A stretch of 64,000 nt of DNA. It comes from Spongiibacter marinus (GTDB lineage: Bacteria > Pseudomonadota > Gammaproteobacteria > Pseudomonadales > Spongiibacteraceae). The notes under the pieces are model-generated. The model was not told where the DNA came from, searched no databases, and saw nothing but the letters and a program-made list of their open reading frames with translations. This document shows positions 1 through 64,000 of the stretch, one piece after another (within the stretch, counting starts at the first letter, position 1; every line of letters starts with the position of its first letter). The translations under genes and the position numbers were made by a program. Where the stretch lies: contig NZ_JAFBBD010000001.1 in NCBI RefSeq assembly GCF_016906995.1, forward strand, positions 310,001-374,000, in the 5' to 3' direction.

Positions 1-365
1 AGCTCACTCTTGATCTCACTACTGCCAAATGCCAGAACCGGCGGCAAGCCAATACCGTGAGATAGCAACGTACTCGGCAGCCCACCCAAGCTTGTTCTCG
101 CCAGCTCTTCACTCAAAATATTTCTGTAGTGAATATCGATTCCTTCTGAGGTGCCACCGTATTCCTCGGGGTAACCCATCCCCATCATTCCTACGGCCGC
201 CGCTTTTTCCCACAACTCCGGAGGCAATTCTCCCTGCTCATCCCAATCATCAACATTTGGCGTAATTTCTTTATCGATAAAGCGGCGCAAATGGTCGCGC
301 CATGCCTCATGCTCTTCCGTTAAATCCGGATTTTTTAGCCTGCTTGAATCAAATGAAAGTGACAT
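1..365 (-). CDS. Acyl-CoA dehydrogenase, N-terminal part (runs off the window)
   Basis: Translation from an ATG at 365 leftward gives 121 open codons to the window edge, starting MSLSFDSSRLKNPDLTEEHE. The sequence resembles the N-terminal helical domain of acyl-CoA dehydrogenases: an early 'R.HLRRFIDKEITPN..DWDE.GELP.ELW' pattern (about residues 25-55), then 'GMMGMGYPEEYGG' near 60-72 and 'EELAR' near 88. Family members are FAD enzymes that oxidise acyl-CoA thioesters to enoyl-CoA in fatty acid, amino acid or steroid side-chain catabolism. The substrate cannot be told, because the active-site and FAD-binding parts lie outside the window. It is divergent from the HMG-CoA reductase gene, with 376 bp between them that carry two palindromes. 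Confidence 0.85.
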   Translation of the reverse strand, partial: MSLSFDSSRLKNPDLTEEHEAWRDHLRRFIDKEITPNVDDWDEQGELPPELWEKAAAVGMMGMGYPEEYGGTSEGIDIHYRNILSEELARTSLGGLPSTLLSHGIGLPPVLAFGSSEIKSE

Positions 366-402
366 AACACAGTTCTCTTTAATTTTATGTTGTAGGGCAG
401 AT

Positions 403-420
403 AACGTGTTAACAAGTTAA
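403..420. promoter_or_regulatory. Palindromic operator-like site upstream of the acyl-CoA dehydrogenase gene
   Basis: Bases 403-418 read AACGTGTTAACAAGTT, a 16-bp palindrome with a single mismatched pair. Overlapping it, 409-420 reads TTAACAAGTTAA with perfect 5-bp arms around 2 bp. The site lies about 40 bp upstream of the acyl-CoA dehydrogenase start, where a TetR-type repressor of a catabolic gene would often bind. The regulator is not in the window, so the role is inferred. Confidence 0.4.
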
Positions 421-664
421 TGGTGTAGCTCGAGGAATTCACTGGCACGGCGTTTCAGAATACTGTCTGCTCCGCTCAAAATGATATTGAGCCAGGCAGG
501 GAGATAAGAAATCCAGCGCTAAGGTCACAACACTAACCGCCCCCATACCCGATGAAAGACACTTTAATTGGTGATCGGCTACCTGTACCGAAGGAACTCG
601 TGAGCGCCAGAGCTATATCTATGAGCGGTGTCGCAATTGTCTGAGAACGGAACAGGCTCCTACT

Positions 665-695
665 ATGTAAACCGGTCATGGTATTTCGTTTACAT
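665..695. promoter_or_regulatory. Inverted repeat upstream of HMG-CoA reductase gene
   Basis: ATGTAAAC at 665-672 is repeated as its exact reverse complement GTTTACAT at 688-695, with 15 bp between the arms. It sits 46 bp upstream of the HMG-CoA reductase start and is a plausible operator or promoter-proximal site for that gene and the receptor behind it. The rest of the 376-bp divergent region (366-741) shows no open reading frame I can support. Confidence 0.4.
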
Positions 696-741
696 GAAAT
701 GAGGCCGAAATAACAATAAGCACAGAACGAGGGAAGGGAAG

Positions 742-1914
742 ATGACAGATCGGAAAATACCCCGACAGCCTGACGGCGACTATTCGTTAGCAGCTATAAA
801 AGCACGACGTCAGTTCATTGAAGCGGCTAGCGGCGCATCGCTCCCCCATACTTCTGCCTTTTCCTTTGATCCAGAAACTGTATCAGGAAATTGCGAGAAC
901 CTTCTCGGCACCTGCCAGCTGCCCATCGGTGTTGCCGGCCCTTTACGAATTAATGGCGAGCACGCGTCAGGGGATTTCTTCATCCCCTTGGCAACCACTG
1001 AAGGCACGCTTGTTGCGAGCTTCAACCGCGGTATGAAAGCAATCACTGCAAGCGGCGGCATTACCACTACGGTCTTCGACGACTATATGCAGCGCGCACC
1101 GGCATTCAAGTTCAGAAGCGCCCGCGATGTAAAGCAGTTTCTTCTTTGGATGGAAACACACATCGAGGAAATTAAACGCGAGGCAGAGTCAACCAGCTCT
1201 GTAGCCAAACTGGCGTTTATTCAGAAATGGTCAATTCACAATATCCTGTATATGCGCTGGAATTTCTCGACGGGCGACGCTGCAGGTCAAAATATGGTTT
1301 CCCGCGCAACCGACCATGCTTGCCGCTGGATACTCAGCAATTACCCAGGCGAGATCGTATTCTATGCCTTCAGTGGCGGCTTAGACACCGACAAGAAGCA
1401 CTCACATATCAATAATTTTAGTAGTCGCGGAAAACGCGTTGTTGCGGAGCTTGTCCTAAAAAAAGAGGTTATGGCAACGCTACTTCGAACAGACGCAAAA
1501 ACGATACAACGTCTGCGAGATATATCTCATCAAGGCAGCTTGCTCGCGGGTGCGTCCTATACAGGCGGACAATCTGCCAACGCGATAGCGTCATTTTTCA
1601 TTGCGACCGGGCAAGATGAAGCCAATGTTGTTGAGTCCCATGCAGGGCAAACATTTACCGAGGTAATGGAGAATGGCGACCTCTACTGGTCGTGGACGCT
1701 GCCCTCAATCATTGTCGCTAGCTATGGCGGTGGCACCTCACTTGCCACTCAGCGGGAATGTTTAGAAATGATGGATTGCTTCGGTAAAGGCAAAGCAAAA
1801 AAGCTAGCGGAAATCGCCGCCTCTGTGGTCGCCGCTGGAGATATCTCTATCGCAAATGCAATTGCGGCGGGTGAATTTGTCAATGCTCACGAAACCTACG
1901 GACGGAACAGGTAG
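742..1914 (+). CDS. Hydroxymethylglutaryl-CoA reductase (class I-like)
   Basis: This 390-residue protein matches the catalytic domain of HMG-CoA reductase, which interconverts HMG-CoA and mevalonate with NAD(P)H. Visible family motifs in order are ENLLG..Q.PIGVAGPL (52-68), TTEGTLVASFNRG (85-97), with the likely catalytic Glu87, GDAAGQNM (178-185), DKK with Lys218/219, ATGQDEANVVES (288-299) with Asp292, and His383 close to the C-terminus in NAHETYGRNR. The C-terminal His followed by an N-R pair resembles the eukaryotic/archaeal class I enzyme. There is no membrane domain. A strong ribosome site (GAGGGAAGGGAAG) precedes the ATG. It is followed after 57 bp by a TonB-dependent receptor and probably shares its transcript. 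No other mevalonate-pathway gene is in the window, so biosynthetic and catabolic roles are both open. Confidence 0.9.
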   Translation: MTDRKIPRQPDGDYSLAAIKARRQFIEAASGASLPHTSAFSFDPETVSGNCENLLGTCQLPIGVAGPLRINGEHASGDFFIPLATTEGTLVASFNRGMKAITASGGITTTVFDDYMQRAPAFKFRSARDVKQFLLWMETHIEEIKREAESTSSVAKLAFIQKWSIHNILYMRWNFSTGDAAGQNMVSRATDHACRWILSNYPGEIVFYAFSGGLDTDKKHSHINNFSSRGKRVVAELVLKKEVMATLLRTDAKTIQRLRDISHQGSLLAGASYTGGQSANAIASFFIATGQDEANVVESHAGQTFTEVMENGDLYWSWTLPSIIVASYGGGTSLATQRECLEMMDCFGKGKAKKLAEIAASVVAAGDISIANAIAAGEFVNAHETYGRNR

Positions 1915-1971
1915 CGCTTTCATCTACCTGCTCTTCATTTAATTCACTACGATTTACAAAGGTAAAAAATA

Positions 1972-4317
1972 ATGAATAACTTCAAACGCAGTATTCTGTC
2001 GTCCGCGATTGCAGTTAGCTGTGTCACTGCCTATGCCAATGATGCAAAACCGTTAGCCGTTGAGGAGGTCGTTGTCACGGCACAAAAGCGCAGTCAGAGC
2101 CTTCAGGACGTACCTATCGCCGTGCAGGCCGTGACTGCAGACACGATGCGCCAAAACGGTATCAGCACGTTGAGCGACATGTCATCAATATCGCCAGGGT
2201 TCAAGATCGCCGATACACAGAGCACCTTCAAGGTATCTGCACTTCGGGGAGTCAACAGTTACGGCTTCGGCTTCGGTGTGGAAGAAAGTATTCCGTTCTA
2301 TCTCGATGGCATATACCTTGGCAACGGCTTTGAAATGCTCGGTGACTTGCTCGATATACGCCAAGTAGAAGTGTTGAAAGGCCCCCAAGGCACACTATTC
2401 GGCCGCAACGCGTCAGGCGGTGCCGTAAACGTTATTACCAATAAACCCAGCGATGAACTTGAGGCAGAGGTTAGCCTTGGCGTTGGCAACTATGGCCTGC
2501 TAACACGCCGCGCCCTCGTCAACGTTCCCATTATCGACAACACCCTAATGGTGCGAGGCGGCATTTCCACTCGTGACCGAGATGGCTGGCAGACAAATGT
2601 AATCACTGGCAAGAAAGATGGATCAGGCCAGGATCGCATGTCTGGCTTTGTACGCGCTCTATGGGTCGCCGCCGATAGCCTGGAAGTAGAATATAGCCGC
2701 GACTGGTCTAAGCAAGATGACCACAGCGGTTACACCAGCGTCAATGCCATCAACCCCAGCTCTCCTATCTGGGCGGCGGTATGGTCCCAGGCTCATCCGG
2801 CAAGCTTCTACAATGAGAAAAACAACGACAATGCCAGTGGCAACGCCGGCTTTATCCTCCCCATCGGCGGCGGCCTCCCAGTAAGACCTGCAGCGGCGGC
2901 ACCTGATATTGTTCAGAACCGGAAGATCACTGGCGACGCAGTGAAACTAACCTGGGATATCAACTCAGATCTTACACTGACATCAATCAGCTCACTTAGG
3001 GAAGTGGACGCCCGTGTTGGCAGTGATCTCGACGGCAGTAACCTCGGGCTTGCAAATTCATGGAAGACCGGCAGCACCAAAGAGATCAACCAGGAGCTTC
3101 GCCTGAATGGCATGACCGAAAGCTTAGATTGGCTTGTCGGTTTTAACTACTACAAACAAGACCGTGAAGAGTGGAACACCACCTATCTAAGCTCCCTAAT
3201 CGGCCTAAACCGCATCGGGCCTGCCGGTGCCGCAAACAACGTAACCGAGTCCAGTGGCGGCGATAACGAAACAGAAAGCTACTCACTGTTCTCTGATGCC
3301 ACATGGCATGTAACAGAGGCCCTCAATCTTACTGCGGGGATTCGCTACTCCTACGACAAGAAGACCTTTGACTACGCCGACCCACAGAACACCAGCTACA
3401 ACAATGGCGGCATTCTCTACCCAAACCATTCACAGCTTGCCGACCCATCGGTAAGTTCATGGGACGACAACTGGAGTAATGTTTCCGGACGTATCGGTGC
3501 CGACTACGCGCTTGACGAAAATATCCTGTTGTACGCGACCATTAGTCAGGGTTACAAGTCCGGTGGTTTCAACACCCGCCTAACCGTAGAAGGCGATCCG
3601 GTAAACGGCTTCACCACACCAGACTTCGCCACAGACCCGTTTGATGAAGAAACTAACATCAATTACGAAGTGGGTATTAAATCCGACCTGTTTGATCGAC
3701 GGTTACGATTCAACTCATCTATCTTCATGTACGTCTACAAGGATTTGCAGACCCTACTCGCCGACGGCAATTCGCCAGTTGCACGTACTGTAAACGCTGC
3801 AGAAGTAACCGGAAAAGGCTGGGAAACTGAACTTACCTACCTGGCCACTGAGCGCCTGACTATCAGCGCCAACGTATTGGCTTTGAATGCCGAGTACACC
3901 GAAGACGTGCGCGACGCGCAGGGCCTGCTTCGTATAGAAGAGGGCACCTCACGCACATGGTCGCCCGAGCTCGCGGCAACACTCTCTTTGGATTACTCGG
4001 TAGAAATGGCTGACATGGGCGAGCTTCGAGCCAATATGACCTACACCTACCAGGATGAGCACTATCAGCGACCAACGCAGGTCACAGACCCCTATTCTGA
4101 TAGCGACAACGAACAAGAAGCCTACGGCTTGCTGAATGCGCGTGTGTCCTACTACAGCCCCGAGCGGAAATGGGAAGTCGGTGTATGGGGTAAGAACCTA
4201 TTGGATGAGAGCTACCGCAGCTATATCAGCGCATCGGTAAATGCTGTTGCCGGCGTATTGACTACCCAGCGCGGCGAGCCCACAACCTTTGGTGTAGAAG
4301 CGATTTATCACTTCTAA
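1972..4317 (+). CDS. TonB-dependent outer membrane receptor
   Basis: A 781-residue outer-membrane receptor that takes up a large or scarce substrate using TonB energy. It has a signal peptide (about 1-22, ending TAYA), a TonB-box-like stretch EEVVVTA at 31-37, a plug domain starting QSLQDVPIAVQAV and closing near GGAVNVITNKP, then a beta-barrel ending in a terminal Phe (EAIYHF), typical of outer membrane proteins. The 'EEVVVTAQKR' opening is common among the many TonB receptors of marine and sphingomonad-like bacteria that import organic compounds. No siderophore gene is nearby. Its position 57 bp behind the HMG-CoA reductase gene suggests a shared substrate or regulator. A hairpin terminator follows the stop codon. 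Confidence 0.93.
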   Translation: MNNFKRSILSSAIAVSCVTAYANDAKPLAVEEVVVTAQKRSQSLQDVPIAVQAVTADTMRQNGISTLSDMSSISPGFKIADTQSTFKVSALRGVNSYGFGFGVEESIPFYLDGIYLGNGFEMLGDLLDIRQVEVLKGPQGTLFGRNASGGAVNVITNKPSDELEAEVSLGVGNYGLLTRRALVNVPIIDNTLMVRGGISTRDRDGWQTNVITGKKDGSGQDRMSGFVRALWVAADSLEVEYSRDWSKQDDHSGYTSVNAINPSSPIWAAVWSQAHPASFYNEKNNDNASGNAGFILPIGGGLPVRPAAAAPDIVQNRKITGDAVKLTWDINSDLTLTSISSLREVDARVGSDLDGSNLGLANSWKTGSTKEINQELRLNGMTESLDWLVGFNYYKQDREEWNTTYLSSLIGLNRIGPAGAANNVTESSGGDNETESYSLFSDATWHVTEALNLTAGIRYSYDKKTFDYADPQNTSYNNGGILYPNHSQLADPSVSSWDDNWSNVSGRIGADYALDENILLYATISQGYKSGGFNTRLTVEGDPVNGFTTPDFATDPFDEETNINYEVGIKSDLFDRRLRFNSSIFMYVYKDLQTLLADGNSPVARTVNAAEVTGKGWETELTYLATERLTISANVLALNAEYTEDVRDAQGLLRIEEGTSRTWSPELAATLSLDYSVEMADMGELRANMTYTYQDEHYQRPTQVTDPYSDSDNEQEAYGLLNARVSYYSPERKWEVGVWGKNLLDESYRSYISASVNAVAGVLTTQRGEPTTFGVEAIYHF

Positions 4318-4340
4318 TCCACACCGGTATCGGTGACTGA

Positions 4341-4374
4341 AAAGGCTACTTGGCGACGTCAAGTAGCCTTTTTT
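4341..4374. terminator. Intrinsic terminator between the TonB receptor and the SDR gene
   Basis: AAAGGCTACTT (4341-4351) pairs with AAGTAGCCTTT (4361-4371) around a 9-nt loop, followed by a T run. The flanking A run means it can also work for the convergent SDR gene on the other strand. Confidence 0.85.
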
Positions 4375-4390
4375 ATGCTCTCCGACTACA

Positions 4391-5140
4391 TCAGCCAGCC
4401 GTCTGACCGCCATCAATGGCAAACGCGACACCGGTAACAAAGCGCGCCTCCTGCGACGCCAAATAGGCCACGGCGGCGGCAATTTCCTCGGGCTGACTCA
4501 TTTCCAACAGGGGGAACATACGCCCCAAAAGCGCGGGGTCGGCCCCTTCCGGCATTTCAAATTTAGCACTCAGCGGCGTTTCCACCGCGCCGGGACAGAC
4601 GGCATTCACGCGTACGCCCTTGCCCGAGAACTCCATTGCCAGCGACTTGCTTAACATCACTACCGCGCCCTTGGTTGCGCAATAGCCCGCGTTGTAGGCC
4701 AAGCCCTCCAGGCCCGCCGTCGACGCCATATTAACGATGTTCCCCCGGGTCTCCACCAAGTGGGGCATTGCCGCCTGGCACATGTAAAACACCCCGTTTA
4801 GATTGATCGCAACGATCCGCTGCCATTCCTCTGCGGTAATGTCAGCAAGGTTGCGACACAGCGATATGCCGGCAATATTGCACAGCACATCCAGCCGCCC
4901 GAAATCGATCATGCATTGGGCAACTGCTTGCTGGCAGCTGTCAATATTAGTCACGTCCAGCTCTTGGCACTGTACTCGGGCAGACGGCGGCATCAGGCTG
5001 AGCGTTTCCTCTAGACCGCTCATATTCACATCGCAGAGCATAACGCTTGCGCCCTCTTGCGCCAGCCGAATCGCCGTAGCGCGCCCGATACCCGACGCCG
5101 CGCCAGTAACCAGCGCAACACTACCCTTATGTCTTTGCAT
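4391..5140 (-). CDS. SDR family NAD-dependent oxidoreductase
   Basis: A 249-residue classical short-chain dehydrogenase/reductase. The Rossmann motif TGAASGIG is at 12-19, and Asp37 after the second strand points to NAD(H) rather than NADP(H). The catalytic tetrad is visible as Asn113, Ser140, Tyr153 and Lys157 (YCATK). The motif PGAVETPL near residue 183 and the C-terminal DGG are also standard. The substrate is unknown; such enzymes act on alcohols, ketones, hydroxyacyl-CoAs or steroids. A clear ribosome site (AGGGAGAA) precedes the ATG. It is the last gene of a closely spaced leftward group (ilvD, DUF998-like, DUF4234-like, SDR). Confidence 0.9.
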   Translation of the reverse strand: MQRHKGSVALVTGAASGIGRATAIRLAQEGASVMLCDVNMSGLEETLSLMPPSARVQCQELDVTNIDSCQQAVAQCMIDFGRLDVLCNIAGISLCRNLADITAEEWQRIVAINLNGVFYMCQAAMPHLVETRGNIVNMASTAGLEGLAYNAGYCATKGAVVMLSKSLAMEFSGKGVRVNAVCPGAVETPLSAKFEMPEGADPALLGRMFPLLEMSQPEEIAAAVAYLASQEARFVTGVAFAIDGGQTAG

Positions 5141-5174
5141 ATAATTATTCTCCCTAACTCAGCACTCTGCCCTG

Positions 5175-5732
5175 TTAAATTCGCTGGGCCGGCGCCATGT
5201 CACCCGGCCCGAGCAACGCCAGCGCCAACATCAAATAAAACACGCCGCCTAGCGCCACTGCCAGCCAATTCCAACCCTGTATTTTATCATTCAGCTCTAC
5301 AGGGGGTTGCTGAACAGCGTTGATACGGCTCATCGCGGCATTTGCCGGCAGCAGGGCACTAAAAGACAGTATCGCCAACAGGCCCACTGGCGCTTCAAAT
5401 TGCGACAGCACCTGAAAGGCAAGATAGAGGAGCGCCCACGCGCCGGCGACAAGCGTGCTTGCTATGTACCATTCTTTAAGCTGGTCGCGCAAATGATCAA
5501 ACAATACATAGGCCCACAGCGGCGCGAACACGGCTCGCCAAAATGGCATCATCTGTGCGCCGGTTTTTTCTTTCACGCGCTGCCAGTTTTTATAAAACCA
5601 AAACACCTCATACAGCCCCAGCGTGCACACCGACATGACAATGAACTTTGTCGTTGATACCGCAAAGTAACCGGGGAATTCTGCACCTTGATTGGCCGCT
5701 GACTCCTGCTCTAGCGACGAGGATTCTTCCAT
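5175..5732 (-). CDS. Integral membrane protein, DUF4234-like
   Basis: A 185-residue membrane protein of unknown function. After an acidic, soluble start (about 25 residues) comes STTKFIVMSVCTLGLYEVFWFYKNW, a pattern found in DUF4234-type membrane proteins, then about three further hydrophobic segments near 65-80, 90-125 and 150-172. No catalytic motif is seen. It lies 34 bp downstream of the DUF998-like gene and 34 bp upstream of the SDR gene, so it is probably cotranscribed with both. The family assignment is by resemblance only. Confidence 0.7.
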   Translation of the reverse strand: MEESSSLEQESAANQGAEFPGYFAVSTTKFIVMSVCTLGLYEVFWFYKNWQRVKEKTGAQMMPFWRAVFAPLWAYVLFDHLRDQLKEWYIASTLVAGAWALLYLAFQVLSQFEAPVGLLAILSFSALLPANAAMSRINAVQQPPVELNDKIQGWNWLAVALGGVFYLMLALALLGPGDMAPAQRI

Positions 5733-5766
5733 AATATATGATCCCTTTAAGTGTTCATCGCCGACC

Positions 5767-6399
5767 TTATCGACGGCCCTGCAGCCAATAAAGCTGACCC
5801 GCCAGTGCGCTCAACCAAAGTACCGCCACGCCGTAGTTAAGGCGCTGGTATACGCCAAAGTTTTCCCCTGACTCGATGGCTGCAGCCATGGGCCACAAGG
5901 TCAGAATTGCCAATGCGCAGCAAGCGGCTGACAGCACAGCCAGCCAGCGACACTGCAGCACGCGCCAGCTGAGGCTACCCCACAGTGCGCTCGCTATCAG
6001 TAAACTCAAAAACATCACCGCCCCAAAAAGATTGTGCAGCTGCTGATCAACAGAAGGAGACGGCGGATTACAACCCATGTCGCAGGAAAACAGGCCAGCT
6101 CCGATACTGGCCACGCCATGTACGCCTATGAGCACGGCGCTAAACTTTGCCAACCGGGAGTGAGGGAAGGTTTTGAAAACCGCATAGGCGAACATTAGAA
6201 ACAGCCCGCCCAACGGGAAATTATTGATCAGTGGTGACAGCACATCGGTCGGCGCCCCAGTCGCGCCCAATTCACTCAGCGCTTGGTGGCGATGGCTATA
6301 GCCAGGGTAGAACGATGCGGCGAGCATCACCCCAACTAGCAGCCAAAGAGGAATTACAATACCGGCGATATATCCCAGCCGGCGCCAATCTTTCGCCAT
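5767..6399 (-). CDS. DUF998 family membrane protein
   Basis: A 210-residue protein with about six hydrophobic segments and the DUF998 look: LGYIAGIVIPLWLLVGVMLA at the start, then PGYSHRHQALSELGATGAP in the first loop, SCDMGCNPP in the middle, and LHNLFG before the fourth segment. The function of the family is not established. The ATG at 6399 is preferred over an upstream in-frame GTG at 6420 because AAGGA lies at a good distance before it. It sits between ilvD and the DUF4234-like gene, 34 bp from the latter. Confidence 0.8.
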   Translation of the reverse strand: MAKDWRRLGYIAGIVIPLWLLVGVMLAASFYPGYSHRHQALSELGATGAPTDVLSPLINNFPLGGLFLMFAYAVFKTFPHSRLAKFSAVLIGVHGVASIGAGLFSCDMGCNPPSPSVDQQLHNLFGAVMFLSLLIASALWGSLSWRVLQCRWLAVLSAACCALAILTLWPMAAAIESGENFGVYQRLNYGVAVLWLSALAGQLYWLQGRR

Positions 6400-6481
6400 A
6401 CACTCATTCCTTGGTGTCACCGCTGGCCATACAGGCTAGCGCGCCGCCGAAGCGCTGTGTGCTCCGGCGGCGCAGCGTGCA

Positions 6482-8323
6482 TTACAGCTGACTGATGTCC
6501 CTTACAGCGCCTTTATCTGCACTGGTTGCCATTTTGGCATAGGCTTTGAGCGCTGCAGAAACCTTGCGCGGACGCTCTTTTAGTGGCTTCCAGGCCTCGC
6601 TGCCTTTGGCATCCATCGCCTTGCGGCGCTTAGCCAATTCAGCATCATCGAGCAGCACATTAATGGTGCGCGCAGGAATATCAATGCGAATGATATCGCC
6701 CTGCTCTACCAAACCAATGGCGCCGCCCGCTGCGGCCTCTGGTGAGGCGTGGCCGATCGACAAGCCAGATGTACCGCCCGAGAAGCGGCCATCGGTCAGC
6801 AGCGCACAGGCCTTGCCCAAGCCTTTCGACTTGATGTAGCTGGTGGGATACAACATCTCTTGCATACCCGGGCCACCTTTGGGGCCTTCATAGCGCACAA
6901 TCACCACGTCACCGGCTTTTACACGGTCATTGAGGATGTCATCAACCGCATCTTCTTGGCTCTCGCAGATATGCGCCGGGCCTTCAAAGACCAGGATGCT
7001 TTCATCCACGCCCGAGGTTTTTACAACACAGCCGTCCTCGGCGATGTTGCCATGCAGCACCGCCAAACCACCTTCTTCCGAGAAAGCGTGCTCCAGCGAG
7101 CGAATGCAGCCATTTTCGCGGTCGGCATCCAGTGACGACCAGCGCGTGTCCTGGCTAAAGGCGGTTTGCGTCGGAATCCCTGCGGGGCCAGCCTTGTAAA
7201 AGGTTTTCACCGCGTCGTTGTCGGTCACCATGATGTCCCAGGTTTGCAGGGCCGAGGCCACACTGCTGGCATGCACGGTAGGCAGGCCGGTGTTGAGCAG
7301 GTCAGCGCGCGCCAACTCACCGAGAATACCCATAACACCGCCAGCGCGGTGCACGTCTTCCATATGGTAGAGCGGTGTATTCGGTGCAACCTTACAGAGC
7401 TGAGGCACGCGGCGAGACAATTCGTCGATGTCCTTCATGCCAAAGTCCAGCTCCGCTTCCTGAGCGGCGGCAAGCAAGTGAAGAATCGTGTTCGTTGAGC
7501 CGCCCATGGCAATATCGAGTGCCATCGCATTATTGAACGCCTCACGACTGGCAATGTTGCGCGGCAGTACGCTGTCGTCGTCCTCTTCGTAGTAGCGCTT
7601 GGCAAGCTCAACGATTCGGCGGCCGGCTTCCAGAAACAGTTTTTCGCGGTCGGCGTGAGTGGCCAGCAACGAGCCGTTACCCGGCAGCGACAGACCCAGC
7701 GCTTCGGTCAAGCAGTTCATGGAGTTCGCGGTAAACATCCCGGAACAGCTGCCACAGGTTGGGCAAGCTGAGCGCTCATATTCCGCCACGGTCTCATCGT
7801 CCGCATTTTCATCCACAGCAATCACCATGGCATCAACCAGATCCAGTTTGTTTTCCGACAGCTTGGTTTTTCCGGCCTCCATCGGGCCGCCAGAGACAAA
7901 GATAACCGGAATATTCAGACGCATCGCCGCCATCAACATTCCCGGAGTAATCTTGTCGCAGTTGGAAATACAGACAATGGCATCGGCGCAGTGGGCGTTG
8001 ACCATGTACTCAACGGAGTCGGCGATGATGTCCCGGCTCGGCAGGCTATACAGCATGCCGTCGTGGCCCATGGCAATACCGTCATCTACAGCAATGGTAT
8101 TGAACTCTTTTGCCACACCACCCGCTTTCTCAATTTCGCGGGCAACCAGTTGCCCCATGTCCTTGAGATGGACATGGCCCGGCACAAACTGGGTAAAGGA
8201 GTTGGCAACAGCGATGATGGGTTTATTAAAGTCATCATCTTTCATACCCGTGGCGCGCCACAGCGCTCGGGCACCTGCCATATTGCGGCCGGCGGTGGAG
8301 GTTTTGGAACGGTATGCAGGCAT
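6482..8323 (-). CDS. ilvD: Dihydroxy-acid dehydratase
   Basis: IlvD dehydrates 2,3-dihydroxy-isovalerate and 2,3-dihydroxy-3-methylvalerate in valine, isoleucine and leucine synthesis in the cytoplasm. The protein starting at the ATG at 8323 has 613 residues, close to the E. coli enzyme. Iron-sulfur ligand cysteines are seen in [11 protein letters not shown] (Cys122) and [15 protein letters not shown] (Cys193), and [20 protein letters not shown] is the conserved C-terminal signature. The start at 8323 has AAAGAGGT upstream; a longer in-frame extension to 8386 lacks support. It is the first gene of a leftward group with two membrane proteins and an SDR, and is divergent from mscS. Confidence 0.97.
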
Positions 8324-8484
8324 GCTGACCTCTTTGTTAAATCGACTCTCCATTTGAGCCAGCCAGTTTAACACAGCGCCGGGCACTCACCCTATGCCTG
8401 CACAGGACTATCCGCGACACAGCGAGCAGACTACACTGAGCACCATCAAAGCTCGGAAACTCGGCGAAGGTAAGGCAAAAACGT

Positions 8485-9573
8485 ATGGAACAAGCGATAG
8501 ACGCAGCACAGGGCATTTTACCTACCTGGCTTGGGCTCTGGGTGCCAGCGCTTGTTGCCCTGCTGCTGATCGTCATTGGCTGGCTGATTACCCGCAAGCT
8601 CTTCAGCGTTCAGAAAGAGCACGGCGCCGACATCCGCTACCGCGAGCAGGGCATGCGCCTGGTGTTTCGGCTGCTCGGCCTGGTTGCGCTGATAGCCACC
8701 TTACCCATGGACAGCGAATTACGCGGACAGCTGTTTTCGCTGGTCGGTCTGCTCGCCTCTGCGGCAATCGCGCTGTCGTCAACCTCGGTTATGGGCAACC
8801 TGATGGCGGGTTTTATGCTGCGCACCGTCAACAGCTTCAAAGCGGGCGACTACATAGAGTTTCGCAATGAATTGGGGCGGGTGAGCCAACTCGGCTTATT
8901 GCATGTGGAAATCCAAAACGAAACCAGCGAATTGGTCACCGTACCCAACCTGTTGCTGGTGCAGGAACCCTACAATGTGGTGCGCTCCTCTGGCACCGTG
9001 GTGTCGGCGGACGTATCGCTGGGTTACGACGTTGACCGCCGCGATATTGAGGCCGCACTGTTAAGTGCCCTCAATAAAGCCGAGCTGGAAAACGGCTTTG
9101 TGCAAATTCGCGAACTGGGCGATTTCTCGGTGCTCTACCGCGCCAGTGGATGGCTGAAAGAAGCCTCTCTGCTGGTTAGCACGCGCTCCAAATTACGCGG
9201 ACGCATGCTCGATGCACTTCATGATGCCGGTATCGAAATCGTCTCGCCAAACTTTATGAACCAGCGCGTACTCAATGCCGACGAACCTATTATTCCGGTT
9301 AAGCGCCGCTATTACCGTGAGACTCACAACGATGGTCACGCCGAAGAGGTTTTATTTAATAAAGCGGAATTGAGCAGTGCCGTTACCGCACTGGAAAATA
9401 AAATTAACGCACTGAAAACCCAGCTGAAAAACGAGGAAGAGCCCCTGGAAGGCGAGGCCCGGGAAGCGGTGAAAGCCGAACTCGGCGCGCTTACAGAAGA
9501 GCTCGAAGCCGCTCGCCTGCTGGCAAAAAATGAAGCGGAGAAAGATCGCGGCACTGCCAGCGAGGAGGAATAA
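8485..9573 (+). CDS. Small-conductance mechanosensitive channel family protein (MscS-type)
   Basis: A 362-residue inner-membrane protein of the MscS family, which opens under membrane tension to release solutes during hypo-osmotic shock. It has hydrophobic segments near 10-33 and 50-75 and a third pore-type helix rich in Gly, Ala and Ser (about 80-115), then a beta domain beginning FKAGDYIEF and containing VTVPNLLL. The C-terminus (about 300-362) is a highly charged, heptad-like coiled coil (ENKINALKTQLKNEEE). Such a long charged tail is not in E. coli MscS. It ends exactly where the convergent Nudix gene ends. Confidence 0.88.
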   Translation: MEQAIDAAQGILPTWLGLWVPALVALLLIVIGWLITRKLFSVQKEHGADIRYREQGMRLVFRLLGLVALIATLPMDSELRGQLFSLVGLLASAAIALSSTSVMGNLMAGFMLRTVNSFKAGDYIEFRNELGRVSQLGLLHVEIQNETSELVTVPNLLLVQEPYNVVRSSGTVVSADVSLGYDVDRRDIEAALLSALNKAELENGFVQIRELGDFSVLYRASGWLKEASLLVSTRSKLRGRMLDALHDAGIEIVSPNFMNQRVLNADEPIIPVKRRYYRETHNDGHAEEVLFNKAELSSAVTALENKINALKTQLKNEEEPLEGEAREAVKAELGALTEELEAARLLAKNEAEKDRGTASEEE

Positions 9574-10059
9574 TCAGGCGTCGCGACGCTGCTGCGCCAG
9601 CCAGTCATTGATCGCCAGGCCAGTCCCCATATCCCACCCTTTAAGCTGCTCAACAGGAATGATTTTATAGTCGTCCAACTCGTGATTCAGGCGAATCTCT
9701 CCGGCCGCTTTCACATGGTAGGCGATGATCACTTGGTTTTGCTGAGCAAAGGGGTAAACCCCCACTAAATCAGTTTCCAGGGCGTGCAGATTAAGCTCTT
9801 CCATGGTTTCGCGGCGAGCGCACTCCAGAGGGTCTTCGCCCGCCTCAAGAAAGCCCGTAATAATTGAGTAGAAAGCTTTGGGCCATGCCACATTGTGTGC
9901 CAGGACCACGCCGCCGTCCACTTCGACAATCATCGCCACAACGGGCACCGGGTTGTTGAAATGGACGTAGCCGCAGCCCCTGTCCGGGCAGCCACTGCGA
10001 ATTTCGTTGTCCACCAAAACATCGCCCATAGGACTGGCGCACTGCGGGCAGTAATTCAT
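9574..10059 (-). CDS. Nudix hydrolase with N-terminal zinc ribbon
   Basis: A 161-residue Nudix hydrolase. An N-terminal zinc ribbon is formed by Cys4, Cys7, Cys24 and Cys29. The Nudix box follows at about 68-89, with Gly68, Glu74, Arg82-Glu83 and Glu86-Glu87 in the required spacing. The family cleaves nucleoside diphosphates linked to another moiety, such as NADH, ADP-ribose or NDP-sugars; the exact substrate is not visible. The zinc ribbon resembles that of NudC-type NADH pyrophosphatases, but the protein is shorter. Convergent with mscS. Confidence 0.9.
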   Translation of the reverse strand: MNYCPQCASPMGDVLVDNEIRSGCPDRGCGYVHFNNPVPVVAMIVEVDGGVVLAHNVAWPKAFYSIITGFLEAGEDPLECARRETMEELNLHALETDLVGVYPFAQQNQVIIAYHVKAAGEIRLNHELDDYKIIPVEQLKGWDMGTGLAINDWLAQQRRDA

Positions 10060-10124
10060 GGTTTTTTCCTTAAACGATGGGGCGGGGTGAAAGCCCCGAC
10101 GCCACGATAATTATTCACGATAAA

Positions 10125-11303
10125 CTATTTAGGTAGCGCACGGCGCAGTAGGAAATAACCCAACACACCGGACATCAACGAGCCGACAATAATCCCCAAG
10201 CGTTCGTCAAACAGTTGGTTTACCCCGGTCTCCTCGAAGGCGAGCGACCCGATAAATAAACTCATGGTAAAGCCGATACCGCACAGTGCTGCCGTACCGT
10301 ACAAGCTCATGGTATTCATACCTGAGGGCATCTCGGCCAAACGCAGTTTTATGGCCAGGTAGCACAACCCGAATATACCTATCTGCTTACCCAGGAATAA
10401 GCCTGCGGCAATACCCATTGGCACGCCGTGCATCAATTGCTCAACGCCCACACCGCTTAGATTGATACCGGCATTGGCAAAGGCGAACACCGGTAGCACA
10501 AAAAACGCCACCACCGAGTGCAGGTCGTGCTCCAGACTTTTTAATGGCGATGGATTATCCGGGTCGTTACTGCGCAGGGGAATGAACATCGCCATCACTA
10601 CCCCGGCCAGGGTGGCGTGCACCCCCGACTTCAACAAAGCCACCCACATAATGGTACCAAGCAGTATGTATGGACTGTTGGCACTCACGCCGCGGCGATT
10701 GAGAACAATTAATGCGGGAATACAGCTAGCGGCAATCACCAGCGCCGCAATGGAAATATTGGCGGTATAAAACACCGCGATGATAACAATCGCCCCGATA
10801 TCATCAAAAATTGCCAGCGAGGTTAGAAAGATCTTTAAGCTCACCGGCACCCGTGAGCCCAGCAGGCTTAAGACGCCCAGCGCGAAAGCAATGTCTGTTG
10901 CGGCGGGGATCGCCCACCCCTGCATGGCAACAGGGTTTCCAGCATTAAAATAGGTATAAAACAGCGCCGGTACCGCCATACCACCGACGGCCCCGATACC
11001 CGGCAATATAATATTGCGGGGGTCAGACAACTCGCCCTCAACAAGTTCGCGCTTTAACTCCAAACCCACCAGGAAAAAGAACACAGCCATCAGGCCGTCG
11101 TTAATCCACAATAACAGCGGTTTGGCTATTTCCAGCGCGCCGACGCGGACTTCTACGGGTGTGGTAAGGAGTAATTCGTAATAGGGGGAGAGGGCTGTGT
11201 TGGCAAAGATGATTGCCAACAAGGCAGAAAACATGAGTAGCAATCCGCCGGAGGACTCTTGTTTAAAGAAATTAACGATAAATGAACCGTTGGTATTCGC
11301 CAT
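10125..11303 (-). CDS. nhaA: Na+/H+ antiporter NhaA
   Basis: NhaA exports sodium in exchange for protons across the inner membrane, supporting pH and salt homeostasis. From the ATG at 11303 the protein has 392 residues, near the E. coli length. The ion-binding aspartates are present as Asp137 in [13 protein letters not shown] and the pair Asp167-Asp168 in AIFDDIGAI. About a dozen hydrophobic segments are visible. The start at 11303 is preceded by AGAAGGAGAC; an upstream extension to 11360 is unlikely. Sodium export fits the marine salt-adapted character of the window (ectoine genes, sodium symporter). Confidence 0.96.
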
Positions 11304-11513
11304 AAGTCTCCTTCTGAAAGGGCGTAGTCGCGGAGTGTTGACACCCCATAAACAAAACACTCGACGCTAATATTGCATCAGCCGTCGCCCGCTGTCAGCA
11401 AAAACCGGCACTCGCCCCCAGCGAACACTCAGCGACATCGCACCAAGCCGTCATGGATTGCTATGTGCCGGGAAAGGCGATTTTCGACGAAAATTGACTG
11501 TGTAGATGACCGA

Positions 11514-12665
11514 CTAGCCCTCAAGGAATTCACTGAGGATGCTATCGATAAAGGCGAAGCCGCGCTCGCTACAGGCGATACGCTGAGGATCGTCAATTAA
11601 CAGGCCGCGAGCCTGCAGGCGCTCGAGGGTCGGCGCAATAGCCGCAAGAGGCAGGCCGGTGCGCTGTGAGTAAAGCGCACTCTCAACACCCCCGCGCAGG
11701 CGCAGTGCATTCATCATAAACTCAAACGGCAAGTCCGCATCGATAACGCCTTGCGATTGACTGGTTCGCGACGGAGAGCGGCTCAAATAGTCCTCTGGCT
11801 TGCGGGTTTTTTGGTAGCGTCGCACGCCGCTAGCCAAAGTCACTTTGCCGTGAGCACCAGCGCCCAGCGCCAAATAGTCGCCAAAGCGCCAATAGTTTAG
11901 ATTGTGGCGAGCGCGGCGACCGTCGCGGGCGAAGGCCGACACTTCATAGCGCGTCAGGCCAGCGTCTGACAGCAGCGCAAAGCCAGCTCGCTGCATGGTC
12001 ATTAATGCGCTCTCTTGGGGTAGCTCGGGCGGGCGCTTGTAGAATTCTGTATTCGCCTCGATGGTGAGCTGATACCAGCTGATATGTGGCGCGCCGCTGT
12101 CGATCGCGATGCGCAGATCATTGAGTGCATCGGCTTCAGTCTGGTCACTTAGCCCGTGCATCAGATCAATATTGAAGTTGTCGTAACCCGCGTCGCGCGC
12201 GCTGGCAATGGCCGCCAGGGCGTCGCCGGCGCTGTGAATGCGGCCGAGCTTTTCCAGCTGCTCGGCATCAAAACTTTGCACCCCAATCGACAAGCGGTTG
12301 ATACCCAGCTCGCGATAGGCGGCAAAGCGACCCTGCTCAAGCGTGCCGGGGTTCGCTTCAAGGGTAATTTCAATATCGCGGGAGAATCTCAGGCGCTGGC
12401 GCAGGCCCTCAAAGAGTTGCGCATACGCGTTGGCCGAGAATAGACTGGGCGTACCGCCGCCGATAAAGATAGAGGCCAACTCACGGCCCTGAATGTAGTC
12501 GAGGTCTTGATCGAGGTCTTCGAGCATGGCGGCAATGTATGCCGCCTCCGGCAGGTCGCCACGCTGGGCGTGGGAGTTAAAGTCGCAGTAGGGGCACTTC
12601 CGCACACACCAGGGAATATGAATATACAGCGACAGAGGCGGCAGCTGCGCCCCGACGCTACTCAT
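11514..12665 (-). CDS. hemW: Radical SAM heme chaperone HemW
   Basis: HemW is a radical SAM protein related to oxygen-independent coproporphyrinogen oxidase that acts in heme delivery rather than as the oxidase itself. From the ATG at 12665 the protein has 383 residues, with the cluster motif CVRKCPYC (Cys20, Cys24, Cys27) and FIGGGTPS shortly after. The fourth cysteine of true HemN (CxxxCxxCxC) is replaced by Phe (CDF), as in HemW. The ATG overlaps the TGA of ubiD by 4 bp (ATGA), so the two are probably translationally coupled. An upstream in-frame ATG at 12686 lies inside ubiD and is less likely. Confidence 0.93.
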
Positions 12666-14128
12666 TCCAGGCCCAGCTCCGACCAAATATCGTCGACTTT
12701 CTTCACCACGTCGGGGTCCTTAACAATTGGTCGACCCCACTCCCTGTCAGTTTCGCCCTGCCATTTATTCGTGGCGTCCATACCCATTTTAGAGCCGAGG
12801 CCAGAGACCGGCGAGGCGAAATCCAGATAGTCGATCGGTGTATGCTCTACCATCACCGTATCGCGCTGTGGATCCATGCGGGTGGTGATCGCCCAAATCA
12901 CATCGTTCCAGTCACGGGCGTTGACATCGTCATCGCAGACAATGACAAACTTGGTGTACATAAACTGGCGCAGGAACGACCAAACACCAAACATCACGCG
13001 CTTGGCGTGTCCCGGATACTGCTTTTTAATCGTGACCACCGCCATGCGATAGGAGCAGCCCTCCGGCGGCAGATAGAAATCGACAATTTCCGGGAACTGC
13101 CGGCGCAGCAAGGGCACCAATACCTCGTTCAAGGCGACACCCAGCACCGCTGGTTCATCAGGCGGGCGCCCGGTGTAGGTGCTGTGATAAATCGGGTTTT
13201 CACGGTGGCTAATATGCGTCACGGTGAACACAGGGAAGCGGTCGACTTCGTTGTAATAACCGGTGTGATCGCCATAGGGGCCTTCGTCGGCCATCTCTTC
13301 CGGGTCGATGTAACCTTCGAGGATAAACTCACAATTGGCGGGCACCTGCAGGTCGTTGCTGAGGCTCTTCACCAACTCGGTTTTTTCACCGCGCAGCAAA
13401 CCGGCAAAGGCGTATTCGCTGAGTGTGTCGGGCACCGGCGTCACCGCGCCAAGGGTCGTCGCGGGGTCGGCCCCCAGCGCAACAGAAACGGGAAAACGCT
13501 CACCCGGGTGCTGCTGTTTGAACTCCTGAAAATCCAGTGCGCCGCCGCGGTGAGATAACCAACGCATAATCAGCTTGTTTTTGCCGATCACCTGCATGCG
13601 ATAAATGCCCAGATTTTGTCGCTCTTTGTTGGGACCGCGGGTAATGACCAGCGGCCAGGTAATCAGCGGCGCGGCGTCTTCCGGCCAGCAGGTTTGAATA
13701 GGCAGCAAGTGTAAGTTGACGGCGTCGCCCTGAATCACCTTTTGCTGGCACACCGCCTTGGACACCATCTTCGGGCCCATATTGAGCACTTGCTTGAAGA
13801 TCGGCAGCTTACTCCAGGCATCGCGCAGACCTTTCGGGGGATCAGGCTGGCGTAAAAATGCCAACAGCTCGCCCACCTCTTGCAGCGCCTCGATATCTTT
13901 TTGGCCCATCCCCATGGCCACACGCTTTTCAGTGCCGAATAAATTTGCCAGCACCGGTACGGAGTAACCCTTGGGGTTTTCAAACAGCAATGCCGGTCCA
14001 CCTGCTCGCAATACGCGGTCGCAGATTTCGGTCATTTCAAGGTTGGGGTCTACAGGATAGCTAATACGCTTCAACTCGCCTTGCTGCTCAAGGTAGTTGA
14101 GAAAATCGCGGAGGTCTTTGTGCTTCAT
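12662..14128 (-). CDS. ubiD: 4-hydroxy-3-polyprenylbenzoate decarboxylase
   Basis: UbiD is the prenylated-FMN-dependent decarboxylase of ubiquinone synthesis. The 488-residue length matches E. coli UbiD. Visible family patterns include [19 protein letters not shown] at the start, the [13 protein letters not shown] loop (about residue 280) and [16 protein letters not shown]. The cofactor enzyme UbiX is not in the window. The gene lies 76 bp behind rho, separated by a perfect 14-bp hairpin, and overlaps hemW by 4 bp. Confidence 0.97.
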
Positions 14129-14164
14129 AATCCGGTGTCCGATATCCGGCGCCCGGCGGGCGGG

Positions 14165-14197
14165 GTCGGGGTTTCGCCACTGCGGCGAAACCCCGAC
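14165..14197 (-). terminator. Long perfect hairpin between rho and ubiD
   Basis: GTCGGGGTTTCGCC (14165-14178) is followed by ACTGC and the exact reverse complement (14184-14197), a 14-bp stem. There is no T run after it on either strand, so it may be a processing or partial termination hairpin behind rho and not a standard intrinsic terminator. Confidence 0.5.
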
Positions 14198-14204
14198 AGC
14201 GGCC

Positions 14205-15473
<1,269 letters not shown>

Positions 15474-15649
15474 AGGTTTTGGGTTGTTGGCTTCGATTTG
15501 ATAAGGCTTGGACGATACGCAGGAACGGCAAAGTCGCGGCCGGCGCGTGCTCGACGTATTAAGCAGATATGAAAAAAATTAAGGTGTTATTTTTGAATAT
15601 TTTGGGGATTGGTCGAACTCTATCACCGAATGGCAGGTCCGTAAAGCAG

Positions 15650-15680
15650 AAAAGAAAAGGCCCCGCGTTAGGCGAGGCCC
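15650..15680 (-). terminator. Intrinsic terminator of trxA
   Basis: On the minus strand GGCCTCGCC pairs with GGCGGGGCC-like bases around a 4-nt loop (stem 15659-15679, one mismatch), followed by TTTTCTTTT. It lies 7 bp after the trxA stop codon. Confidence 0.8.
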
Positions 15681-15686
15681 TTGCTA

Positions 15687-16013
15687 TTACAGTGCGCTGT
15701 CAACGAAGTCGCACAGCTGCGACTTGGACAAGGCGCCTACTTTGGTGGCTTCAGCATTACCGCCTTTGAAGATCATTAGCGTTGGAATGCCACGAACACT
15801 GAATTTGGCAGGGGTTTCTGAATTGGCGTCAACGTCGATCTTGCAGATCTTGATCTTGCCAGCGTAATCGCCAGAGATCTCATCAAGGACCGGCGCGATC
15901 ATTTTACAGGGGCCACACCACTCCGCCCAGAAGTCTACCAGTACTGGCAGATCGGACTTCAGCACTTCTTCTTCAAAGCTGCTGTCGGTGACGTGAACGA
16001 TGTTGTCGCTCAT
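15687..16013 (-). CDS. trxA: Thioredoxin 1
   Basis: A 108-residue cytoplasmic thioredoxin that reduces disulfides in proteins such as ribonucleotide reductase. The active site WCGPC is at 32-36 and the cis-proline is in RGIPTLMIF. Length and the position next to rho match the gammaproteobacterial trxA-rho arrangement. Divergent from waaA. Confidence 0.97.
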
Positions 16014-16165
16014 CTTGGTTCTCCAAGTTGATATCGTGATAACGGAATCGCGGATGATAACACAGCTCTAGACGCGATGTGAAAGCCATCAACATCGGCC
16101 TGCGCTGGCCAGCGTCGCCAGCGACCGCTATGCTAGCCGCCGTATCACTGACTAAGCTTAACGCC

Positions 16166-17434
16166 ATGCCGCGCCTACTCTACAGCCTGTTCTTCTACCT
16201 GATTTTACCACTGGTCCTGTTGCGGCTAGGCTACCGAGCACTGCGCGCGCCCGACTACCGCCGCCGCATCGGCGAGCGCTTTGGCTTTGTCTCAGTGCCC
16301 GAGCAAACAGGGGGGCTGTGGGTACACGCGGTTTCCGTTGGCGAAAGCATCGCTGCTGCGCCGCTGATACAACATATGCTGGACCGACACCCAGAACTGC
16401 CCATTGTCGTCACCTGCATGACACCCACCGGCTCCAGCCGGATTCGCGCCATGTTTGGCCAACAGGTGCACCATGTCTACGCCCCCTACGACCTGCCTGG
16501 TGCCGTAGCCCGCTTCCTGCGCCGCACCCAGCCGCGCGCGGCGGTCATTATGGAAACCGAGATCTGGCCAAATATGGTGCAAATGACAGCGAAGCGCGGC
16601 ATTCCTGTTGTGCTCGCTAACGCCCGTCTTTCCGCGCGCTCAGCCAGAGGCTACCAACGCCTATCCGGACTGAGCCGGCCGGTGATAAAAGCCTTTAGCC
16701 GGATCGTCGCCCAGGGCCAGGACGACGCCGAACGCTTTCTGAGCATTGGCGCCCACGCCGATCAACTGCGCGTTTCCGGCAGCATAAAGTTTGATGTCGC
16801 CATTCCCGATACCCTGCGCCAACACGCGCGGCAGACGCGTGAGCAATTTGGCCAGGACCGTCCCGTGTGGATCGCCGCCAGCACCCACGACGGCGAAGAC
16901 AGCATATTACTGGACGCCCACCAGCGCGTACTCAAACAACAACCCGATGCCCTGTTGGTATTGGTGCCCAGGCACCCCGAACGCTTTGACGCCGTCGCCA
17001 AGTTGGTCGCCGCCAAGGGCCTGCCCTGCCGGCGTCGCAGTACCGAGAGCGCTATATCCCCCGACACTCAAGTTCTGCTGGGCGATACCATGGGTGAACT
17101 ACTGCTGCTTTTGGGCACCGCAGATATTGCCTTTATCGGTGGCAGCCTGGTGCCGCGCGGCGGCCACAACAGTTTGGAAGCTGCCGCCTGGGGCTTGCCG
17201 GTACTGGCCGGCCCCAGCGACTTCAACTTTGCACAGATTAGTGAATTATTGCAGACCGCTGGCGGCCTGAGCCTGCTAGACAGTGCCGAAAGCATCGCCG
17301 CTGAACTCATCGCCTTGTTTGCCGACAGCGAGATGAGAGAAACCCGCGGACGCAACGCCCTGGCCGTTGTCGAGGCCAACCGTGGCGCACTGGCAAAACT
17401 GATTGAGGAAGTTGAGGGCGCGCTAACTCGTTAG
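16166..17434 (+). CDS. waaA: 3-deoxy-D-manno-octulosonic acid transferase
   Basis: WaaA (KdtA) adds Kdo sugars to lipid IVA at the inner face of the cytoplasmic membrane. From the ATG at 16166 the protein has 422 residues, the usual size. It has an N-terminal membrane anchor (LLYSLFFYLILPLVLLRLGY), RRRIGERFGF, the WVHAVSVGE motif, METEIWPN, and the C-terminal FIGGSLVPRGGHNSLEAAAWG nucleotide-sugar site. The open frame extends upstream to 16079, but that part looks non-coding. A hairpin overlaps the stop codon. Confidence 0.95.
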   Translation: MPRLLYSLFFYLILPLVLLRLGYRALRAPDYRRRIGERFGFVSVPEQTGGLWVHAVSVGESIAAAPLIQHMLDRHPELPIVVTCMTPTGSSRIRAMFGQQVHHVYAPYDLPGAVARFLRRTQPRAAVIMETEIWPNMVQMTAKRGIPVVLANARLSARSARGYQRLSGLSRPVIKAFSRIVAQGQDDAERFLSIGAHADQLRVSGSIKFDVAIPDTLRQHARQTREQFGQDRPVWIAASTHDGEDSILLDAHQRVLKQQPDALLVLVPRHPERFDAVAKLVAAKGLPCRRRSTESAISPDTQVLLGDTMGELLLLLGTADIAFIGGSLVPRGGHNSLEAAAWGLPVLAGPSDFNFAQISELLQTAGGLSLLDSAESIAAELIALFADSEMRETRGRNALAVVEANRGALAKLIEEVEGALTR

Positions 17435-17443
17435 TGCGCCCTC
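17414..17443. terminator. Hairpin overlapping the waaA stop codon
   Basis: GAGGGCGC (17414-17421) pairs with GCGCCCTC (17436-17443), and CTAAC pairs with GTTAG inside it. The stop codon TAG is in the inner arm. No strong T run follows, so it is a weak or accessory terminator. Confidence 0.45.
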
Positions 17444-17450
17444 CGAAAGG

Positions 17451-17475
17451 GAAAATTACGCGGCGGGAACCGCGT
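17451..17475 (-). terminator. Likely terminator of tolC
   Basis: On the minus strand ACGCGG pairs with CCGCGT around 6 nt (17458-17475), followed by AATTTTC. It lies 15 bp behind the tolC stop codon. Confidence 0.45.
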
Positions 17476-17490
17476 TAGCAGGCGTGGATA

Positions 17491-18927
17491 TCAGCGTTTG
17501 CCATTGCCGTTCAGCAATACTGCATCACCTTCCTGCAGCCACTGATTAAGCCCCTGCACATCCGCCGGGCTTAGAGTGCCGGCGTTCAGCTTGAGCTTGA
17601 GCATATCGACAACGTAGTCGTAGCGGGCGTTACTGTAGTCACGCAGTGCCGCATATAACTTGCGCTGGGCGTCCAATACATCAACCACGTTGCGCGTGCC
17701 GACATCGTAACCGGCTTCGGTCGCATCCAGGGCGCTACGCGCAGAGACAATATTCAGTTTGCGCGCCTTCACGGTTTGCACGGCAGTATTCACCGCAATG
17801 TGCTGGGCGCGCGTGCCGGCAATAACCTGGCGCTGCGTTAGCTGCGCGGTGTACTGCGCCGAATTGTATTGCTCGTAGGCTTGGCGGCGACCCGCACTAA
17901 CGCCACCACCGGTAAACAGCGGCACCGTCAGCGTGACACGCAGGGCCTCAGTTTCATACTCACTGCCTGGCGGCACAGCAAAGGAACTGCTGGGGTTGAA
18001 ACGCCGCGAGCCGTCCAGGTCTTCCTTGGTGTAGCTGAAGCTACCGCTAATCTTTGGCAAGTGCTCGCTCTTTTTCGCACGGGCATTTTCATAGGCGGAA
18101 CCAGACGCCGCCGCTGCCACCTTGAGCTGGTAGTTGTTCTTTAAAGCCATATCGACCCAGGCTGCGCGACTGGCAGGCAGTGGATTATCGATAGGGAAAC
18201 TCTCTTTCAATGACCACAGCTTGCCGTGATCTTTGCCTGTAAGGGTAGTGAGGTTCTCGCGGGCGATCGCCAGTGCGCCCTCAAAACCAAGGCGCTGAGC
18301 CACGGTAGAGTCGTATACCGCGCGCGACTCATGCACGTCGGTAATCGCGATCAGGCCAACATCAAAGCGCTGCTGCGTTTGCTCAAGCTGGCGCTTGGCC
18401 GCGCGCTCTTCTGCACGCGAGGCATCGAGATTTTCCCGCGCCTTTAGCACTTCAAAATACGCTTCGGATACACGCACAATCAGCTCTTGCTGGTCATACG
18501 CCAACTGCGCCTTGGCGCGCTCGGTGACTTTTTGGCCCGCCTTAAAGCTGAACCACGCCGGCAGATCGAAAATGGCCTGGCTCAGGCTCAAGGAGTAATT
18601 TTCCGTTTCCGAGCCGGTATGCACCTTCTGGTCAATAATTGACGTCGATCCACCGCCAAAAGCGCCAGCGGTAAAAGTCGTACTCTTTGACTGCGAGTCG
18701 GTTTCTGTATCCTGATAGTAGGCTTGGCCACTCAGCTGGGGCAGCAGCGCTGAACGACTAAGGTTTTCAGACTCCAGATCAGCGCGGTAGGTCGCCTCTG
18801 CGGCTTTTAACTGCGGATCGTTATTCACCGCAAGCTCGTAGACATCTAGCAATGTGTCGGCATGGGCGCCGGGAATACCCAAAGCCAGTGCAACAGCTGC
18901 ACTGAGAAAGTGACGTTTGGCAATCAT
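17491..18927 (-). CDS. tolC: TolC family outer membrane efflux channel
   Basis: TolC forms the outer-membrane/periplasmic duct used by type I secretion and multidrug efflux. The 478-residue protein has a signal peptide ending AHA (about 1-23), then the repeated TolC organisation with SLSQAIFDLPAWFSF in the first half and VTLTVPLFTGGGVSAGRRQ in the second, and GTRNVVDVLDAQRKLYAA near the end. No inner-membrane partner gene is adjacent. As in E. coli, it is divergent from the yqiB-cpdA-yqiA-parE group. Confidence 0.95.
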   Translation of the reverse strand: MIAKRHFLSAAVALALGIPGAHADTLLDVYELAVNNDPQLKAAEATYRADLESENLSRSALLPQLSGQAYYQDTETDSQSKSTTFTAGAFGGGSTSIIDQKVHTGSETENYSLSLSQAIFDLPAWFSFKAGQKVTERAKAQLAYDQQELIVRVSEAYFEVLKARENLDASRAEERAAKRQLEQTQQRFDVGLIAITDVHESRAVYDSTVAQRLGFEGALAIARENLTTLTGKDHGKLWSLKESFPIDNPLPASRAAWVDMALKNNYQLKVAAAASGSAYENARAKKSEHLPKISGSFSYTKEDLDGSRRFNPSSSFAVPPGSEYETEALRVTLTVPLFTGGGVSAGRRQAYEQYNSAQYTAQLTQRQVIAGTRAQHIAVNTAVQTVKARKLNIVSARSALDATEAGYDVGTRNVVDVLDAQRKLYAALRDYSNARYDYVVDMLKLKLNAGTLSPADVQGLNQWLQEGDAVLLNGNGKR

Positions 18928-19047
18928 AGAGTTAACCTGTTCTGCTAACGGAGGGGCTGCGTCAGGCCCGCAGTGTATCAGACTCGTCCTATGCGAGAAT
19001 GATTATTAAAAAATCTTATTGAATTAGAACGCAAATTCGGGAGCCTT

Positions 19048-19509
19048 GTGAAGACGCCGAACTACCAAGTTGACCTCAACGCGCATCTCGCCGACTGTGA
19101 GATGAATTATCTGCGTTTGCAGAAGTTACTGCCCGACGCCCTTCAGGCCGGTGACGAGCTCTGCATTGGGGTAGGCAATCACGCGCTGAATATTCGTGTG
19201 CGCGAGTGCGCGCCGTACACCAGCTTTCTCGACTTGCGGCTGGCCCAGGCAAAAACACAAGCCTGGGCCGCTATGTGCTTGCAGGTGCGCATCTATCACG
19301 ACGCAAAGCTTGCCGAAGTCAGCGGCGCCGAGCAGGTCTATGCCCTGCGGCAACGCTACGACTACCCGAATAATAAAATGTTCCAACGCGACGAAAAGGC
19401 CCAGCTAAACCGCTTTCTTGGCGAATGGCTAAGCCAGTGCTTGCGGCACGGTCACCGGCACGACAGCACCGTATTAGAAAAGGTCAGCGCGACCGGCACA
19501 CAATTTTAG
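19048..19509 (+). CDS. yqiB: DUF1249 family protein (YqiB-like)
   Basis: A 153-residue cytoplasmic protein of the DUF1249 family, function unknown. It starts YQVDLNAHLADCEMNYLRL and has YDYPNNKMFQRDEKAQLNRFLGEWLSQCL near the end, both typical of YqiB. The start is GTG with GGGAG upstream. The order yqiB-cpdA-yqiA-parE with tolC divergent is the same as in E. coli, except that nudF is absent here. Confidence 0.9.
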   Translation: MKTPNYQVDLNAHLADCEMNYLRLQKLLPDALQAGDELCIGVGNHALNIRVRECAPYTSFLDLRLAQAKTQAWAAMCLQVRIYHDAKLAEVSGAEQVYALRQRYDYPNNKMFQRDEKAQLNRFLGEWLSQCLRHGHRHDSTVLEKVSATGTQF

Positions 19510-19631
19510 CAGCGAGACTGCAGTCGCAAATCACACATTTATTGTCGTGGGGCAACGCCCTCTGATGGACTGCGTCTGGATTTGTGGCAACCCATACCGT
19601 ATAAAAGCCGAAGATATTAACGAGGCTTACT

Positions 19632-20435
19632 GTGAACAGCGCCAACGCAACAGCGACTCCCGCGTTCTGCTTAGTGCAGATTACCGACTGCCACCTGGGC
19701 GCCAGCCCGGGCAGCTCGCTGTTGGGCATGGATACCGACCACAGCCTCGACGAAGTGCTCGCTTTGGTGCAACGCCAGCACCCGCACATCGACATGCTGG
19801 TAGTCTCTGGCGACCTCTCTGGTGACAGCAGCGCCGCGGCGTATCAGCGCCTGCTTCCCAAGCTCGATGGGCTGGCGGACACGATTGTATGGCTACCCGG
19901 CAACCACGACGACCCCGCTACCATGCACCAATGTGCGGGCGAGGCGTTGATGCCAAAGCAGGCAACACTCGGTAACTGGCAGCTGTTATTTTTAAACTCG
20001 GCGGTTAGCGGCCAAGTAGGCGGCCATCTCGCTGAAAGTGAATTGGCGCTGTGCCGCCAACACCCCTGCGACAGCAACACCTTTATCTTTGTCCACCACC
20101 ACCTGAATAAGCTCGGTGCCGAATGGCTGGACGAGCAATTGATCGATAACGCCGATGCGCTGTTCGATATTCTCGACGACAAACCCGGCGTGGCGGCCAT
20201 TGTATCCGGCCACGTACACCAAGCCTCGGAGCAGCGCCATCGCCAGCAACGCTTGCTGACGACGCCTTCAACCTGTATACAATTCGCGCCTGGCAGCCGC
20301 GACTTTGCCCTAGACGACCTAAACCCCGGCTACCGCTGGTTCACCTTGAACACCGACGGCAACTGGCAGACAGGCGTGGAGCGTGTTAGCGGCGTGGAAT
20401 TTACGGTAGATAAAACGGCAAACGGCTACGAATGA
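19632..20435 (+). CDS. cpdA: 3',5'-cyclic-AMP phosphodiesterase
   Basis: CpdA hydrolyses cAMP to AMP and so tunes CRP signalling. This 267-residue metallophosphoesterase has all metal motifs: D-x-H (Asp19, His21), SGD (Asp61), GNHD (90-93), VHHH and GHVH. The GTG start at 19632 has a weak GAGG upstream. It overlaps yqiA by 4 bp. The 122-bp gap before it holds no supported gene. Confidence 0.94.
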   Translation: MNSANATATPAFCLVQITDCHLGASPGSSLLGMDTDHSLDEVLALVQRQHPHIDMLVVSGDLSGDSSAAAYQRLLPKLDGLADTIVWLPGNHDDPATMHQCAGEALMPKQATLGNWQLLFLNSAVSGQVGGHLAESELALCRQHPCDSNTFIFVHHHLNKLGAEWLDEQLIDNADALFDILDDKPGVAAIVSGHVHQASEQRHRQQRLLTTPSTCIQFAPGSRDFALDDLNPGYRWFTLNTDGNWQTGVERVSGVEFTVDKTANGYE

Positions 20436-21019
20436 GCGCAACAGTCATTTATATACACGGCTTTCTCTCTTCCCCCCAATCACACAAAGCACAACTGGTT
20501 AAACACTACTTTGCGCAGCATCACCCGTCGGTCAGGCTGTGTATTCCCAGCATGCCCAACAACCCGGCAGGGGCCTTTGCCAAACTGGCGCAAGTGGTGG
20601 AAGAGGAACTGGCCGCAGCACCGGACACCCTGGCACTTATCGGCAGTTCGCTGGGCGGCTTCTTCTCGACCGTACTGGCCGAGCGCCACCAGCTAAAAGC
20701 CGTGCTGGTCAACCCGGCAGTTACCCCGGGAGAGTGGGGAGAGCAGTTCATCGGCGAATACGACAACCCCTATACCGGCGAGCATTTCAGCGTGACAGAA
20801 GAAGACCTCGCCTGCCTGCGCGCGCTAACGCCAGCCGACATTACACCCGAGCACTACTGGCTAATGGCGCAAGAGGGCGACGAAACGCTGGATTACCGCC
20901 TCGCCGTGGCGGCTTATCGCGACTGTAAGCAGCTCGTTGAGCCCGGCGGTGACCACAGCTTCGTGAATTTCGAAGCGCATTTGCCCACAATAGTGGAATT
21001 TCTGGGCGTGGCTGGTTAA
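20432..21019 (+). CDS. yqiA: YqiA/YcfP-type alpha/beta hydrolase (esterase)
   Basis: A 195-residue small serine esterase. The N-terminal strand and oxyanion region are IYIHGFLSSPQSHKA, the nucleophile is Ser73 in GSSLGG, and an acid and a histidine are present in EGDETLDY and PGGDHSF. The physiological substrate is unknown; E. coli YqiA hydrolyses short acyl esters. ATG overlaps the cpdA stop (ATGA), suggesting coupled translation, and parE follows after 61 bp. Confidence 0.93.
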   Translation: MSATVIYIHGFLSSPQSHKAQLVKHYFAQHHPSVRLCIPSMPNNPAGAFAKLAQVVEEELAAAPDTLALIGSSLGGFFSTVLAERHQLKAVLVNPAVTPGEWGEQFIGEYDNPYTGEHFSVTEEDLACLRALTPADITPEHYWLMAQEGDETLDYRLAVAAYRDCKQLVEPGGDHSFVNFEAHLPTIVEFLGVAG

Positions 21020-21080
21020 CAATAGCCCACCCAAACCGATTCATTCACGGCGCCGCGATGCGGCCTCGCAGTGGTAGAGC

Positions 21081-22970
21081 ATGTCACAATACACCTCACA
21101 ATCGATCGAAGTTCTCACCGGCCTTGAGCCTGTGCGCAAGCGTCCGGGCATGTACACCGACACCGCCCGACCCAACCATCTGGCGCAGGAAATTATCGAC
21201 AACAGCGTCGACGAAGCGCTGGCCGGCCACGCCAGTCAGATCACCGTCACCCTGCACAACGATGGTTCGCTAAGCTGCGCCGACGACGGCCGCGGTATGC
21301 CGGTAGACATCCACCCGGAGATGGGCCTGCCAGGTGTCGAAGTGATTCTCTCCACCCTGCACGCCGGGGGTAAATTCTCCAACGACAACTATCAGTTCTC
21401 CGGCGGCCTCCACGGCGTGGGGGTATCGGTGGTCAACGCTCTGTCATCGCTACTGGAAGTCACCATTAAACGCGACGGCCAGGTTCACCAAATGCGCTTT
21501 GCCAATGGCGACAAAGCCTCCGACCTGGAAGTCATCGACAGCTGCGGCAAGCGCAATACCGGCACCCTGCTGCGCTTTTGGCCAGATGCCCAATACTTCG
21601 ACAGCGCCAAATTTTCGGTGCGCCGCCTCAAGCATGTGTTGCGTGCCAAAGCCGTACTCTGCCCGGGCCTGAAAGTTATTTTCAAAGATGAAACCGGCGA
21701 AGAGAGTGAGGAGTGGTACTACGAAGATGGCCTGCCCGACTACCTGGCCAGCCACACTCGCGAATACGAAACCCTGCCCGCGCAACCCTTTGTCGGCCAT
21801 TTCAGTGGCAACACCGAAGGCGTGGACTGGGCTGTGCAATGGCTGCCCGAAGGCGGCGAGCCGCTGGCCGAGTCCTACGTTAACCTGATCCCCACCGCTC
21901 AGGGTGGCACCCACGTTAACGGCCTGCGCAGCGGCTTGCTGGATGCCATGCGCGAGTTCTGCGAGTTCCGCAACATGATCCCGCGCGGCGTCAAATTGAC
22001 CCCAGACGATATCTGGGACAAGTGCAGCTATGTGCTGTCTTCCAAGCTGGCCGACCCACAATTTTCTGGCCAGACCAAAGAGCGTCTCAGTTCCCGCGAA
22101 GCCTCAGCCTTTGTATCGGGCGTGGCCAAAGATGCGTTCAGCCTGTGGCTAAACCAGCATACCGAAGAGGCCGAAAAACTCGCCGAGCTGTGCATTAGCA
22201 ATGCCCAAAGCCGGCTGCGCAAAGCCAAAAAAGTGGTGCGCAAGAAAGTCTCCGCCGGACCGGCACTGCCCGGCAAACTGGCAGACTGTGCCGGTGTAGA
22301 GAGCGAGCGTTCGGAATTGTTCTTGGTGGAAGGGGACTCGGCGGGGGGCTCGGCTAAACAGGCTCGCGACCGTCAGTTTCAAGCCATCTTGCCGCTGCGC
22401 GGTAAAATTCTGAATACTTGGGAGGTGGACTCTCAGCAAATTCTTGCCTCGCAGGAAGTTCACGACATCTCCGTGGCACTGGGGGTAGACCCCGACTCCG
22501 ACGATTTAAGCGGTCTGCGCTACGGCAAGATCTGTATTCTTGCCGATGCAGACTCCGACGGCGCCCACATCGCCACACTATTGTGCGCGCTGTTCCTGCG
22601 TCACTTCCGCCCGATGGTCGAACAGGGCCACGTATTTATTGCCATGCCACCGCTGTACCGCATCGACGTTGGCAAAGAGGTGTTTTACGCCCTCGACAAC
22701 GACGAAAAGCAGGGCATTGTCGACCGCATAGAGGCGGAAAAAATCAAAGGCAAAGTATCCGTCACGCGCTTTAAGGGCCTCGGTGAAATGAACCCCTTAC
22801 AACTGCGCGAAACTGTTATGGACCCGGATACTCGCCGACTGGTGCGCTTGGGCATCGAACCCGGCGATGACACCGATGCCCTGATGGATATGCTGCTCGG
22901 GAAAAAGCGTGCCGCAGACCGCAAGCAATGGTTGGAGCGCAACGGTGACGAGGCCGACGTCATCGTTTGA
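21081..22970 (+). CDS. parE: DNA topoisomerase IV subunit B
   Basis: ParE is the ATPase subunit of topoisomerase IV, which unlinks daughter chromosomes together with ParC (not in the window). The 629-residue protein shows the GHKL ATPase motifs IDNSVDEALAGHA, DDGRGMPVD and GGLHGVGVSVVNALS, then the Toprim motifs VEGDSAGGSAKQARDR and ILADADSDGAHI. The length is that of ParE, clearly shorter than E. coli GyrB. Last gene of the yqiB-parE group. Confidence 0.97.
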   Translation: MSQYTSQSIEVLTGLEPVRKRPGMYTDTARPNHLAQEIIDNSVDEALAGHASQITVTLHNDGSLSCADDGRGMPVDIHPEMGLPGVEVILSTLHAGGKFSNDNYQFSGGLHGVGVSVVNALSSLLEVTIKRDGQVHQMRFANGDKASDLEVIDSCGKRNTGTLLRFWPDAQYFDSAKFSVRRLKHVLRAKAVLCPGLKVIFKDETGEESEEWYYEDGLPDYLASHTREYETLPAQPFVGHFSGNTEGVDWAVQWLPEGGEPLAESYVNLIPTAQGGTHVNGLRSGLLDAMREFCEFRNMIPRGVKLTPDDIWDKCSYVLSSKLADPQFSGQTKERLSSREASAFVSGVAKDAFSLWLNQHTEEAEKLAELCISNAQSRLRKAKKVVRKKVSAGPALPGKLADCAGVESERSELFLVEGDSAGGSAKQARDRQFQAILPLRGKILNTWEVDSQQILASQEVHDISVALGVDPDSDDLSGLRYGKICILADADSDGAHIATLLCALFLRHFRPMVEQGHVFIAMPPLYRIDVGKEVFYALDNDEKQGIVDRIEAEKIKGKVSVTRFKGLGEMNPLQLRETVMDPDTRRLVRLGIEPGDDTDALMDMLLGKKRAADRKQWLERNGDEADVIV

Positions 22971-23074
22971 TGGCTGTCATAAACTCACAGTAAAAGCGTC
23001 GCCAGCAAGCATTCACTAATTGTGGCCGCCGCGTAGTATCGGCAGGCACACACTAACAATAACAGGAATGCACC

Positions 23075-23860
23075 ATGGAACAGCAACGGGAACCAATTCC
23101 CGGCTGGGCGCGCGCTTTTCTCGCCCTCGTCGACAAACTGATCTGGAACGCACCGGGCAAGCCGCGCATTCGCGTTGCCTGGGCAGTGGACTTCCACAAG
23201 ATTTTTACCTTGCTCATCATCTACGCGATGATGAATTATTACGACAATTTCACCACCACTGCCTGGGTCTACCTTGGCCTACATGGCATTTATGGTTACT
23301 GCTGGCTGATAAAAGACTTCGGCTTTCGCGACCACCAATTCAATGACCGCATCAGCGTACTTGCCTCCATCAACCTCTATGTTTTTCTCATCGGCTGGTA
23401 CTGGATCACCCCATGGCTGCTGATTTCCCGCTTCATTGAGCCCAGTGGCCCTGTCGTGTTTGCCGCCATTGCCATTCACACCCTCGGCGTTGTCACCATG
23501 ATGGCCGCCGATGGCCAGCGCCACTGGATACTTAAATACCGCCAACAACCGGGGCTGATTACCGACGGCGTCTACCGCTACACCCGCAACCCGAATTACC
23601 TCGGCGAGCTAATGCTGTACGCCGCCTACCCAATGCTGGCCCAACACTGGATCGCCTGGGCAATCTACGCGTATATGGCCAGCTATTTCCTGGCGCGGAT
23701 GAAGAACAAAGATCACGCCATTTCCCGTCACCCGGGCTGGCAGGAATACAAACAACAAACCGGCTTGCTGATACCCTGGCGCTTACTGACCGGTGCCGCT
23801 ATTGCCGACCGCCTAAAACAATCCCCCTCGCACCCGGAGGCCAGCATCAATGCAAAATGA
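23075..23860 (+). CDS. Membrane protein of the DUF1295 / isoprenylcysteine methyltransferase type
   Basis: A 261-residue multi-span membrane protein. The C-terminal part has the conserved pattern of the ICMT/phospholipid methyltransferase/DUF1295 group: DGVYRYTRNPNYLGELMLY (about 168-186), then RHPGWQEYKQQTG near the end, which marks the cofactor-binding region. About six hydrophobic segments precede and surround it. Relatives methylate lipids or isoprenyl groups or are steroid-reductase-like; the substrate here is unknown. It overlaps the next membrane gene by 11 bp, so the two are probably an operon. Confidence 0.8.
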   Translation: MEQQREPIPGWARAFLALVDKLIWNAPGKPRIRVAWAVDFHKIFTLLIIYAMMNYYDNFTTTAWVYLGLHGIYGYCWLIKDFGFRDHQFNDRISVLASINLYVFLIGWYWITPWLLISRFIEPSGPVVFAAIAIHTLGVVTMMAADGQRHWILKYRQQPGLITDGVYRYTRNPNYLGELMLYAAYPMLAQHWIAWAIYAYMASYFLARMKNKDHAISRHPGWQEYKQQTGLLIPWRLLTGAAIADRLKQSPSHPEASINAK

Positions 23861-24260
23861 AACTTCCTGGAAGCGCTTTTATCGCTTCGCCGCATTCTTC
23901 AACTTCGCGGCGGCGTTTATGCTGCTATTTGCCACTGAGGCCTTCTTTGCCCTGCTGCAAATGCAAAGCCTCTATGTGCCCGAGCTACTGCCCTGGGCCC
24001 ATCAATTTGGCGTGCTGGTATTGGTGTTTGGCTTTGGTTATTGGCGCATTGCCGGCAACCCAAAAGACCACAAAGACATTATCTGGATGGGTTGCATCGG
24101 CAAAACCCTGGTCTTCGTTGCGGCCTGGGTGGATGCATTGAGCTTTCCGGCACTGATGCCCTTCGCTATTTTTGTGATCGCCGATCTCGCCTTTGCGGTG
24201 TTTTACGGCCTGTACCTACTCAACCATGCCCGATACGAGGGCCAGCGCCAATTGCGCTAG
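23850..24260 (+). CDS. Small four-helix membrane protein, unknown function
   Basis: A 136-residue protein with four hydrophobic segments (about 12-32, 48-66, 75-93, 98-120), starting WKRFYRFAAFFNFAAAFMLLF. I do not recognise a named family. It overlaps the preceding methyltransferase-like membrane gene by 11 bp and probably acts with it. A terminator follows. Confidence 0.75.
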   Translation: MQNETSWKRFYRFAAFFNFAAAFMLLFATEAFFALLQMQSLYVPELLPWAHQFGVLVLVFGFGYWRIAGNPKDHKDIIWMGCIGKTLVFVAAWVDALSFPALMPFAIFVIADLAFAVFYGLYLLNHARYEGQRQLR

Positions 24261-24284
24261 CGCTCAACGCACGCGTAGTGCTTG

Positions 24285-24313
24285 TGGAGGGCCCCCGGGC
24301 CTTCCACCTTTTT
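24285..24313 (+). terminator. Intrinsic terminator after the four-helix membrane protein gene
   Basis: TGGAGGGCCC (24285-24294) pairs with GGGCCTTCCA (24297-24306), one G-T pair, followed by CCTTTTTAA. It lies between two convergent genes. Confidence 0.75.
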
Positions 24314-24515
24314 AATTCTCGTCAGACTCTATCGCCCGACGCTCGCGATCATAGTCATCGTAGGGCTGCACCGTCTGCGCGATACATGCCTCGTACTGAG
24401 AGGGCGGCAGCTTATCGCACTCGAAACGATTACTCGCCTGAATACTCTCGTATAAGCCTCGGCTCGCACAACCGCTGAGTAAAATCAGCGCGCCAACCGC
24501 CGATACACGTTTCAT
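24312..24515 (-). CDS. Small lipoprotein, unknown function
   Basis: A 67-residue predicted lipoprotein. The signal sequence MKRVSAVGALILLSGC ends in a lipobox with Cys16, and the short mature part is charged and has two further cysteines (FECDKLPPSQYEACIAQ). The ATG at 24515 has GGAG nine bases upstream, better than the ATG at 24521. Small lipoproteins with a C-x8-C pair like this are common but uncharacterised in gammaproteobacteria. It follows rluF after 21 bp. Confidence 0.7.
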   Translation of the reverse strand: MKRVSAVGALILLSGCASRGLYESIQASNRFECDKLPPSQYEACIAQTVQPYDDYDRERRAIESDEN

Positions 24516-24536
24516 CCGCATACTCCAACAATGTCG

Positions 24537-25337
24537 CTAGCGCCGGCGGCCGCCTGTTTTGGGGCCATTCTGTCGCCGTGGACGCGACTTGCCAGCCGCC
24601 CCTGCGGTGCCCGACAAACCGCCCACGGCTTGATTGATCTCCGCCATTTCCTCAGCGCTGAGGTTGCGCCACTGACCGAGCTTCAACGCATCCAGTTTGA
24701 CGTTCATAATCCGCGTGCGCTTGAGCCGCGTTACTTCATAGCCAAAGTGTTCGCACATTCGCCGAATCTGGCGATTCATACCCTGCACCAAGATAATTTT
24801 GAACACATTGCGACTGAGGATCATGACCTTGCAGGGCTTGGTAACGGTGCCAAGGATAGGCACGCCTTTGGCCATTCGCTCGGCAAACTGTCCGCTCAAC
24901 GGCTTATCGACGGTGACGATATATTCCTTTTCGTGGGCATTTTCAGCACGCAGAATTTTATTCACGATGTCGCCATCGCTGGTCAGAAAAATCAGCCCCT
25001 CGGAATCTTTGTCCAGGCGACCCACGGGAAAAATGCGCTTTTTGTGGCCGACGGCGTCGATAATATTGCCCGGCACATGGGCTTCGGTGGTACAGGTGAT
25101 GCCCACCGGCTTGTGGTAGGCGATATACACCCTGTCGGTTTTATCCGGGTTTACCGTGCGAATGCGTTTGCCTTCCACCATCACGACATCGCCGGGCATC
25201 ACCTGTGCGCCGAGACCGGGGCGTTTACCATTGATACTGACTTGATTCTGCAAAATCAGCTTGTCGGCTTCGCGACGCGAGCAATAGCCCGAGTCACTGA
25301 TAAACTTATTTAAGCGCCGTCCTTCACCATTACTCAC
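24537..25337 (-). CDS. rluF: 23S rRNA pseudouridine synthase RluF
   Basis: A 266-residue RsuA-family pseudouridine synthase. An N-terminal S4 RNA-binding domain (RLNKFISDSGYCSRREAD, about 8-60) is followed by the catalytic domain with Asp109 in GRLDKDSEGL. The stretch NKILRAENAHEKEYIVTVDK and GMNRQIRRMCEHFGYEV are nearly the E. coli RluF sequence, which supports the specific assignment over RluB/RluE. The C-terminus is a short basic tail. The start codon is GTG with AGAGAG upstream. Confidence 0.92.
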   Translation of the reverse strand: MSNGEGRRLNKFISDSGYCSRREADKLILQNQVSINGKRPGLGAQVMPGDVVMVEGKRIRTVNPDKTDRVYIAYHKPVGITCTTEAHVPGNIIDAVGHKKRIFPVGRLDKDSEGLIFLTSDGDIVNKILRAENAHEKEYIVTVDKPLSGQFAERMAKGVPILGTVTKPCKVMILSRNVFKIILVQGMNRQIRRMCEHFGYEVTRLKRTRIMNVKLDALKLGQWRNLSAEEMAEINQAVGGLSGTAGAAGKSRPRRQNGPKTGGRRR

Positions 25338-25456
25338 GCTGCATCTCTCTTTACTTGCTACTCACGCCCGCTACCGATGGTGGTCTCGGGATAACAAGTC
25401 TGACACAGAAATCATTGAGATGAACTACAAGCGCTGAGCAAAGCAGGGGCGAGGGA

Positions 25457-25485
25457 GAAAAAAGAGGTGGTCGCCGGCCACCTCC
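25457..25485 (-). terminator. Intrinsic terminator of the truncated SDR gene
   Basis: On the minus strand GAGGTGG pairs with CCACCTC (25464-25470 with 25478-25484) around 7 nt, followed by TTTTTT (25458-25463). It survives intact behind the broken gene. Confidence 0.8.
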
Positions 25486-25501
25486 CTCCCCGAGGGGATT
25501 C

Positions 25502-25795
25502 TTAACGGCCGGTATAGCCACCGTCCATAACCAGTTCCGAGCCGGTCATATAACTTGCCGCGTCGGAAAGCAAAAACACAATACCCTGGGCAATTTCCTC
25601 TGCCCGCGCCATACGCCCCATCGGGATACTGGCCACCACTCGCGTAGCAAAGGCATTGGCGTCGTCCTCTGACAGCTTGGCCAGCGCGCCGCTTACCAGA
25701 GGCGTTTCTACATAACCGGGGTGAAGGGAGTTCACGCGAATACCGTAGTCGCGATCGGCACAATACAGCGCCAGCGACTTGGTCAGTGCGCGCTT
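25502..25795 (-). pseudogene. Truncated SDR oxidoreductase, C-terminal fragment
   Basis: The last 97 codons of a short-chain dehydrogenase remain: ALTKSLALYCADRDYGIRVN, then HPGYVETPL, MGRMARAEEIAQGIVFLLSD and the terminal DGGYTGR. These correspond to the part just after the catalytic Y-x3-K of the family. In the same frame a TGA stops the sequence immediately upstream (about 25797-25799) and the next 660 bp hold no Rossmann motif or active site. The gene is therefore a remnant, with its own terminator preserved. An internal ATG-type start could express only a non-functional tail. Confidence 0.85.
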
Positions 25796-26456
25796 TCACG
25801 GTCTGGATGGCCGCACGACTGCCGAGCCACCCAAAGACGATCGCAAACTGCTACAGCCCTTCCTCGAACTGGTTTCCCACACCTGCCAGCGTAAAACTAC
25901 CAAGCCCCGCTTTCCCGAGGCTTTTTGTTTGGCTGATTACTGCTTAAGAAAATACAAAATAACTCAAATTGGCTAACTTTTTTATTCCGTTTCTACTCAT
26001 TTTGAATGCAAAGTATCTGCTGCTTTCTATGCCCTTCGCCCCGTCATATCAGCCGCTAAAAGATCAGACATGGCCACTTTATAAGTATTATTTAAGCTAA
26101 CTAAATATTTTCGGCATTCAAATTCATTTCATTCAAGTAGCTAGCTTTCTGAATAAAGCTGCAAGTCGCGCCCTGGCACGCTCCTGCGTAGAAAAAGCGT
26201 AAATGTCCCTCTCCTACCTACCAAGCGACGTTTAATCCAAAAGTTGCATTGTTTAAACAAGAGAATAGAAAGTAATTCGCCCAGCAACGCGAAATAAACC
26301 ACTAAAATAGTGGGTTAGAAACTTTCACTCGCACCCACAGGCACTCGCTGTCATCACTGGATACGCTATCTTACAATACAGCCGCATATATCCGAGAGCG
26401 GAACCGCAGACCATCATGTATATGGCACTCAAACACACCAAAAAGTAGAGAACGCA
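25796..26456. other. Gene-poor, AT-rich interval beside the SDR remnant
   Basis: About 660 bp with no gene I can support. A 65-codon open frame on the plus strand (25779-25976, reading DDRKLLQPFLELV) has no ribosome site or known family and may be the tail of a lost gene. AAGCC...GGCTTTTT near 25900-25925 is a weak terminator-like hairpin. From about 25950 to 26330 the DNA is clearly more AT-rich than its neighbours. CCACTA-AAA-TAGTGG (26299-26313) is a small perfect hairpin. The interval looks like a deletion or insertion scar. Confidence 0.6.
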
Positions 26457-27521
26457 ATGCTCCAGCTAGGTAACGCGCATTTTCGCCACCCAGTGATTCA
26501 AGCACCGATGGCGGGTTCACAAGACAGTGAACTCGCGCTGGCTGTCGGCCGTGCCGGCGGGCTGGGTTCGCTGCCCTGTGCCATGCTAAGCCTCGATAAG
26601 CTGGAGCAGGAACTCCAGGTATTGCGGAGCTTGGAGAGCTATAACCTCAACTTCTTTTGCCACGATGCAGCAGCAGCCGAGCTCACTCGCAATGCCGAGA
26701 AACTCCAGCACTGGCAACAGCTATTGCAACCTTTTTACGAAGCGTGGGGAATCGCCCCACCCAACCCAATGACACCCGCGAGCCGCCAACCCTACAGTGC
26801 AGCGCAGGCAGAGTTGCTGGCCGCGTATCGGCCACCGGTAGTGAGTTTCCACTTCGGATTGCCAAAAGCCGCTTTGCTGCGCCAAATAAAAAGCTGGGGC
26901 ACCGCCGTTATTTCAACCGCCTGCACCGTCGATGAGGCAGTGTATCTGCAGAGTGAAGGGGTAGACGCCATTATCTTGCAGGGGCTGGAGGCAGGAGGGC
27001 ACCGCGGTCACTTCCTGCGCGGCGACCTGGCGGGGCAGATGCCCACACTGAAGCTATTGGAAGCTTGCCGAGATAAAATTTCGCTGCCACTTATTGCGGC
27101 TGGCGGCCTTAGCACCGCCCCTGCGGTTCGCCTCGCCATTGCCTCGGGCGCCATTGCCGTACAGGCTGGCACCGCCTATTTGTTGTGCCCAGAGGCAAAA
27201 ACCTCTGCGGTTCACCGCCGCGCCATGACATCGGCAGCCGATGCCTCCACGGCTGAGGCAACCCAGCTGACAAATTTATTCTCCGGTCGACCGGCACGCG
27301 GGCTGAGCAACCAGCTCATGCAAACCCTGGGGGCACTTCGCGACGACCTGCCGGCGTTCCCACTTTGCAGCGGCCTACTTGCACCGCTACGCACGGCAGC
27401 AGAAGCGCAAAACAAGGGCGACTTTTCGCCGCTATGGGCCGGGACCTCTGTGCAAGACTGTCGCGTTACGTCCGCTGCAGAGGTAACTCAGCAGCTGGTC
27501 GCGGAAACTTTCCAGGGCTGA
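26457..27521 (+). CDS. Nitronate monooxygenase family protein
   Basis: A 354-residue FMN TIM-barrel protein of the nitronate monooxygenase (2-nitropropane dioxygenase) family. Motifs are HPVIQAPMAGSQDSELALAV at the FMN site, the GLEAGGHRGHF stretch with His182, and PLIAAGGLS followed by AVQAGTAYLLCPEA for phosphate binding. Members oxidise alkyl nitronates such as propionate 3-nitronate, or act as enoyl reductase-like enzymes. It stands alone beside the AT-rich scar and upstream of a DUF805 gene. A nitroreductase lies nearby but on the other strand. Confidence 0.9.
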   Translation: MLQLGNAHFRHPVIQAPMAGSQDSELALAVGRAGGLGSLPCAMLSLDKLEQELQVLRSLESYNLNFFCHDAAAAELTRNAEKLQHWQQLLQPFYEAWGIAPPNPMTPASRQPYSAAQAELLAAYRPPVVSFHFGLPKAALLRQIKSWGTAVISTACTVDEAVYLQSEGVDAIILQGLEAGGHRGHFLRGDLAGQMPTLKLLEACRDKISLPLIAAGGLSTAPAVRLAIASGAIAVQAGTAYLLCPEAKTSAVHRRAMTSAADASTAEATQLTNLFSGRPARGLSNQLMQTLGALRDDLPAFPLCSGLLAPLRTAAEAQNKGDFSPLWAGTSVQDCRVTSAAEVTQQLVAETFQG

Positions 27522-27613
27522 CGAGCCGCAAACAAGGCTAGGAAAGCGAACACAGATCGTTGCACAATTGGACTGACGGCAAACCGCCTATCAGACTTGT
27601 CAGGGAGACAACC

Positions 27614-28027
27614 ATGGAGCCACAAGGCGCTATCCTTCGCAGCCCCTTCGACTGCTATATAAACGCATGGCGACATTACGCGGACTTTAGAGGTCGCTCA
27701 CGGCGGCGCGAATATTGGTTTTTTGTGCTGTTCAATATATTGATCAGCATGGCGCTAAGCATAATCGACAGCGCTTTGGGCCTGGGCAATGCCGAAATTG
27801 GCGCTGGGCTGTTTAGCGGCCTGTATGGCTTGGCGGTGTTGTTGCCATCAATAGGCTACGCTGCGCGCCGACTGCACGATATCGGCCGCAGCGCATGGTG
27901 GCTGCTGCTAATTGTGATTCCGCTACTGGGCCCCTTGGTTATTTTGGTGTTTACCGTGCTCGACAGCGAGCCCGGCGACAATGCCTTTGGCCCCAACCCC
28001 AAAGGCATTGACGACCCCGCTAGCTAG
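27614..28027 (+). CDS. DUF805 family membrane protein
   Basis: A 137-residue protein with four membrane segments and the DUF805 hallmarks WRHYADFRGRSRRREYWFFVLFN at the start, RRLHDIGRSAWW in the middle and FGPNPKG at the end. Function unknown. The ATG at 27614 has AGGGAG upstream and is preferred over 27560. Its stop overlaps the stop of the convergent nitroreductase gene by 4 bp. Confidence 0.92.
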   Translation: MEPQGAILRSPFDCYINAWRHYADFRGRSRRREYWFFVLFNILISMALSIIDSALGLGNAEIGAGLFSGLYGLAVLLPSIGYAARRLHDIGRSAWWLLLIVIPLLGPLVILVFTVLDSEPGDNAFGPNPKGIDDPAS

Positions 28028-28689
28028 GAAATCAGCGTGACGACATCCTCCAGCGGCGCGCGATCCATGATCACCTTATTGATTTGCTCACCGGGCTGCT
28101 CGTAGCCGAAAGACAGCCCGCAGATAATGCCATGCCCCTCAGGCAGATTGGCGATCTCTTTGACCGGATCGGGGAAAAAGGCCAGCGCGCCCTGGGGAAT
28201 GCTGGCCAGGCCGTAATCGACGAGCAGTAACATTAGCGTCTGCAGGTATATGCCAATATCGATCGCGTTCACCGAACCCATGCCGGTGGGCATAGAAATG
28301 AACGCGACGTGCGGGGCGCCAAAGAACTGCCAGTTCTTCAACATTAGGGCCTGACGCTTGTCTTTTTCGTGGCGCTCAATGCCCATGGTGCCGTAGTAGG
28401 TCATCGCGCAGTCGAATTGCCGCTCTTTATACACGCCGTCTAGATCGGCATCGCCGGGTTTAAAGGCGGGCGAGGGTGCCTTGCCACTGAGAATTTCTGT
28501 GACAATGGCATCTTCAAGCTTGTTGCGCGCCTCGCCACTCACCACCGTGATATGCCAGGGCTGGGTATTGCAGTTTGAGGGGGCGTGGCGGGCAATATCC
28601 AAAATTTCACGCAACAGTTCTTCAGGCACGGGGTCGGGCTTAAAGCCCCGAATGGAACGGCGGGCTTTTACGGCTTCAGCTACACGCAT
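28024..28689 (-). CDS. Nitroreductase family protein
   Basis: A 221-residue FMN-dependent oxidoreductase. RRSIRGFKPDPVPEELL at the start binds the FMN phosphate, ARHAPSNCNTQPWHITVV is the conserved NTQPW motif, and a Gly/Leu-rich core follows. Such proteins reduce nitro compounds, quinones or flavins with NAD(P)H. The physiological substrate cannot be read from sequence. Convergent with the DUF805 gene, divergent from the GGDEF/EAL gene. Confidence 0.92.
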   Translation of the reverse strand: MRVAEAVKARRSIRGFKPDPVPEELLREILDIARHAPSNCNTQPWHITVVSGEARNKLEDAIVTEILSGKAPSPAFKPGDADLDGVYKERQFDCAMTYYGTMGIERHEKDKRQALMLKNWQFFGAPHVAFISMPTGMGSVNAIDIGIYLQTLMLLLVDYGLASIPQGALAFFPDPVKEIANLPEGHGIICGLSFGYEQPGEQINKVIMDRAPLEDVVTLIS

Positions 28690-28852
28690 AATCTCTCACT
28701 GTCTTTGGCTCAAACGCCCTAGTCTAAACCAGTCGCGACAATGGGCAAGAGTTCACAGCCCGGTAAAATCATTATGACAGTTCAGCACCTTGTTCCTACA
28801 ATACAGTAAAGGCAATTCGCGCAGACCCGCAGCAGCACTATGGAGCATACCC

Positions 28853-30670
28853 ATGGCCCTTCGCGGCTTTTTCAACCACTACTACTCCGACGCTGCCGCC
28901 GCACGCCTGTTAAGGGATGTGCGCTATATCCATATTCTGGCAGCAATGGGTGCTACGGCGCTGATGATCCTGCTGAGCCAGGAACTTCCTCGCTATTTCA
29001 TTACCAGCTGGCTGAGCACCCTGCTGTGTATCCAAGGCGGCCTAACCTTGATCCCAATGTTATTCCGCCACTATGGCTGCACTGACACCGTAAAAAACTG
29101 GCTGGTGCCTTACGGGGCGCTTAGCGTCTTGGGGCACCTGACCTGGGGCTGCCTGTTTTTGACGTTTGCCGACCATTTAACGCTGTGGCAGCAGATTTTG
29201 GTGATGCTGCTTTTGTTTGTGATTCTGTCCATGTCGATGCCCATGCTGGCGCGGTTTTACCCGCTGTTTTGCCTGGATGTTGTGATGCTTGGCCTGCCGT
29301 TTTTGGCGCTGCTGGCCGAGCGTCAGGATTTTGCATGGCAACTGTGGTTTGTGGCGGGGCTGCTACTCATGGGCACCCTCAGCCTGCTGTGTCGCGGCCA
29401 CACTGAGGCTCAACAGCACCTGGATGCGGTTAAGCGCGACCCACTTACCGGCCTGCTAAACCGCGAAGCCTGCATTACCGCTCTGGCAAGCGCGGCGGGA
29501 GAGACGCGCGGCGCGCTTATTTGCCGTCTGCACAACTATCGCGCCATCTGCGATGCTTTTGGCAATCGCGCTGGCGATGCGGTGCTACAACACTGCGCCA
29601 ACAGCCTGCGCTATGTCAGCGAACAGCAAAAGCTCACTGGCCGTGTTGGCGAAAACGAATTCTTTCTACCGCTGGCCGTTGCCGACTCGACGCTCTGGCA
29701 AAAACGCAGCCGACACCTGCTTCGCCAGATCGGCGCACAAATGAGCTGGGGGGAGCACCTTATCGCCCTCGATATCGGCATCGGTCTGGCGGCAATAGCC
29801 AGCAGCCCCGGAGCCGGTACGCCCGAAGAAGCCCTGCGCCACGCACAATTGGCGGCTGCCGTGCGCAACCCACACAGCCGGATCATCCAGTACCACCCCG
29901 AATTATGGGATCGGCTGCAGCGCGATGTCAGTCTGCGCTCAGCACTGCAAGGCGCTGCGTTATACGAGCAACTAACGCTGCACTTTCAGCCTATAAAGCG
30001 ACTGCGCGACGGCGCAATCAACGGTGCCGAAGCGCTGTTGCGCTGGCAGCATCCCGAGCTTGGGCCAATACCGCCCGACGAGTTTATTGCCATTGCAGAA
30101 CAGAGCGAGGTGATCAACGACCTTGGAGACTGGGTGATTCAGCAAGCCGCCAGGCACCTGGCTGAGATTCCCGGGGATGCGCCATTTTGCATTGCCGTGA
30201 ACGTATCGATGGCGCAATTTACCAGCCCGCGCTTACTGGCAAGCCTTCGCGATGCCGTTGCCGAACTGCCGTGCAATCGTCGCTTGGCGTTGGAAATTAC
30301 CGAGAGCGTGATGATGCTGGAGCCTTCGCTGGTTAACGATACGCTGGCAACCCTCGCCAGCCTCGGTGTCAAGGTCGCCCTTGACGACTTTGGCACGGGC
30401 TACTCGTCGCTGCAGTACTTGGCAACACTGCCCATTCATACGCTGAAAATCGATCGCAGTTTTGTCTCTGACCTGACTCAGGATAAACACCGAGCTGTGA
30501 TTAAGGTCATTATTGAAATGGCCCATGCACTGGGTATTAACGTTGTTGCCGAAGGCGTGGAGAGTGCCGGGCAACTGACTGTTCTCGAAGAGTATCACTG
30601 CGACGAAGTCCAGGGTTACCACATTGCCCGGCCGGCGCCATTTAGCTCGCTTGTTGCCGCACTGCGCTAA
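28853..30670 (+). CDS. Membrane c-di-GMP phosphodiesterase with degenerate GGDEF domain
   Basis: From the ATG at 28853 (GGAG upstream) the protein has 605 residues: about six hydrophobic segments (25-180), a GGDEF-type domain (190-360), and an EAL domain (365-605). The GGDEF signature reads GENEF (266-270), so cyclase activity is probably lost and the domain may sense GTP. The EAL site is complete: EAL at 393-395, Asn450, Glu481, the Asp511-Asp512 pair in LDDFGTGYSSL, Lys532 and Glu567, and EVQGY. It should hydrolyse c-di-GMP to pGpG at the inner membrane. The membrane sensor has no recognised ligand-binding motif. Confidence 0.92.
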   Translation: MALRGFFNHYYSDAAAARLLRDVRYIHILAAMGATALMILLSQELPRYFITSWLSTLLCIQGGLTLIPMLFRHYGCTDTVKNWLVPYGALSVLGHLTWGCLFLTFADHLTLWQQILVMLLLFVILSMSMPMLARFYPLFCLDVVMLGLPFLALLAERQDFAWQLWFVAGLLLMGTLSLLCRGHTEAQQHLDAVKRDPLTGLLNREACITALASAAGETRGALICRLHNYRAICDAFGNRAGDAVLQHCANSLRYVSEQQKLTGRVGENEFFLPLAVADSTLWQKRSRHLLRQIGAQMSWGEHLIALDIGIGLAAIASSPGAGTPEEALRHAQLAAAVRNPHSRIIQYHPELWDRLQRDVSLRSALQGAALYEQLTLHFQPIKRLRDGAINGAEALLRWQHPELGPIPPDEFIAIAEQSEVINDLGDWVIQQAARHLAEIPGDAPFCIAVNVSMAQFTSPRLLASLRDAVAELPCNRRLALEITESVMMLEPSLVNDTLATLASLGVKVALDDFGTGYSSLQYLATLPIHTLKIDRSFVSDLTQDKHRAVIKVIIEMAHALGINVVAEGVESAGQLTVLEEYHCDEVQGYHIARPAPFSSLVAALR

Positions 30671-30752
30671 TCCTGCGCTGGCCGAGTAGGCTGTGCAGTC
30701 GGTATCATGCGCCGTCACATCCTTGCGCTGCGCCGTAATTTAAAGAGCTGTA

Positions 30753-31526
30753 ATGACCGAACTCGCACCCCTGCAATATATCCTGATTGGGCTGATTTTT
30801 GTCTGGAGTGGCTTTGTTCGCTCCGGCCTTGGCTTCGGTGGCGCGGTGCTCTCGCTGCCCTTTTTGTTGCTGGTACACAACGCGCCGCTCGTGTACCTGC
30901 CGCTGATCTCCGTTCACTTACTGGTGTTTTCATCGTTAACCATCGCCCTGAATAATCGTCAGCGCCTCGGGGGCAGCAGCAGCGCCCAGAGCACGGTGGA
31001 CTGGCAGTATTTATGGAAGGCGCTGGCAGTGATGATCGGCCCCAAATTACTCGGCGTCTTCGGTTTGATTACCCTGCCCAGCGGCGTACTCAGCGGTATT
31101 ATTTTTAGTATCGTGATGCTGTATTCACTGAGTTATATTTTTAATAAGCCATTTCGCAGCAACAACCGCCTGGTCGATGCCGTGTTTCTAATGGCCGGGG
31201 GCTATATCAGCGGTACCTCACTCATCGGCGCGCCGCTGATCATAGCGGTGGTCGCCCAACACGTCGCCAAGGAGCGCCTGCGCGACACACTGTTTGCGCT
31301 ATGGTTTATTCTGGTGACGATCAAAATGGCTGCTTTCGTCTGGGCCGGTGTAGACCTGCAGCTCATTCACCACCTCTGGTTGCTCCCCTGTGCTGCCGTT
31401 GGCCATGTTATCGGCCTGCGGGTACACGACCGCTTGCTACAGGCCGAAACGCCGATATTTTTCCGGGTAGTCGGTAGCGTGCTGTTGGCCATTAGTGTGG
31501 TTGGTTTATTTTCAGCGTTTCGCTAG
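30753..31526 (+). CDS. TSUP family permease (TauE/SafE-like)
   Basis: A 257-residue membrane protein with about eight hydrophobic segments in the two-repeat form of the TauE/SafE (TSUP) family, including GFVRSGLGFGGAVLSLPFLL at the start and GGYISGTSLIGAPLIIAVVAQH at the second repeat. Members export sulfite, sulfoacetate or other organic anions. No sulfur metabolism gene is adjacent, so the substrate is unknown. It is convergent with the sodium-solute symporter gene. Confidence 0.88.
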   Translation: MTELAPLQYILIGLIFVWSGFVRSGLGFGGAVLSLPFLLLVHNAPLVYLPLISVHLLVFSSLTIALNNRQRLGGSSSAQSTVDWQYLWKALAVMIGPKLLGVFGLITLPSGVLSGIIFSIVMLYSLSYIFNKPFRSNNRLVDAVFLMAGGYISGTSLIGAPLIIAVVAQHVAKERLRDTLFALWFILVTIKMAAFVWAGVDLQLIHHLWLLPCAAVGHVIGLRVHDRLLQAETPIFFRVVGSVLLAISVVGLFSAFR

Positions 31527-31545
31527 GGCGACGCGCTACCTCCAT

Positions 31546-32970
31546 TCAGGAGATCGCTTCCGTCACTGGCTGCCCGCGCCGGTAAATACGACTGACCCCA
31601 TACACCGCCACCCCGGCAAGAATACCGGGCAGGCCTTCATAGACCATGTTGTGAAGGTCGAAATAACGCCACAGTAGTGCCGTGCTGATCCCAACCACAC
31701 TCATCGCAATACTGACGCCCTGGCCGGGGCGGCCGCCAAAAATAAGCACCAGCAACAGCGGCACAAACGCACTGGCTAATCCGGACCACGCCATAACCAC
31801 CATGGCGAAAACGCTTTGCGCACTGAGTAGCGCCCAGGCCAGAGCCGTGGCGGTAATACCAAACGTAGACAGTTTTAACAGCCAGGGCTTTTCAATATTT
31901 TGCGGCAACAGGTCGTGAGTTAGCGCCGCCGATGAGCTGAGAATTAACGAATCGGCAGTGGATAGCGTCGCGGCAAACACCCCGGCGAGAATCAGGCCGA
32001 CCAGCACCGGCGGTAAAAGCTGTTGCGCCATAGTTGGCAGAGCGAGCTCAGCGTCGAAGCTACCGGCCTCGGGCAAGTAGAGCCGCGACAGCAAACCAAC
32101 AGACGTGGCCATTAAGTAAAAAGCGGTAAACCACAGGTAATACCACTGGCGTGCGCGGTTCATATCCCCACCATCTCGCAGCGTCATAAACCGCACCATC
32201 ACATGGGGCTGACCAACCACGGACAGGCCGGCAAATAACCAGCCCAATGCGAATAACACCGCCCCAGCGACACCGGGAAAGGCAAGATCCTGAGGAAACC
32301 AGTTCATATAATCGGGCACGTCGCGCAACTGAGACAGTGTCGCTTGAGCCCCGCCCAGGCCATCGACCGCCACCCACAGCAGCAGTCCCATCGCAGAGAT
32401 CATCACCATCGACTGCGCGGCATCAGTCCAGATTGATGCGCGGATACCGCCCGCCAGGCAGTACATCAACACCAGTACGGCACCACTGACCGCCCCCGCC
32501 CAAATTGGCCAATCAAACAAGACGTGCAAGGCCTTACTACCGGCAAGCAGTTGCGCGGCGGCGTAAGCGACTAACAGCAACAAACAAATGCTTGCAGCCA
32601 GCCGTTGGTAGGCGGGTTTTGTGCCACCGGACCAGGACGACAACACGCCGATATAACTGACCTCGCTGCGTTTTTCCGTCATCGTCCGCAGGCGACGGTG
32701 CACAAAGTGGGACGCGATAAAGTCGCCACCAATCCAGCCCAACATAACCCAAAAAGCGGATAAGCCGACGGTGTAGGTATAGCCGATAACGCCGATAAAC
32801 ATATAGCCACTGTTATTCGTGGCCACGGCAGAAAGGCCGACGAGCCAGGGCTTAACGCTATTGCTGGCAAGGTAGTAATCCTTGCTCTGGTGACTACTAA
32901 AGAAAAGGGAAGAGAGGCCAATAAGGACGAATAGGCTTAAAAAAGCAATAAAACTCCAGGCAGTAAGCAT
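31546..32970 (-). CDS. Sodium/solute symporter (SSS family), in the ectoine operon
   Basis: A 474-residue permease with about 13 hydrophobic segments and SSS-family features: KDYYLASNSVKPWLVGLSAVATNNSGYMF near the start, GGIRASIWTDAAQ, and ATLSTADSLILSSSAALTHD at the sodium-binding helix. It resembles PutP-type sodium/proline symporters. It is the last gene of the run ectA-ectB-ectC-ask-TPR-symporter on the same strand, 36 bp behind the TPR gene with a good ribosome site (AGGAAG). This makes uptake of ectoine, proline or another compatible solute likely, by inference. Confidence 0.87.
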   Translation of the reverse strand: MLTAWSFIAFLSLFVLIGLSSLFFSSHQSKDYYLASNSVKPWLVGLSAVATNNSGYMFIGVIGYTYTVGLSAFWVMLGWIGGDFIASHFVHRRLRTMTEKRSEVSYIGVLSSWSGGTKPAYQRLAASICLLLLVAYAAAQLLAGSKALHVLFDWPIWAGAVSGAVLVLMYCLAGGIRASIWTDAAQSMVMISAMGLLLWVAVDGLGGAQATLSQLRDVPDYMNWFPQDLAFPGVAGAVLFALGWLFAGLSVVGQPHVMVRFMTLRDGGDMNRARQWYYLWFTAFYLMATSVGLLSRLYLPEAGSFDAELALPTMAQQLLPPVLVGLILAGVFAATLSTADSLILSSSAALTHDLLPQNIEKPWLLKLSTFGITATALAWALLSAQSVFAMVVMAWSGLASAFVPLLLVLIFGGRPGQGVSIAMSVVGISTALLWRYFDLHNMVYEGLPGILAGVAVYGVSRIYRRGQPVTEAIS

Positions 32971-33006
32971 AGGCTTCCTATTATTACTGCCCGGTGCCGA
33001 GCAGCG

Positions 33007-33897
33007 TTAAATATTATCGTTAACCGTTGGCTCTAGCAGCTCGTGTACCAGCGGGTGCTCACGCAGTGATTCCAGTGCGGGGTCCCGCTCCAGCTCTTCG
33101 CGATAGGCCTCGGCCTGAGCAACCGCCTTGGCAAAGTAGCGAGCGGCATCGTCGAGGTTGCCCATTGCCGAGTGTGCACAGGCCAACTGGTAAAACGCAT
33201 GACCGTTGGTTTCGTCGAGACTCAGCGCCTGGTTACACAGGTTAACCGCCCACTGGGGCTCACCCTGGTCCAGCGCGGCATCGGCCTTATAGGTAATGGC
33301 TTCAATATCGCTGGGGCGAATGGCAAGTATTTGATCGTAGATGCCAATTTTACCCGCCGGACTGGCCTCCTGACTGGCGCGCAACCACAGCGAATGGATC
33401 TCCTGCGTACGGTTGATTTCCTCGCGGTTGGACTCGATGTGCTCAGTTTCTTGTTTGAGTTGTCGCTCTATCACGCGTAGGCGCTTTTCGTATTCTTCAA
33501 CGATGTCCGCAACCTGCTCATTGGCAACGCTGTGAACCTTGTCGCGAATATCACGCAGGGAATTCCAGCCGATCAACACCAGCGCCGAACTGACACCGGC
33601 GATCAGATAGAAGAAGTAGGTAACGGTATTGGTGGCGTAAGACACCGCTTTATCTGCAGCGCCAAGCTCGCGATCCACCACTTCCTGAGTGAGTTCGCGG
33701 TGCTTGCGCTCCATATCCACCCGCAGCGAACGCACTTCATCGAGGATATAGCGCTCGATGAAGGGCGAGTAGAGCGGCTCTTGAAGTTGATCAATATGCT
33801 GATCAACTTGTGTGTCGCTGACCTCTTGCTCCGAGTCGGCAAACGCCATTAAGGGAAGTAGCGCTGCCACTATCCAGCACAGGGTCAAGCCACGCAT
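33007..33897 (-). CDS. Membrane-anchored coiled-coil/TPR protein in the ectoine operon
   Basis: A 296-residue protein. It has a cleavable signal (1-20, AFA-DS), a charged helical stretch (25-85), one transmembrane segment (about 92-111, YFFYLIAGVSSALVLIG), a coiled coil (112-165) and a C-terminal TPR-like region (about 170-270) with the pattern DEALD/A, YQLACAHSAMGNLDDAARYFAKAV. With the signal removed, the N-terminal part would be periplasmic and the TPR part cytoplasmic. Its start overlaps the aspartokinase gene by 13 bp, so it is part of the ectoine transcript. No known ectoine enzyme has this architecture. Function unknown; an osmotic sensor or assembly scaffold is a guess. Confidence 0.85.
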   Translation of the reverse strand: MRGLTLCWIVAALLPLMAFADSEQEVSDTQVDQHIDQLQEPLYSPFIERYILDEVRSLRVDMERKHRELTQEVVDRELGAADKAVSYATNTVTYFFYLIAGVSSALVLIGWNSLRDIRDKVHSVANEQVADIVEEYEKRLRVIERQLKQETEHIESNREEINRTQEIHSLWLRASQEASPAGKIGIYDQILAIRPSDIEAITYKADAALDQGEPQWAVNLCNQALSLDETNGHAFYQLACAHSAMGNLDDAARYFAKAVAQAEAYREELERDPALESLREHPLVHELLEPTVNDNI

Positions 33898-35324
33898 ATT
33901 GCCTCTCCGTGATCATGGACTTCTACTAAACAACGGTGCAGGTTGGCGACCGCTGCCTCGTAGTCATCTTCATTGATCACGAACTGCATGTCCACTTGAC
34001 GCATAGACTGGTGCATAGCCAGCACACTGATATCTGCCGACGCCAATGCCGAGACCGTTTTTGCCAGCATGCCAGGCACTTTCATATCGCTGCCGATGGC
34101 GGACACAATAGCCACCTTGCGCGTACTGACCTCTGCCGTCGTAAACTCATCACTGACCGCTTTAACAATGCGCTTAACCGTTTTCAGGTTGGTGCCCAAG
34201 TAGTGGGTGATGGTGTTGGCGTTGATATCTTTGGTGATCACCGTCGCTTTAAAGCGAGAGATCGCACTGAGTATTTTCTGCTCGTAATCCCACAGCGAGC
34301 CAACCATGTCTTGGTCGAAAACTTCCAGCGCGTACACTTGCTTGCGGCCCGCAATAATTTCTACACAGGGTCGCTCACTGGTGTATTCACCATCGATTAA
34401 GGTGCCGCTGTGCTCGGGTTCAAAGGTGTTTTTCACCCGCAACGGAATATTGTCCTGGCGCAGGCCCTTGGCTGCGCGCGGGTGAATCGCCTCCATGCCA
34501 AGGTTGGCCAGCTGATCGGCAACATCGTAGTTAGTGCGGCCGATCGGCACGACCTTCTCGGCACCCACTAAACGCGGATCAGCACTACTGAGGTGATACT
34601 CCTTGTGAATAATCGCTTCGTCGGCCTTACTCATCACCGCCAAACGGCTAAAGGTCATCTCGCTGTAGCCGCGGTCAAAAGTCGCCATCAAGCCTTCGCT
34701 GCAGTAGGCGTAACCGGTGACGATGGGCAGCTCTTTTTGCACATCAATTTTATCCAGCTCGCGCAGAATGTGTGCATCCAAGGGGATTGCCGACTCCATT
34801 CTCCAACCGGAAAGGTCAACAAAGCGCGCGTTAATACCGTCGCGCTGCAGCAGCTTGGCGGTATTCCAGGCACTGTGAACTTCGCCAATGCTGGCCAGCA
34901 TTTCACGCACCGTTAGCAGGTGGTCTTCCAAACCAAAGTGGCCGTGCTGGCACAGGCGGTGCAAGTTGTCCATGCAGCGCTCGGCCTCGAATAAGCGGCC
35001 ATCAATAAACGCATTGGCCTCATTGAGCTGCTCGGCGTCGTCGAACAACTCCTCATTAATTTGGTGCAGGGCTTTGGCCACATTGCGCAGCGCTTCCCGC
35101 CACAATGCTTCGCTGCCTTCGTCGTCGGCAAATAAACCGTAGACACCGGGGTTACCGTTGCGCTTGTTCTCCAGCAGCATGTCGGTTACACCACCGTAGG
35201 CAGACACAACAAAAATTCTGCCGTACAGGTGGTCGCCCTCGGCTCCCGCCAGGATGATATTGTCGCGCACCGCGGCGTAATCGCTCATCGACGTGCCGCC
35301 AATTTTTTCTACACTGTGTGACAT
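33885..35324 (-). CDS. ask: Aspartate kinase, ectoine-specific
   Basis: A 479-residue aspartokinase that makes aspartyl phosphate, the first step toward diaminobutyrate. It opens SVEKIGGTSMSDY instead of the usual KFGGTSV, and has the C-terminal ACT region (AIVSAIGSDMKVPGMLAKTVSALASADISVLAMHQS). Dedicated Ask_Ect enzymes of ectoine clusters look like this and escape lysine/threonine feedback in studied species (not visible here). The ATG at 35324 is chosen because GGAG sits seven bases before it; an in-frame ATG at 35336 is also possible. Located directly behind ectC. Confidence 0.94.
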   Translation of the reverse strand: MSHSVEKIGGTSMSDYAAVRDNIILAGAEGDHLYGRIFVVSAYGGVTDMLLENKRNGNPGVYGLFADDEGSEALWREALRNVAKALHQINEELFDDAEQLNEANAFIDGRLFEAERCMDNLHRLCQHGHFGLEDHLLTVREMLASIGEVHSAWNTAKLLQRDGINARFVDLSGWRMESAIPLDAHILRELDKIDVQKELPIVTGYAYCSEGLMATFDRGYSEMTFSRLAVMSKADEAIIHKEYHLSSADPRLVGAEKVVPIGRTNYDVADQLANLGMEAIHPRAAKGLRQDNIPLRVKNTFEPEHSGTLIDGEYTSERPCVEIIAGRKQVYALEVFDQDMVGSLWDYEQKILSAISRFKATVITKDINANTITHYLGTNLKTVKRIVKAVSDEFTTAEVSTRKVAIVSAIGSDMKVPGMLAKTVSALASADISVLAMHQSMRQVDMQFVINEDDYEAAVANLHRCLVEVHDHGEAICVA

Positions 35325-35377
35325 CGTATTCTCCATTCGGTCATTAAAAAGGACGTTATCCGCGTGCTTTTTAACAA

Positions 35378-35761
35378 TCAGTCAATGGGGTAAACGCCAT
35401 TTTCATCGTGAACTTCCTTGCCACTCAGTGGCGGATTAAATACACAGGCCATTTTCATGTCTTCGCTGCCGCCGCGAAGCAGGTGCTTGTCGTGCTTGTC
35501 GAGGATATACAGCGTACCGGGTTCAATTTTGTAGATTTTGCCGTCTTCAACCGTTTCAATCTCGCCATTGCCCGACATGCAGTACACGGACTCAAGGTGA
35601 TTCTGGTAGTGAATCGGCGTTTCGGTACCTGCAAGAATGGTAGTGATATGGAAAGAAAAACCCATATTGTCGTCTTTCAGCAGCATGCGCACACTTTGCC
35701 AATTGCCACCGTCAACTTTGCGTTCTGAATTTTCACACTCTTCTAATGTTCTTACGATCAT
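35378..35761 (-). CDS. ectC: L-ectoine synthase
   Basis: EctC cyclises N-gamma-acetyl-diaminobutyrate to ectoine. The 127-residue cupin protein starts [21 protein letters not shown] and has the metal/substrate region [23 protein letters not shown] and the late [15 protein letters not shown], all typical of EctC. It lies 91 bp behind ectB, with an intercistronic hairpin, and 53 bp before the aspartokinase start. Confidence 0.97.
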
Positions 35762-35794
35762 TACTCGGTTTCCAATTTCTTTAGTCGATACAAC

Positions 35795-35815
35795 GGTCCG
35801 CCATTACGGCGGACC
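35795..35815 (-). other. Intercistronic hairpin between ectB and ectC
   Basis: GGTCCGCC (35795-35802) pairs exactly with GGCGGACC (35808-35815) around ATTAC. No T run follows on the minus strand. It may set the ratio of ectB to ectC message by pausing, partial termination or protection of the upstream RNA. Confidence 0.5.
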
Positions 35816-35852
35816 CAAATCGAGCCCGGGCGGGCCCGAACACAAGGCGGGA

Positions 35853-37124
35853 TTAAGACGCTTTCTTAACGTCTTTCAACAACACTTCCGAAACGGCATC
35901 GGCGACGATGTCCATGCCGCGAATCAGCTCGTCTTTGTCGATGGTCAGCGGGCAGAAACATTTTACGATGTGCCCACGGTTACCACAGGTTTCAATTACC
36001 AGGCCTCGCTCAAAACAGGCGCGGGCAACTGCATCGGCAGTATCGCCATCGGCAAGGGCAATGCCCTGCATCATGCCGCGACCTTTAACCGCCGCGCGCG
36101 TAACGCCGTAGCGGTCAGAAATTTTCTTAAAGCGGTCGCGCACAATCGCCGACTTTTCAATGATCTCGTTAGAGAAGCTTTCATCTTTCCAGAAATGGCG
36201 GATGGCAGCCGCTGCGGTAACAAAAGCGTGGTTATTACCACGGAAAGTACCGTTGTGCTCACCCGGTGCCCACACGTCCAGGTCCGGGCGCAACAATACA
36301 ATTGCGCAGGGCAGGCCGTAGCCACTCAGTGACTTCGACATAGTCACAATGTCGGGCTTAATACCGCTGGGCTCAAAGCTGAAGAAGGTACCCGTGCGGC
36401 CACAGCCGGCCTGGATATCATCCACAATCAACAGGATATCGTGCTTGCGGCACAGTTTTTCCAAGCCGCGCAACCAATCGCTATTGGCGACATTCAAACC
36501 GCCTTCACCTTGCACACACTCCACCAGCATCGCCGCCGGCAGATCGATACCCGACGACGGATCGCTAAGCAGCTTGTCCATCATCTTGATGGTGTCGGCA
36601 TCGCGACCGTGGTAACCGCAGAACGGCATACGCGAGATGTCGCCCAGCGCCACACCCGCACCGCCGCGGTGATGGCTGTTACCCGTTGCCGCAACACTGC
36701 CCAGAGTCACGCCGTGAAAGCCGTTGGTGAACGATACAATGGTATTGCGACCGGTCACTTTGCGCGCCAGCTTCATCGCCGCTTCGACGGCGTTGGTGCC
36801 AGTGGGGCCAGTAAACTGGAAGGTGTACTCCATATCGCGCGGCTTGAGGATGTTCTCGTTAAACGCGTCGAGGAAGTCGGCCTTGGCGTCGGTGTGCATA
36901 TCCAGACCATGGGTAATGCCGTCGCGCATGATGTACTCAACCAGCGCTTCTTTGAGCACTGGGTGGTTATGGCCATAGTTCAGCGTGCCCGCCCCGGCAA
37001 GAAAATCCAGGTATTTGTTGCCGTCAACGTCGTACAGGTATTCACCCTGCGCCTTATTAAACGTTACCGGGAATGAACGTGCATAACACTGCACTTCTGA
37101 TTCAAGCTGATCAAAAATAGTCAT
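35853..37124 (-). CDS. ectB: Diaminobutyrate-2-oxoglutarate transaminase
   Basis: EctB converts aspartate semialdehyde to L-2,4-diaminobutyrate with glutamate as donor. The 423-residue class III PLP aminotransferase has FLAGAGTLNYGHNHP near the start, DDIQAGCGRTGTFFSFE (Asp235/236), and the PLP lysine Lys264 in SKSLSGYGLP. The length is typical of EctB. Ribosome site AGAGGAC precedes the ATG. It lies 38 bp behind ectA in the ectoine operon. Confidence 0.97.
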   Translation of the reverse strand: MTIFDQLESEVQCYARSFPVTFNKAQGEYLYDVDGNKYLDFLAGAGTLNYGHNHPVLKEALVEYIMRDGITHGLDMHTDAKADFLDAFNENILKPRDMEYTFQFTGPTGTNAVEAAMKLARKVTGRNTIVSFTNGFHGVTLGSVAATGNSHHRGGAGVALGDISRMPFCGYHGRDADTIKMMDKLLSDPSSGIDLPAAMLVECVQGEGGLNVANSDWLRGLEKLCRKHDILLIVDDIQAGCGRTGTFFSFEPSGIKPDIVTMSKSLSGYGLPCAIVLLRPDLDVWAPGEHNGTFRGNNHAFVTAAAAIRHFWKDESFSNEIIEKSAIVRDRFKKISDRYGVTRAAVKGRGMMQGIALADGDTADAVARACFERGLVIETCGNRGHIVKCFCPLTIDKDELIRGMDIVADAVSEVLLKDVKKAS

Positions 37125-37162
37125 AATAATGTCCTCTTAGCATCCTTTAATGTTGTCGACCG

Positions 37163-37699
37163 CTATTGTTCTAAAGGGGGTCGAGGGAAGGGTCCGATGC
37201 GAAGCAACGCCTCGCTGTCGTGTTTTCCGTGGAAGTGGGCCTCGCGCTCGAACCAGATGTCGTGGTTCAGCTCGGTGTTCATATCCCGAGCAAAGCTGCG
37301 GAACAGTGCCCATGACGCCTCGTTGTCTGGCGTGATCGTCGTTTCTAAAAATCGCACATTGGCGCAGGCTGGCCGCTGCACAATTTCCTGCATCATTTTC
37401 TTCGCCAATCCCCGGCCACGTTGACTCTTATCAACCACAACCTGCCACACGAATACCGAGTCGGGCTTTGCCGGTGGGATGTAAGCGGAAATAAAGCCAA
37501 CCAGTTGGCCGTTTTCTTCGACGGCAACCGAGGTTTCTGCAAAGTGGGTGCACTGCAGTAAATTGCAGTAGACCGAATTCGGATCGAGGGGGGGGCTGTT
37601 CGCCACCAATTGATTGAGTGGATAGCCATCTTCCGCCGTTGGTTGGCGAAAATTTAGCTCAAAAGCGTCCGCTGACGTCGCTTCATTTGATTTCAACAC
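37163..37699 (-). CDS. ectA: L-2,4-diaminobutyrate acetyltransferase
   Basis: EctA acetylates the gamma-amino group of diaminobutyrate. The 178-residue GNAT protein has LNFRQPTAEDGYPLNQLVAN at the start, the acetyl-CoA motif SQRGRGLAKKMM and FLETTITPDNEASWALFRSFA, which is diagnostic for EctA. The start is a GTG (next codon TTG) with no obvious ribosome site. An in-frame TAA lies six bases upstream, so no longer start is possible. A 7-codon open frame (MNTNKLC) begins with ATG just upstream and ends across the GTG. First gene of the ectoine operon, divergent from ectR. Confidence 0.94.
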   Translation of the reverse strand: MLKSNEATSADAFELNFRQPTAEDGYPLNQLVANSPPLDPNSVYCNLLQCTHFAETSVAVEENGQLVGFISAYIPPAKPDSVFVWQVVVDKSQRGRGLAKKMMQEIVQRPACANVRFLETTITPDNEASWALFRSFARDMNTELNHDIWFEREAHFHGKHDSEALLRIGPFPRPPLEQ

Positions 37700-37930
37700 A
37701 ATTTATTTGTGTTCATTGTAAACAGGGCGCAATAATGGGCAAAAATTAGACAATATTTACCGTTTTCGGCCTGTTTATGAACTCAACCTCCCAAATAATT
37801 ACTTAGTACACGAAGCATTATAACCTCGGCGCTGAGCATTTTTCAAACAAAGGCTTAGAGAGCGATGCATTATAGCGATGCATTTTTGCCGCAAGCGCAC
37901 TAAAATGGGCCGATTGCGAGGACATCCAAC
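37700..37930. promoter_or_regulatory. Divergent ectA/ectR control region
   Basis: This 231-bp AT-rich region must hold the ectA and ectR promoters. It contains an 11-bp direct repeat AGCGATGCATT at 37861-37871 and 37874-37884, each containing ATGCAT, and a small palindrome TACTTAGTA (37800-37808). In Methylomicrobium, EctR binds a short dyad in this interval; no exact copy of that site is recognised here. The repeats lie about 45-70 bp upstream of ectR and could be an autoregulatory site. Confidence 0.5.
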
Positions 37931-38452
37931 ATGAAAGATGACGACAATATCGAAGAGGTTTTGATTGCTTTGCGGCGCGTTACCCGCGCCGTTGATTTGC
38001 ACTCCAAACACCTGATGAAGACCTCCGGCCTGACAGCGCCACAGATGCTGATTCTGCAAACTCTGCGCGACCAGGGCGACGCCATCATTTCCGATATCGC
38101 CAAGCAGGTGAGCCTGAGCCAGGCGACCGTTACCAGCATCATAGACCGGCTGGAAAAGCGCCAGCTGGTGGTACGGGAGCGCTCCAGCCAGGATAAGCGC
38201 AAGGTGTTTGCCTGCCTGACGGAGCAGGGCGCAGAGATTATTCGCAACGCGCCAACACCGCTCCAGGAATACTTCAAGCGGCAGTTCCGCGACCTGCAGG
38301 ACTGGGAACAAATGCAGATCATCAGCTCGCTACAGCGCGTTGCACAGATGATGGACGCACAACATATTGATGCTGCACCGCTGCTGGATGTGGGCGCCAT
38401 CGACCGCCAGAGTGAACATGAGCAACCGAGCTTTGGCTTCAATGAAAAATAG
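37931..38452 (+). CDS. ectR: MarR family ectoine regulator
   Basis: A 173-residue MarR-type winged-helix repressor. It has LHSKHLMKTSGLTAPQMLIL, the recognition helix LSQATVTSIIDRLEKRQLVVRERS and the wing DKRKVFACLTEQGAE. Divergent orientation to ectA, as in Methylomicrobium and Halomonas-type clusters, supports EctR, a repressor of ectABC that is relieved at high salt. The signal it senses is not known. The next gene, a cytochrome c-type lipoprotein, starts inside its last codons. Confidence 0.92.
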   Translation: MKDDDNIEEVLIALRRVTRAVDLHSKHLMKTSGLTAPQMLILQTLRDQGDAIISDIAKQVSLSQATVTSIIDRLEKRQLVVRERSSQDKRKVFACLTEQGAEIIRNAPTPLQEYFKRQFRDLQDWEQMQIISSLQRVAQMMDAQHIDAAPLLDVGAIDRQSEHEQPSFGFNEK

Positions 38453-38798
38453 TCGCACGGCCGTTGTTCTTTCAGCCTTGCTGCTGGCCGCTTGCGGCAA
38501 GCCCGGCAACAAGGCGGTGATGCCATCATCCCCTGACTTAAAGACGCTCTATATTCAGAGTTGCTATAGCTGCCATAGTCGCGGCACTAAAGGAGCCCCT
38601 CGCAGCGGCAATGCCGAAGACTGGCGGCCGCGACTCGAAAAGGGCATGGATATCCTTCTGCAGCACACCGCAGGTGGCTTTAAGGCCATGCCAGCAAAAG
38701 GGATGTGCGGTAGCTGCAGCCGCGAAGACTATCGTGCGCTGATCACGTTTATGGCCACGCCGCACCAAACCTCGCCTAAAGCAGCCGAAAACGACTAA
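38442..38798 (+). CDS. Cytochrome c5-like lipoprotein
   Basis: A 118-residue predicted lipoprotein carrying one c-type heme. Signal and lipobox: MKNSRTAVVLSALLLAAC with Cys18. The heme site is CYSCH (Cys41, Cys44, His45), Met83 in FKAMPAKGMCGSC is the likely sixth ligand, and the Cys89/Cys92 pair matches cytochrome c5. It resembles the soluble cytochrome c5 at 49340-49636 strongly across the whole domain. The ATG overlaps the last codons of ectR by 11 bp; an ATG at 38418 is also possible. It is an envelope electron carrier, partner unknown. Confidence 0.82.
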   Translation: MKNSRTAVVLSALLLAACGKPGNKAVMPSSPDLKTLYIQSCYSCHSRGTKGAPRSGNAEDWRPRLEKGMDILLQHTAGGFKAMPAKGMCGSCSREDYRALITFMATPHQTSPKAAEND

Positions 38799-38878
38799 GC
38801 TAGAACCTCGTGGCGCTGATCTAGCGCCAATGCAAACACGTATTTTTACTCATAAGAACGTGCGCAGAGGACGCTGCT

Positions 38879-39838
38879 ATGGAACTCCCCCACCCGATTC
38901 AAATTGGTATCAGTGCTTGCCTGCTCGGCGACCAAGTTCGTTATGATGGCGGCCACAAGCGCCTCCCTTTTGCTACCGATGAGCTCAGCCGACACTTCGA
39001 CTTTGTAAAAGTCTGTCCCGAGCAGGCCATCGGTATGGGCGTACCGCGCCCAACCATCCGCCTGGTCGGCGACCCAGAGAATCCGCGCTTACAGGGCAGC
39101 AAGGAAGGCCCGGATCTGGATGTCACCGAGAAAATGCAGGTTTTCGCCAGCGACACTGCCGTAAAGCTCGGACATATCAGTGGCTATATTTTTTGCGCCA
39201 AGTCACCCAGCTGCGGCATGGAGCGCGTTCCCGTTGTCTCTGAAACGGGTCAGGGCTTAGGCAAGGTCGGCGTGGGCATTTATGCTCGCAAGCTGATGGA
39301 AGCCTTGCCGCTACTTCCCGTAGAGGAAAATGGCCGCTTGAACGACCTGCCCCTGCGAGAGAATTTTGTACTGCGCGTTATCGCTTACTCGCGTTGGCAA
39401 GCCATACAAGCAGAGGGGCTGACGGTGGCCGCACTGCAGGAATTCCATCGCCGGCATAAGTTTCTATTGCTCGCACACAACCAGTCTATCTATCGGCAGT
39501 TGGGGCCACTGGTCGCCGACACCCTTAGTGACAACCTAGAGAAAAGTGCCGACGAGTACATCCGACGCTTTATGGACGCTCTGAAGAAACCCGCGAACCC
39601 CAAAAACCATCGCAACACGCTGATGCATATTCAGGGCTTTTTCAAAGACCACTTGGAAAAAGAGGACCGAGCACAACTAACCAAGGTGATTGAGGACTAC
39701 TCCAACGGCCTGCTGCCACTGCTGGTGCCACTGGAGATGCTCTCCATGTTTTTGAAAAAGTACCAAGTCGACTACTTATTGGATCAATACTATTTCGATC
39801 CGTATCCGCGCGACCTTAAATTGCGGGTGGGCCTGTGA
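38879..39838 (+). CDS. DUF523 and DUF1722 domain protein
   Basis: A 319-residue protein with an N-terminal DUF523 domain (ISACLLGDQVRYDGGHKR, then CPEQAIGMGVPRP and CAKSPSCGMERV, about 1-150) and a C-terminal DUF1722 domain (about 190-305). This is the same fusion as E. coli-type YbgA relatives. The conserved cysteines suggest metal or cluster binding, but no function is established. It overlaps the photolyase gene by 4 bp (GTGA), a frequent pairing that hints at a role linked to DNA repair or light stress. Confidence 0.9.
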   Translation: MELPHPIQIGISACLLGDQVRYDGGHKRLPFATDELSRHFDFVKVCPEQAIGMGVPRPTIRLVGDPENPRLQGSKEGPDLDVTEKMQVFASDTAVKLGHISGYIFCAKSPSCGMERVPVVSETGQGLGKVGVGIYARKLMEALPLLPVEENGRLNDLPLRENFVLRVIAYSRWQAIQAEGLTVAALQEFHRRHKFLLLAHNQSIYRQLGPLVADTLSDNLEKSADEYIRRFMDALKKPANPKNHRNTLMHIQGFFKDHLEKEDRAQLTKVIEDYSNGLLPLLVPLEMLSMFLKKYQVDYLLDQYYFDPYPRDLKLRVGL

Positions 39839-41205
39839 CAGCACTGGTCTGGTTTCGCAACGACCTTCGCAGCCTCGACCACGCCGCTCTCAGCGCCGCA
39901 GTGGCAGCCGGCCCCTGCCGGGCCGTCTACTTCCTGTGCCCGGCGCAGCTCGACGAACACGGCATTGCACCGATACGTCGCCACTATTTGCGCCGCGCAT
40001 TGCAGGCCTTGGCGGAACAGCTCGCCGAATTGGGAATACCCTTCGACATTATCGATGCGGCGCATTTTCGCCATATTCCAAAGATGCTGGCGGACTACTG
40101 CCAGCAATACGGCATCGCACAAGTATTCGCGCATGAAGAGCTCCTGGTTGATGAAATGCAGCGCGATGCCGCCTGCAAGCGGGCGCTTTCAATTCCTTTG
40201 ACGCTGCTTGATGATTGCCTGATTCATCCCAGCCTTGGTACCAAAGACGACGGCAGCGCCTATAAAGTGTTTACGCCGTATTCGCGCCGTGCCCGCCAGA
40301 GCTTGCGCGAGCACTTCCCACGCGTATTGCCACGCCCCCAAGCGCAAGCGGCCGCTACGGCGACCGCCCGCATTGAGGCCTTTGGCGAAGAGCGCGACTC
40401 CGACCCCTGGCCGGTGACAGAAAAGGCGGTGCTTGATCAACTTCGCGAATTCTGTGCCCAGCGCGCCGTCAAATACAGCGACCAGCGCAATTTTCCCGCT
40501 GTCGACGGCACCTCGCGCTTATCGGCGGCCTTAGCGCTGGGCGTTATCAGCCCCAGGCAATGCTTGGCGCGCCTGCAACTGGAGTGCGGCGAGGCCATGT
40601 GGGACGCCAAGTCCAGTGCCGGAAACTGGTTTAATGAATTACTGTGGCGCGAGTTTTACCGGCAAGTGGCCTTCCACTTTCCCCAAGTGGTTAAGGGCCG
40701 CGCCTTTCAAGCCGATACCGAAAGACTACGCTGGCGCAACAAGCGCGAACACTTCGCCGCCTGGCAAGCCGGGGAGACAGGCTACCCGATCGTCGATGCC
40801 GGCATGCGCCAGCTCGCCCAGACCGGCTGGATGCACAACCGCTTGCGCATGGTCACCGCGTCGTTCCTGTGCAAACACCTCCACATTGACTGGCGCTGGG
40901 GTGAGCGGCATTTTCTCGAGCAGCTTATCGACGCCGATTTCGCATCAAACAATGGCGGCTGGCAGTGGGCGGCCTCCACCGGCACCGATGCCGTGCCTTA
41001 CTTCCGCATTTTTAATCCCACCACGCAGAGTCAGCGCTTCGACGCCGATGGCGAGTTCATCAAGCAGTTTATTCCCGAACTGCGCGAGCTCTCCGGCAAG
41101 GCGCTGCACCAACCCAAAAATGTCGCCGGCTACCCCCAGGCGATTGTCGACCACAAGGAAAGTCGCGAAACCTGTTTAGCACTTTTTCAGGAAATTAGAG
41201 ACTAA
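39835..41205 (+). CDS. phrB: Deoxyribodipyrimidine photolyase
   Basis: A 456-residue class I CPD photolyase that uses blue light and FAD to split cyclobutane pyrimidine dimers. It starts LVWFRNDLRSLDHAAL, then has the FAD-binding C-terminal half: SRLSAALALGVISPRQ, WFNELLWREFYRQV, YPIVDAGMRQLAQTGWMHNRLRMVTASFL and NNGGWQWAASTGTDAVPYFRIFNP. The start is GTG overlapping the stop of the DUF523/DUF1722 gene. The assignment rests on similarity to E. coli PhrB. Confidence 0.95.
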   Translation: MTALVWFRNDLRSLDHAALSAAVAAGPCRAVYFLCPAQLDEHGIAPIRRHYLRRALQALAEQLAELGIPFDIIDAAHFRHIPKMLADYCQQYGIAQVFAHEELLVDEMQRDAACKRALSIPLTLLDDCLIHPSLGTKDDGSAYKVFTPYSRRARQSLREHFPRVLPRPQAQAAATATARIEAFGEERDSDPWPVTEKAVLDQLREFCAQRAVKYSDQRNFPAVDGTSRLSAALALGVISPRQCLARLQLECGEAMWDAKSSAGNWFNELLWREFYRQVAFHFPQVVKGRAFQADTERLRWRNKREHFAAWQAGETGYPIVDAGMRQLAQTGWMHNRLRMVTASFLCKHLHIDWRWGERHFLEQLIDADFASNNGGWQWAASTGTDAVPYFRIFNPTTQSQRFDADGEFIKQFIPELRELSGKALHQPKNVAGYPQAIVDHKESRETCLALFQEIRD

Positions 41206-41309
41206 AGCCCGGCAAGCCCTGTTGAGACTTTAACGCTGGCGCCGTCACAGCGCGGTGTTCTATGCTAGAGAACCAACGACGACGCCACCATCGATTACCG
41301 GGAGAAGAT

Positions 41310-41888
41310 GTGAAACTACTTCGACACAGTCTATTGATCGTTAGCGCCGCCATGAGCCTGTCGGCAGCAGCGATGTCCAATGCGCAAACCGTGAGCGAGG
41401 CGAAAACCGTCTTCGGCATCAGTGAGTATGTCTATATCGAAGAACTGGGTGTCCGCTACAAAGCCAAAATTGACACTGGTGCAGAGAGCGCCTCCATCAA
41501 CGCCATTAACCCAAAAGTGAAGAAGGGGCGCGGCGACGAGCCCGACATGGTGCACTTCGACTTGGTACTGCCCAGTGGCGAGCTCAAATCCGTTTCGCAG
41601 CCATTGGAGAAACACATCCGTATTATTCGTCGGGCTGGCGACATGGATGAAGACGACAAATACTACCACCGCCGCCCAGTGCTTGAATTGACCCTTTGTA
41701 TCGGCGGCACCTCTCGTAAAGTTGAAGTGAACCTGGCCGATCGCCGACAATTTTCAAAGGCCATGCTGGTCGGCTCTGACCCATTGATAGCCTTCAACGC
41801 GATTGTCGACCCCAGCGAAAAATACCTTCAAGACAAAAATGCCTGCGCAAAAAAGGCAAAAAAACTCGATAAGGAGAGCGCCGAATGA
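41310..41888 (+). CDS. Retropepsin-like aspartic protease (ATP-dependent zinc protease/RimK-associated family)
   Basis: A 192-residue protein with a signal peptide (about 1-26, ending SNAQ) and the aspartic-protease motif DTGA at 55-58, as in retropepsin-like proteins found with ATP-grasp ligases. Databases often label this family ATP-dependent zinc protease; there is no ATP or zinc motif here. The GTG start at 41310 with GGGAGAAG upstream is preferred to a longer open frame from 41262. It is the first of three genes with 4-bp overlaps, so they act together. Location is periplasmic if the signal is cleaved. Confidence 0.85.
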   Translation: MKLLRHSLLIVSAAMSLSAAAMSNAQTVSEAKTVFGISEYVYIEELGVRYKAKIDTGAESASINAINPKVKKGRGDEPDMVHFDLVLPSGELKSVSQPLEKHIRIIRRAGDMDEDDKYYHRRPVLELTLCIGGTSRKVEVNLADRRQFSKAMLVGSDPLIAFNAIVDPSEKYLQDKNACAKKAKKLDKESAE

Positions 41889-43420
41889 AAGGCGTCAAAC
41901 TGCACGTTAAAGTGCTTGCCGCAGCCTTGCTGTTACTCGGTGCGGCGGCCACGGCCTGGCAGATTTTTGCGTTGAACATTCCGGTCAGCGCGGAGACCAC
42001 CGAGCCGGTCTGGGTTATCGACACCAAAATCAGCTTTAACGCACGGGAAAAAACGCCAGTGAAGGTGCAGATGTATCTGCCACCAAGCTGGAGTAAATTC
42101 ATCACCCTTGATGAAAGCTTCATCGCTCGCAACTACGGGGTGAACATCGATGAACTAGAACAGAACCGGCGTGCTGTGTGGTCGGCACGCCGCGCCGAAG
42201 GTCAGCAGCAACTGTTCTACCGGCTGATGCTGACCCAGCGCAGCAATACGCGCCTGTCGAATGAAGAACCCGGCCCCCAGTTTCGCGAGAGCCCCAATCT
42301 CAAAGGTGTTGAAAAAGTGGCCGTTGAGGCCCTGCTAAAACCCATTCGCGAACATTCCGCCGATATTGAGACCTTTATTCGCGAAGCCATTAAGCTGATT
42401 AATGACAGCAGCAACGACAATGCGCGGCTGTTGCTGCGCAACGACTATTCTCAGCTGAGCAAGTCCCGCGTACTTGAGCTGTTGCTGTCTTCGGCCCACA
42501 TTCCCGTTGAGCAGGTGCACACCCTGCGCCTGTTGAGCAGCGGCACCCAACAGCCCGAGCTGTGGATGCGCAGCTACAATGGCCAGCGCTGGCTGTACTT
42601 CAATACCGAAACCGGCGTCTTTGGCCTGCCCGATGACCGCATTGTGTGGTGGACGGGACGCGACCCACTGGTGAAAGTGGATGGCGGCCGACAGGTTAAG
42701 GTGGAAATCAATTCAACCCGGCAAACCATGAACTCCATCATGCTGGCGCAGAGCATTAATGAAAGCCGCCAGGAAAACAGCTGGGCGCTGTCGATGTACA
42801 GCCTGCCACTGCAGTCTCAGCAGACCTTTGAAATTATTCTGATGATTCCCATTGGGGTGATGTTGATCCTGTTCCTGCGCAACATTGTCGGCATTGAAAC
42901 ACTGGGCACCTTCACCCCCGTGTTAATCGGCTTGGCCTTCAGGGAAACGCAGGTGGTGTGGGGGATCATCCTCTTCACCACCATTTCTGCCCTCGGCCTG
43001 GGGCTGCGCTCCTACTTGGAGCACTTGCACCTGCAGTTACTGTCGCGGCTTTCGGTCGTGCTGACCTTCGTCGTCATTGTGATGGCGCTGATCAGTGTGC
43101 TCGGCCACCAACTGGGGCTCGACCGTGGCCTGTCGATTGCGCTGTTCCCAATGGTGATTCTGACCATGTCGATTGAGCGACTGTCGATCGTCTGGGAAGA
43201 GCGGGGCGGGCTGCACAGTCTAAAAGTGGGCATCGGCACCTTAATTGCCGCTACGCTGGCCCACTTGATGATGAGCTACGCACCGTGGATTTATTTCGTG
43301 TTTACCTTCCCCGGCGTGTTATTGATGCTAATGGCGATTATGCTGGCCATGGGCCACTACCGAGGCTATCGCATCAGCGAGTTATTCCGCTTTAAAGCAA
43401 TGCTTAAGGACGGCCAATGA
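41885..43420 (+). CDS. Inactive-transglutaminase-like protein with C-terminal seven-helix membrane domain
   Basis: A 511-residue membrane protein. It has an N-terminal membrane anchor (about 10-28), a soluble, transglutaminase-like periplasmic domain (30-295) and about seven hydrophobic segments (310-495). No Cys-His-Asp triad is visible in the soluble domain, which fits the inactive-transglutaminase/7TM families. Such proteins occur with a retropepsin-like protease and an ATP-grasp ligase, as here. The ATG overlaps the upstream stop by 4 bp. Confidence 0.82.
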   Translation: MKGVKLHVKVLAAALLLLGAAATAWQIFALNIPVSAETTEPVWVIDTKISFNAREKTPVKVQMYLPPSWSKFITLDESFIARNYGVNIDELEQNRRAVWSARRAEGQQQLFYRLMLTQRSNTRLSNEEPGPQFRESPNLKGVEKVAVEALLKPIREHSADIETFIREAIKLINDSSNDNARLLLRNDYSQLSKSRVLELLLSSAHIPVEQVHTLRLLSSGTQQPELWMRSYNGQRWLYFNTETGVFGLPDDRIVWWTGRDPLVKVDGGRQVKVEINSTRQTMNSIMLAQSINESRQENSWALSMYSLPLQSQQTFEIILMIPIGVMLILFLRNIVGIETLGTFTPVLIGLAFRETQVVWGIILFTTISALGLGLRSYLEHLHLQLLSRLSVVLTFVVIVMALISVLGHQLGLDRGLSIALFPMVILTMSIERLSIVWEERGGLHSLKVGIGTLIAATLAHLMMSYAPWIYFVFTFPGVLLMLMAIMLAMGHYRGYRISELFRFKAMLKDGQ

Positions 43421-44556
43421 CCTCGCTATTCAAAACCTGGAAGACCCTTCGCGAGAAGGGGATTATGGGTATCAACGAGCGCAACTCAGACTATGTGTTG
43501 CGCTATAACGCTCGCCACCTTTACCCCTTGGTCGACGACAAAATTCTCACCAAGCAAAAGGCGATAGACAACGGAATTCATGTGCCGCCCATGTACGGCA
43601 TCATTGATTCCGAGAAACAAATTAGCCGGATTCGCGACATTATCGGCAGCCACCGTGACTTCGTCATCAAGCCGTCTCAGGGTGCTGGCGGTGATGGCAT
43701 TATGGTGATCGCCGATCAATTCGAGGGCTATTACCGCAGCGCCGGGGGCCGCTTACTCAGCCTTGAGGATATTGAATTCCACCTGTCGGGCATACTCTCG
43801 GGAATCTATTCCCTCGGGGGTCATCGCGATCGCGCGCTAATCGAGTACCGCGTGATCCCCGACCCTATCTTCAGCGCTATCAGCTACGAGGGCGTGCCCG
43901 ATATTCGCATCATCGTGCTAAAGGGCTATCCCGTTCTGGCGATGCTGCGCCTGCCCACCCGCCAGTCTGGCGGCAAGGCCAACCTCCACCAAGGCGCCAT
44001 TGGCGTCGGCGTTGATCTGGCCACCGGCATCACCCTCGACGGCACCTGGCTGAACAAAAAGATTCAAACCCACCCCGACACCACCAACCCCGTTCGCGGT
44101 GTTGAACTGCCGTTTTGGGAGGGCTTTATTTCCCTGGCAACGCGCTGCTATGAGCTGACCGGCCTGGGTTATATCGGTGTTGATATGGTACTGGATAAGG
44201 ACCTGGGCCCTATGATGTTAGAGCTCAACGCGCGGCCGGGGCTCAACATTCAAATCGCCAACGACACCGGCCTGTCGGCTCGCTGCCAAGCCGTCGAAGC
44301 CGAGATAGAGCGCCTGGAGAAACAGGGAGTTAACGCGCCAACACCCGACCAGCGCCTGGCGTTCTGCCAAAACACCTTTGCCAATGCCGAGTGCGCCGCC
44401 CTGGCGAAAGAACTCGCCGAGCAGCGCGCTGCGCAAGAGGCGGCCGATGAAGAAGCGGCGATACGCGCGGCCAGCAAACCGGGCGCAGACGATCCCTCGG
44501 TCGATGCCGGCATTCGCGTGCCCCAGTCAGGCAATCCACCGCCGGCCCAACAGTAG
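43417..44556 (+). CDS. ATP-grasp alpha-L-glutamate ligase-like protein
   Basis: A 379-residue cytoplasmic ATP-grasp protein of the sugar-transfer/RimK-like type. ATP-binding features are FVIKPSQGAGGDGIMVI (about 87-103) and the late metal-binding region VDMVLDKDLGPMMLELNARPGL. These enzymes join an amino acid (often glutamate) to a protein or small molecule; the substrate is unknown. The C-terminus is a low-complexity Ala/Glu/Pro tail. It overlaps the membrane protein gene by 4 bp, and its stop codon sits in a hairpin. Confidence 0.85.
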   Translation: MTSLFKTWKTLREKGIMGINERNSDYVLRYNARHLYPLVDDKILTKQKAIDNGIHVPPMYGIIDSEKQISRIRDIIGSHRDFVIKPSQGAGGDGIMVIADQFEGYYRSAGGRLLSLEDIEFHLSGILSGIYSLGGHRDRALIEYRVIPDPIFSAISYEGVPDIRIIVLKGYPVLAMLRLPTRQSGGKANLHQGAIGVGVDLATGITLDGTWLNKKIQTHPDTTNPVRGVELPFWEGFISLATRCYELTGLGYIGVDMVLDKDLGPMMLELNARPGLNIQIANDTGLSARCQAVEAEIERLEKQGVNAPTPDQRLAFCQNTFANAECAALAKELAEQRAAQEAADEEAAIRAASKPGADDPSVDAGIRVPQSGNPPPAQQ

Positions 44557-44572
44557 GGGCCATCGGCCCCTA
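44554..44572. terminator. Perfect hairpin joining two convergent stop codons
   Basis: TAGGGGCC (44554-44561) pairs exactly with GGCCCCTA (44565-44572) around ATC. The left TAG is the stop of the ATP-grasp gene and the right CTA is the stop of yqhD. There is no T run, but a bidirectional termination or stability role is plausible. Confidence 0.5.
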
Positions 44573-45718
44573 TGCAACCGCCTGCTCCAGAATCTCGCGA
44601 CTTTCCTTTGGCGTTATCGCGCGATTTTCACCCAGCTTGACCATGCCGTGCGCTTCCAGCTGCGCAACAATTGCATCGATCGCTGCCGCTTTGTCAGCGC
44701 CGTGCTCAGTGAGCTGCGTGGCAACACCCAGACTGTGATAAAAGTGCTCAATCGCGTCGATACAGCGTTCAGCGAGATCTTCAGAATCTGACAAGCCAAA
44801 GACATTGCGCGCCATTTGCTCCAGTTTGTCGCGCTTGACGGCAATTTGATGGCGCAACAATGAGGGTTGAACAATGGCCAGTGAACGACCGTGATCCACC
44901 CCATAGAGTGCGGTGAGTTCATGGCCAATCATATGGGTTGCCCAGTCCTGCGGGACACCGCTGCCAATAAAACCATTCAACGCTTGGTTGGCAGCCAGCA
45001 TCAAGTTCGCTCGCCAACTGTCAGCATCGCGCTCGGCGTACTGCTCGCCCAGGTTTTTAAGCGTTCTGAGCAGTGCTTCCGCATAGCCTTCCTGAACCAT
45101 TGCCTCCGTGGGCAGGGTCAGATATTGCTCACACGTATGCACCCAGGCATCGACCAGGCCATTGGCAAGCTGGCGCTCGGGGAGCGTCTTCATCACATCT
45201 GGGTCGAGCACGGCAAAACCGGGCTGAACCGCTGGCGACATGAAATTCAACTTATCGCGGGTCGCCTTCTTCGTAATCACCGAGCCACCGTTAGACTCTG
45301 AGCCCGTCGCGGGCAGGGTCAGCACGGCGCCAATCGGCAGCGCTTGTTTTACCCGGTGTTTGCCCAGCAAGATATCCCAGCCCTCGCCGTCATACAGGGC
45401 GGCGGCGGCAACATATTTGGCGCCGTCAATAACCGAGCCTCCACCGACCGCCAGAATATAATCCAGACCACTGTCTTTTACTTGAGCAACCGCTTTGTCC
45501 AGGGTCTCAACCGTCGGGTTGGGTTCGACCCCGGCGAACTCCTGCCACTGATGCTCGGCTAAGGCGCTAACCACCTGCTCATACACACCGTTGGTCTTTA
45601 TCGAGCCACCGCCATAGAGCAGCAAAACCTTGCGATCAGCGGGAATAGCGTCGGCGATACGGGCAATCTGGCCCTGGCCAAAATGAATTTGAGTTGGGTT
45701 CACAAACGAAAATTTCAT
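44570..45718 (-). CDS. yqhD: NADPH-dependent aldehyde reductase YqhD (iron-containing alcohol dehydrogenase)
   Basis: A 382-residue group III metal-dependent alcohol dehydrogenase. It matches E. coli YqhD along its length: NPTQIHFGQGQI, LLYGGGSIK, AVGGGSVIDGAKY, LTLPATGSESN, GLVDAWVHTCEQY (metal Asp and His) and DWATHMIGHELTALYGVDHG (metal His). YqhD reduces reactive aldehydes such as acrolein, malondialdehyde and methylglyoxal with NADPH. The ATG at 45718 has GAGG upstream; the open frame extends to 45811 without support. It is divergent from an AraC-type gene, as yqhD is from yqhC in E. coli. Confidence 0.93.
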   Translation of the reverse strand: MKFSFVNPTQIHFGQGQIARIADAIPADRKVLLLYGGGSIKTNGVYEQVVSALAEHQWQEFAGVEPNPTVETLDKAVAQVKDSGLDYILAVGGGSVIDGAKYVAAAALYDGEGWDILLGKHRVKQALPIGAVLTLPATGSESNGGSVITKKATRDKLNFMSPAVQPGFAVLDPDVMKTLPERQLANGLVDAWVHTCEQYLTLPTEAMVQEGYAEALLRTLKNLGEQYAERDADSWRANLMLAANQALNGFIGSGVPQDWATHMIGHELTALYGVDHGRSLAIVQPSLLRHQIAVKRDKLEQMARNVFGLSDSEDLAERCIDAIEHFYHSLGVATQLTEHGADKAAAIDAIVAQLEAHGMVKLGENRAITPKESREILEQAVA

Positions 45719-45873
45719 ACTAAACCTCATTGCTAACACAGGGAGTCGCGCCAACAGCAGCGCCACCATGCGATGTACAATACGAGCTATTAATGGGAAT
45801 AAAAACCGCAATTACTGGATTTTATTTGCCTATTCCTGCCAAAATGCAAAAAACACCCACAAGCAATAATTCT

Positions 45874-46761
45874 ATGAATACGATTAGTGAGCTGCTTCAG
45901 CGCTATATCAGCAGCCAATCGCTGGATACATTGGAAGGCAGCCGTAGCACGATAATTCCCGGTGTTCACATCTACCGGGCAAGCCGCGGCAGCGCCCGCC
46001 AGCCCTTTGTGTATCAGTCTGGCATTATCGTGATGGCCCAGGGCCGCAAACGCATTTATCTCAACGGCCAGCAAGTAGACTACGGCCCCGGCCGCTACTT
46101 GGTGCAAGGTGTACCGCTGCCACTCGAGTGCGAAGCACATAGCGACGGCAACTTACCCTTGCTGGGCATATCCATCAGCATTAATCCCGCATTGCTCCAG
46201 GAGCTCATTGACGCCACACCCAGCCTCGGCCAAAAGCGCGGCGATAGTGGCGACTGCGGCCTAAGCTCCGACCGCTTGAGCCCGAATATGAGCGACACGC
46301 TCAAACGCTTGCTCGAGGCCCTGCTTAGCCCCCAGGACGCACAGGTTCTGGGGCCGGCAATTGTTCGAGAGTTTATCTACCGAATACTGATTGGCCCGAA
46401 GGGGCATGTACTCACCGAGCTTGCTCAACACGATGGCCACTACGCACGCGTAGCGCGGGTATTGGTGCATATGCACCGGCATTATGCCGAAGACCTGAAT
46501 GTCGATGCCCTGTCTGACTATGCGGGAATGAGTCCCTCGAGTTTTCATCGCGCCTTTCGCCAGGTGACCCGAGAAACACCCCTGCAATACTTAAAGAAAC
46601 TGCGCCTGAGCAAGGCGAAAGAACTAATGGCCAACGAGGGACGGCGCGCAAATGAAGCCGCAATACTGGTCGGCTACCGCAGCCCCTCGCAATTCAGCCG
46701 CGAATTCAGACGCCATTTTCAGCAGGCACCGGCGCGTATGCTCAGCCAACGTTCGGCGTAG
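45874..46761 (+). CDS. AraC family regulator, YqhC-like
   Basis: From the ATG at 45874 the protein has 295 residues: an N-terminal AraC_N sensor domain (RQPFVYQSGIIVMAQGRKRIYLNG, VQGVPLPLECEAHS), and a C-terminal pair of helix-turn-helix motifs (LSDYAGMSPSSFHRAFRQVT and ANEAAILVGYRSPSQFSREFRR). The C-terminal half resembles E. coli YqhC, the aldehyde-responsive activator of yqhD. The divergent yqhD next door supports this. No clear ribosome site is seen; starts at 45793 and 45844 are alternatives. No conserved Cys redox pair is obvious in the sensor part. Confidence 0.88.
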   Translation: MNTISELLQRYISSQSLDTLEGSRSTIIPGVHIYRASRGSARQPFVYQSGIIVMAQGRKRIYLNGQQVDYGPGRYLVQGVPLPLECEAHSDGNLPLLGISISINPALLQELIDATPSLGQKRGDSGDCGLSSDRLSPNMSDTLKRLLEALLSPQDAQVLGPAIVREFIYRILIGPKGHVLTELAQHDGHYARVARVLVHMHRHYAEDLNVDALSDYAGMSPSSFHRAFRQVTRETPLQYLKKLRLSKAKELMANEGRRANEAAILVGYRSPSQFSREFRRHFQQAPARMLSQRSA

Positions 46762-46770
46762 CGATACCCG

Positions 46771-47676
46771 CTATTGAGGGCGCAGCCCGGTTTTTTCGAC
46801 GCGCTGTGATTTACTGAATATCACCAGTGCCAAGCCACCAATAATTGCCGCCGACACCAGCAAAAAGTGCAGGGTGAAAGGCTCGGCAAGTAGCAAAATA
46901 CCGCCAAGTGCCGTCATTAGTGGCACGCTCAGCTGCACACTTGCCGCCGTTGTCGCCCGGAGCGCCGGCAGTGCGGAATACCATACGATATAGCCCAGCG
47001 CCGAAGCGCCCGCGCCGGATAGCAGGGCGTATACAACACCCTCTGCGCCTAACCGGGGCGGCTCAACGGCCCACATCGCCAGGCTAAGAAGCGCGGCAAA
47101 AGGCAGGGAGTAGAGGAAGTTGTGCGCAGAGATCACGCGCGGATCGCCCACCCTTCGCCCCAGCAAAGAGTAGACTCCCCACGCCGCGCCCGAGATCAAC
47201 ATAATGAGGTAAGCCAACAGCGAGGGGGCGCCCTCTAATGCGCCCGTGGCACTGGGCAGCATGAGTGCCAACAGGCCACCGTAGGCGAGGAGCAGACCCA
47301 GCCATTGCAAGCCGTTAAAGCGTTCCCCGCGGTAGAAGCCGTAGCCGATCATCACCGTTTGCACCGCGGCAAATAGAATCAGTGCCCCCGCGCCAGCGGA
47401 TACTCGAGCGTAGGCATAGGAAAACGCCGCGGCATACGCAAACAATACAAAACCGGAGATAACGCGCGCGGATACCGGGGGAGAGACGTCGCGATGGGGA
47501 ATGTTGCGTACCGCAATAATCGCCCACAACATAGCGGCTCCCGACAGCAGGCGCAGCGCTGTAAAACTGGCCGCATCTATCGTGCCGCCCAACAGCGCTG
47601 CACGACAAATAAGCGCATTGCCGGTGAAGGCTAACATCGACAGGGCGGTGAAAACAGCGATACGAAGTGGCGACAT
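46771..47676 (-). CDS. EamA (DMT superfamily) transporter
   Basis: A 301-residue inner-membrane exporter with ten hydrophobic segments in the duplicated EamA arrangement, including NALICRAALLGGTIDAASFTALRL and GAAWGVYSLLGRR. Drug/metabolite transporters export amino acids, purines or toxins; substrate unknown. The ATG at 47676 is listed; an in-frame GTG at 47688 is an alternative. It runs toward yqhC and ends 9 bp from it. No shared function is evident. Confidence 0.88.
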   Translation of the reverse strand: MSPLRIAVFTALSMLAFTGNALICRAALLGGTIDAASFTALRLLSGAAMLWAIIAVRNIPHRDVSPPVSARVISGFVLFAYAAAFSYAYARVSAGAGALILFAAVQTVMIGYGFYRGERFNGLQWLGLLLAYGGLLALMLPSATGALEGAPSLLAYLIMLISGAAWGVYSLLGRRVGDPRVISAHNFLYSLPFAALLSLAMWAVEPPRLGAEGVVYALLSGAGASALGYIVWYSALPALRATTAASVQLSVPLMTALGGILLLAEPFTLHFLLVSAAIIGGLALVIFSKSQRVEKTGLRPQ

Positions 47677-47769
47677 AAAACGGTCCACAAAGCGCGGGAA
47701 AGAAAGAGTATGAAGGGGCTTTTCGCTGATGCATAGGCTACTTTAGTCGCCACATAGCCGCGTCGCTAA

Positions 47770-47794
47770 GCCAGCGCGACTGGGCCGCGCTGGC
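47770..47794. terminator. Hairpin between dsbA and the EamA gene
   Basis: GCCAGCGCG (47770-47778) pairs exactly with CGCGCTGGC (47786-47794) around 7 nt. It lies 26 bp downstream of the dsbA stop codon, on the same strand. No T run follows, so termination would be weak or Rho-assisted. Confidence 0.4.
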
Positions 47795-47820
47795 GGGGTC
47801 AAACTAACTGGCGGAAGCGC

Positions 47821-48534
47821 TTAGCGGGCGGCGCGCTCTTGCTCAATAAGCTGCTCAGCCACCTTCAACATATTGGCTTTGCTGCCTGCTGCGCGGCCAG
47901 TAACCCGGTATTTGCCATTGACGATCAACTCCGGGGTACCCGCGATACCGTAACTACGCGCACGGGAATCGGCTTGTCGTACCTGGCTCTTCACACCAAA
48001 GGAGTCAAAGGTTTTACGAAAGGTCTCGGCATCAATATTGCTGTGCTCAAGAAACAGTTTTTCAATCGCATCGCGATTTCGCAGCGGGTTTTTCTTGAGG
48101 TTGATCTCGTCAAACAGCGGCTCGTGCACTTGGTCGAGAATGTTCAGCGCTTTGGCGGTATAAAAGGCCTGAGCGTGCAGCACCATTAAGTCGTTCCACA
48201 TTGCCGGTGACTGCACAAACGCCACATCCTCGGGCAACTGTTTCGCCCACGCGCTCACCATAGGCTCGAAGTCAAAACAGTGGCTACAGCCGTACCAAAA
48301 AACTTCCACGACTTCGATTTTATTCGCATCGGATGTGCGTACCGGCTGGGCAATACGAACAAAGCCTTCGCCGTTAACCGCTGTGGCTGGTGGCGCGGTG
48401 CGCGTTTCAGCGGTCGTTTTAGCAGCAACCTGGGCGGTCTGCCCACCTGTCGCATCACCATTGCTACAGGCCGATACCAACAGCGCCATCAGGCCAAACA
48501 GATACATTGAGATGTGTTTCTTCATCATTCCCAT
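47821..48534 (-). CDS. dsbA: DsbA-like thiol:disulfide interchange lipoprotein
   Basis: A 237-residue DsbA family oxidase that introduces disulfides into envelope proteins. The active site is CSHC (Cys83-Cys86) instead of CPHC, and the cis-proline is in GIAGTPELIVNGKYRV. The signal MGMMKKHISMYLFGLMALLVSAC ends in a lipobox with Cys23, so the protein is probably lipid-anchored. It is followed by a 40-residue Ala/Thr-rich linker before the fold. ATGs at 48528 and 48525 are possible starts. It neighbours cytochromes c4 and c5, which need the envelope thiol system. Confidence 0.85.
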   Translation of the reverse strand: MGMMKKHISMYLFGLMALLVSACSNGDATGGQTAQVAAKTTAETRTAPPATAVNGEGFVRIAQPVRTSDANKIEVVEVFWYGCSHCFDFEPMVSAWAKQLPEDVAFVQSPAMWNDLMVLHAQAFYTAKALNILDQVHEPLFDEINLKKNPLRNRDAIEKLFLEHSNIDAETFRKTFDSFGVKSQVRQADSRARSYGIAGTPELIVNGKYRVTGRAAGSKANMLKVAEQLIEQERAAR

Positions 48535-48630
48535 CCTAGTTACTTATGCGAGTCGAGTGCGCGATGCCGATAGAGTGTATCAGACACGCCGACGGCTGTG
48601 CGGTTCCTACAGCTCAACAATTCAACGGCG

Positions 48631-48657
48631 AAAAAAAAGGCGGCTATTGCCGCCTTT
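48631..48657 (-). terminator. Intrinsic terminator of the cytochrome c4 gene
   Basis: AAAGGCGGC (48636-48644) pairs with GCCGCCTTT (48649-48657) around TATT. On the minus strand it is followed by a run of eight T, 17 bp after the cytochrome c4 stop codon. Confidence 0.9.
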
Positions 48658-48674
48658 CACAAACTCTGCACGCC

Positions 48675-49301
48675 TTAGTTATGCAGACCTTGAATGAAGT
48701 TTGAGACCGCTTCAATCTCGGCATCGCTCATTTTGAAAGCGATCATGCGCATGGTCTTCGCTTCGCCGTCATTGTCGCGACCTTCGCGTCCATCCATTGC
48801 TGCACGGAAAGCCTTAAGCTGCGCTGCGGTGTAGTCAGCGTATTGGCCGCTTAATTTGGGGAAGCCTGCTGCTGCCATCCCTGCACCCGTAGGAGAGTGA
48901 CAAGCAGAGCACGCTGGAATACCGCGCTCGGCAATGCCGCCACGGTATATCGCTTCGCCTTTTTTAACCAGCGCCGGATCCGCTTGGCCAACAGAGCCTG
49001 TCTGGCTCGCGTAGTAAGCGGCGATATCGGCAATGTCCTGATCGCTCAGGTTGTCGGTCTGGCCGGCCATCATTGGCACAGGACGCGCACCCGACTTGAT
49101 GTCATGAATTTGCTTGATCAGGTAGCGCTCACCCTGGCCAGCCAATTTCGGAAAGGTGGGTGCCGGGCTGTTGCCGTCTTGACCGTGACAGGCGGCGCAT
49201 GAGGCAGATTTTGACTTGCCGGCAGCAGCGTTACCTTCCACAGCCACCGCAACATTACTCAGCAGCAGGGAAGCAAGAAAAACTAGCAAAGGTTTGTTCA
49301 T
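48675..49301 (-). CDS. Diheme cytochrome c4
   Basis: A 208-residue periplasmic diheme cytochrome c4. The signal peptide ends near AVAVEG, and two heme sites CAACH (Cys35, Cys38, His39) and CSACH (Cys131, Cys134, His135) sit in two similar domains joined by a linker. It is a typical electron donor to cbb3 or aa3 oxidases. The ATG at 49301 is preferred over the GTG at 49307. A cytochrome c5 gene precedes it and the aa3 oxidase operon lies 12 kb away. Confidence 0.93.
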   Translation of the reverse strand: MNKPLLVFLASLLLSNVAVAVEGNAAAGKSKSASCAACHGQDGNSPAPTFPKLAGQGERYLIKQIHDIKSGARPVPMMAGQTDNLSDQDIADIAAYYASQTGSVGQADPALVKKGEAIYRGGIAERGIPACSACHSPTGAGMAAAGFPKLSGQYADYTAAQLKAFRAAMDGREGRDNDGEAKTMRMIAFKMSDAEIEAVSNFIQGLHN

Positions 49302-49339
49302 GATCACTTACTCTTTAAAAACAGAAGTTCTAGCGCGCC

Positions 49340-49636
49340 TTACTTGGCCGTCGCCATATACTCAATCAGCGCTTGGAAGTCGGCATCGCTGCAATCAAAG
49401 CACAAACCCATTGGCGGCATAGCGTTCAAGCCTTCACGAGCGTGTTTTACGAGCGTTTCCATTCCCTTTTCCAAACGCGGAGTCCAGGCGGCAACATCAC
49501 CAGTTTTCGGCGCGCCATTGGCACCAAAACCGTGACAGGCGTAACACGACTTCTTGTAACGCGCCTCGACATCGGCGTTGGCACTAGCGGCTACGCTGGT
49601 AATGGCAAGAAGTACTGCGAATAAGCATTTTTTCAT
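49340..49636 (-). CDS. Cytochrome c5
   Basis: A 98-residue periplasmic monoheme cytochrome. The signal peptide ends ASANA (about 1-21), the heme site is CYACH (Cys31, Cys34, His35), Met ligand in AMPPMGLC, and a Cys pair in LCFDCSD is the characteristic c5 disulfide. It is a close paralogue of the lipoprotein at 38442-38798. It lies 38 bp upstream of the cytochrome c4 gene and is probably cotranscribed with it. Confidence 0.92.
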   Translation of the reverse strand: MKKCLFAVLLAITSVAASANADVEARYKKSCYACHGFGANGAPKTGDVAAWTPRLEKGMETLVKHAREGLNAMPPMGLCFDCSDADFQALIEYMATAK

Positions 49637-49798
49637 GGTTTACCCTCTCTTCTGACCGGCGCCCGCGATGAAAGCTGCGACACGCTGGGTGATGACCCCC
49701 AGTAAAAACTGCGGCATTATACACAACAAGCCCGAGTCTGGGCCATTTTTTGGCTCCCCCAGACTTGCTATGCACCGCAATACTCCCCCGGATATTTT

Positions 49799-50449
49799 AT
49801 GCCCAAGGCCAATTCTGTTAATTACCGCCGTGCCGTCTACATGAAAAGTGCACCCAAACTTGCCCAATGCCCCGAAGACAGCGGCGCGGAGGTCGCATTT
49901 GCCGGCCGTTCGAACGCAGGCAAGTCGAGTGCCATTAATCGCTTGACGGAAAACAGCAAGATGGCCAAGACCAGTAAAACACCAGGTCGTACCCAGCTTA
50001 TCAACTTTTTCTCTGTGAACGAACAAGACAGCATGCGACTTGTTGACCTACCCGGCTACGGTTTCGCCAAAGTGCCGCTGAAGGTGAAGCAAGAATGGGA
50101 ACGCAATCTGGAGTATTACCTGCAGCACCGCCAATCACTGCGCGGCCTGGTGCTAATGATGGATATTCGCCACCCGCTCACCGGCTTCGACACCACCATG
50201 CTGAATTGGGCTCACCAGGCGGGGATGCCGGTTCGCATCCTGCTGACAAAGGCCGACAAACTCAAGCGCGGGCCGGCGATGTCGACCCTACTACAAGTGC
50301 GAAAAGCCCTTCAGCCCTACGGCGGGCTGGTAAACGCGCAGCTGTTTTCAGCACCGCGTGGCGACGGTCTGGATGACCTTCGCGAACAGCTCGACGTGTG
50401 GCTAACCGCTCGCTTTGAAGGAGACGAGGAGCTCGACGACCTCCACTGA
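49799..50449 (+). CDS. engB: Ribosome biogenesis GTPase EngB (YihA/YsxC)
   Basis: A 216-residue GTPase needed for assembly of the large ribosomal subunit. G motifs are [14 protein letters not shown] (G1), TPGRTQ (G2), DLPGYGFA (G3), TKADKLKRG (G4) and [11 protein letters not shown] (G5). Length and order match YihA. It is convergent with polA, with nine bases between the stop codons; there is no room for a Spot 42 RNA, which sits there in E. coli. Confidence 0.96.
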
Positions 50450-50458
50450 GACCCCGCG

Positions 50459-53194
50459 CTAGTGCGCCTCGTCCCAGTTATCGCCACTGCCCACTCCTAC
50501 CTCTAACGGTATAGCCAGCTCGGCAGCGCTCTCCATCAACGCGACAACACGCTCTTGAACGCTATCGAGCTGATCCTCGGCAACCTCAAGAATCAGTTCG
50601 TCGTGAACCTGCATAATCATTTTCGCGTCGGGCTGCTGCTCGCTCAGATAGTCATCCACGGCGATCATTGCCCGCTTGATAATATCGGCAGCCGTGCCTT
50701 GCATAGGGGCATTGATTGCCGTGCGCTCGGCAGCCTGACGCCGCTGGCCATTGCGCGCATTAATTTCCGGCAGGTGCAGGCGGCGGCCGAACAGGGTTTC
50801 CACATAGCCCTTTTCCGCCGCGCGCGCGCGGGTATTGTCCATATACTCTCTGACGCCCGGGTAGCGCTCAAAGTAGAGGTCGATATATTGCTGGGCCTCG
50901 TTGCGCCCGATATGGAGCTGGCGCCCCAAGCCAAAGGCCGACATGCCGTAGATCAGCCCAAAGTTAATGGCTTTGGCGTTGCGGCGCTGCTCATCGCTCA
51001 CGGCGTCTAACTCCACACCGAATACCTCAGCAGCCGTGGCGCGGTGAATGTCCTCGCCATTTTTAAAGGCGTTGATCAGGCCCTCGTCACCAGAGAGGTG
51101 GGCCATTATGCGAAGCTCGATTTGCGAATAGTCCGCCGCCAGTATTTTGTAACCCTGCGGCGCAACGAAGGCCTTTCGTATGCGGCGGCCTTCGGCACTG
51201 CGAATGGGAATGTTCTGCAGGTTAGGGTCAGACGACGACAAGCGCCCGGTAGCGGCAACAGCCTGATGGTAGGAGGTATGCACGCGCCCGGTTTGCGGGT
51301 CGATCAACTGCGGTAACTTGTCGGTATACGTCGACTTCAGTTTCGCCAACCCGCGGTAATCGAGAATAACTTGCGGCAGGGGGTAGTCGTGAGCCAGCTC
51401 AACGAGCACTTCTTCGGCCGTAGACGGCGCGCCCTTGGGCGTTTTGCGGATGACGGGGATTTCCAGTCGGTCAAACAGAATTTCACCCAGCTGCTTGGGC
51501 GAGGACAAATTAAACTCGCCACCGGCAATGTCGTAGGCCTGCTGCTCCAGCTGCTTGAGCTTGTCGGCAATCTCCATGCTCTGCACCGCCAACATGTCTC
51601 GGCTAATCAGGGCGCCGTTGCGCTCGATCCGTGACAGCACTCCCACCAAGGGCAATTCAATATCCCGGTACACGGAAACAAGGGATGGCGCCTCGCTAAG
51701 CTTGGGCGCCAGGGCCTGATGCAAGCATAGGGTGATGTCGGCATCCTCAGCGGCGTAGGGGCCGGCTTGCTCGAGTGCGATTTGATTAAAACTAAGCTGC
51801 TTAGCGCCTTTGCCCGCAATGTCTTCAAAGTGAATGGTTGATTGGCCCAGGTATTTCAACGCCAGGCTATCCATATCGTGACGACTGCCCGTGGAATCCA
51901 GCACATACGACTCAAGCATGGTGTCTTCGGCGATACCCCGCAGGGTAATGCCGTGGTTCGCCAAAACATTCGCATCGTACTTAAGGTTTTGCCCCAGCTT
52001 GGCGACCTTGGCATCTTCCAACAAGGGCTTTAACGCGCCGAGCACGCGCTCCTCACTGAGCTGCGTTGGCGCGTCGATATAGTCGTGGCCAAAGGGCACA
52101 TAGGCCGCCTCGCCGGGCTCAATGGCAAAAGACACCCCAACAACCCGGGCCTGCATATAATTCAGACTGGTTGTCTCGGTATCGAAGGCGAACAATGCCG
52201 CTGCGCTCAGTCGATCCAGCCACTGCTGAAAACTCTCCTCGTCGAGAATAACGCTGTACTGCTTCTCCGAGGAGGGGTTACCAGGCTGATCGTCGCCTAC
52301 CTCGGCTGCAGCTGCCCCCTCATTGCGCTGCAGCTCGTCGACCCAACCTTTAAACTCCATGTCGCGAAACAGCGCCAATAACTGCTCATTGTCGACGCTA
52401 CCCGGCTGAAGATCCGCCACCGCAACATCGAGCGCCACATCGCACTTAATCGTGGCCAACTCGTAGGACAACTCAGCCGCCTCGCGCGAGGCCTCTAACT
52501 TTTTCGCCAGGCTCTTGGCGCCGCGAATGGATAGGTCCGCAACCTCATCTAGCCGGGCATAGATATCTTTTATGCCACCCAGGGCCTGCAGCAGGGCCAG
52601 GGCGGTTTTTTCGCCAACGCCAGCCACGCCCGGAATATTGTCGACTTTGTCCCCCATTAGCGCGAGGTAGTCGATAATCAGCGAGGGTGGGATACCAAAT
52701 TTTTCGGCGACGGCAGCCTCATCCATTTTGGTATCGGTCATGGTATTCACCAACGTGACATGGGCATTCACTAGCTGCGCCATATCCTTATCTCCGGTCG
52801 ACACCACCACCGGCCGCTCCGCGCCCGCCTGGGCCGCCAGGGTGCCAATCACATCGTCGGCTTCCACACCGTCGATCACCAGTCTCGGCAAACCCATGGC
52901 GTCGACAATGTCGTGAATAGGCTGAATTTGCGCCCGCAGGTCGTCCGGCATCGGTGGGCGGTTCGCCTTGTAGTCACTGTACATGTCGTCGCGAAAGGTT
53001 TTGCCCTTGGCGTCAAATACCACGGCAATGGGGCTATCGGGGTAATCCTTCTGCAGGCGGCGCAACATGCTGATAACCCCTTTCACCGCACCGGTGGGCT
53101 GCCCTTTGGAATTGGTCAGCGGGGGCAAGGCATGGAAGGCCCGGTATAAATAAGAAGAGCCGTCTACCAGTACAAGAGGGGTTGTCGCAGTCAT
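50459..53194 (-). CDS. polA: DNA polymerase I
   Basis: A 911-residue family A polymerase with three domains: a 5'-3' exonuclease (about 1-290, [20 protein letters not shown] and ADDVIGTLA), a 3'-5' proofreading domain (about 315-510, with [13 protein letters not shown] carrying the exonuclease Asp-Glu pair, so proofreading looks intact) and the polymerase (about 515-911, [18 protein letters not shown] as motif [14 protein letters not shown] as motif B and [11 protein letters not shown] as motif C). It acts in Okazaki fragment processing and excision repair. The upstream region carries TGTTAC/GTAACA arms. Confidence 0.97.
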
Positions 53195-53281
53195 TTTTAA
53201 GAATATTCATTGCCAATTGGGGAAGCCGCGAGTGTACCACGAAGGCTGCTGACGGGCGGCAAGCTCGAGCCCCTACAACCT

Positions 53282-53404
53282 GTTACCCAAAATCACCCCA
53301 AGTAACACACCAAAAAGCCCATGAACACTGCATTACACGAAAATGAACAAAAATTAAGCATCGACAACCATCAATATTGTGTTACCTTACGTAACACAAG
53401 GTAA
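53282..53404. promoter_or_regulatory. Repeated GTTAC/GTAAC sites between polA and the small secreted protein gene
   Basis: TTGTGTTAC (53376-53384) and GTAACACAA (53390-53398) form a perfect 9-bp inverted repeat around CTTAC. A second pair, TGTTAC (53281-53286) and GTAACA (53302-53307), lies nearer polA, and a fifth half site GTAAC is at 53400-53404. A possible promoter TTACGT (53386-53391), 18 bp, TATCTT (53410-53415) overlaps the strong palindrome, as expected for a repressor site. The regulator is unknown. The rest of 53195-53453 holds no gene. Confidence 0.6.
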
Positions 53405-53453
53405 CAAAGCTATCTTGTTCGGGGCACAAACGCCCCACAGAGGAGAAAGAGAG

Positions 53454-53723
53454 ATGAAAAAGCTAAGCAGCGCAGTACTACTTTTGATTGCCAGCACCGC
53501 AGCGTTTGCCGCTGACGAGGACACGGCGTCGGGCGCGCCGCTGGTATTAGCCTACAGTGAAGCCACCGCAAGTTATGCACCGGAGAATACGGCTGTTAAC
53601 AACACCGTTAATGCCGAACGCGTACTGGCAAACACACTGGATGTGGTCTCAGCCTCACTGAGCGTAGCACTGGACAACTTCGAAGCGCCGTCACTGCCTG
53701 GCGCCAAAAACCTCGACCAGTAA
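53454..53723 (+). CDS. Small secreted protein, unknown function
   Basis: An 89-residue protein with a clear signal peptide (about 1-20, AFAADE) and a mature part of about 68 residues rich in Ala, Ser, Asn and Val. There is no cysteine and no known motif. The ribosome site GAGGAGAAAGAG is among the strongest in the window. The strong palindrome 56 bp upstream suggests tight control. It ends 3 bp before the end of znuA on the other strand, with no terminator between. Likely periplasmic. Confidence 0.7.
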   Translation: MKKLSSAVLLLIASTAAFAADEDTASGAPLVLAYSEATASYAPENTAVNNTVNAERVLANTLDVVSASLSVALDNFEAPSLPGAKNLDQ

Positions 53724-53726
53724 ACG

Positions 53727-54563
53727 CTAAGGACTTGCGACCAAACAGCTCGCAAATGCCTCACCAAGCTGGCGGTAAAAGCCCATAAAGCCGCCAGCTG
53801 TCGTGGTCTCACCCGCCATCGGATCCAGCTCGACAACCGGCACGTCCAGTCCCTGCGTCAACACCCTCAACATTGCGGCAGGATATTGCGGCTCGCGAAA
53901 TACACACTGTATCTCACCCGCCTGCAATTGCTCGCGCAACTCGGCCAGGTGCCGCGCTCCCGCCATACGACCCTCACCACCCGACAGCACCAGCCCGCCA
54001 CGCAAATTATAGCGAGCCTCAAAACGGGAAAAGCCGTCATGCAAAAACAGATAGCGCTGATCACTTGCTCGCTGCAAGCGGGACGCTAATGATTTGTCAT
54101 ACAGGCGCAGGGCAGAAGTGAGGCGCGCCGCGTTGGCATGGAAGTATGCACTGCGACTGGGCACCCGATCTGACAGCAGCTTAGCGATGCGCCGCGCCAT
54201 ATAGTGAATTTGCTCAACACCCAGCCAGTAGTGGGCATCAACATCGCCGGGCTGGTCATCCGGATACAGAGCAACCGCATGGTCAAAGCGGCGGATGGGC
54301 TTGCTGAGGTAGTGCTCCAGCGCGGGCCCAAACCACAGCACCATATCCGCTTTAGCCAAACGACCGAGGTCAGAGCTGCGCAACTGAAAATCGTGAGGTG
54401 ACGTCGTGGCAGACTGCAGCAACGCTACCTCGGCGGCATCGCCGGCAATGTCGACCACCAACAACTGCAGCGGCTTAACGGTAGTAATCAGTTGCAAGGA
54501 CGACGCGTAAGCCGGCACAGAAATACAGCAAAAACACAGCAATATCAGCCAGCAGCGGCGCAT
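53727..54563 (-). CDS. znuA: Zinc ABC transporter substrate-binding protein
   Basis: ZnuA captures zinc in the periplasm for ZnuBC. The 278-residue protein has a signal peptide (about 1-21, AYASS) and the three zinc histidines: His57 in TSPHDFQLRSSD, His111 in DAHYWLG and His175 in FLHDGFSRFE. It lacks the long His-rich loop of many ZnuA proteins; the segment before His111 is short and acidic (YPDDQPGDVD). The ATG at 54563 is chosen over a TTG at 54581 (GAGG upstream). A Zur-box-like site separates it from zur. Confidence 0.92.
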   Translation of the reverse strand: MRRCWLILLCFCCISVPAYASSLQLITTVKPLQLLVVDIAGDAAEVALLQSATTSPHDFQLRSSDLGRLAKADMVLWFGPALEHYLSKPIRRFDHAVALYPDDQPGDVDAHYWLGVEQIHYMARRIAKLLSDRVPSRSAYFHANAARLTSALRLYDKSLASRLQRASDQRYLFLHDGFSRFEARYNLRGGLVLSGGEGRMAGARHLAELREQLQAGEIQCVFREPQYPAAMLRVLTQGLDVPVVELDPMAGETTTAGGFMGFYRQLGEAFASCLVASP

Positions 54564-54609
54564 GATCGACAGTAACCTCAACGTCAGGTGGTGTAACAGA
54601 AAGAAAATT

Positions 54610-54633
54610 GAAATATTATAACATTATTATTTC
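54610..54633. promoter_or_regulatory. Zur-box-like operator
   Basis: A 24-bp AT-rich dyad between znuA and zur has outer arms GAAATA (54610-54615) and TATTTC (54628-54633), with eight of twelve base pairs matching. It resembles the gammaproteobacterial Zur box (GTTATAATATAAC core). Zinc-loaded Zur bound here would repress both znuA and zur-znuCB. Confidence 0.7.
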
Positions 54634-54649
54634 TACTAGGTGCTGACCA

Positions 54650-55141
54650 ATGCCTACCGAGGCACCCGAGCAACATCACAACCATCAACATTGCATTGAT
54701 GAAGCCCTGCAGCGTGCGCGTCAGATATGTGCCGCCCGCGGTGCACGACTCACGCCGATTCGCGAGCATGTTCTCAGCCTGATCTGGGAGAGCCACAAAC
54801 CGGTGGGTGCCTATAGCTTGCTGGAGTCGCTCGATGCACAAAGCGAGCGTCGCAGCACACCCCCCACCGTCTATCGCGCCTTGGATTTTTTACTGGAGCA
54901 GGGGCTGGTTCACCGCATTGCGTCGCTCAACGCCTTTGTCGGCTGCGCGGACCCAAGCCACCGGCACTCCGGGCACTTCCTCATTTGCCGGCACTGCAAT
55001 ACCGCCATTGAACTCGACGCTGAGGCGATCGATAGCGCCATCCGCCAAGCCGCCGAGGGGCGCGGCTTCCACGCAGAAGAGCAGTGCGTAGAGGTTGTTG
55101 GCAGCTGCCAGCGCTGCCAGGAGCAACCCGAGAGTGCGTGA
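54650..55141 (+). CDS. zur: Zinc uptake regulator Zur (Fur family)
   Basis: A 163-residue Fur-family repressor. The DNA-binding half includes RLTPIREHVLSLIWESHKPVGAYSLL, STPPTVYRALDFLLEQGLVHRI; the metal half includes HRHSGHFLICRHCNTAIELD and a terminal CQRCQE, giving two Cys pairs for structural zinc. The neighbouring znuABC genes make Zur rather than Fur the natural reading. AGGTG precedes the ATG. Its stop lies 8 bp inside znuC. Confidence 0.93.
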   Translation: MPTEAPEQHHNHQHCIDEALQRARQICAARGARLTPIREHVLSLIWESHKPVGAYSLLESLDAQSERRSTPPTVYRALDFLLEQGLVHRIASLNAFVGCADPSHRHSGHFLICRHCNTAIELDAEAIDSAIRQAAEGRGFHAEEQCVEVVGSCQRCQEQPESA

Positions 55142-55901
55142 CGGCCAACTTCTGCAGCTTGAAAAGGTGTCCCTTAGCCTCCGCCAGCAAACCCTGCTGT
55201 CAGAGATTGACCTGAACCTGGCGAGGCGAGAAATCATGACAATTATCGGCCCGAATGGCGCCGGTAAAAGCACCCTACTGCGCATTGCCCTGGGTCTGCA
55301 GCGCCCCGATAGTGGCACCGTGACGCGCGCCCCAGGCCTGCGCATTGGCTATATGCCGCAGCGCCTGAGCATCAATCCACTGATGCCGATCAGCGTTAGT
55401 CGCTTTTTACGCATGTCGCAGCAGCGGCGCTGCAGCATCAAGCAGGCGCTGTCCCGCACGGGCATTGCCCACCTGGCTGACCGGCCACTCCACGATATCT
55501 CCGGCGGTGAAACTCAGCGGGTGCTACTTAGCCGCGCACTGCTCGCCGAGCCCGAGCTATTGGTACTCGACGAGCCGGCTCAAGGGGTGGACATCACCGG
55601 CCAAACCGAACTCTACGAGTTGATTGGCGAGCTGCGAGATCAGCTGGGCTGCGCGGTGTTGATGGTCTCTCACGACCTTCACTGGGTAATGGCGCAGACC
55701 GACACTGTTATTTGCCTCAATCAGCACGTTTGCTGCCACGGACACCCAGAGACGGTCAGCAATGATCCGGCTTATTTATCACTTTTCGGCCGTCGTCATG
55801 CGGAGGCCATTGCCCTCTATCAACACGACCACGATCACCGCCATGACATGCATGGCGAAGTTGTAAGGGAGAAGGGCGGCGGCCCCTGCCATCATGACTG
55901 A
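55134..55901 (+). CDS. znuC: Zinc ABC transporter ATP-binding protein
   Basis: A 255-residue ABC ATPase that drives zinc import. Walker A is GPNGAGKST, the signature is ISGGETQRVLLSRALL and Walker B is LLVLDEPAQGVD. The C-terminus is rich in His (YQHDHDHRHDMH and CHHD), as in other ZnuC proteins, and may hold or sense zinc. The GTG at 55134 overlaps the zur stop by 8 bp and is chosen over an upstream ATG at 55095 inside zur. Confidence 0.93.
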   Translation: MRDGQLLQLEKVSLSLRQQTLLSEIDLNLARREIMTIIGPNGAGKSTLLRIALGLQRPDSGTVTRAPGLRIGYMPQRLSINPLMPISVSRFLRMSQQRRCSIKQALSRTGIAHLADRPLHDISGGETQRVLLSRALLAEPELLVLDEPAQGVDITGQTELYELIGELRDQLGCAVLMVSHDLHWVMAQTDTVICLNQHVCCHGHPETVSNDPAYLSLFGRRHAEAIALYQHDHDHRHDMHGEVVREKGGGPCHHD

Positions 55902-56685
55902 TATTTTACTCAACGCACTGGCGGCCGGACTGATATTGGCGCTGGTGTGCGGCCCCCTTGGCACGCTGGTCACCTGGCAGCGCATGGCCTACTTTGGTGA
56001 CACTCTTGCGCACTCGGCACTATTGGGGCTCGCGCTCGGCTTAAGCTGGCAAATACGCTTGGAGTGGGCGGTGTTACTCGCCTGCACCGGCATCGCCGTG
56101 CTGCTGTTCGCCCTGCAGTTATGGCGCGACACCGCCCTGGACAGCTTACTGGGCATTCTCTCCCACACCAGCCTGGCACTGGGCTTGGTAGCGCTGTCAT
56201 TTATGGATGGCCCGGCATTTGACCTCAATAGCTTTTTATTCGGCGACTTGCTGGCGGTAATGCCAGAAGATTTGCGCTTACTGGCGGGCATCGCCACCGT
56301 TGTATTGCTATTACTGGGCTGCTACTGGCGCGGCCTGGTGGCGGTAATCGCTCACGCCGAGTTAGCGGCCGTAGAAGGCCGCAATGTGAACGCCCTGCGC
56401 CTTTTGTTGATGCTGCTGATTGCCGCAACCGTCGCGGTCGCGATGAAGGTTGTCGGTGTGCTGCTGATCACCGCGATGCTCATTATTCCCGCGTCGGCGG
56501 CAGGCAGATTATCCCGCAGCCCTGAGCAGTGTGCGGTAATTGCGATTTTATGCGGCGTCGCAGCGGTGGCCTCAGGGCTGGCAGCCGCCTGGACGTGGGA
56601 CAGCCCAGGCGGGCCAAGCGTTGTCTTGTGCGCAGCACTGATCTTCGTTGCGGCGCAGTTTAGCCGCGGCTTTCGTCAGGCATAA
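55894..56685 (+). CDS. znuB: Zinc ABC transporter permease
   Basis: A 263-residue inner-membrane permease with seven or eight hydrophobic segments and the metal-ABC permease patterns GPLGTLVTWQRMAYFGDTLAHSALLG, HAELAAVEGRNVNALR and KVVGVLLITAMLIIPASAA. It overlaps znuC by 8 bp. Terminator follows the stop. Confidence 0.94.
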   Translation: MTDILLNALAAGLILALVCGPLGTLVTWQRMAYFGDTLAHSALLGLALGLSWQIRLEWAVLLACTGIAVLLFALQLWRDTALDSLLGILSHTSLALGLVALSFMDGPAFDLNSFLFGDLLAVMPEDLRLLAGIATVVLLLLGCYWRGLVAVIAHAELAAVEGRNVNALRLLLMLLIAATVAVAMKVVGVLLITAMLIIPASAAGRLSRSPEQCAVIAILCGVAAVASGLAAAWTWDSPGGPSVVLCAALIFVAAQFSRGFRQA

Positions 56686-56710
56686 AAAAACGCCGACTCG
56701 CGGCGTTTTT
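56686..56710. terminator. Bidirectional terminator between znuB and sco
   Basis: AAAAACGCCG (56686-56695) pairs with CGGCGTTTTT (56701-56710) around ACTCG. Runs of A and T on the two sides let it serve znuB and the convergent sco gene. Confidence 0.9.
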
Positions 56711-56728
56711 AGCGCTTTTGCTTCTACC

Positions 56729-57391
56729 CTAATAATGCTCGCGGATCGTCAGGAAGCTGCGCTTCATCTTACTGATGTCTAGCGGCGCCCTGAAAAAGCC
56801 AAGGGAATGCCCCTGAGGATTGACTAAGGCAACGTTGGCGCTGTGATCCACCATGTAATCGTCACCGCCGCCCGGCACTTTGGCGAAGGGGATATTCAAC
56901 GCCGTGGCAAAACGGTGGATCTCGAGAAAATCCCCCGTGATCCCGCGAAATGACGGATGAAAAAACGCTAAGTAGCTGCGCATCTGCTCGGGCGTATCCC
57001 GGGCCGGATCAACACTGGCCAGCCAAATTTGAGTGTTCGCCTGAACGTCCGGCTCCAGCTCCTGATACAGCAGCTTGAGCTGGGCCAGGGTGGTGGGGCA
57101 GATATCAGGGCAGTAAGTAAAACCGAAGAAAATCAGATTCCACTGGCCTTTGAGGGCCTCCGGGGTCAGCGTTTTCCCCTGTTCATCGAGCAAACTAAAC
57201 CCGGGAATCATGCGCGGGTTCTCATAGAGGTAGGCCCCCTGATCACGCAGTTCGTCCTTGGTCATCACCCGTGCTTTGGTGAAGGCGTAAAAGAAACCCG
57301 CAACCAAGCTGCCGGCAATCAGCAGAATAACTAAAACTGTTAGACGTATGCCGCGCCGCTGCTTATTTGTCGCTTCCGTGGCCTCACTCAT
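56729..57391 (-). CDS. sco: SCO1/SenC copper chaperone
   Basis: A 220-residue membrane-anchored thioredoxin-fold protein that delivers copper to the CuA site of cytochrome oxidase. One membrane segment (about 16-36), the copper motif CPDIC (Cys94, Cys98) and His183 in [14 protein letters not shown] are all present. The ATG at 57391 overlaps the ctaB stop by 8 bp and is chosen over a longer open frame. Last gene of the heme/copper assembly group. Confidence 0.94.
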
Positions 57392-58322
57392 AGCCAGACA
57401 CCTCGTAAATGATCGTTGCGGGCAGCATATAATGATCCAACAACATAACAATAAACAGGGCCATCAAGTAAATAATGGAGTACTTGAAGGTCGCCATCGG
57501 CGCTTTCGGGTCATTGCCGCGCAGCAGCACGATAGCCCAGTAAATGAAGCCCGCCCCCAAACAGATCGCCCCCAACAGGTACAACATGCCGCTCATTCCA
57601 GTGGCGAAAGGTAGCAGCGTGACCACGAACAACAACAGGGTGTAGAGCAGGGTATGCAATTTGGTGTAACCAATGCCGTGGGTCACCGGCAGCATGGGGA
57701 TATCGACCTTGGCGTAGTCATCGCGCCGGTGGATCGCTAGCGCCCAGAAGTGTGGCGGCGTCCACACAAAGATAATCAGCACCAGCAGCAGAGCATGGCC
57801 GTGAATCTCACCCGTAACCGCCGTCCAGCCCAGTAGCGGCGGCGCCGCACCAGCAATACCACCGATGACAATATTCTGTGGTGTCGCGCGCTTTAAGTAC
57901 AGGGTATACACCACGGCGTAACCGAGCAGCGAGGCGAGGGTCAACCAAGCCGTCAGGGCATTGATTTCAACTAACAGGATCGCCATTCCTGCAACCCCAA
58001 GAACTGCAGCAAAGATCGCCGCATTAACCGTTTTCAAACGCCCCTGCGCAATCGGCCGGTTGTGGGTACGCGCCATAATGAGATCGATACGGCGATCCAC
58101 CAAGTGATTGACCGCCGCCGCGGCCGCCGCGCACAAGCCAATACCCAGGTTGCCAAACACCAACACCCGCCATGGCACCATGCCGGGGACCGCCATAAAC
58201 ATACCGATGATCGATGTCAGCAGCATGAGAAAGACGACATTCGGCTTACACAGCTCGTAGTAATCGCGCCAACTCACCGCCGACGATTGCGGCTCGGCCT
58301 CGGCGACATTTTCCCGACTCAT
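57384..58322 (-). CDS. ctaB: Heme O synthase (protoheme IX farnesyltransferase)
   Basis: CtaB (CyoE) farnesylates heme B to heme O in the inner membrane. The 312-residue UbiA-type prenyltransferase has [20 protein letters not shown], the Asp-rich Mg/prenyl site, and a second set near [20 protein letters not shown]. It has about eight hydrophobic segments. ATG overlaps ctaA by 4 bp. Substrate flow is CtaB then CtaA. Confidence 0.95.
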
Positions 58323-59368
58323 ACTCGTACACCCCCACGGTTTACCGTTGCGGTAAACACGCAATAATTCATTGTCACCATTACCAATAGCAGTAGCGCG
58401 CCAACCAGGTTATGCGTCACCGCCACAGCAATGGGGAAGTTAAATACTATATTGCTAATACCCAAAAGCACCTGGGCTACGAGCACGGCAAGCATGACCA
58501 CCGACAGACGTTTCGCAGGCGCCGTCGCCAAGCCGCGCAGTTTCACAAACAAAAACAGCAAGTACAGGCTCGTTATGATCGCGCCGATGCGATGGCTGAC
58601 ATGGATGGCCACCCGCGCGTCGTTGTCCAGCACGCCACCAAGGTAGTTCGGCCCAACCTGCTGAGCGATATTAAAGCCGTTGGCAAAGTCCATCGGCGGC
58701 AACCACGCGCCCTGGCAGCGCGGAAAGTCGGGGCAGGCAATGTCGGCGTAATTGGAAGTGGTCCAGCCACCGAGCGCGATTTGGCCGACAACAATCAGCA
58801 GCCCGACAACAACCAAAGGCCGCAGTGCGGTCAGCTTTGGCTCAACAATAGCAGGCAATTGCCAGCGCTGATTATTTAATCGCAGGGTAAGCAGCCACAA
58901 TAAACTGATGGTTGTGAAGCCGCCCAACAGGTGGGCAGTGACCACTTGCGGCCACAGTTTCAGCGTCACCGTCCACATGCCGAACATGCCCTGCAAAATG
59001 ATGAAGGCCAGCAGAAAAACCGGCAGTTTCAGGGGCTGCTCTGGGCCACGGTTGCGCAGCGCAAACACCAGGATGCCAATGGTGAACAATCCTAGGCTCG
59101 TCGCTAAATAACGGTGCACCATCTCCGGCCAGGTCTTGTCGTGCTCCACTGGCATTTCCGGATAGGCTTCATTCGCGCGAGCAACCTCGTGGTCTTCGGT
59201 CGGCCATAACACGTGACCATAGCAGCCCGGCCAATCGGGGCAACCCAAGCCGGCGTCAGCCAAACGGGTAAACACCCCCATGCCCAACACAATAATGGCA
59301 ACCAAGCAGGCACTGAATGCCAGACGAAATCCGGGCTTACGCAAATCGGGACTATTAAACAGCGTCAT
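58319..59368 (-). CDS. ctaA: Heme A synthase
   Basis: CtaA oxidises heme O to heme A for the aa3 oxidase. The 349-residue membrane protein has about eight hydrophobic segments and conserved histidines, for example HRYLATSLG and VTAHLLGG in the first half, [10 protein letters not shown] and [10 protein letters not shown] in the second. Cysteine pairs in the periplasmic loops are visible as [12 protein letters not shown] and [11 protein letters not shown], typical of the two-loop form. It lies between the Sco-like gene and ctaB. Confidence 0.95.
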
Positions 59369-59409
59369 CTATCTCTCTACCAATCTGTTTTGTATTCGCC
59401 AGCACCGCA

Positions 59410-60027
59410 CTACTTAAGCAAGCGGCGCATGTCTTTGAGCACGTCCTTGCCCAGGGTTGTTAACGTTTCCGTGGTGGTATCCTCTGCACGGTAGACCATC
59501 ATCACCCACCCCAGCGGATCGACAACGTAGAAGCTGTGCTTGTCCAGTGGCGAAGTCGGCAATGCCGAAAAGGCCCTGAGGAAGCGACTGCCATCAACAT
59601 TTACTACCGTAATGTCACTGTGCTCTTGCTCGATAAAATCGCGAAGCTGTGGCGACAACGGGCCTTCAGTAGCAAGGTAGACGCGCTCGACCCGGTCCGT
59701 TTTCTTGCCCAAGGCCACATGTGTCTGCCGCGTTAAATACAGCATGCGCTCGCAAGCGCCCTGGCACTCGCGACCACCGACAACCATAAACACCCAACGC
59801 GACTCGGCGGTGTCAAACAGGTATTCGCTGCCATCAACACGGGTCGGCGATAATTCACTAAGCTGCACCGGCGGTTGAATTAAGCTACCGCGATTGACCG
59901 TGCCAAAATCCAATACTCGCTTTTGCGCCAACAAAAACATTACGCTGGACACGGCAATAACCAGCACCGGAATGGCAAGAATTAGCGCAACCTGCTTTTT
60001 ACTACCTGAAGGCAGCTCCGACGTCAT
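59410..60027 (-). CDS. Sco-like membrane-anchored protein with CxxxC and His
   Basis: A 205-residue protein with one membrane segment (about 13-35) and a soluble domain predicted outside the membrane. It has Cys88 and Cys92 in GRECQGACERM, the CxxxC spacing of Sco copper chaperones, and His164 in DKHSFYVVDPLGWVMM, which matches the position of the Sco copper histidine before a late strand. Overall identity to Sco is low. It lies between surf1 (4-bp overlap) and ctaA. A role in copper handling or CuA redox control is inferred. Confidence 0.75.
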   Translation of the reverse strand: MTSELPSGSKKQVALILAIPVLVIAVSSVMFLLAQKRVLDFGTVNRGSLIQPPVQLSELSPTRVDGSEYLFDTAESRWVFMVVGGRECQGACERMLYLTRQTHVALGKKTDRVERVYLATEGPLSPQLRDFIEQEHSDITVVNVDGSRFLRAFSALPTSPLDKHSFYVVDPLGWVMMVYRAEDTTTETLTTLGKDVLKDMRRLLK

Positions 60028-60767
60028 GATTTTCCCTCTTGTTTTAAACGCTGTTTAATTACCGCCAGCACATTGCTGTTGCGAATTAAAAATATCACCG
60101 CCAACATCGCCGCCATCGCAAACCACTGAACGGCATAGCCGTGGTGCTTTTGTGGCGAAACGTTGATCAGCACACGATCTGTACGTAGCGCAGCCGGGCT
60201 GCGTTCACTCAGGCGCATTACCGTCGGTAATACCCCATCTATTTCCCGCGCGACCTCGTCGGCATCGAACCACTGCTGACGCCGTGGCCAGTTTGTCGGC
60301 GACTCTTCTCCTAAGCTGAACGGCTCTTCCAGCGATTTATATAGCTCACCCTGTAGACGAAGCTTGCCCTCAGGCCACGTAATCTGCGGCAAGGTTTGGC
60401 GGCTCGGATCAGCAGCAATCCAGCCGCGTTCGACAAGCACTTTACGTCCATCAGCCAAATTCAGGAGCGCGATTATCTCATAACCGAATTGCCCCTGCCT
60501 GATCCGATTGTCCAATAACCAGTATCGTTGGGTGTCAAATTGTCCCAGGGCGAAAACCGGGCGGTAATTCGGGTAGTCGTTAAGCGCGGCGATATCCACG
60601 GCGGCTTGTTGCCGACGCTCCTGAGCGGCCGTTAATAGCTGCTGCTTCTCGTCAGCACGCTGCAGCTGCCAAAAGCCCAACCGTATCGTCAGGGGCAGAG
60701 CCAACAAGATAACGATCAAAGACTTCCAGTCGAGCGACCATTGCAAAGGCGTGCGCGTGTAAGGCAT
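60024..60767 (-). CDS. surf1: SURF1 family cytochrome oxidase assembly protein
   Basis: A 247-residue protein with membrane segments near each end (about 15-30 and 215-235) around a soluble domain, the SURF1 plan. Motifs include GFWQLQRADEKQQL and YWLLDNRIRQGQFGYEII, and VLVERGWIAAD. SURF1 helps heme A insertion into subunit I. It is divergent from the DUF2909 gene by 50 bp and overlaps the Sco-like gene. Confidence 0.92.
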   Translation of the reverse strand: MPYTRTPLQWSLDWKSLIVILLALPLTIRLGFWQLQRADEKQQLLTAAQERRQQAAVDIAALNDYPNYRPVFALGQFDTQRYWLLDNRIRQGQFGYEIIALLNLADGRKVLVERGWIAADPSRQTLPQITWPEGKLRLQGELYKSLEEPFSLGEESPTNWPRRQQWFDADEVAREIDGVLPTVMRLSERSPAALRTDRVLINVSPQKHHGYAVQWFAMAAMLAVIFLIRNSNVLAVIKQRLKQEGKS

Positions 60768-60817
60768 GTCGAGATTCCGATTGTGTATACTGCGGCAAAC
60801 GCTATGGGAGAGTTCTA

Positions 60818-61060
60818 ATGTGGTTAAAAGTCGTCATTGTAGTGCTATTTATTGCACTGTGTTTCAGCCTGTTCAGCGGCCTGTTTTTTCTATTTAAAGA
60901 TCGCGGCACAACGATGCGCACCTGGCAGTCACTGAGCGTGCGCCTAGCGATTGCGACGCTGCTGATGGGCTTTCTGTTTTATGGGGTCTATACCGGCCAG
61001 CTTGGCTCAAAGGCTCCCTGGGATCAGCGCTACCTGGATGACGGCCGCGCCACACGCTAA
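60818..61060 (+). CDS. DUF2909 twin-transmembrane protein
   Basis: An 80-residue protein with two membrane helices (about 2-28 and 43-64), starting MWLKVVIVVLFIALCFSLFS and having FLFKDRGTTMRTWQSLSVRL between them. This is the DUF2909 family, found in cytochrome oxidase clusters of gammaproteobacteria. Its function is unknown. It lies on the opposite strand between ctaE and surf1. Confidence 0.88.
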   Translation: MWLKVVIVVLFIALCFSLFSGLFFLFKDRGTTMRTWQSLSVRLAIATLLMGFLFYGVYTGQLGSKAPWDQRYLDDGRATR

Positions 61061-61072
61061 GCACCACATAAA

Positions 61073-61125
61073 AAAACGGCCGGAAACGCCTATTTGCCAT
61101 GCAAACTCACGTATCCGGCCGTTTT
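61073..61125. terminator. Bidirectional terminator between the DUF2909 gene and ctaE
   Basis: AAAACGGCCGGA (61073-61084) pairs exactly with TCCGGCCGTTTT (61114-61125), a 12-bp stem with a 29-nt loop. A and T runs on both sides fit termination in both directions between convergent genes. The loop is unusually long. Confidence 0.75.
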
Positions 61126-61144
61126 CGGCGTCACTAAACGCTAC

Positions 61145-62125
61145 TTACAAGATATAGACAAACAGGAACAGGAATACCCATACCACGTCTACAAAGTGCC
61201 AGTACCAAGACGACGCTTCAAAGCCAAACTGATCATCGGCGGTGAAATGCCCCTTGCTTGTTGAACGCAGCCACTGGATCAGCAGCATGACGGTACCCAT
61301 CGCCACGTGGAAGCCGTGGAAGCCGGTCAACATGAAGAACGTTGTGCCGTAAACACCGCTGTTCAGCTTGATGCCATATTCAAACAAGGCTTCGTGGTAT
61401 TCCATGTACTGCAGGTACAGGAAGATCGCACCCAGCGCCACAGTAATGAACAACCACAGGTTAAACTTCTTGCGGTTGTTTTCCTTGATGCCCATGTGAG
61501 CAATGTGGCAAGTGAAGCTGGAGGTCAGCAGGATGATGGTGTTGTACAGCGGCAGCCAGTGGCCGATGTTAGCAAAACCAGGGAAAGACAAGTGCTTCTC
61601 TGCACCGGTAAATTCACCATTGTTCGCCAGATGCCCCGCAGCCGCCTGACCGGAAACACCACCAATGGCGTCCTGAGGCGTTTCCATCAACGGCCAGCTG
61701 TACTCAAAGCCCGGCCATAGCAGCGTGTTCATCGCACCATCGCCTTCGCCCGCCAGCCATGGGCCAGCCAGGTTACGAATGTAGAACAGTGCGCCAAAGA
61801 AGGCTGCAAAGAACATCACTTCCGAGAAGATAAACCACTGCATGCCAATCACGTAAGAGTGCTTGAGCTGAGCACTGTTCATGCCCTGGCGGTTTTCACG
61901 AATAGTGGTTGCGAACCATACCCACAGGGTGGCGGCGAAGTACGCCAAACCTGCAAACAGGATAAAACTAGAGTTGGTTTCTTCACCGGGGCGATAGCTG
62001 GCGTCGTTAATTACGCTGGCCGCGCCATAAACCGAAGCTACCAAACCGATAGTTGCGTTGATAGCAAGGCTACTTTTCTCCGGCACGTAATAGGTTTCGT
62101 GCCCGGCATTGCTTTGACCCGCCAT
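61145..62125 (-). CDS. ctaE: Cytochrome c oxidase subunit III
   Basis: Subunit III of the aa3 oxidase. The 326-residue protein has seven hydrophobic segments, SEVMFFAAFFGALFYIRNLAGPWLAGE, TGFHGFHVAMGTVMLLIQWLR and the terminal FEASSWYWHFVDVVWVFLFLFVYIL. It is longer than the roughly 295 residues common in related bacteria because of an extra glycine/alanine-rich stretch (about 150-180) between the third and fourth segments. Follows ctaG by 39 bp. Confidence 0.93.
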   Translation of the reverse strand: MAGQSNAGHETYYVPEKSSLAINATIGLVASVYGAASVINDASYRPGEETNSSFILFAGLAYFAATLWVWFATTIRENRQGMNSAQLKHSYVIGMQWFIFSEVMFFAAFFGALFYIRNLAGPWLAGEGDGAMNTLLWPGFEYSWPLMETPQDAIGGVSGQAAAGHLANNGEFTGAEKHLSFPGFANIGHWLPLYNTIILLTSSFTCHIAHMGIKENNRKKFNLWLFITVALGAIFLYLQYMEYHEALFEYGIKLNSGVYGTTFFMLTGFHGFHVAMGTVMLLIQWLRSTSKGHFTADDQFGFEASSWYWHFVDVVWVFLFLFVYIL

Positions 62126-62164
62126 GATTAATTCTCCGTTTTCTCGCTTGAGAAAAATCTCTTT

Positions 62165-62731
62165 CTATTTAGACGCCGCAACAGAATCCTGCTTTGCGGC
62201 CATCTCGGTTACGTCAAAAATCGTGTAGGAAAGGGTGATTACGTGTATGTCTTTGGGCAGATCCCGGTCGACAATAAAACGCAACGGCATATCGGCTTCT
62301 TTGCCGGCATCCAGCGGTTGCTGGTTAAAACAGAAGCACTCGGTCTTGTGAAAGTACTCTGCCGCACGCGAGGGAACGATGCTGGGAATGGTCTGCGATA
62401 CCATATAGTGGCTCTGGGTGTTCTTGGCGTAGAACGTCACCATCGCAGGCTCACCGGGATGAACCTCTACCTGACTGGTATTCGGGCCAAACTCCCAGGG
62501 CATCAGCTCGTTATTTTGCGCGACAAACTGCACTTTTACCGTGCGGCTTTCGTCAACCGCACTGTCAACCACTTCATAGCGGCCACCTGTCTTACCGTTG
62601 ATACCCAACACCTCACAAAGTGCATTGTAAAGTGGTGGCATCACCCACATGGCAAAGGCAAACATTGCGACAACAAGCACCAGTAACTTACCAGTGGTTT
62701 GAATAACGTTACGCTGCGTTGCATTTGCCAT
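62165..62731 (-). CDS. ctaG: Cytochrome c oxidase assembly protein CtaG (Cox11)
   Basis: Cox11/CtaG delivers copper to the CuB site of subunit I. The 188-residue protein has one membrane anchor (about 15-35) and a beta domain with the copper motif CFCF (Cys132, Cys134) in HKTECFCFNQQPL. It lies 14 bp behind ctaD and 39 bp before ctaE, as in other proteobacterial cta operons. Confidence 0.94.
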   Translation of the reverse strand: MANATQRNVIQTTGKLLVLVVAMFAFAMWVMPPLYNALCEVLGINGKTGGRYEVVDSAVDESRTVKVQFVAQNNELMPWEFGPNTSQVEVHPGEPAMVTFYAKNTQSHYMVSQTIPSIVPSRAAEYFHKTECFCFNQQPLDAGKEADMPLRFIVDRDLPKDIHVITLSYTIFDVTEMAAKQDSVAASK

Positions 62732-62745
62732 GTTTCCGACTCCTC

Positions 62746-64000
62746 TTACTTAACTTCCGGTGGTGTGCTGAAAGTATGGTAAGGCGCCGGGCTAGGTACG
62801 GTCCACTCCAGAGTGGTTGCACCATCCCAAACTTTGTCGTCGTTGACCGGCTTGCCGTGCGTGATGGTCCGAACAATGTTGAACAGGAACAACAGCTGGC
62901 TAGAGCCATAGATGAATGCACCGATAGACGACATCATGTTGAAGTCAGCAAACATCAGGTTGTAGTCAGGGATACGACGCGGCATACCTGCCAAGCCCAC
63001 GAAATGCTGCGGGAAGAAGGTCAGGTTGAAACCTATGAATGAAACCCAGAAGTGCACTTTACCCATGGTTTCGTTGTACATTTTGCCTGTCCACTTAGGC
63101 AGCCAGTAGTACACGGCAGAAGACAGAGCAAAGATCGCACCCGCCACCATGGTGTAGTGGAAGTGAGCAACAACGAAGTAGCTGTCGTGGTATTGGAAGT
63201 CAGCCGGCGCAATCGCCAACATCAGACCCGAGAAACCACCCACGGTGAACAGGAATACCTTGGCGATAGCAAACAGCATCGGCGTTTCAAGGGTAATAGA
63301 CCCCTTGAACATCGTGGTAATCCAGTTGAACACCTTCGCCGCCGTTGGTACTGCGATCAGCATAGTGGCGTACATAAAGAATAGCTCACCAGCGATCGGC
63401 AGACCTACTGTGTACATGTGGTGAGCCCACACGATGAACGATAGGAAAGCGATAGAAGCCGTCGCGTAAACCATCGAAGCATAGCCGAACAGAGGTTTGC
63501 GCGAGAAGGTTGGGATAACCTCAGACACCACACCAAAGGCAGGCAGAATGATGATGTATACCTCGGGGTGACCGAAGAACCAGAACACGTGCTGGAACAG
63601 AACAGGGTCACCGCCACCCGCTGCTGAGAAGAAGCTGGTACCGAAGTGAATATCCATCAACATCATGGTAACTGCGCCAGCCAGTACGGGCATTACCGCA
63701 ACCAGCAAGAAAGCAGTGATCAACCACGTCCACACGAACATCGGCATTTTCATGTAGGTCATGCCAGGCGCGCGCATGTTCACAACCGTAGCGATAATGT
63801 TGATCGAGCCCATAATGGACGAGATACCCATCGCGTGTACGGCGAAAATGAAGAAGGTCACGCTCGGTGGCGCATAGGTCGTCGACAGCGGCGCGTAGAA
63901 TGTCCAACCGAAGTTAGGACCGCCACCTTCCATGAACAAGGTAGACGCCAACAACAGGAATGTGGGCGGCAGGATCCAGAAGGACCAGTTGTTCATACGC
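62746..64000 (-). CDS. ctaD: Cytochrome c oxidase subunit I, C-terminal part (runs off the window)
   Basis: The last 417 codons of the heme-copper oxidase catalytic subunit. The visible motifs are WFFGHPEVYI (His and Tyr of the CuB crosslink), WAHHMYTVG (two CuB histidines), VPTAAKVFNW (K-channel Lys) and HDSYFVVAHFHYTM (heme a3 and heme a ligands). These mark an A-type aa3 oxidase. The frame is open to the window edge, so the N-terminal part is missing. The methionine at 63996 is internal. Confidence 0.95.
   Translation of the reverse strand, partial: RMNNWSFWILPPTFLLLASTLFMEGGGPNFGWTFYAPLSTTYAPPSVTFFIFAVHAMGISSIMGSINIIATVVNMRAPGMTYMKMPMFVWTWLITAFLLVAVMPVLAGAVTMMLMDIHFGTSFFSAAGGGDPVLFQHVFWFFGHPEVYIIILPAFGVVSEVIPTFSRKPLFGYASMVYATASIAFLSFIVWAHHMYTVGLPIAGELFFMYATMLIAVPTAAKVFNWITTMFKGSITLETPMLFAIAKVFLFTVGGFSGLMLAIAPADFQYHDSYFVVAHFHYTMVAGAIFALSSAVYYWLPKWTGKMYNETMGKVHFWVSFIGFNLTFFPQHFVGLAGMPRRIPDYNLMFADFNMMSSIGAFIYGSSQLLFLFNIVRTITHGKPVNDDKVWDGATTLEWTVPSPAPYHTFSTPPEVK

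Follow-up and report, generated by a model that had tools for sequence, protein, structure and literature searches.

What a gene annotated as a class I HMG-CoA reductase does in Spongiibacter marinus, where it lies between a TonB-dependent receptor gene and a divergent acyl-CoA dehydrogenase gene, is the question raised by this locus. In the window (the whole 64,000-nucleotide stretch that was analyzed), open reading frames and a domain search confirmed all three genes of the arrangement given in the preliminary description. The central gene, HMGR1 (742..1914, + strand; 390 aa; PF00368, 379.2 bits), is probably of the FcrA acyl-CoA reductase type, although its family annotation is class I HMG-CoA reductase. 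A gap of 57 bp separates its stop from the start of TBDR1 (1972..4317, + strand), a 781-aa TonB-dependent receptor with Plug and beta-barrel domains. Across a divergent intergenic region (366..741) lies the N-terminal part of the acyl-CoA dehydrogenase gene (3..365, - strand), which runs out of the window on the left (whole gene, C1:309193-310365); the rest of the HMGR1 cluster lies left of the window.

No mevalonate pathway emerged elsewhere in the source genome, which is 99.99% complete. HMG-CoA synthase (PF01154) was found in none of 19 genomes, the source genome included, and mevalonate kinase (TIGR00549), earlier noted as absent from the window, had no match across the source genome either; Dxr of the MEP pathway is present. 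An ordinary biosynthetic role is thus not favored and, given that neither the synthase nor the kinase was found, HMGR1 would stand outside isoprenoid biosynthesis as far as these searches extend.

The fold of HMGR1 is class I, with VIA Z scores of 45.1 (human enzyme, 1dqa) and 44.7 (6hr7), while the highest-scoring class II chain among the structural matches listed reached 30.4, and the catalytic Glu, Lys, Asp, and His (human positions 559, 691, 767, and 866) are preserved. Of the earlier designation as a "class I-like HMG-CoA reductase," the class therefore stood, whereas the enzyme identity did not: the TIGR00533 (NCBIfam) score of 352.9 bits lies below the cut-off of 441.8, the HMG-binding Lys (human K735) is replaced by Ser together with a one-residue deletion, and human Leu862 is replaced by Phe. 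Having lost both residues that mark HMG binding, HMGR1 is probably not an HMG-CoA reductase. Lys735 was present in none of the 78 non-reference rows of the residue table (from which rows with an identical end had been removed as duplicates), and position 862 was Trp in 63 of these rows, Phe in 14, and missing in one. HMGR1 retains Ser at position 684, as found in 55/78 rows, and has Gln at position 752 versus His in its four closest relatives. Four Streptomyces plasmid homologs, three of which adjoin annotated mevalonate genes, retain both Lys735 and Leu862.

Replacement of these two residues has been described for FcrA, a fatty acyl-CoA reductase that uses NADPH and is a relative of class I HMG-CoA reductase (Grossi et al. 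2025, PMC11948995). According to the accessible portions of that paper, FcrA has been demonstrated by biochemistry to reduce acyl-CoA and not HMG-CoA, is not inhibited by simvastatin, has the HMG-binding Lys (human 735, printed as 795) replaced, generally by a small residue, and carries a bulky residue at Leu862 (Trp in N. pharaonis FcrA, which also has Glu at 684), with an N-terminal Lad domain in some FcrA only. No further paper naming FcrA was found among the literature matches listed. HMGR1 and FcrA have in common the class I fold, the catalytic residues, the lost Lys, and a bulky residue at 862, as well as a genome that lacks the mevalonate pathway and encodes WS/DGAT, and an acyl-CoA synthetase gene nearby. 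HMGR1 differs in its Phe rather than Trp at 862, its Ser rather than Glu at 684, the lack of an N-terminal Lad domain, and its neighborhood, which features hydrolase, receptor, AraC, and dehydrogenase genes; the first three of these differences, together with Gln752, weigh against membership in the FcrA family.

The fold, the catalytic residues, the adjoining receptor, and an HMG-CoA lyase in the genome could also be expected of a true HMG-CoA reductase serving mevalonate import and breakdown through that lyase, a reading to which we give very little credence. Lys735 and Leu862, which the four Streptomyces plasmid rows retain, are lost in HMGR1 and in its paralog HMGR2; the single lyase over its cut-off is on another contig (C2), in an apparent leucine operon; and within the HMGR1 island neither a lyase nor a kinase nor a known transporter of mevalonate was recognized. 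Mevalonate-degrading HMG-CoA reductase of the Pseudomonas mevalonii type is a class II enzyme linked to HMG-CoA lyase. HMGR1 shares the superfamily fold with it, and a lyase gene occurs in the source genome, but HMGR1 is class I (Z 45 versus ≤30), has no Lys735, and is unlinked to the lyase. With the class I enzymes of the mevalonate pathway (human 1dqa, M. thermolithotrophicus 6hr7, and the Streptomyces plasmid clusters), HMGR1 shares the fold and catalytic residues, in contrast to Lys735 and Leu862, and its genome is without their companions HMG-CoA synthase and mevalonate kinase. The catabolic or import role put forward in the preliminary description survives in part, in that HMGR1 lies among import and acyl-CoA genes, whereas the handling of mevalonate or HMG is not supported, given the loss of K735, the replacement of L862, and the unlinked lyase. 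The evidence neither establishes a substrate of the terpenoid or sterol type nor excludes one. Among the papers listed on mevalonate catabolism, on HMG-CoA reductase with TonB receptors, and on HMG-CoA reductase with HMG-CoA lyase, we recognized none that describes the locus, and the accessible text of a paper on isoprenoid wax esters (PMC10351704) mentions neither HMG-CoA nor TonB.

In the phylogeny, HMGR1 and four relatives formed a clade with 100/100 support within a 31-row clade (100/99), which is separate from the seven rows with Lys735 (98/95); no characterized FcrA sequence was among the rows. The tree was built from 32 selected locus rows, excluding L057 (kept in the residue table), L188 (Sinorhizobium, without the catalytic Lys), and L100 (long branch). 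Absent from both tree and residue table were L001 and L002 as duplicates, L059 and L060 as fragments, and L045 and L055 (other reading frame). Two members of the 31-row clade, L041 and L046, have a beta-rich N-terminal extension that resembles the Lad domain with modest confidence. Genes of the HMGR1 type (at least 68%) were found only in the source genome and G066 among 390 genomes of the order, only in the source genome in a class sample of 369 genomes, and in 2 of 37 named loci.

The HMGR1 island, which would appear to have been horizontally acquired, is low in GC and includes genes for an acyl-CoA synthetase, a thiolase-like protein, the acyl-CoA dehydrogenase, a lipase-family hydrolase, an AraC-type regulator, and a second receptor, TBDR2. 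Based on the residue signature, the tree, the missing mevalonate pathway, WS/DGAT, gene context, and low GC, we consider it rather probable that HMGR1 is an FcrA-family acyl-CoA reductase that has given up HMG binding and makes an alcohol within an acquired lipid-uptake island. The hydrolase, presumably exported, would cleave an external ester, the products of which would be imported by the TonB-dependent receptors; the synthetase would activate the imported acid, and the dehydrogenase and thiolase-like protein may modify or shorten the chain. HMGR1 would then probably convert the acyl-CoA to an alcohol with two NADPH, to be esterified (as wax) via one of the four WS/DGAT genes of the genome, with the AraC-type protein as the putative regulator.

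Much of this gene set is seen again around FcrA-type genes from two further families, in one case together with a wax ester synthase. The G066 operon around the closest HMGR1 relative comprises WS/DGAT, two synthetases, a hydrolase, and an acyl-CoA dehydrogenase to which that of the window is 82% identical; a cluster in G252 combines AraC, receptor, hydrolase, the FcrA-type gene, and two dehydrogenases; and at L024 a synthetase lies 68 bp upstream. Weaker hydrolase homologs in G196 and G342 (37%–38%) had no FcrA-type gene in the stretch examined, and that in G290 (51%) is at a contig end. Neighbor counts around FcrA-type genes are only indicative because the reference proteins came partly from counted loci and 31 loci were hand-picked. 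Co-occurrence with WS/DGAT was uninformative as a test within the family, since all 21 genomes were positive regardless of an HMGR-like gene, which 14 of the 21 possess. Rival fatty acyl-CoA reductases were detected by PF07993 in 21/21 family genomes, although this broad family also matches all 14 controls. Weak neighbor enrichment, an island devoid of WS/DGAT, and genes resembling AcrB and FarA already present in the source genome speak against the FcrA-family reading.

It is possible, if rather doubtful, that an FcrA-type HMGR1 runs oxidatively, turning an imported alcohol, CoA, and two NAD(P)+ into an acyl-CoA that the dehydrogenase and thiolase-like protein would go on to degrade, with the alcohol released by the hydrolase from a wax ester, a phytol-like ester, or another ester. 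The adjoining dehydrogenase, thiolase-like protein, hydrolase, and receptors look catabolic, the lack of WS/DGAT in the island fits, and HMGR-fold enzymes are able to oxidize mevalonate, the P. mevalonii enzyme working in this direction and structures solved with mevalonate and NAD being among the structural matches. However, alcohol oxidation by two NADP+ is uphill, which counts against this direction; the WS/DGAT and two synthetases of the G066 operon suit alcohol making; and the activity assayed for FcrA in the accessible part of PMC11948995 was NADPH-dependent reduction.

The idea that the adjacent receptor is the relevant partner of HMGR1 found no support, as TBDR1 lacked any match at E ≤ 1e-120 in the remaining 20 of the 21 family genomes. 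The receptors of two related clusters are more closely matched (32%–35%) by TBDR2, which is encoded left of the window. The operator-like dyads reported between the dehydrogenase gene and HMGR1 exist as inverted repeats (e.g., 665-672/688-695 and 402-419), yet they are not above chance, since 6 of 60 dinucleotide shuffles reached the best dyad of 366..741. No 11-base word was found in common between the dyad region and the hydrolase/AraC intergenic or pre-TBDR2 region.

The recurrent hydrolase-receptor-AraC-reductase-dehydrogenase module would mean a nutritional role for FcrA-type enzymes in lipid or ester uptake, and it renders their real substrates testable. Such genes are annotated "hydroxymethylglutaryl-CoA reductase," for instance on an Alteromonas plasmid, and invite false mevalonate pathways; in the rows examined, two residues tell the FcrA type from HMG-CoA reductase. 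We tentatively suggest, at no great odds, that the class-I-HMGR-fold enzymes of the order form a four-electron acyl-CoA/alcohol oxidoreductase toolkit, each specialized by its accompanying uptake system. The HMGR1 type, which has Phe for the pocket Trp and whose companions are TonB receptors, an acyl-CoA dehydrogenase, and a lipase-family hydrolase, would then handle methyl-branched, isoprenoid, or polycyclic acyl-CoA, and HMGR2, accompanied by a symporter of the dicarboxylate type and a CoA-transferase of the succinate--HMG type, small (di)carboxylic acyl-CoA, both substrate classes being absent from the accessible text of PMC11948995.

HMGR2 itself (C1:520030, outside the window) has no Lys735, has Trp at 862, and is sister to the HMGR1 type (98/98). 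Next to its orthologs, an SDF symporter is encoded in 10 of 14 family genomes, and 8 of 14 have a class III CoA-transferase there, for which succinate--hydroxymethylglutarate CoA-transferase is the best match of solved structure. These neighbors, along with the ether-lipid roles suggested for some FcrA in the accessible part of PMC11948995, lend something to the improbable view that the HMGR1/HMGR2 branch acts on non-long-chain acyl-CoA, either small (di)carboxylic or a precursor of alcohols for ether or other lipids. Against it, HMGR1 lies among lipid-type genes without an SDF symporter, HMGR2 likewise lacks Lys735, and the CoA-transferase scores 250.8 bits, far below the 750 cut-off of the succinate--glutarate model. 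The gene content of the HMGR2 operon points to a small acid, which goes against a purely fatty reading, and its symporter and CoA-transferase offer a separate lead towards a new substrate.

The preliminary description placed three genes at the start of the window, and all three are real: an HMG-CoA-reductase-like gene encoding a PF00368 protein of 390 aa (HMGR1, 742–1914, plus strand), a TonB-dependent receptor 3' of it (TBDR1, 1972–4317, plus strand), and, opposed to HMGR1, an acyl-CoA dehydrogenase (C1:309193–310365, minus strand) that starts at window position 365 and runs out of the window. The name HMG-CoA reductase, which was also given there, is very probably wrong. The predicted model of HMGR1 has a class I HMGR fold (mean pLDDT 88.4) with Glu559, Lys691, Asp767, and His866 retained (human numbering) and Ser at 684, but Lys735 is replaced by Ser, with a one-residue deletion, and Leu862 by Phe. 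In FcrA, a fatty acyl-CoA reductase related to class I HMGR, the universal HMG-binding lysine is exchanged for generally small residues, a bulky residue stands in place of Leu862, and the N. pharaonis enzyme has Glu instead of Ser684, according to a 2025 paper (PMC11948995). That lysine is printed there as Lys795; human HMGR has Cys at 795 and Lys at 735 in our alignment, and from this alignment and the numbering offsets of the paper itself we take the printed residue to be Lys735.

Lys735 was absent from all 78 non-reference rows of our residue table, in which position 862 was Trp (63 rows), Phe (14), or missing (one truncated row), and position 684 was mostly Ser (55 rows), with Glu in a further 13. 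In contrast, four Streptomyces plasmid homologues have both Lys735 and Leu862; in three of these (L187, L191, and L192), a mevalonate kinase gene and further mevalonate genes are annotated close by, the fourth (L194) being an unannotated record. FcrA-like residues were found in a fifth, unannotated Streptomyces row (L193) and in rows from Alteromonas (L189) and Vibrio (L190). The catalytic lysine is also missing from a Sinorhizobium plasmid gene labeled hydroxymethylglutaryl-CoA reductase (L188:5998–7242), which lacks the Lys691 region and is flanked by genes annotated as acyl-CoA carboxylase and as biotin carboxylase. HMGR1 is probably not an HMG-CoA reductase, and its prediction as an acyl-CoA reductase of the FcrA family is well supported.

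The setting of HMGR1 is not a mevalonate pathway as far as the searches for HMG-CoA synthase and mevalonate kinase go: the synthase was found in none of 19 genomes, including that of S. marinus, in which mevalonate kinase likewise had no match and Dxr of the MEP pathway is present. HMG-CoA lyase is present as a single gene over the cut-off (C2:370653); its neighbors look like isovaleryl-CoA dehydrogenase, two carboxylase subunits, and enoyl-CoA hydratase, suggesting leucine degradation. A partial lyase-like match with one stop in the S. marinus genome (C9:5982–6404, 149 bits) fell below the cut-off.

Examination of C1:290001–310000, left of the window, extended the locus with a second receptor (TBDR2, C1:300921–303206, minus), a secretory-lipase-family hydrolase with GxSxG and an uncertain start (C1:303355–304716, minus), an AraC-type regulator (C1:304850–305845, plus), an acyl-CoA synthetase (C1:305867–307573, minus), and a thiolase-like protein (C1:307636–309168, minus). 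This island, in a genome of 29 contigs and 99.99% completeness, looks horizontally acquired. Its six 2-kb bins (C1:302001–314000) have a GC of 0.49–0.54, averaging 0.513, against an average of 0.563 (sd 0.018) for 34 bins in the rest of the same 84 kb; HMGR-like genes occur in 14 of 21 genomes of the family, of types other than that of HMGR1 by search and tree; and none of the 20 family genomes besides that of S. marinus has a match to TBDR1 at E ≤ 1e-120.

The neighborhood recurs in two other families of the order. In G066, all genes lie on one strand in the order thiolase-like (51% identity), DUF3336-patatin, wax ester synthase (WS/DGAT, with HHxxxDG), synthetase (57%), HMGR1-type (71%), hydrolase (65%), acyl-CoA dehydrogenase (82%), synthetase (58%), AraC (35%), and receptor; G252 has AraC (37%), a receptor, and a hydrolase (66%), together with an FcrA-type gene that belongs to a different type (48%) and two acyl-CoA dehydrogenases. 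The receptors of G066 and G252 share 66% identity and are nearer to TBDR2 (32%–35%) than to TBDR1 (26%–29%); therefore, a receptor is part of the module, but the adjacent TBDR1 is not the conserved one. Among the 390 genomes of the order, six contain hydrolase homologs (E ≤ 1e-60). Those of at least 63% identity, three with our own included, have an FcrA-type gene within about 6 kb, while two (37%–38%) have none nearby and one (51%) lies at a contig end. Elsewhere, only 68 bp separate the HMGR1-type gene of Arenicella (L024) from the end of a synthetase gene (58%) lying upstream, the genes after that of L025 encode an enoyl-CoA hydratase and a further synthetase, and an enoyl-CoA hydratase lies 5' of that of L098, from G066. 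Within 6 kb of 31 FcrA-type loci vs 20 control stretches, we counted receptors (9 vs 2), acyl-CoA dehydrogenases (8 vs 2), synthetases (6 vs 0), AraC regulators (6 vs 0), SDR (4 vs 3), and WS/DGAT (2 vs 1), a weak tilt in the expected direction, to which the way loci and references were chosen contributed some bias.

In a 44-row tree, the seven Lys735 rows split from the remainder (98/95), and HMGR1 fell inside a 31-row candidate FcrA clade (100/99). This clade includes two Bacteroidota proteins (L041 and L046) with N-terminal extensions of ~125 residues; the model of L046 shows, at modest confidence, an extension made up chiefly of beta strands, joined by a linker of low confidence, which resembles the Lad domain described in PMC11948995. 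HMGR1, L024, L025, and two G066 genes (L097 and L098) form a clade (100/100) with 69%–83% identity and Phe862 in all five; at 13 alignment positions they share residues seldom seen among the other 73 rows. Gln752 is found in HMGR1 alone among them. Phe862 also occurs outside this clade, in L079 and eight more distant rows. As far as the literature was searched, what is new is the recurrence of the module and the subtype with Phe862, a variant within an enzyme family that has already been described.

Under the most economical reading, the island would take up esters or lipids, its reductase would convert acyl-CoA to alcohol, and WS/DGAT (four in the genome) would esterify the alcohol. The import or catabolic setting suspected in the preliminary description is partly right. 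That the acyl-CoA is fatty and destined for wax esters is only likely. The gene beside one WS/DGAT (L182) is, by length and place, presumably AcrB-like, and another we take to resemble FarA; therefore, the island enzyme is more likely specialized than essential. The main rival is that HMGR1 works oxidatively on imported alcohols.

A long-chain substrate fits poorly with the paralog HMGR2 (C1:520030), sister to the HMGR1 type (98/98). SDF-family symporters, which transport small acids, adjoin HMGR2 orthologs in 10 of 14 family genomes (two of the other four were covered only as short stretches), and class III CoA-transferases in eight, with an alpha/beta hydrolase in between in five of these. 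The best solved relative of this CoA-transferase is succinate–hydroxymethylglutarate CoA-transferase, and its best NCBIfam model is succinate–glutarate CoA-transferase, far below cut-off (250.8 vs 750 bits). The S. marinus copy (L004:9018–11860; others at L011, L018, L115, L116, and L195–L199) adjoins a symporter, with no class III CoA-transferase beside it. A small acid is suggested as the HMGR2 substrate, and, given these neighbors, the branch may therefore not be a long-chain enzyme throughout, although HMGR2, too, has lost Lys735 and carries Trp862.

Other FcrA-type arrangements were also observed. One recurring set (L114:8993–17722 and L126:7944–16584; Pfam on L114 only) combines an FcrA-type gene with a 4HBT thioesterase, an iron-containing alcohol dehydrogenase, an AraC-type regulator, a receptor, and an acyl-CoA synthetase. 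Acyl-CoA dehydrogenase pairs adjoin FcrA-type genes at L053:4359–10766, L132, L137, and L144, those of L053 and L144 matching PimC/PimD and IpdE2 models below cut-off. In G066 (L100:1923–17400), a distant HMGR-like gene (40%; Tyr735, Val692) lies directly 3' of a TonB receptor, near luciferase-like monooxygenase, RPE65-type carotenoid oxygenase, and WS/DGAT genes. Seven proteins of the order (L101–L107, 808–991 aa) combine an FcrA-like domain with a long C-terminal region, which matched EcKL/APH kinase-like families in the two tested (L101 and L104); the next gene after L101 encodes a PPDK_N/PEP-utilizer protein, with similar large genes next in others, perhaps a phosphorylated-alcohol lipid pathway of a new kind.
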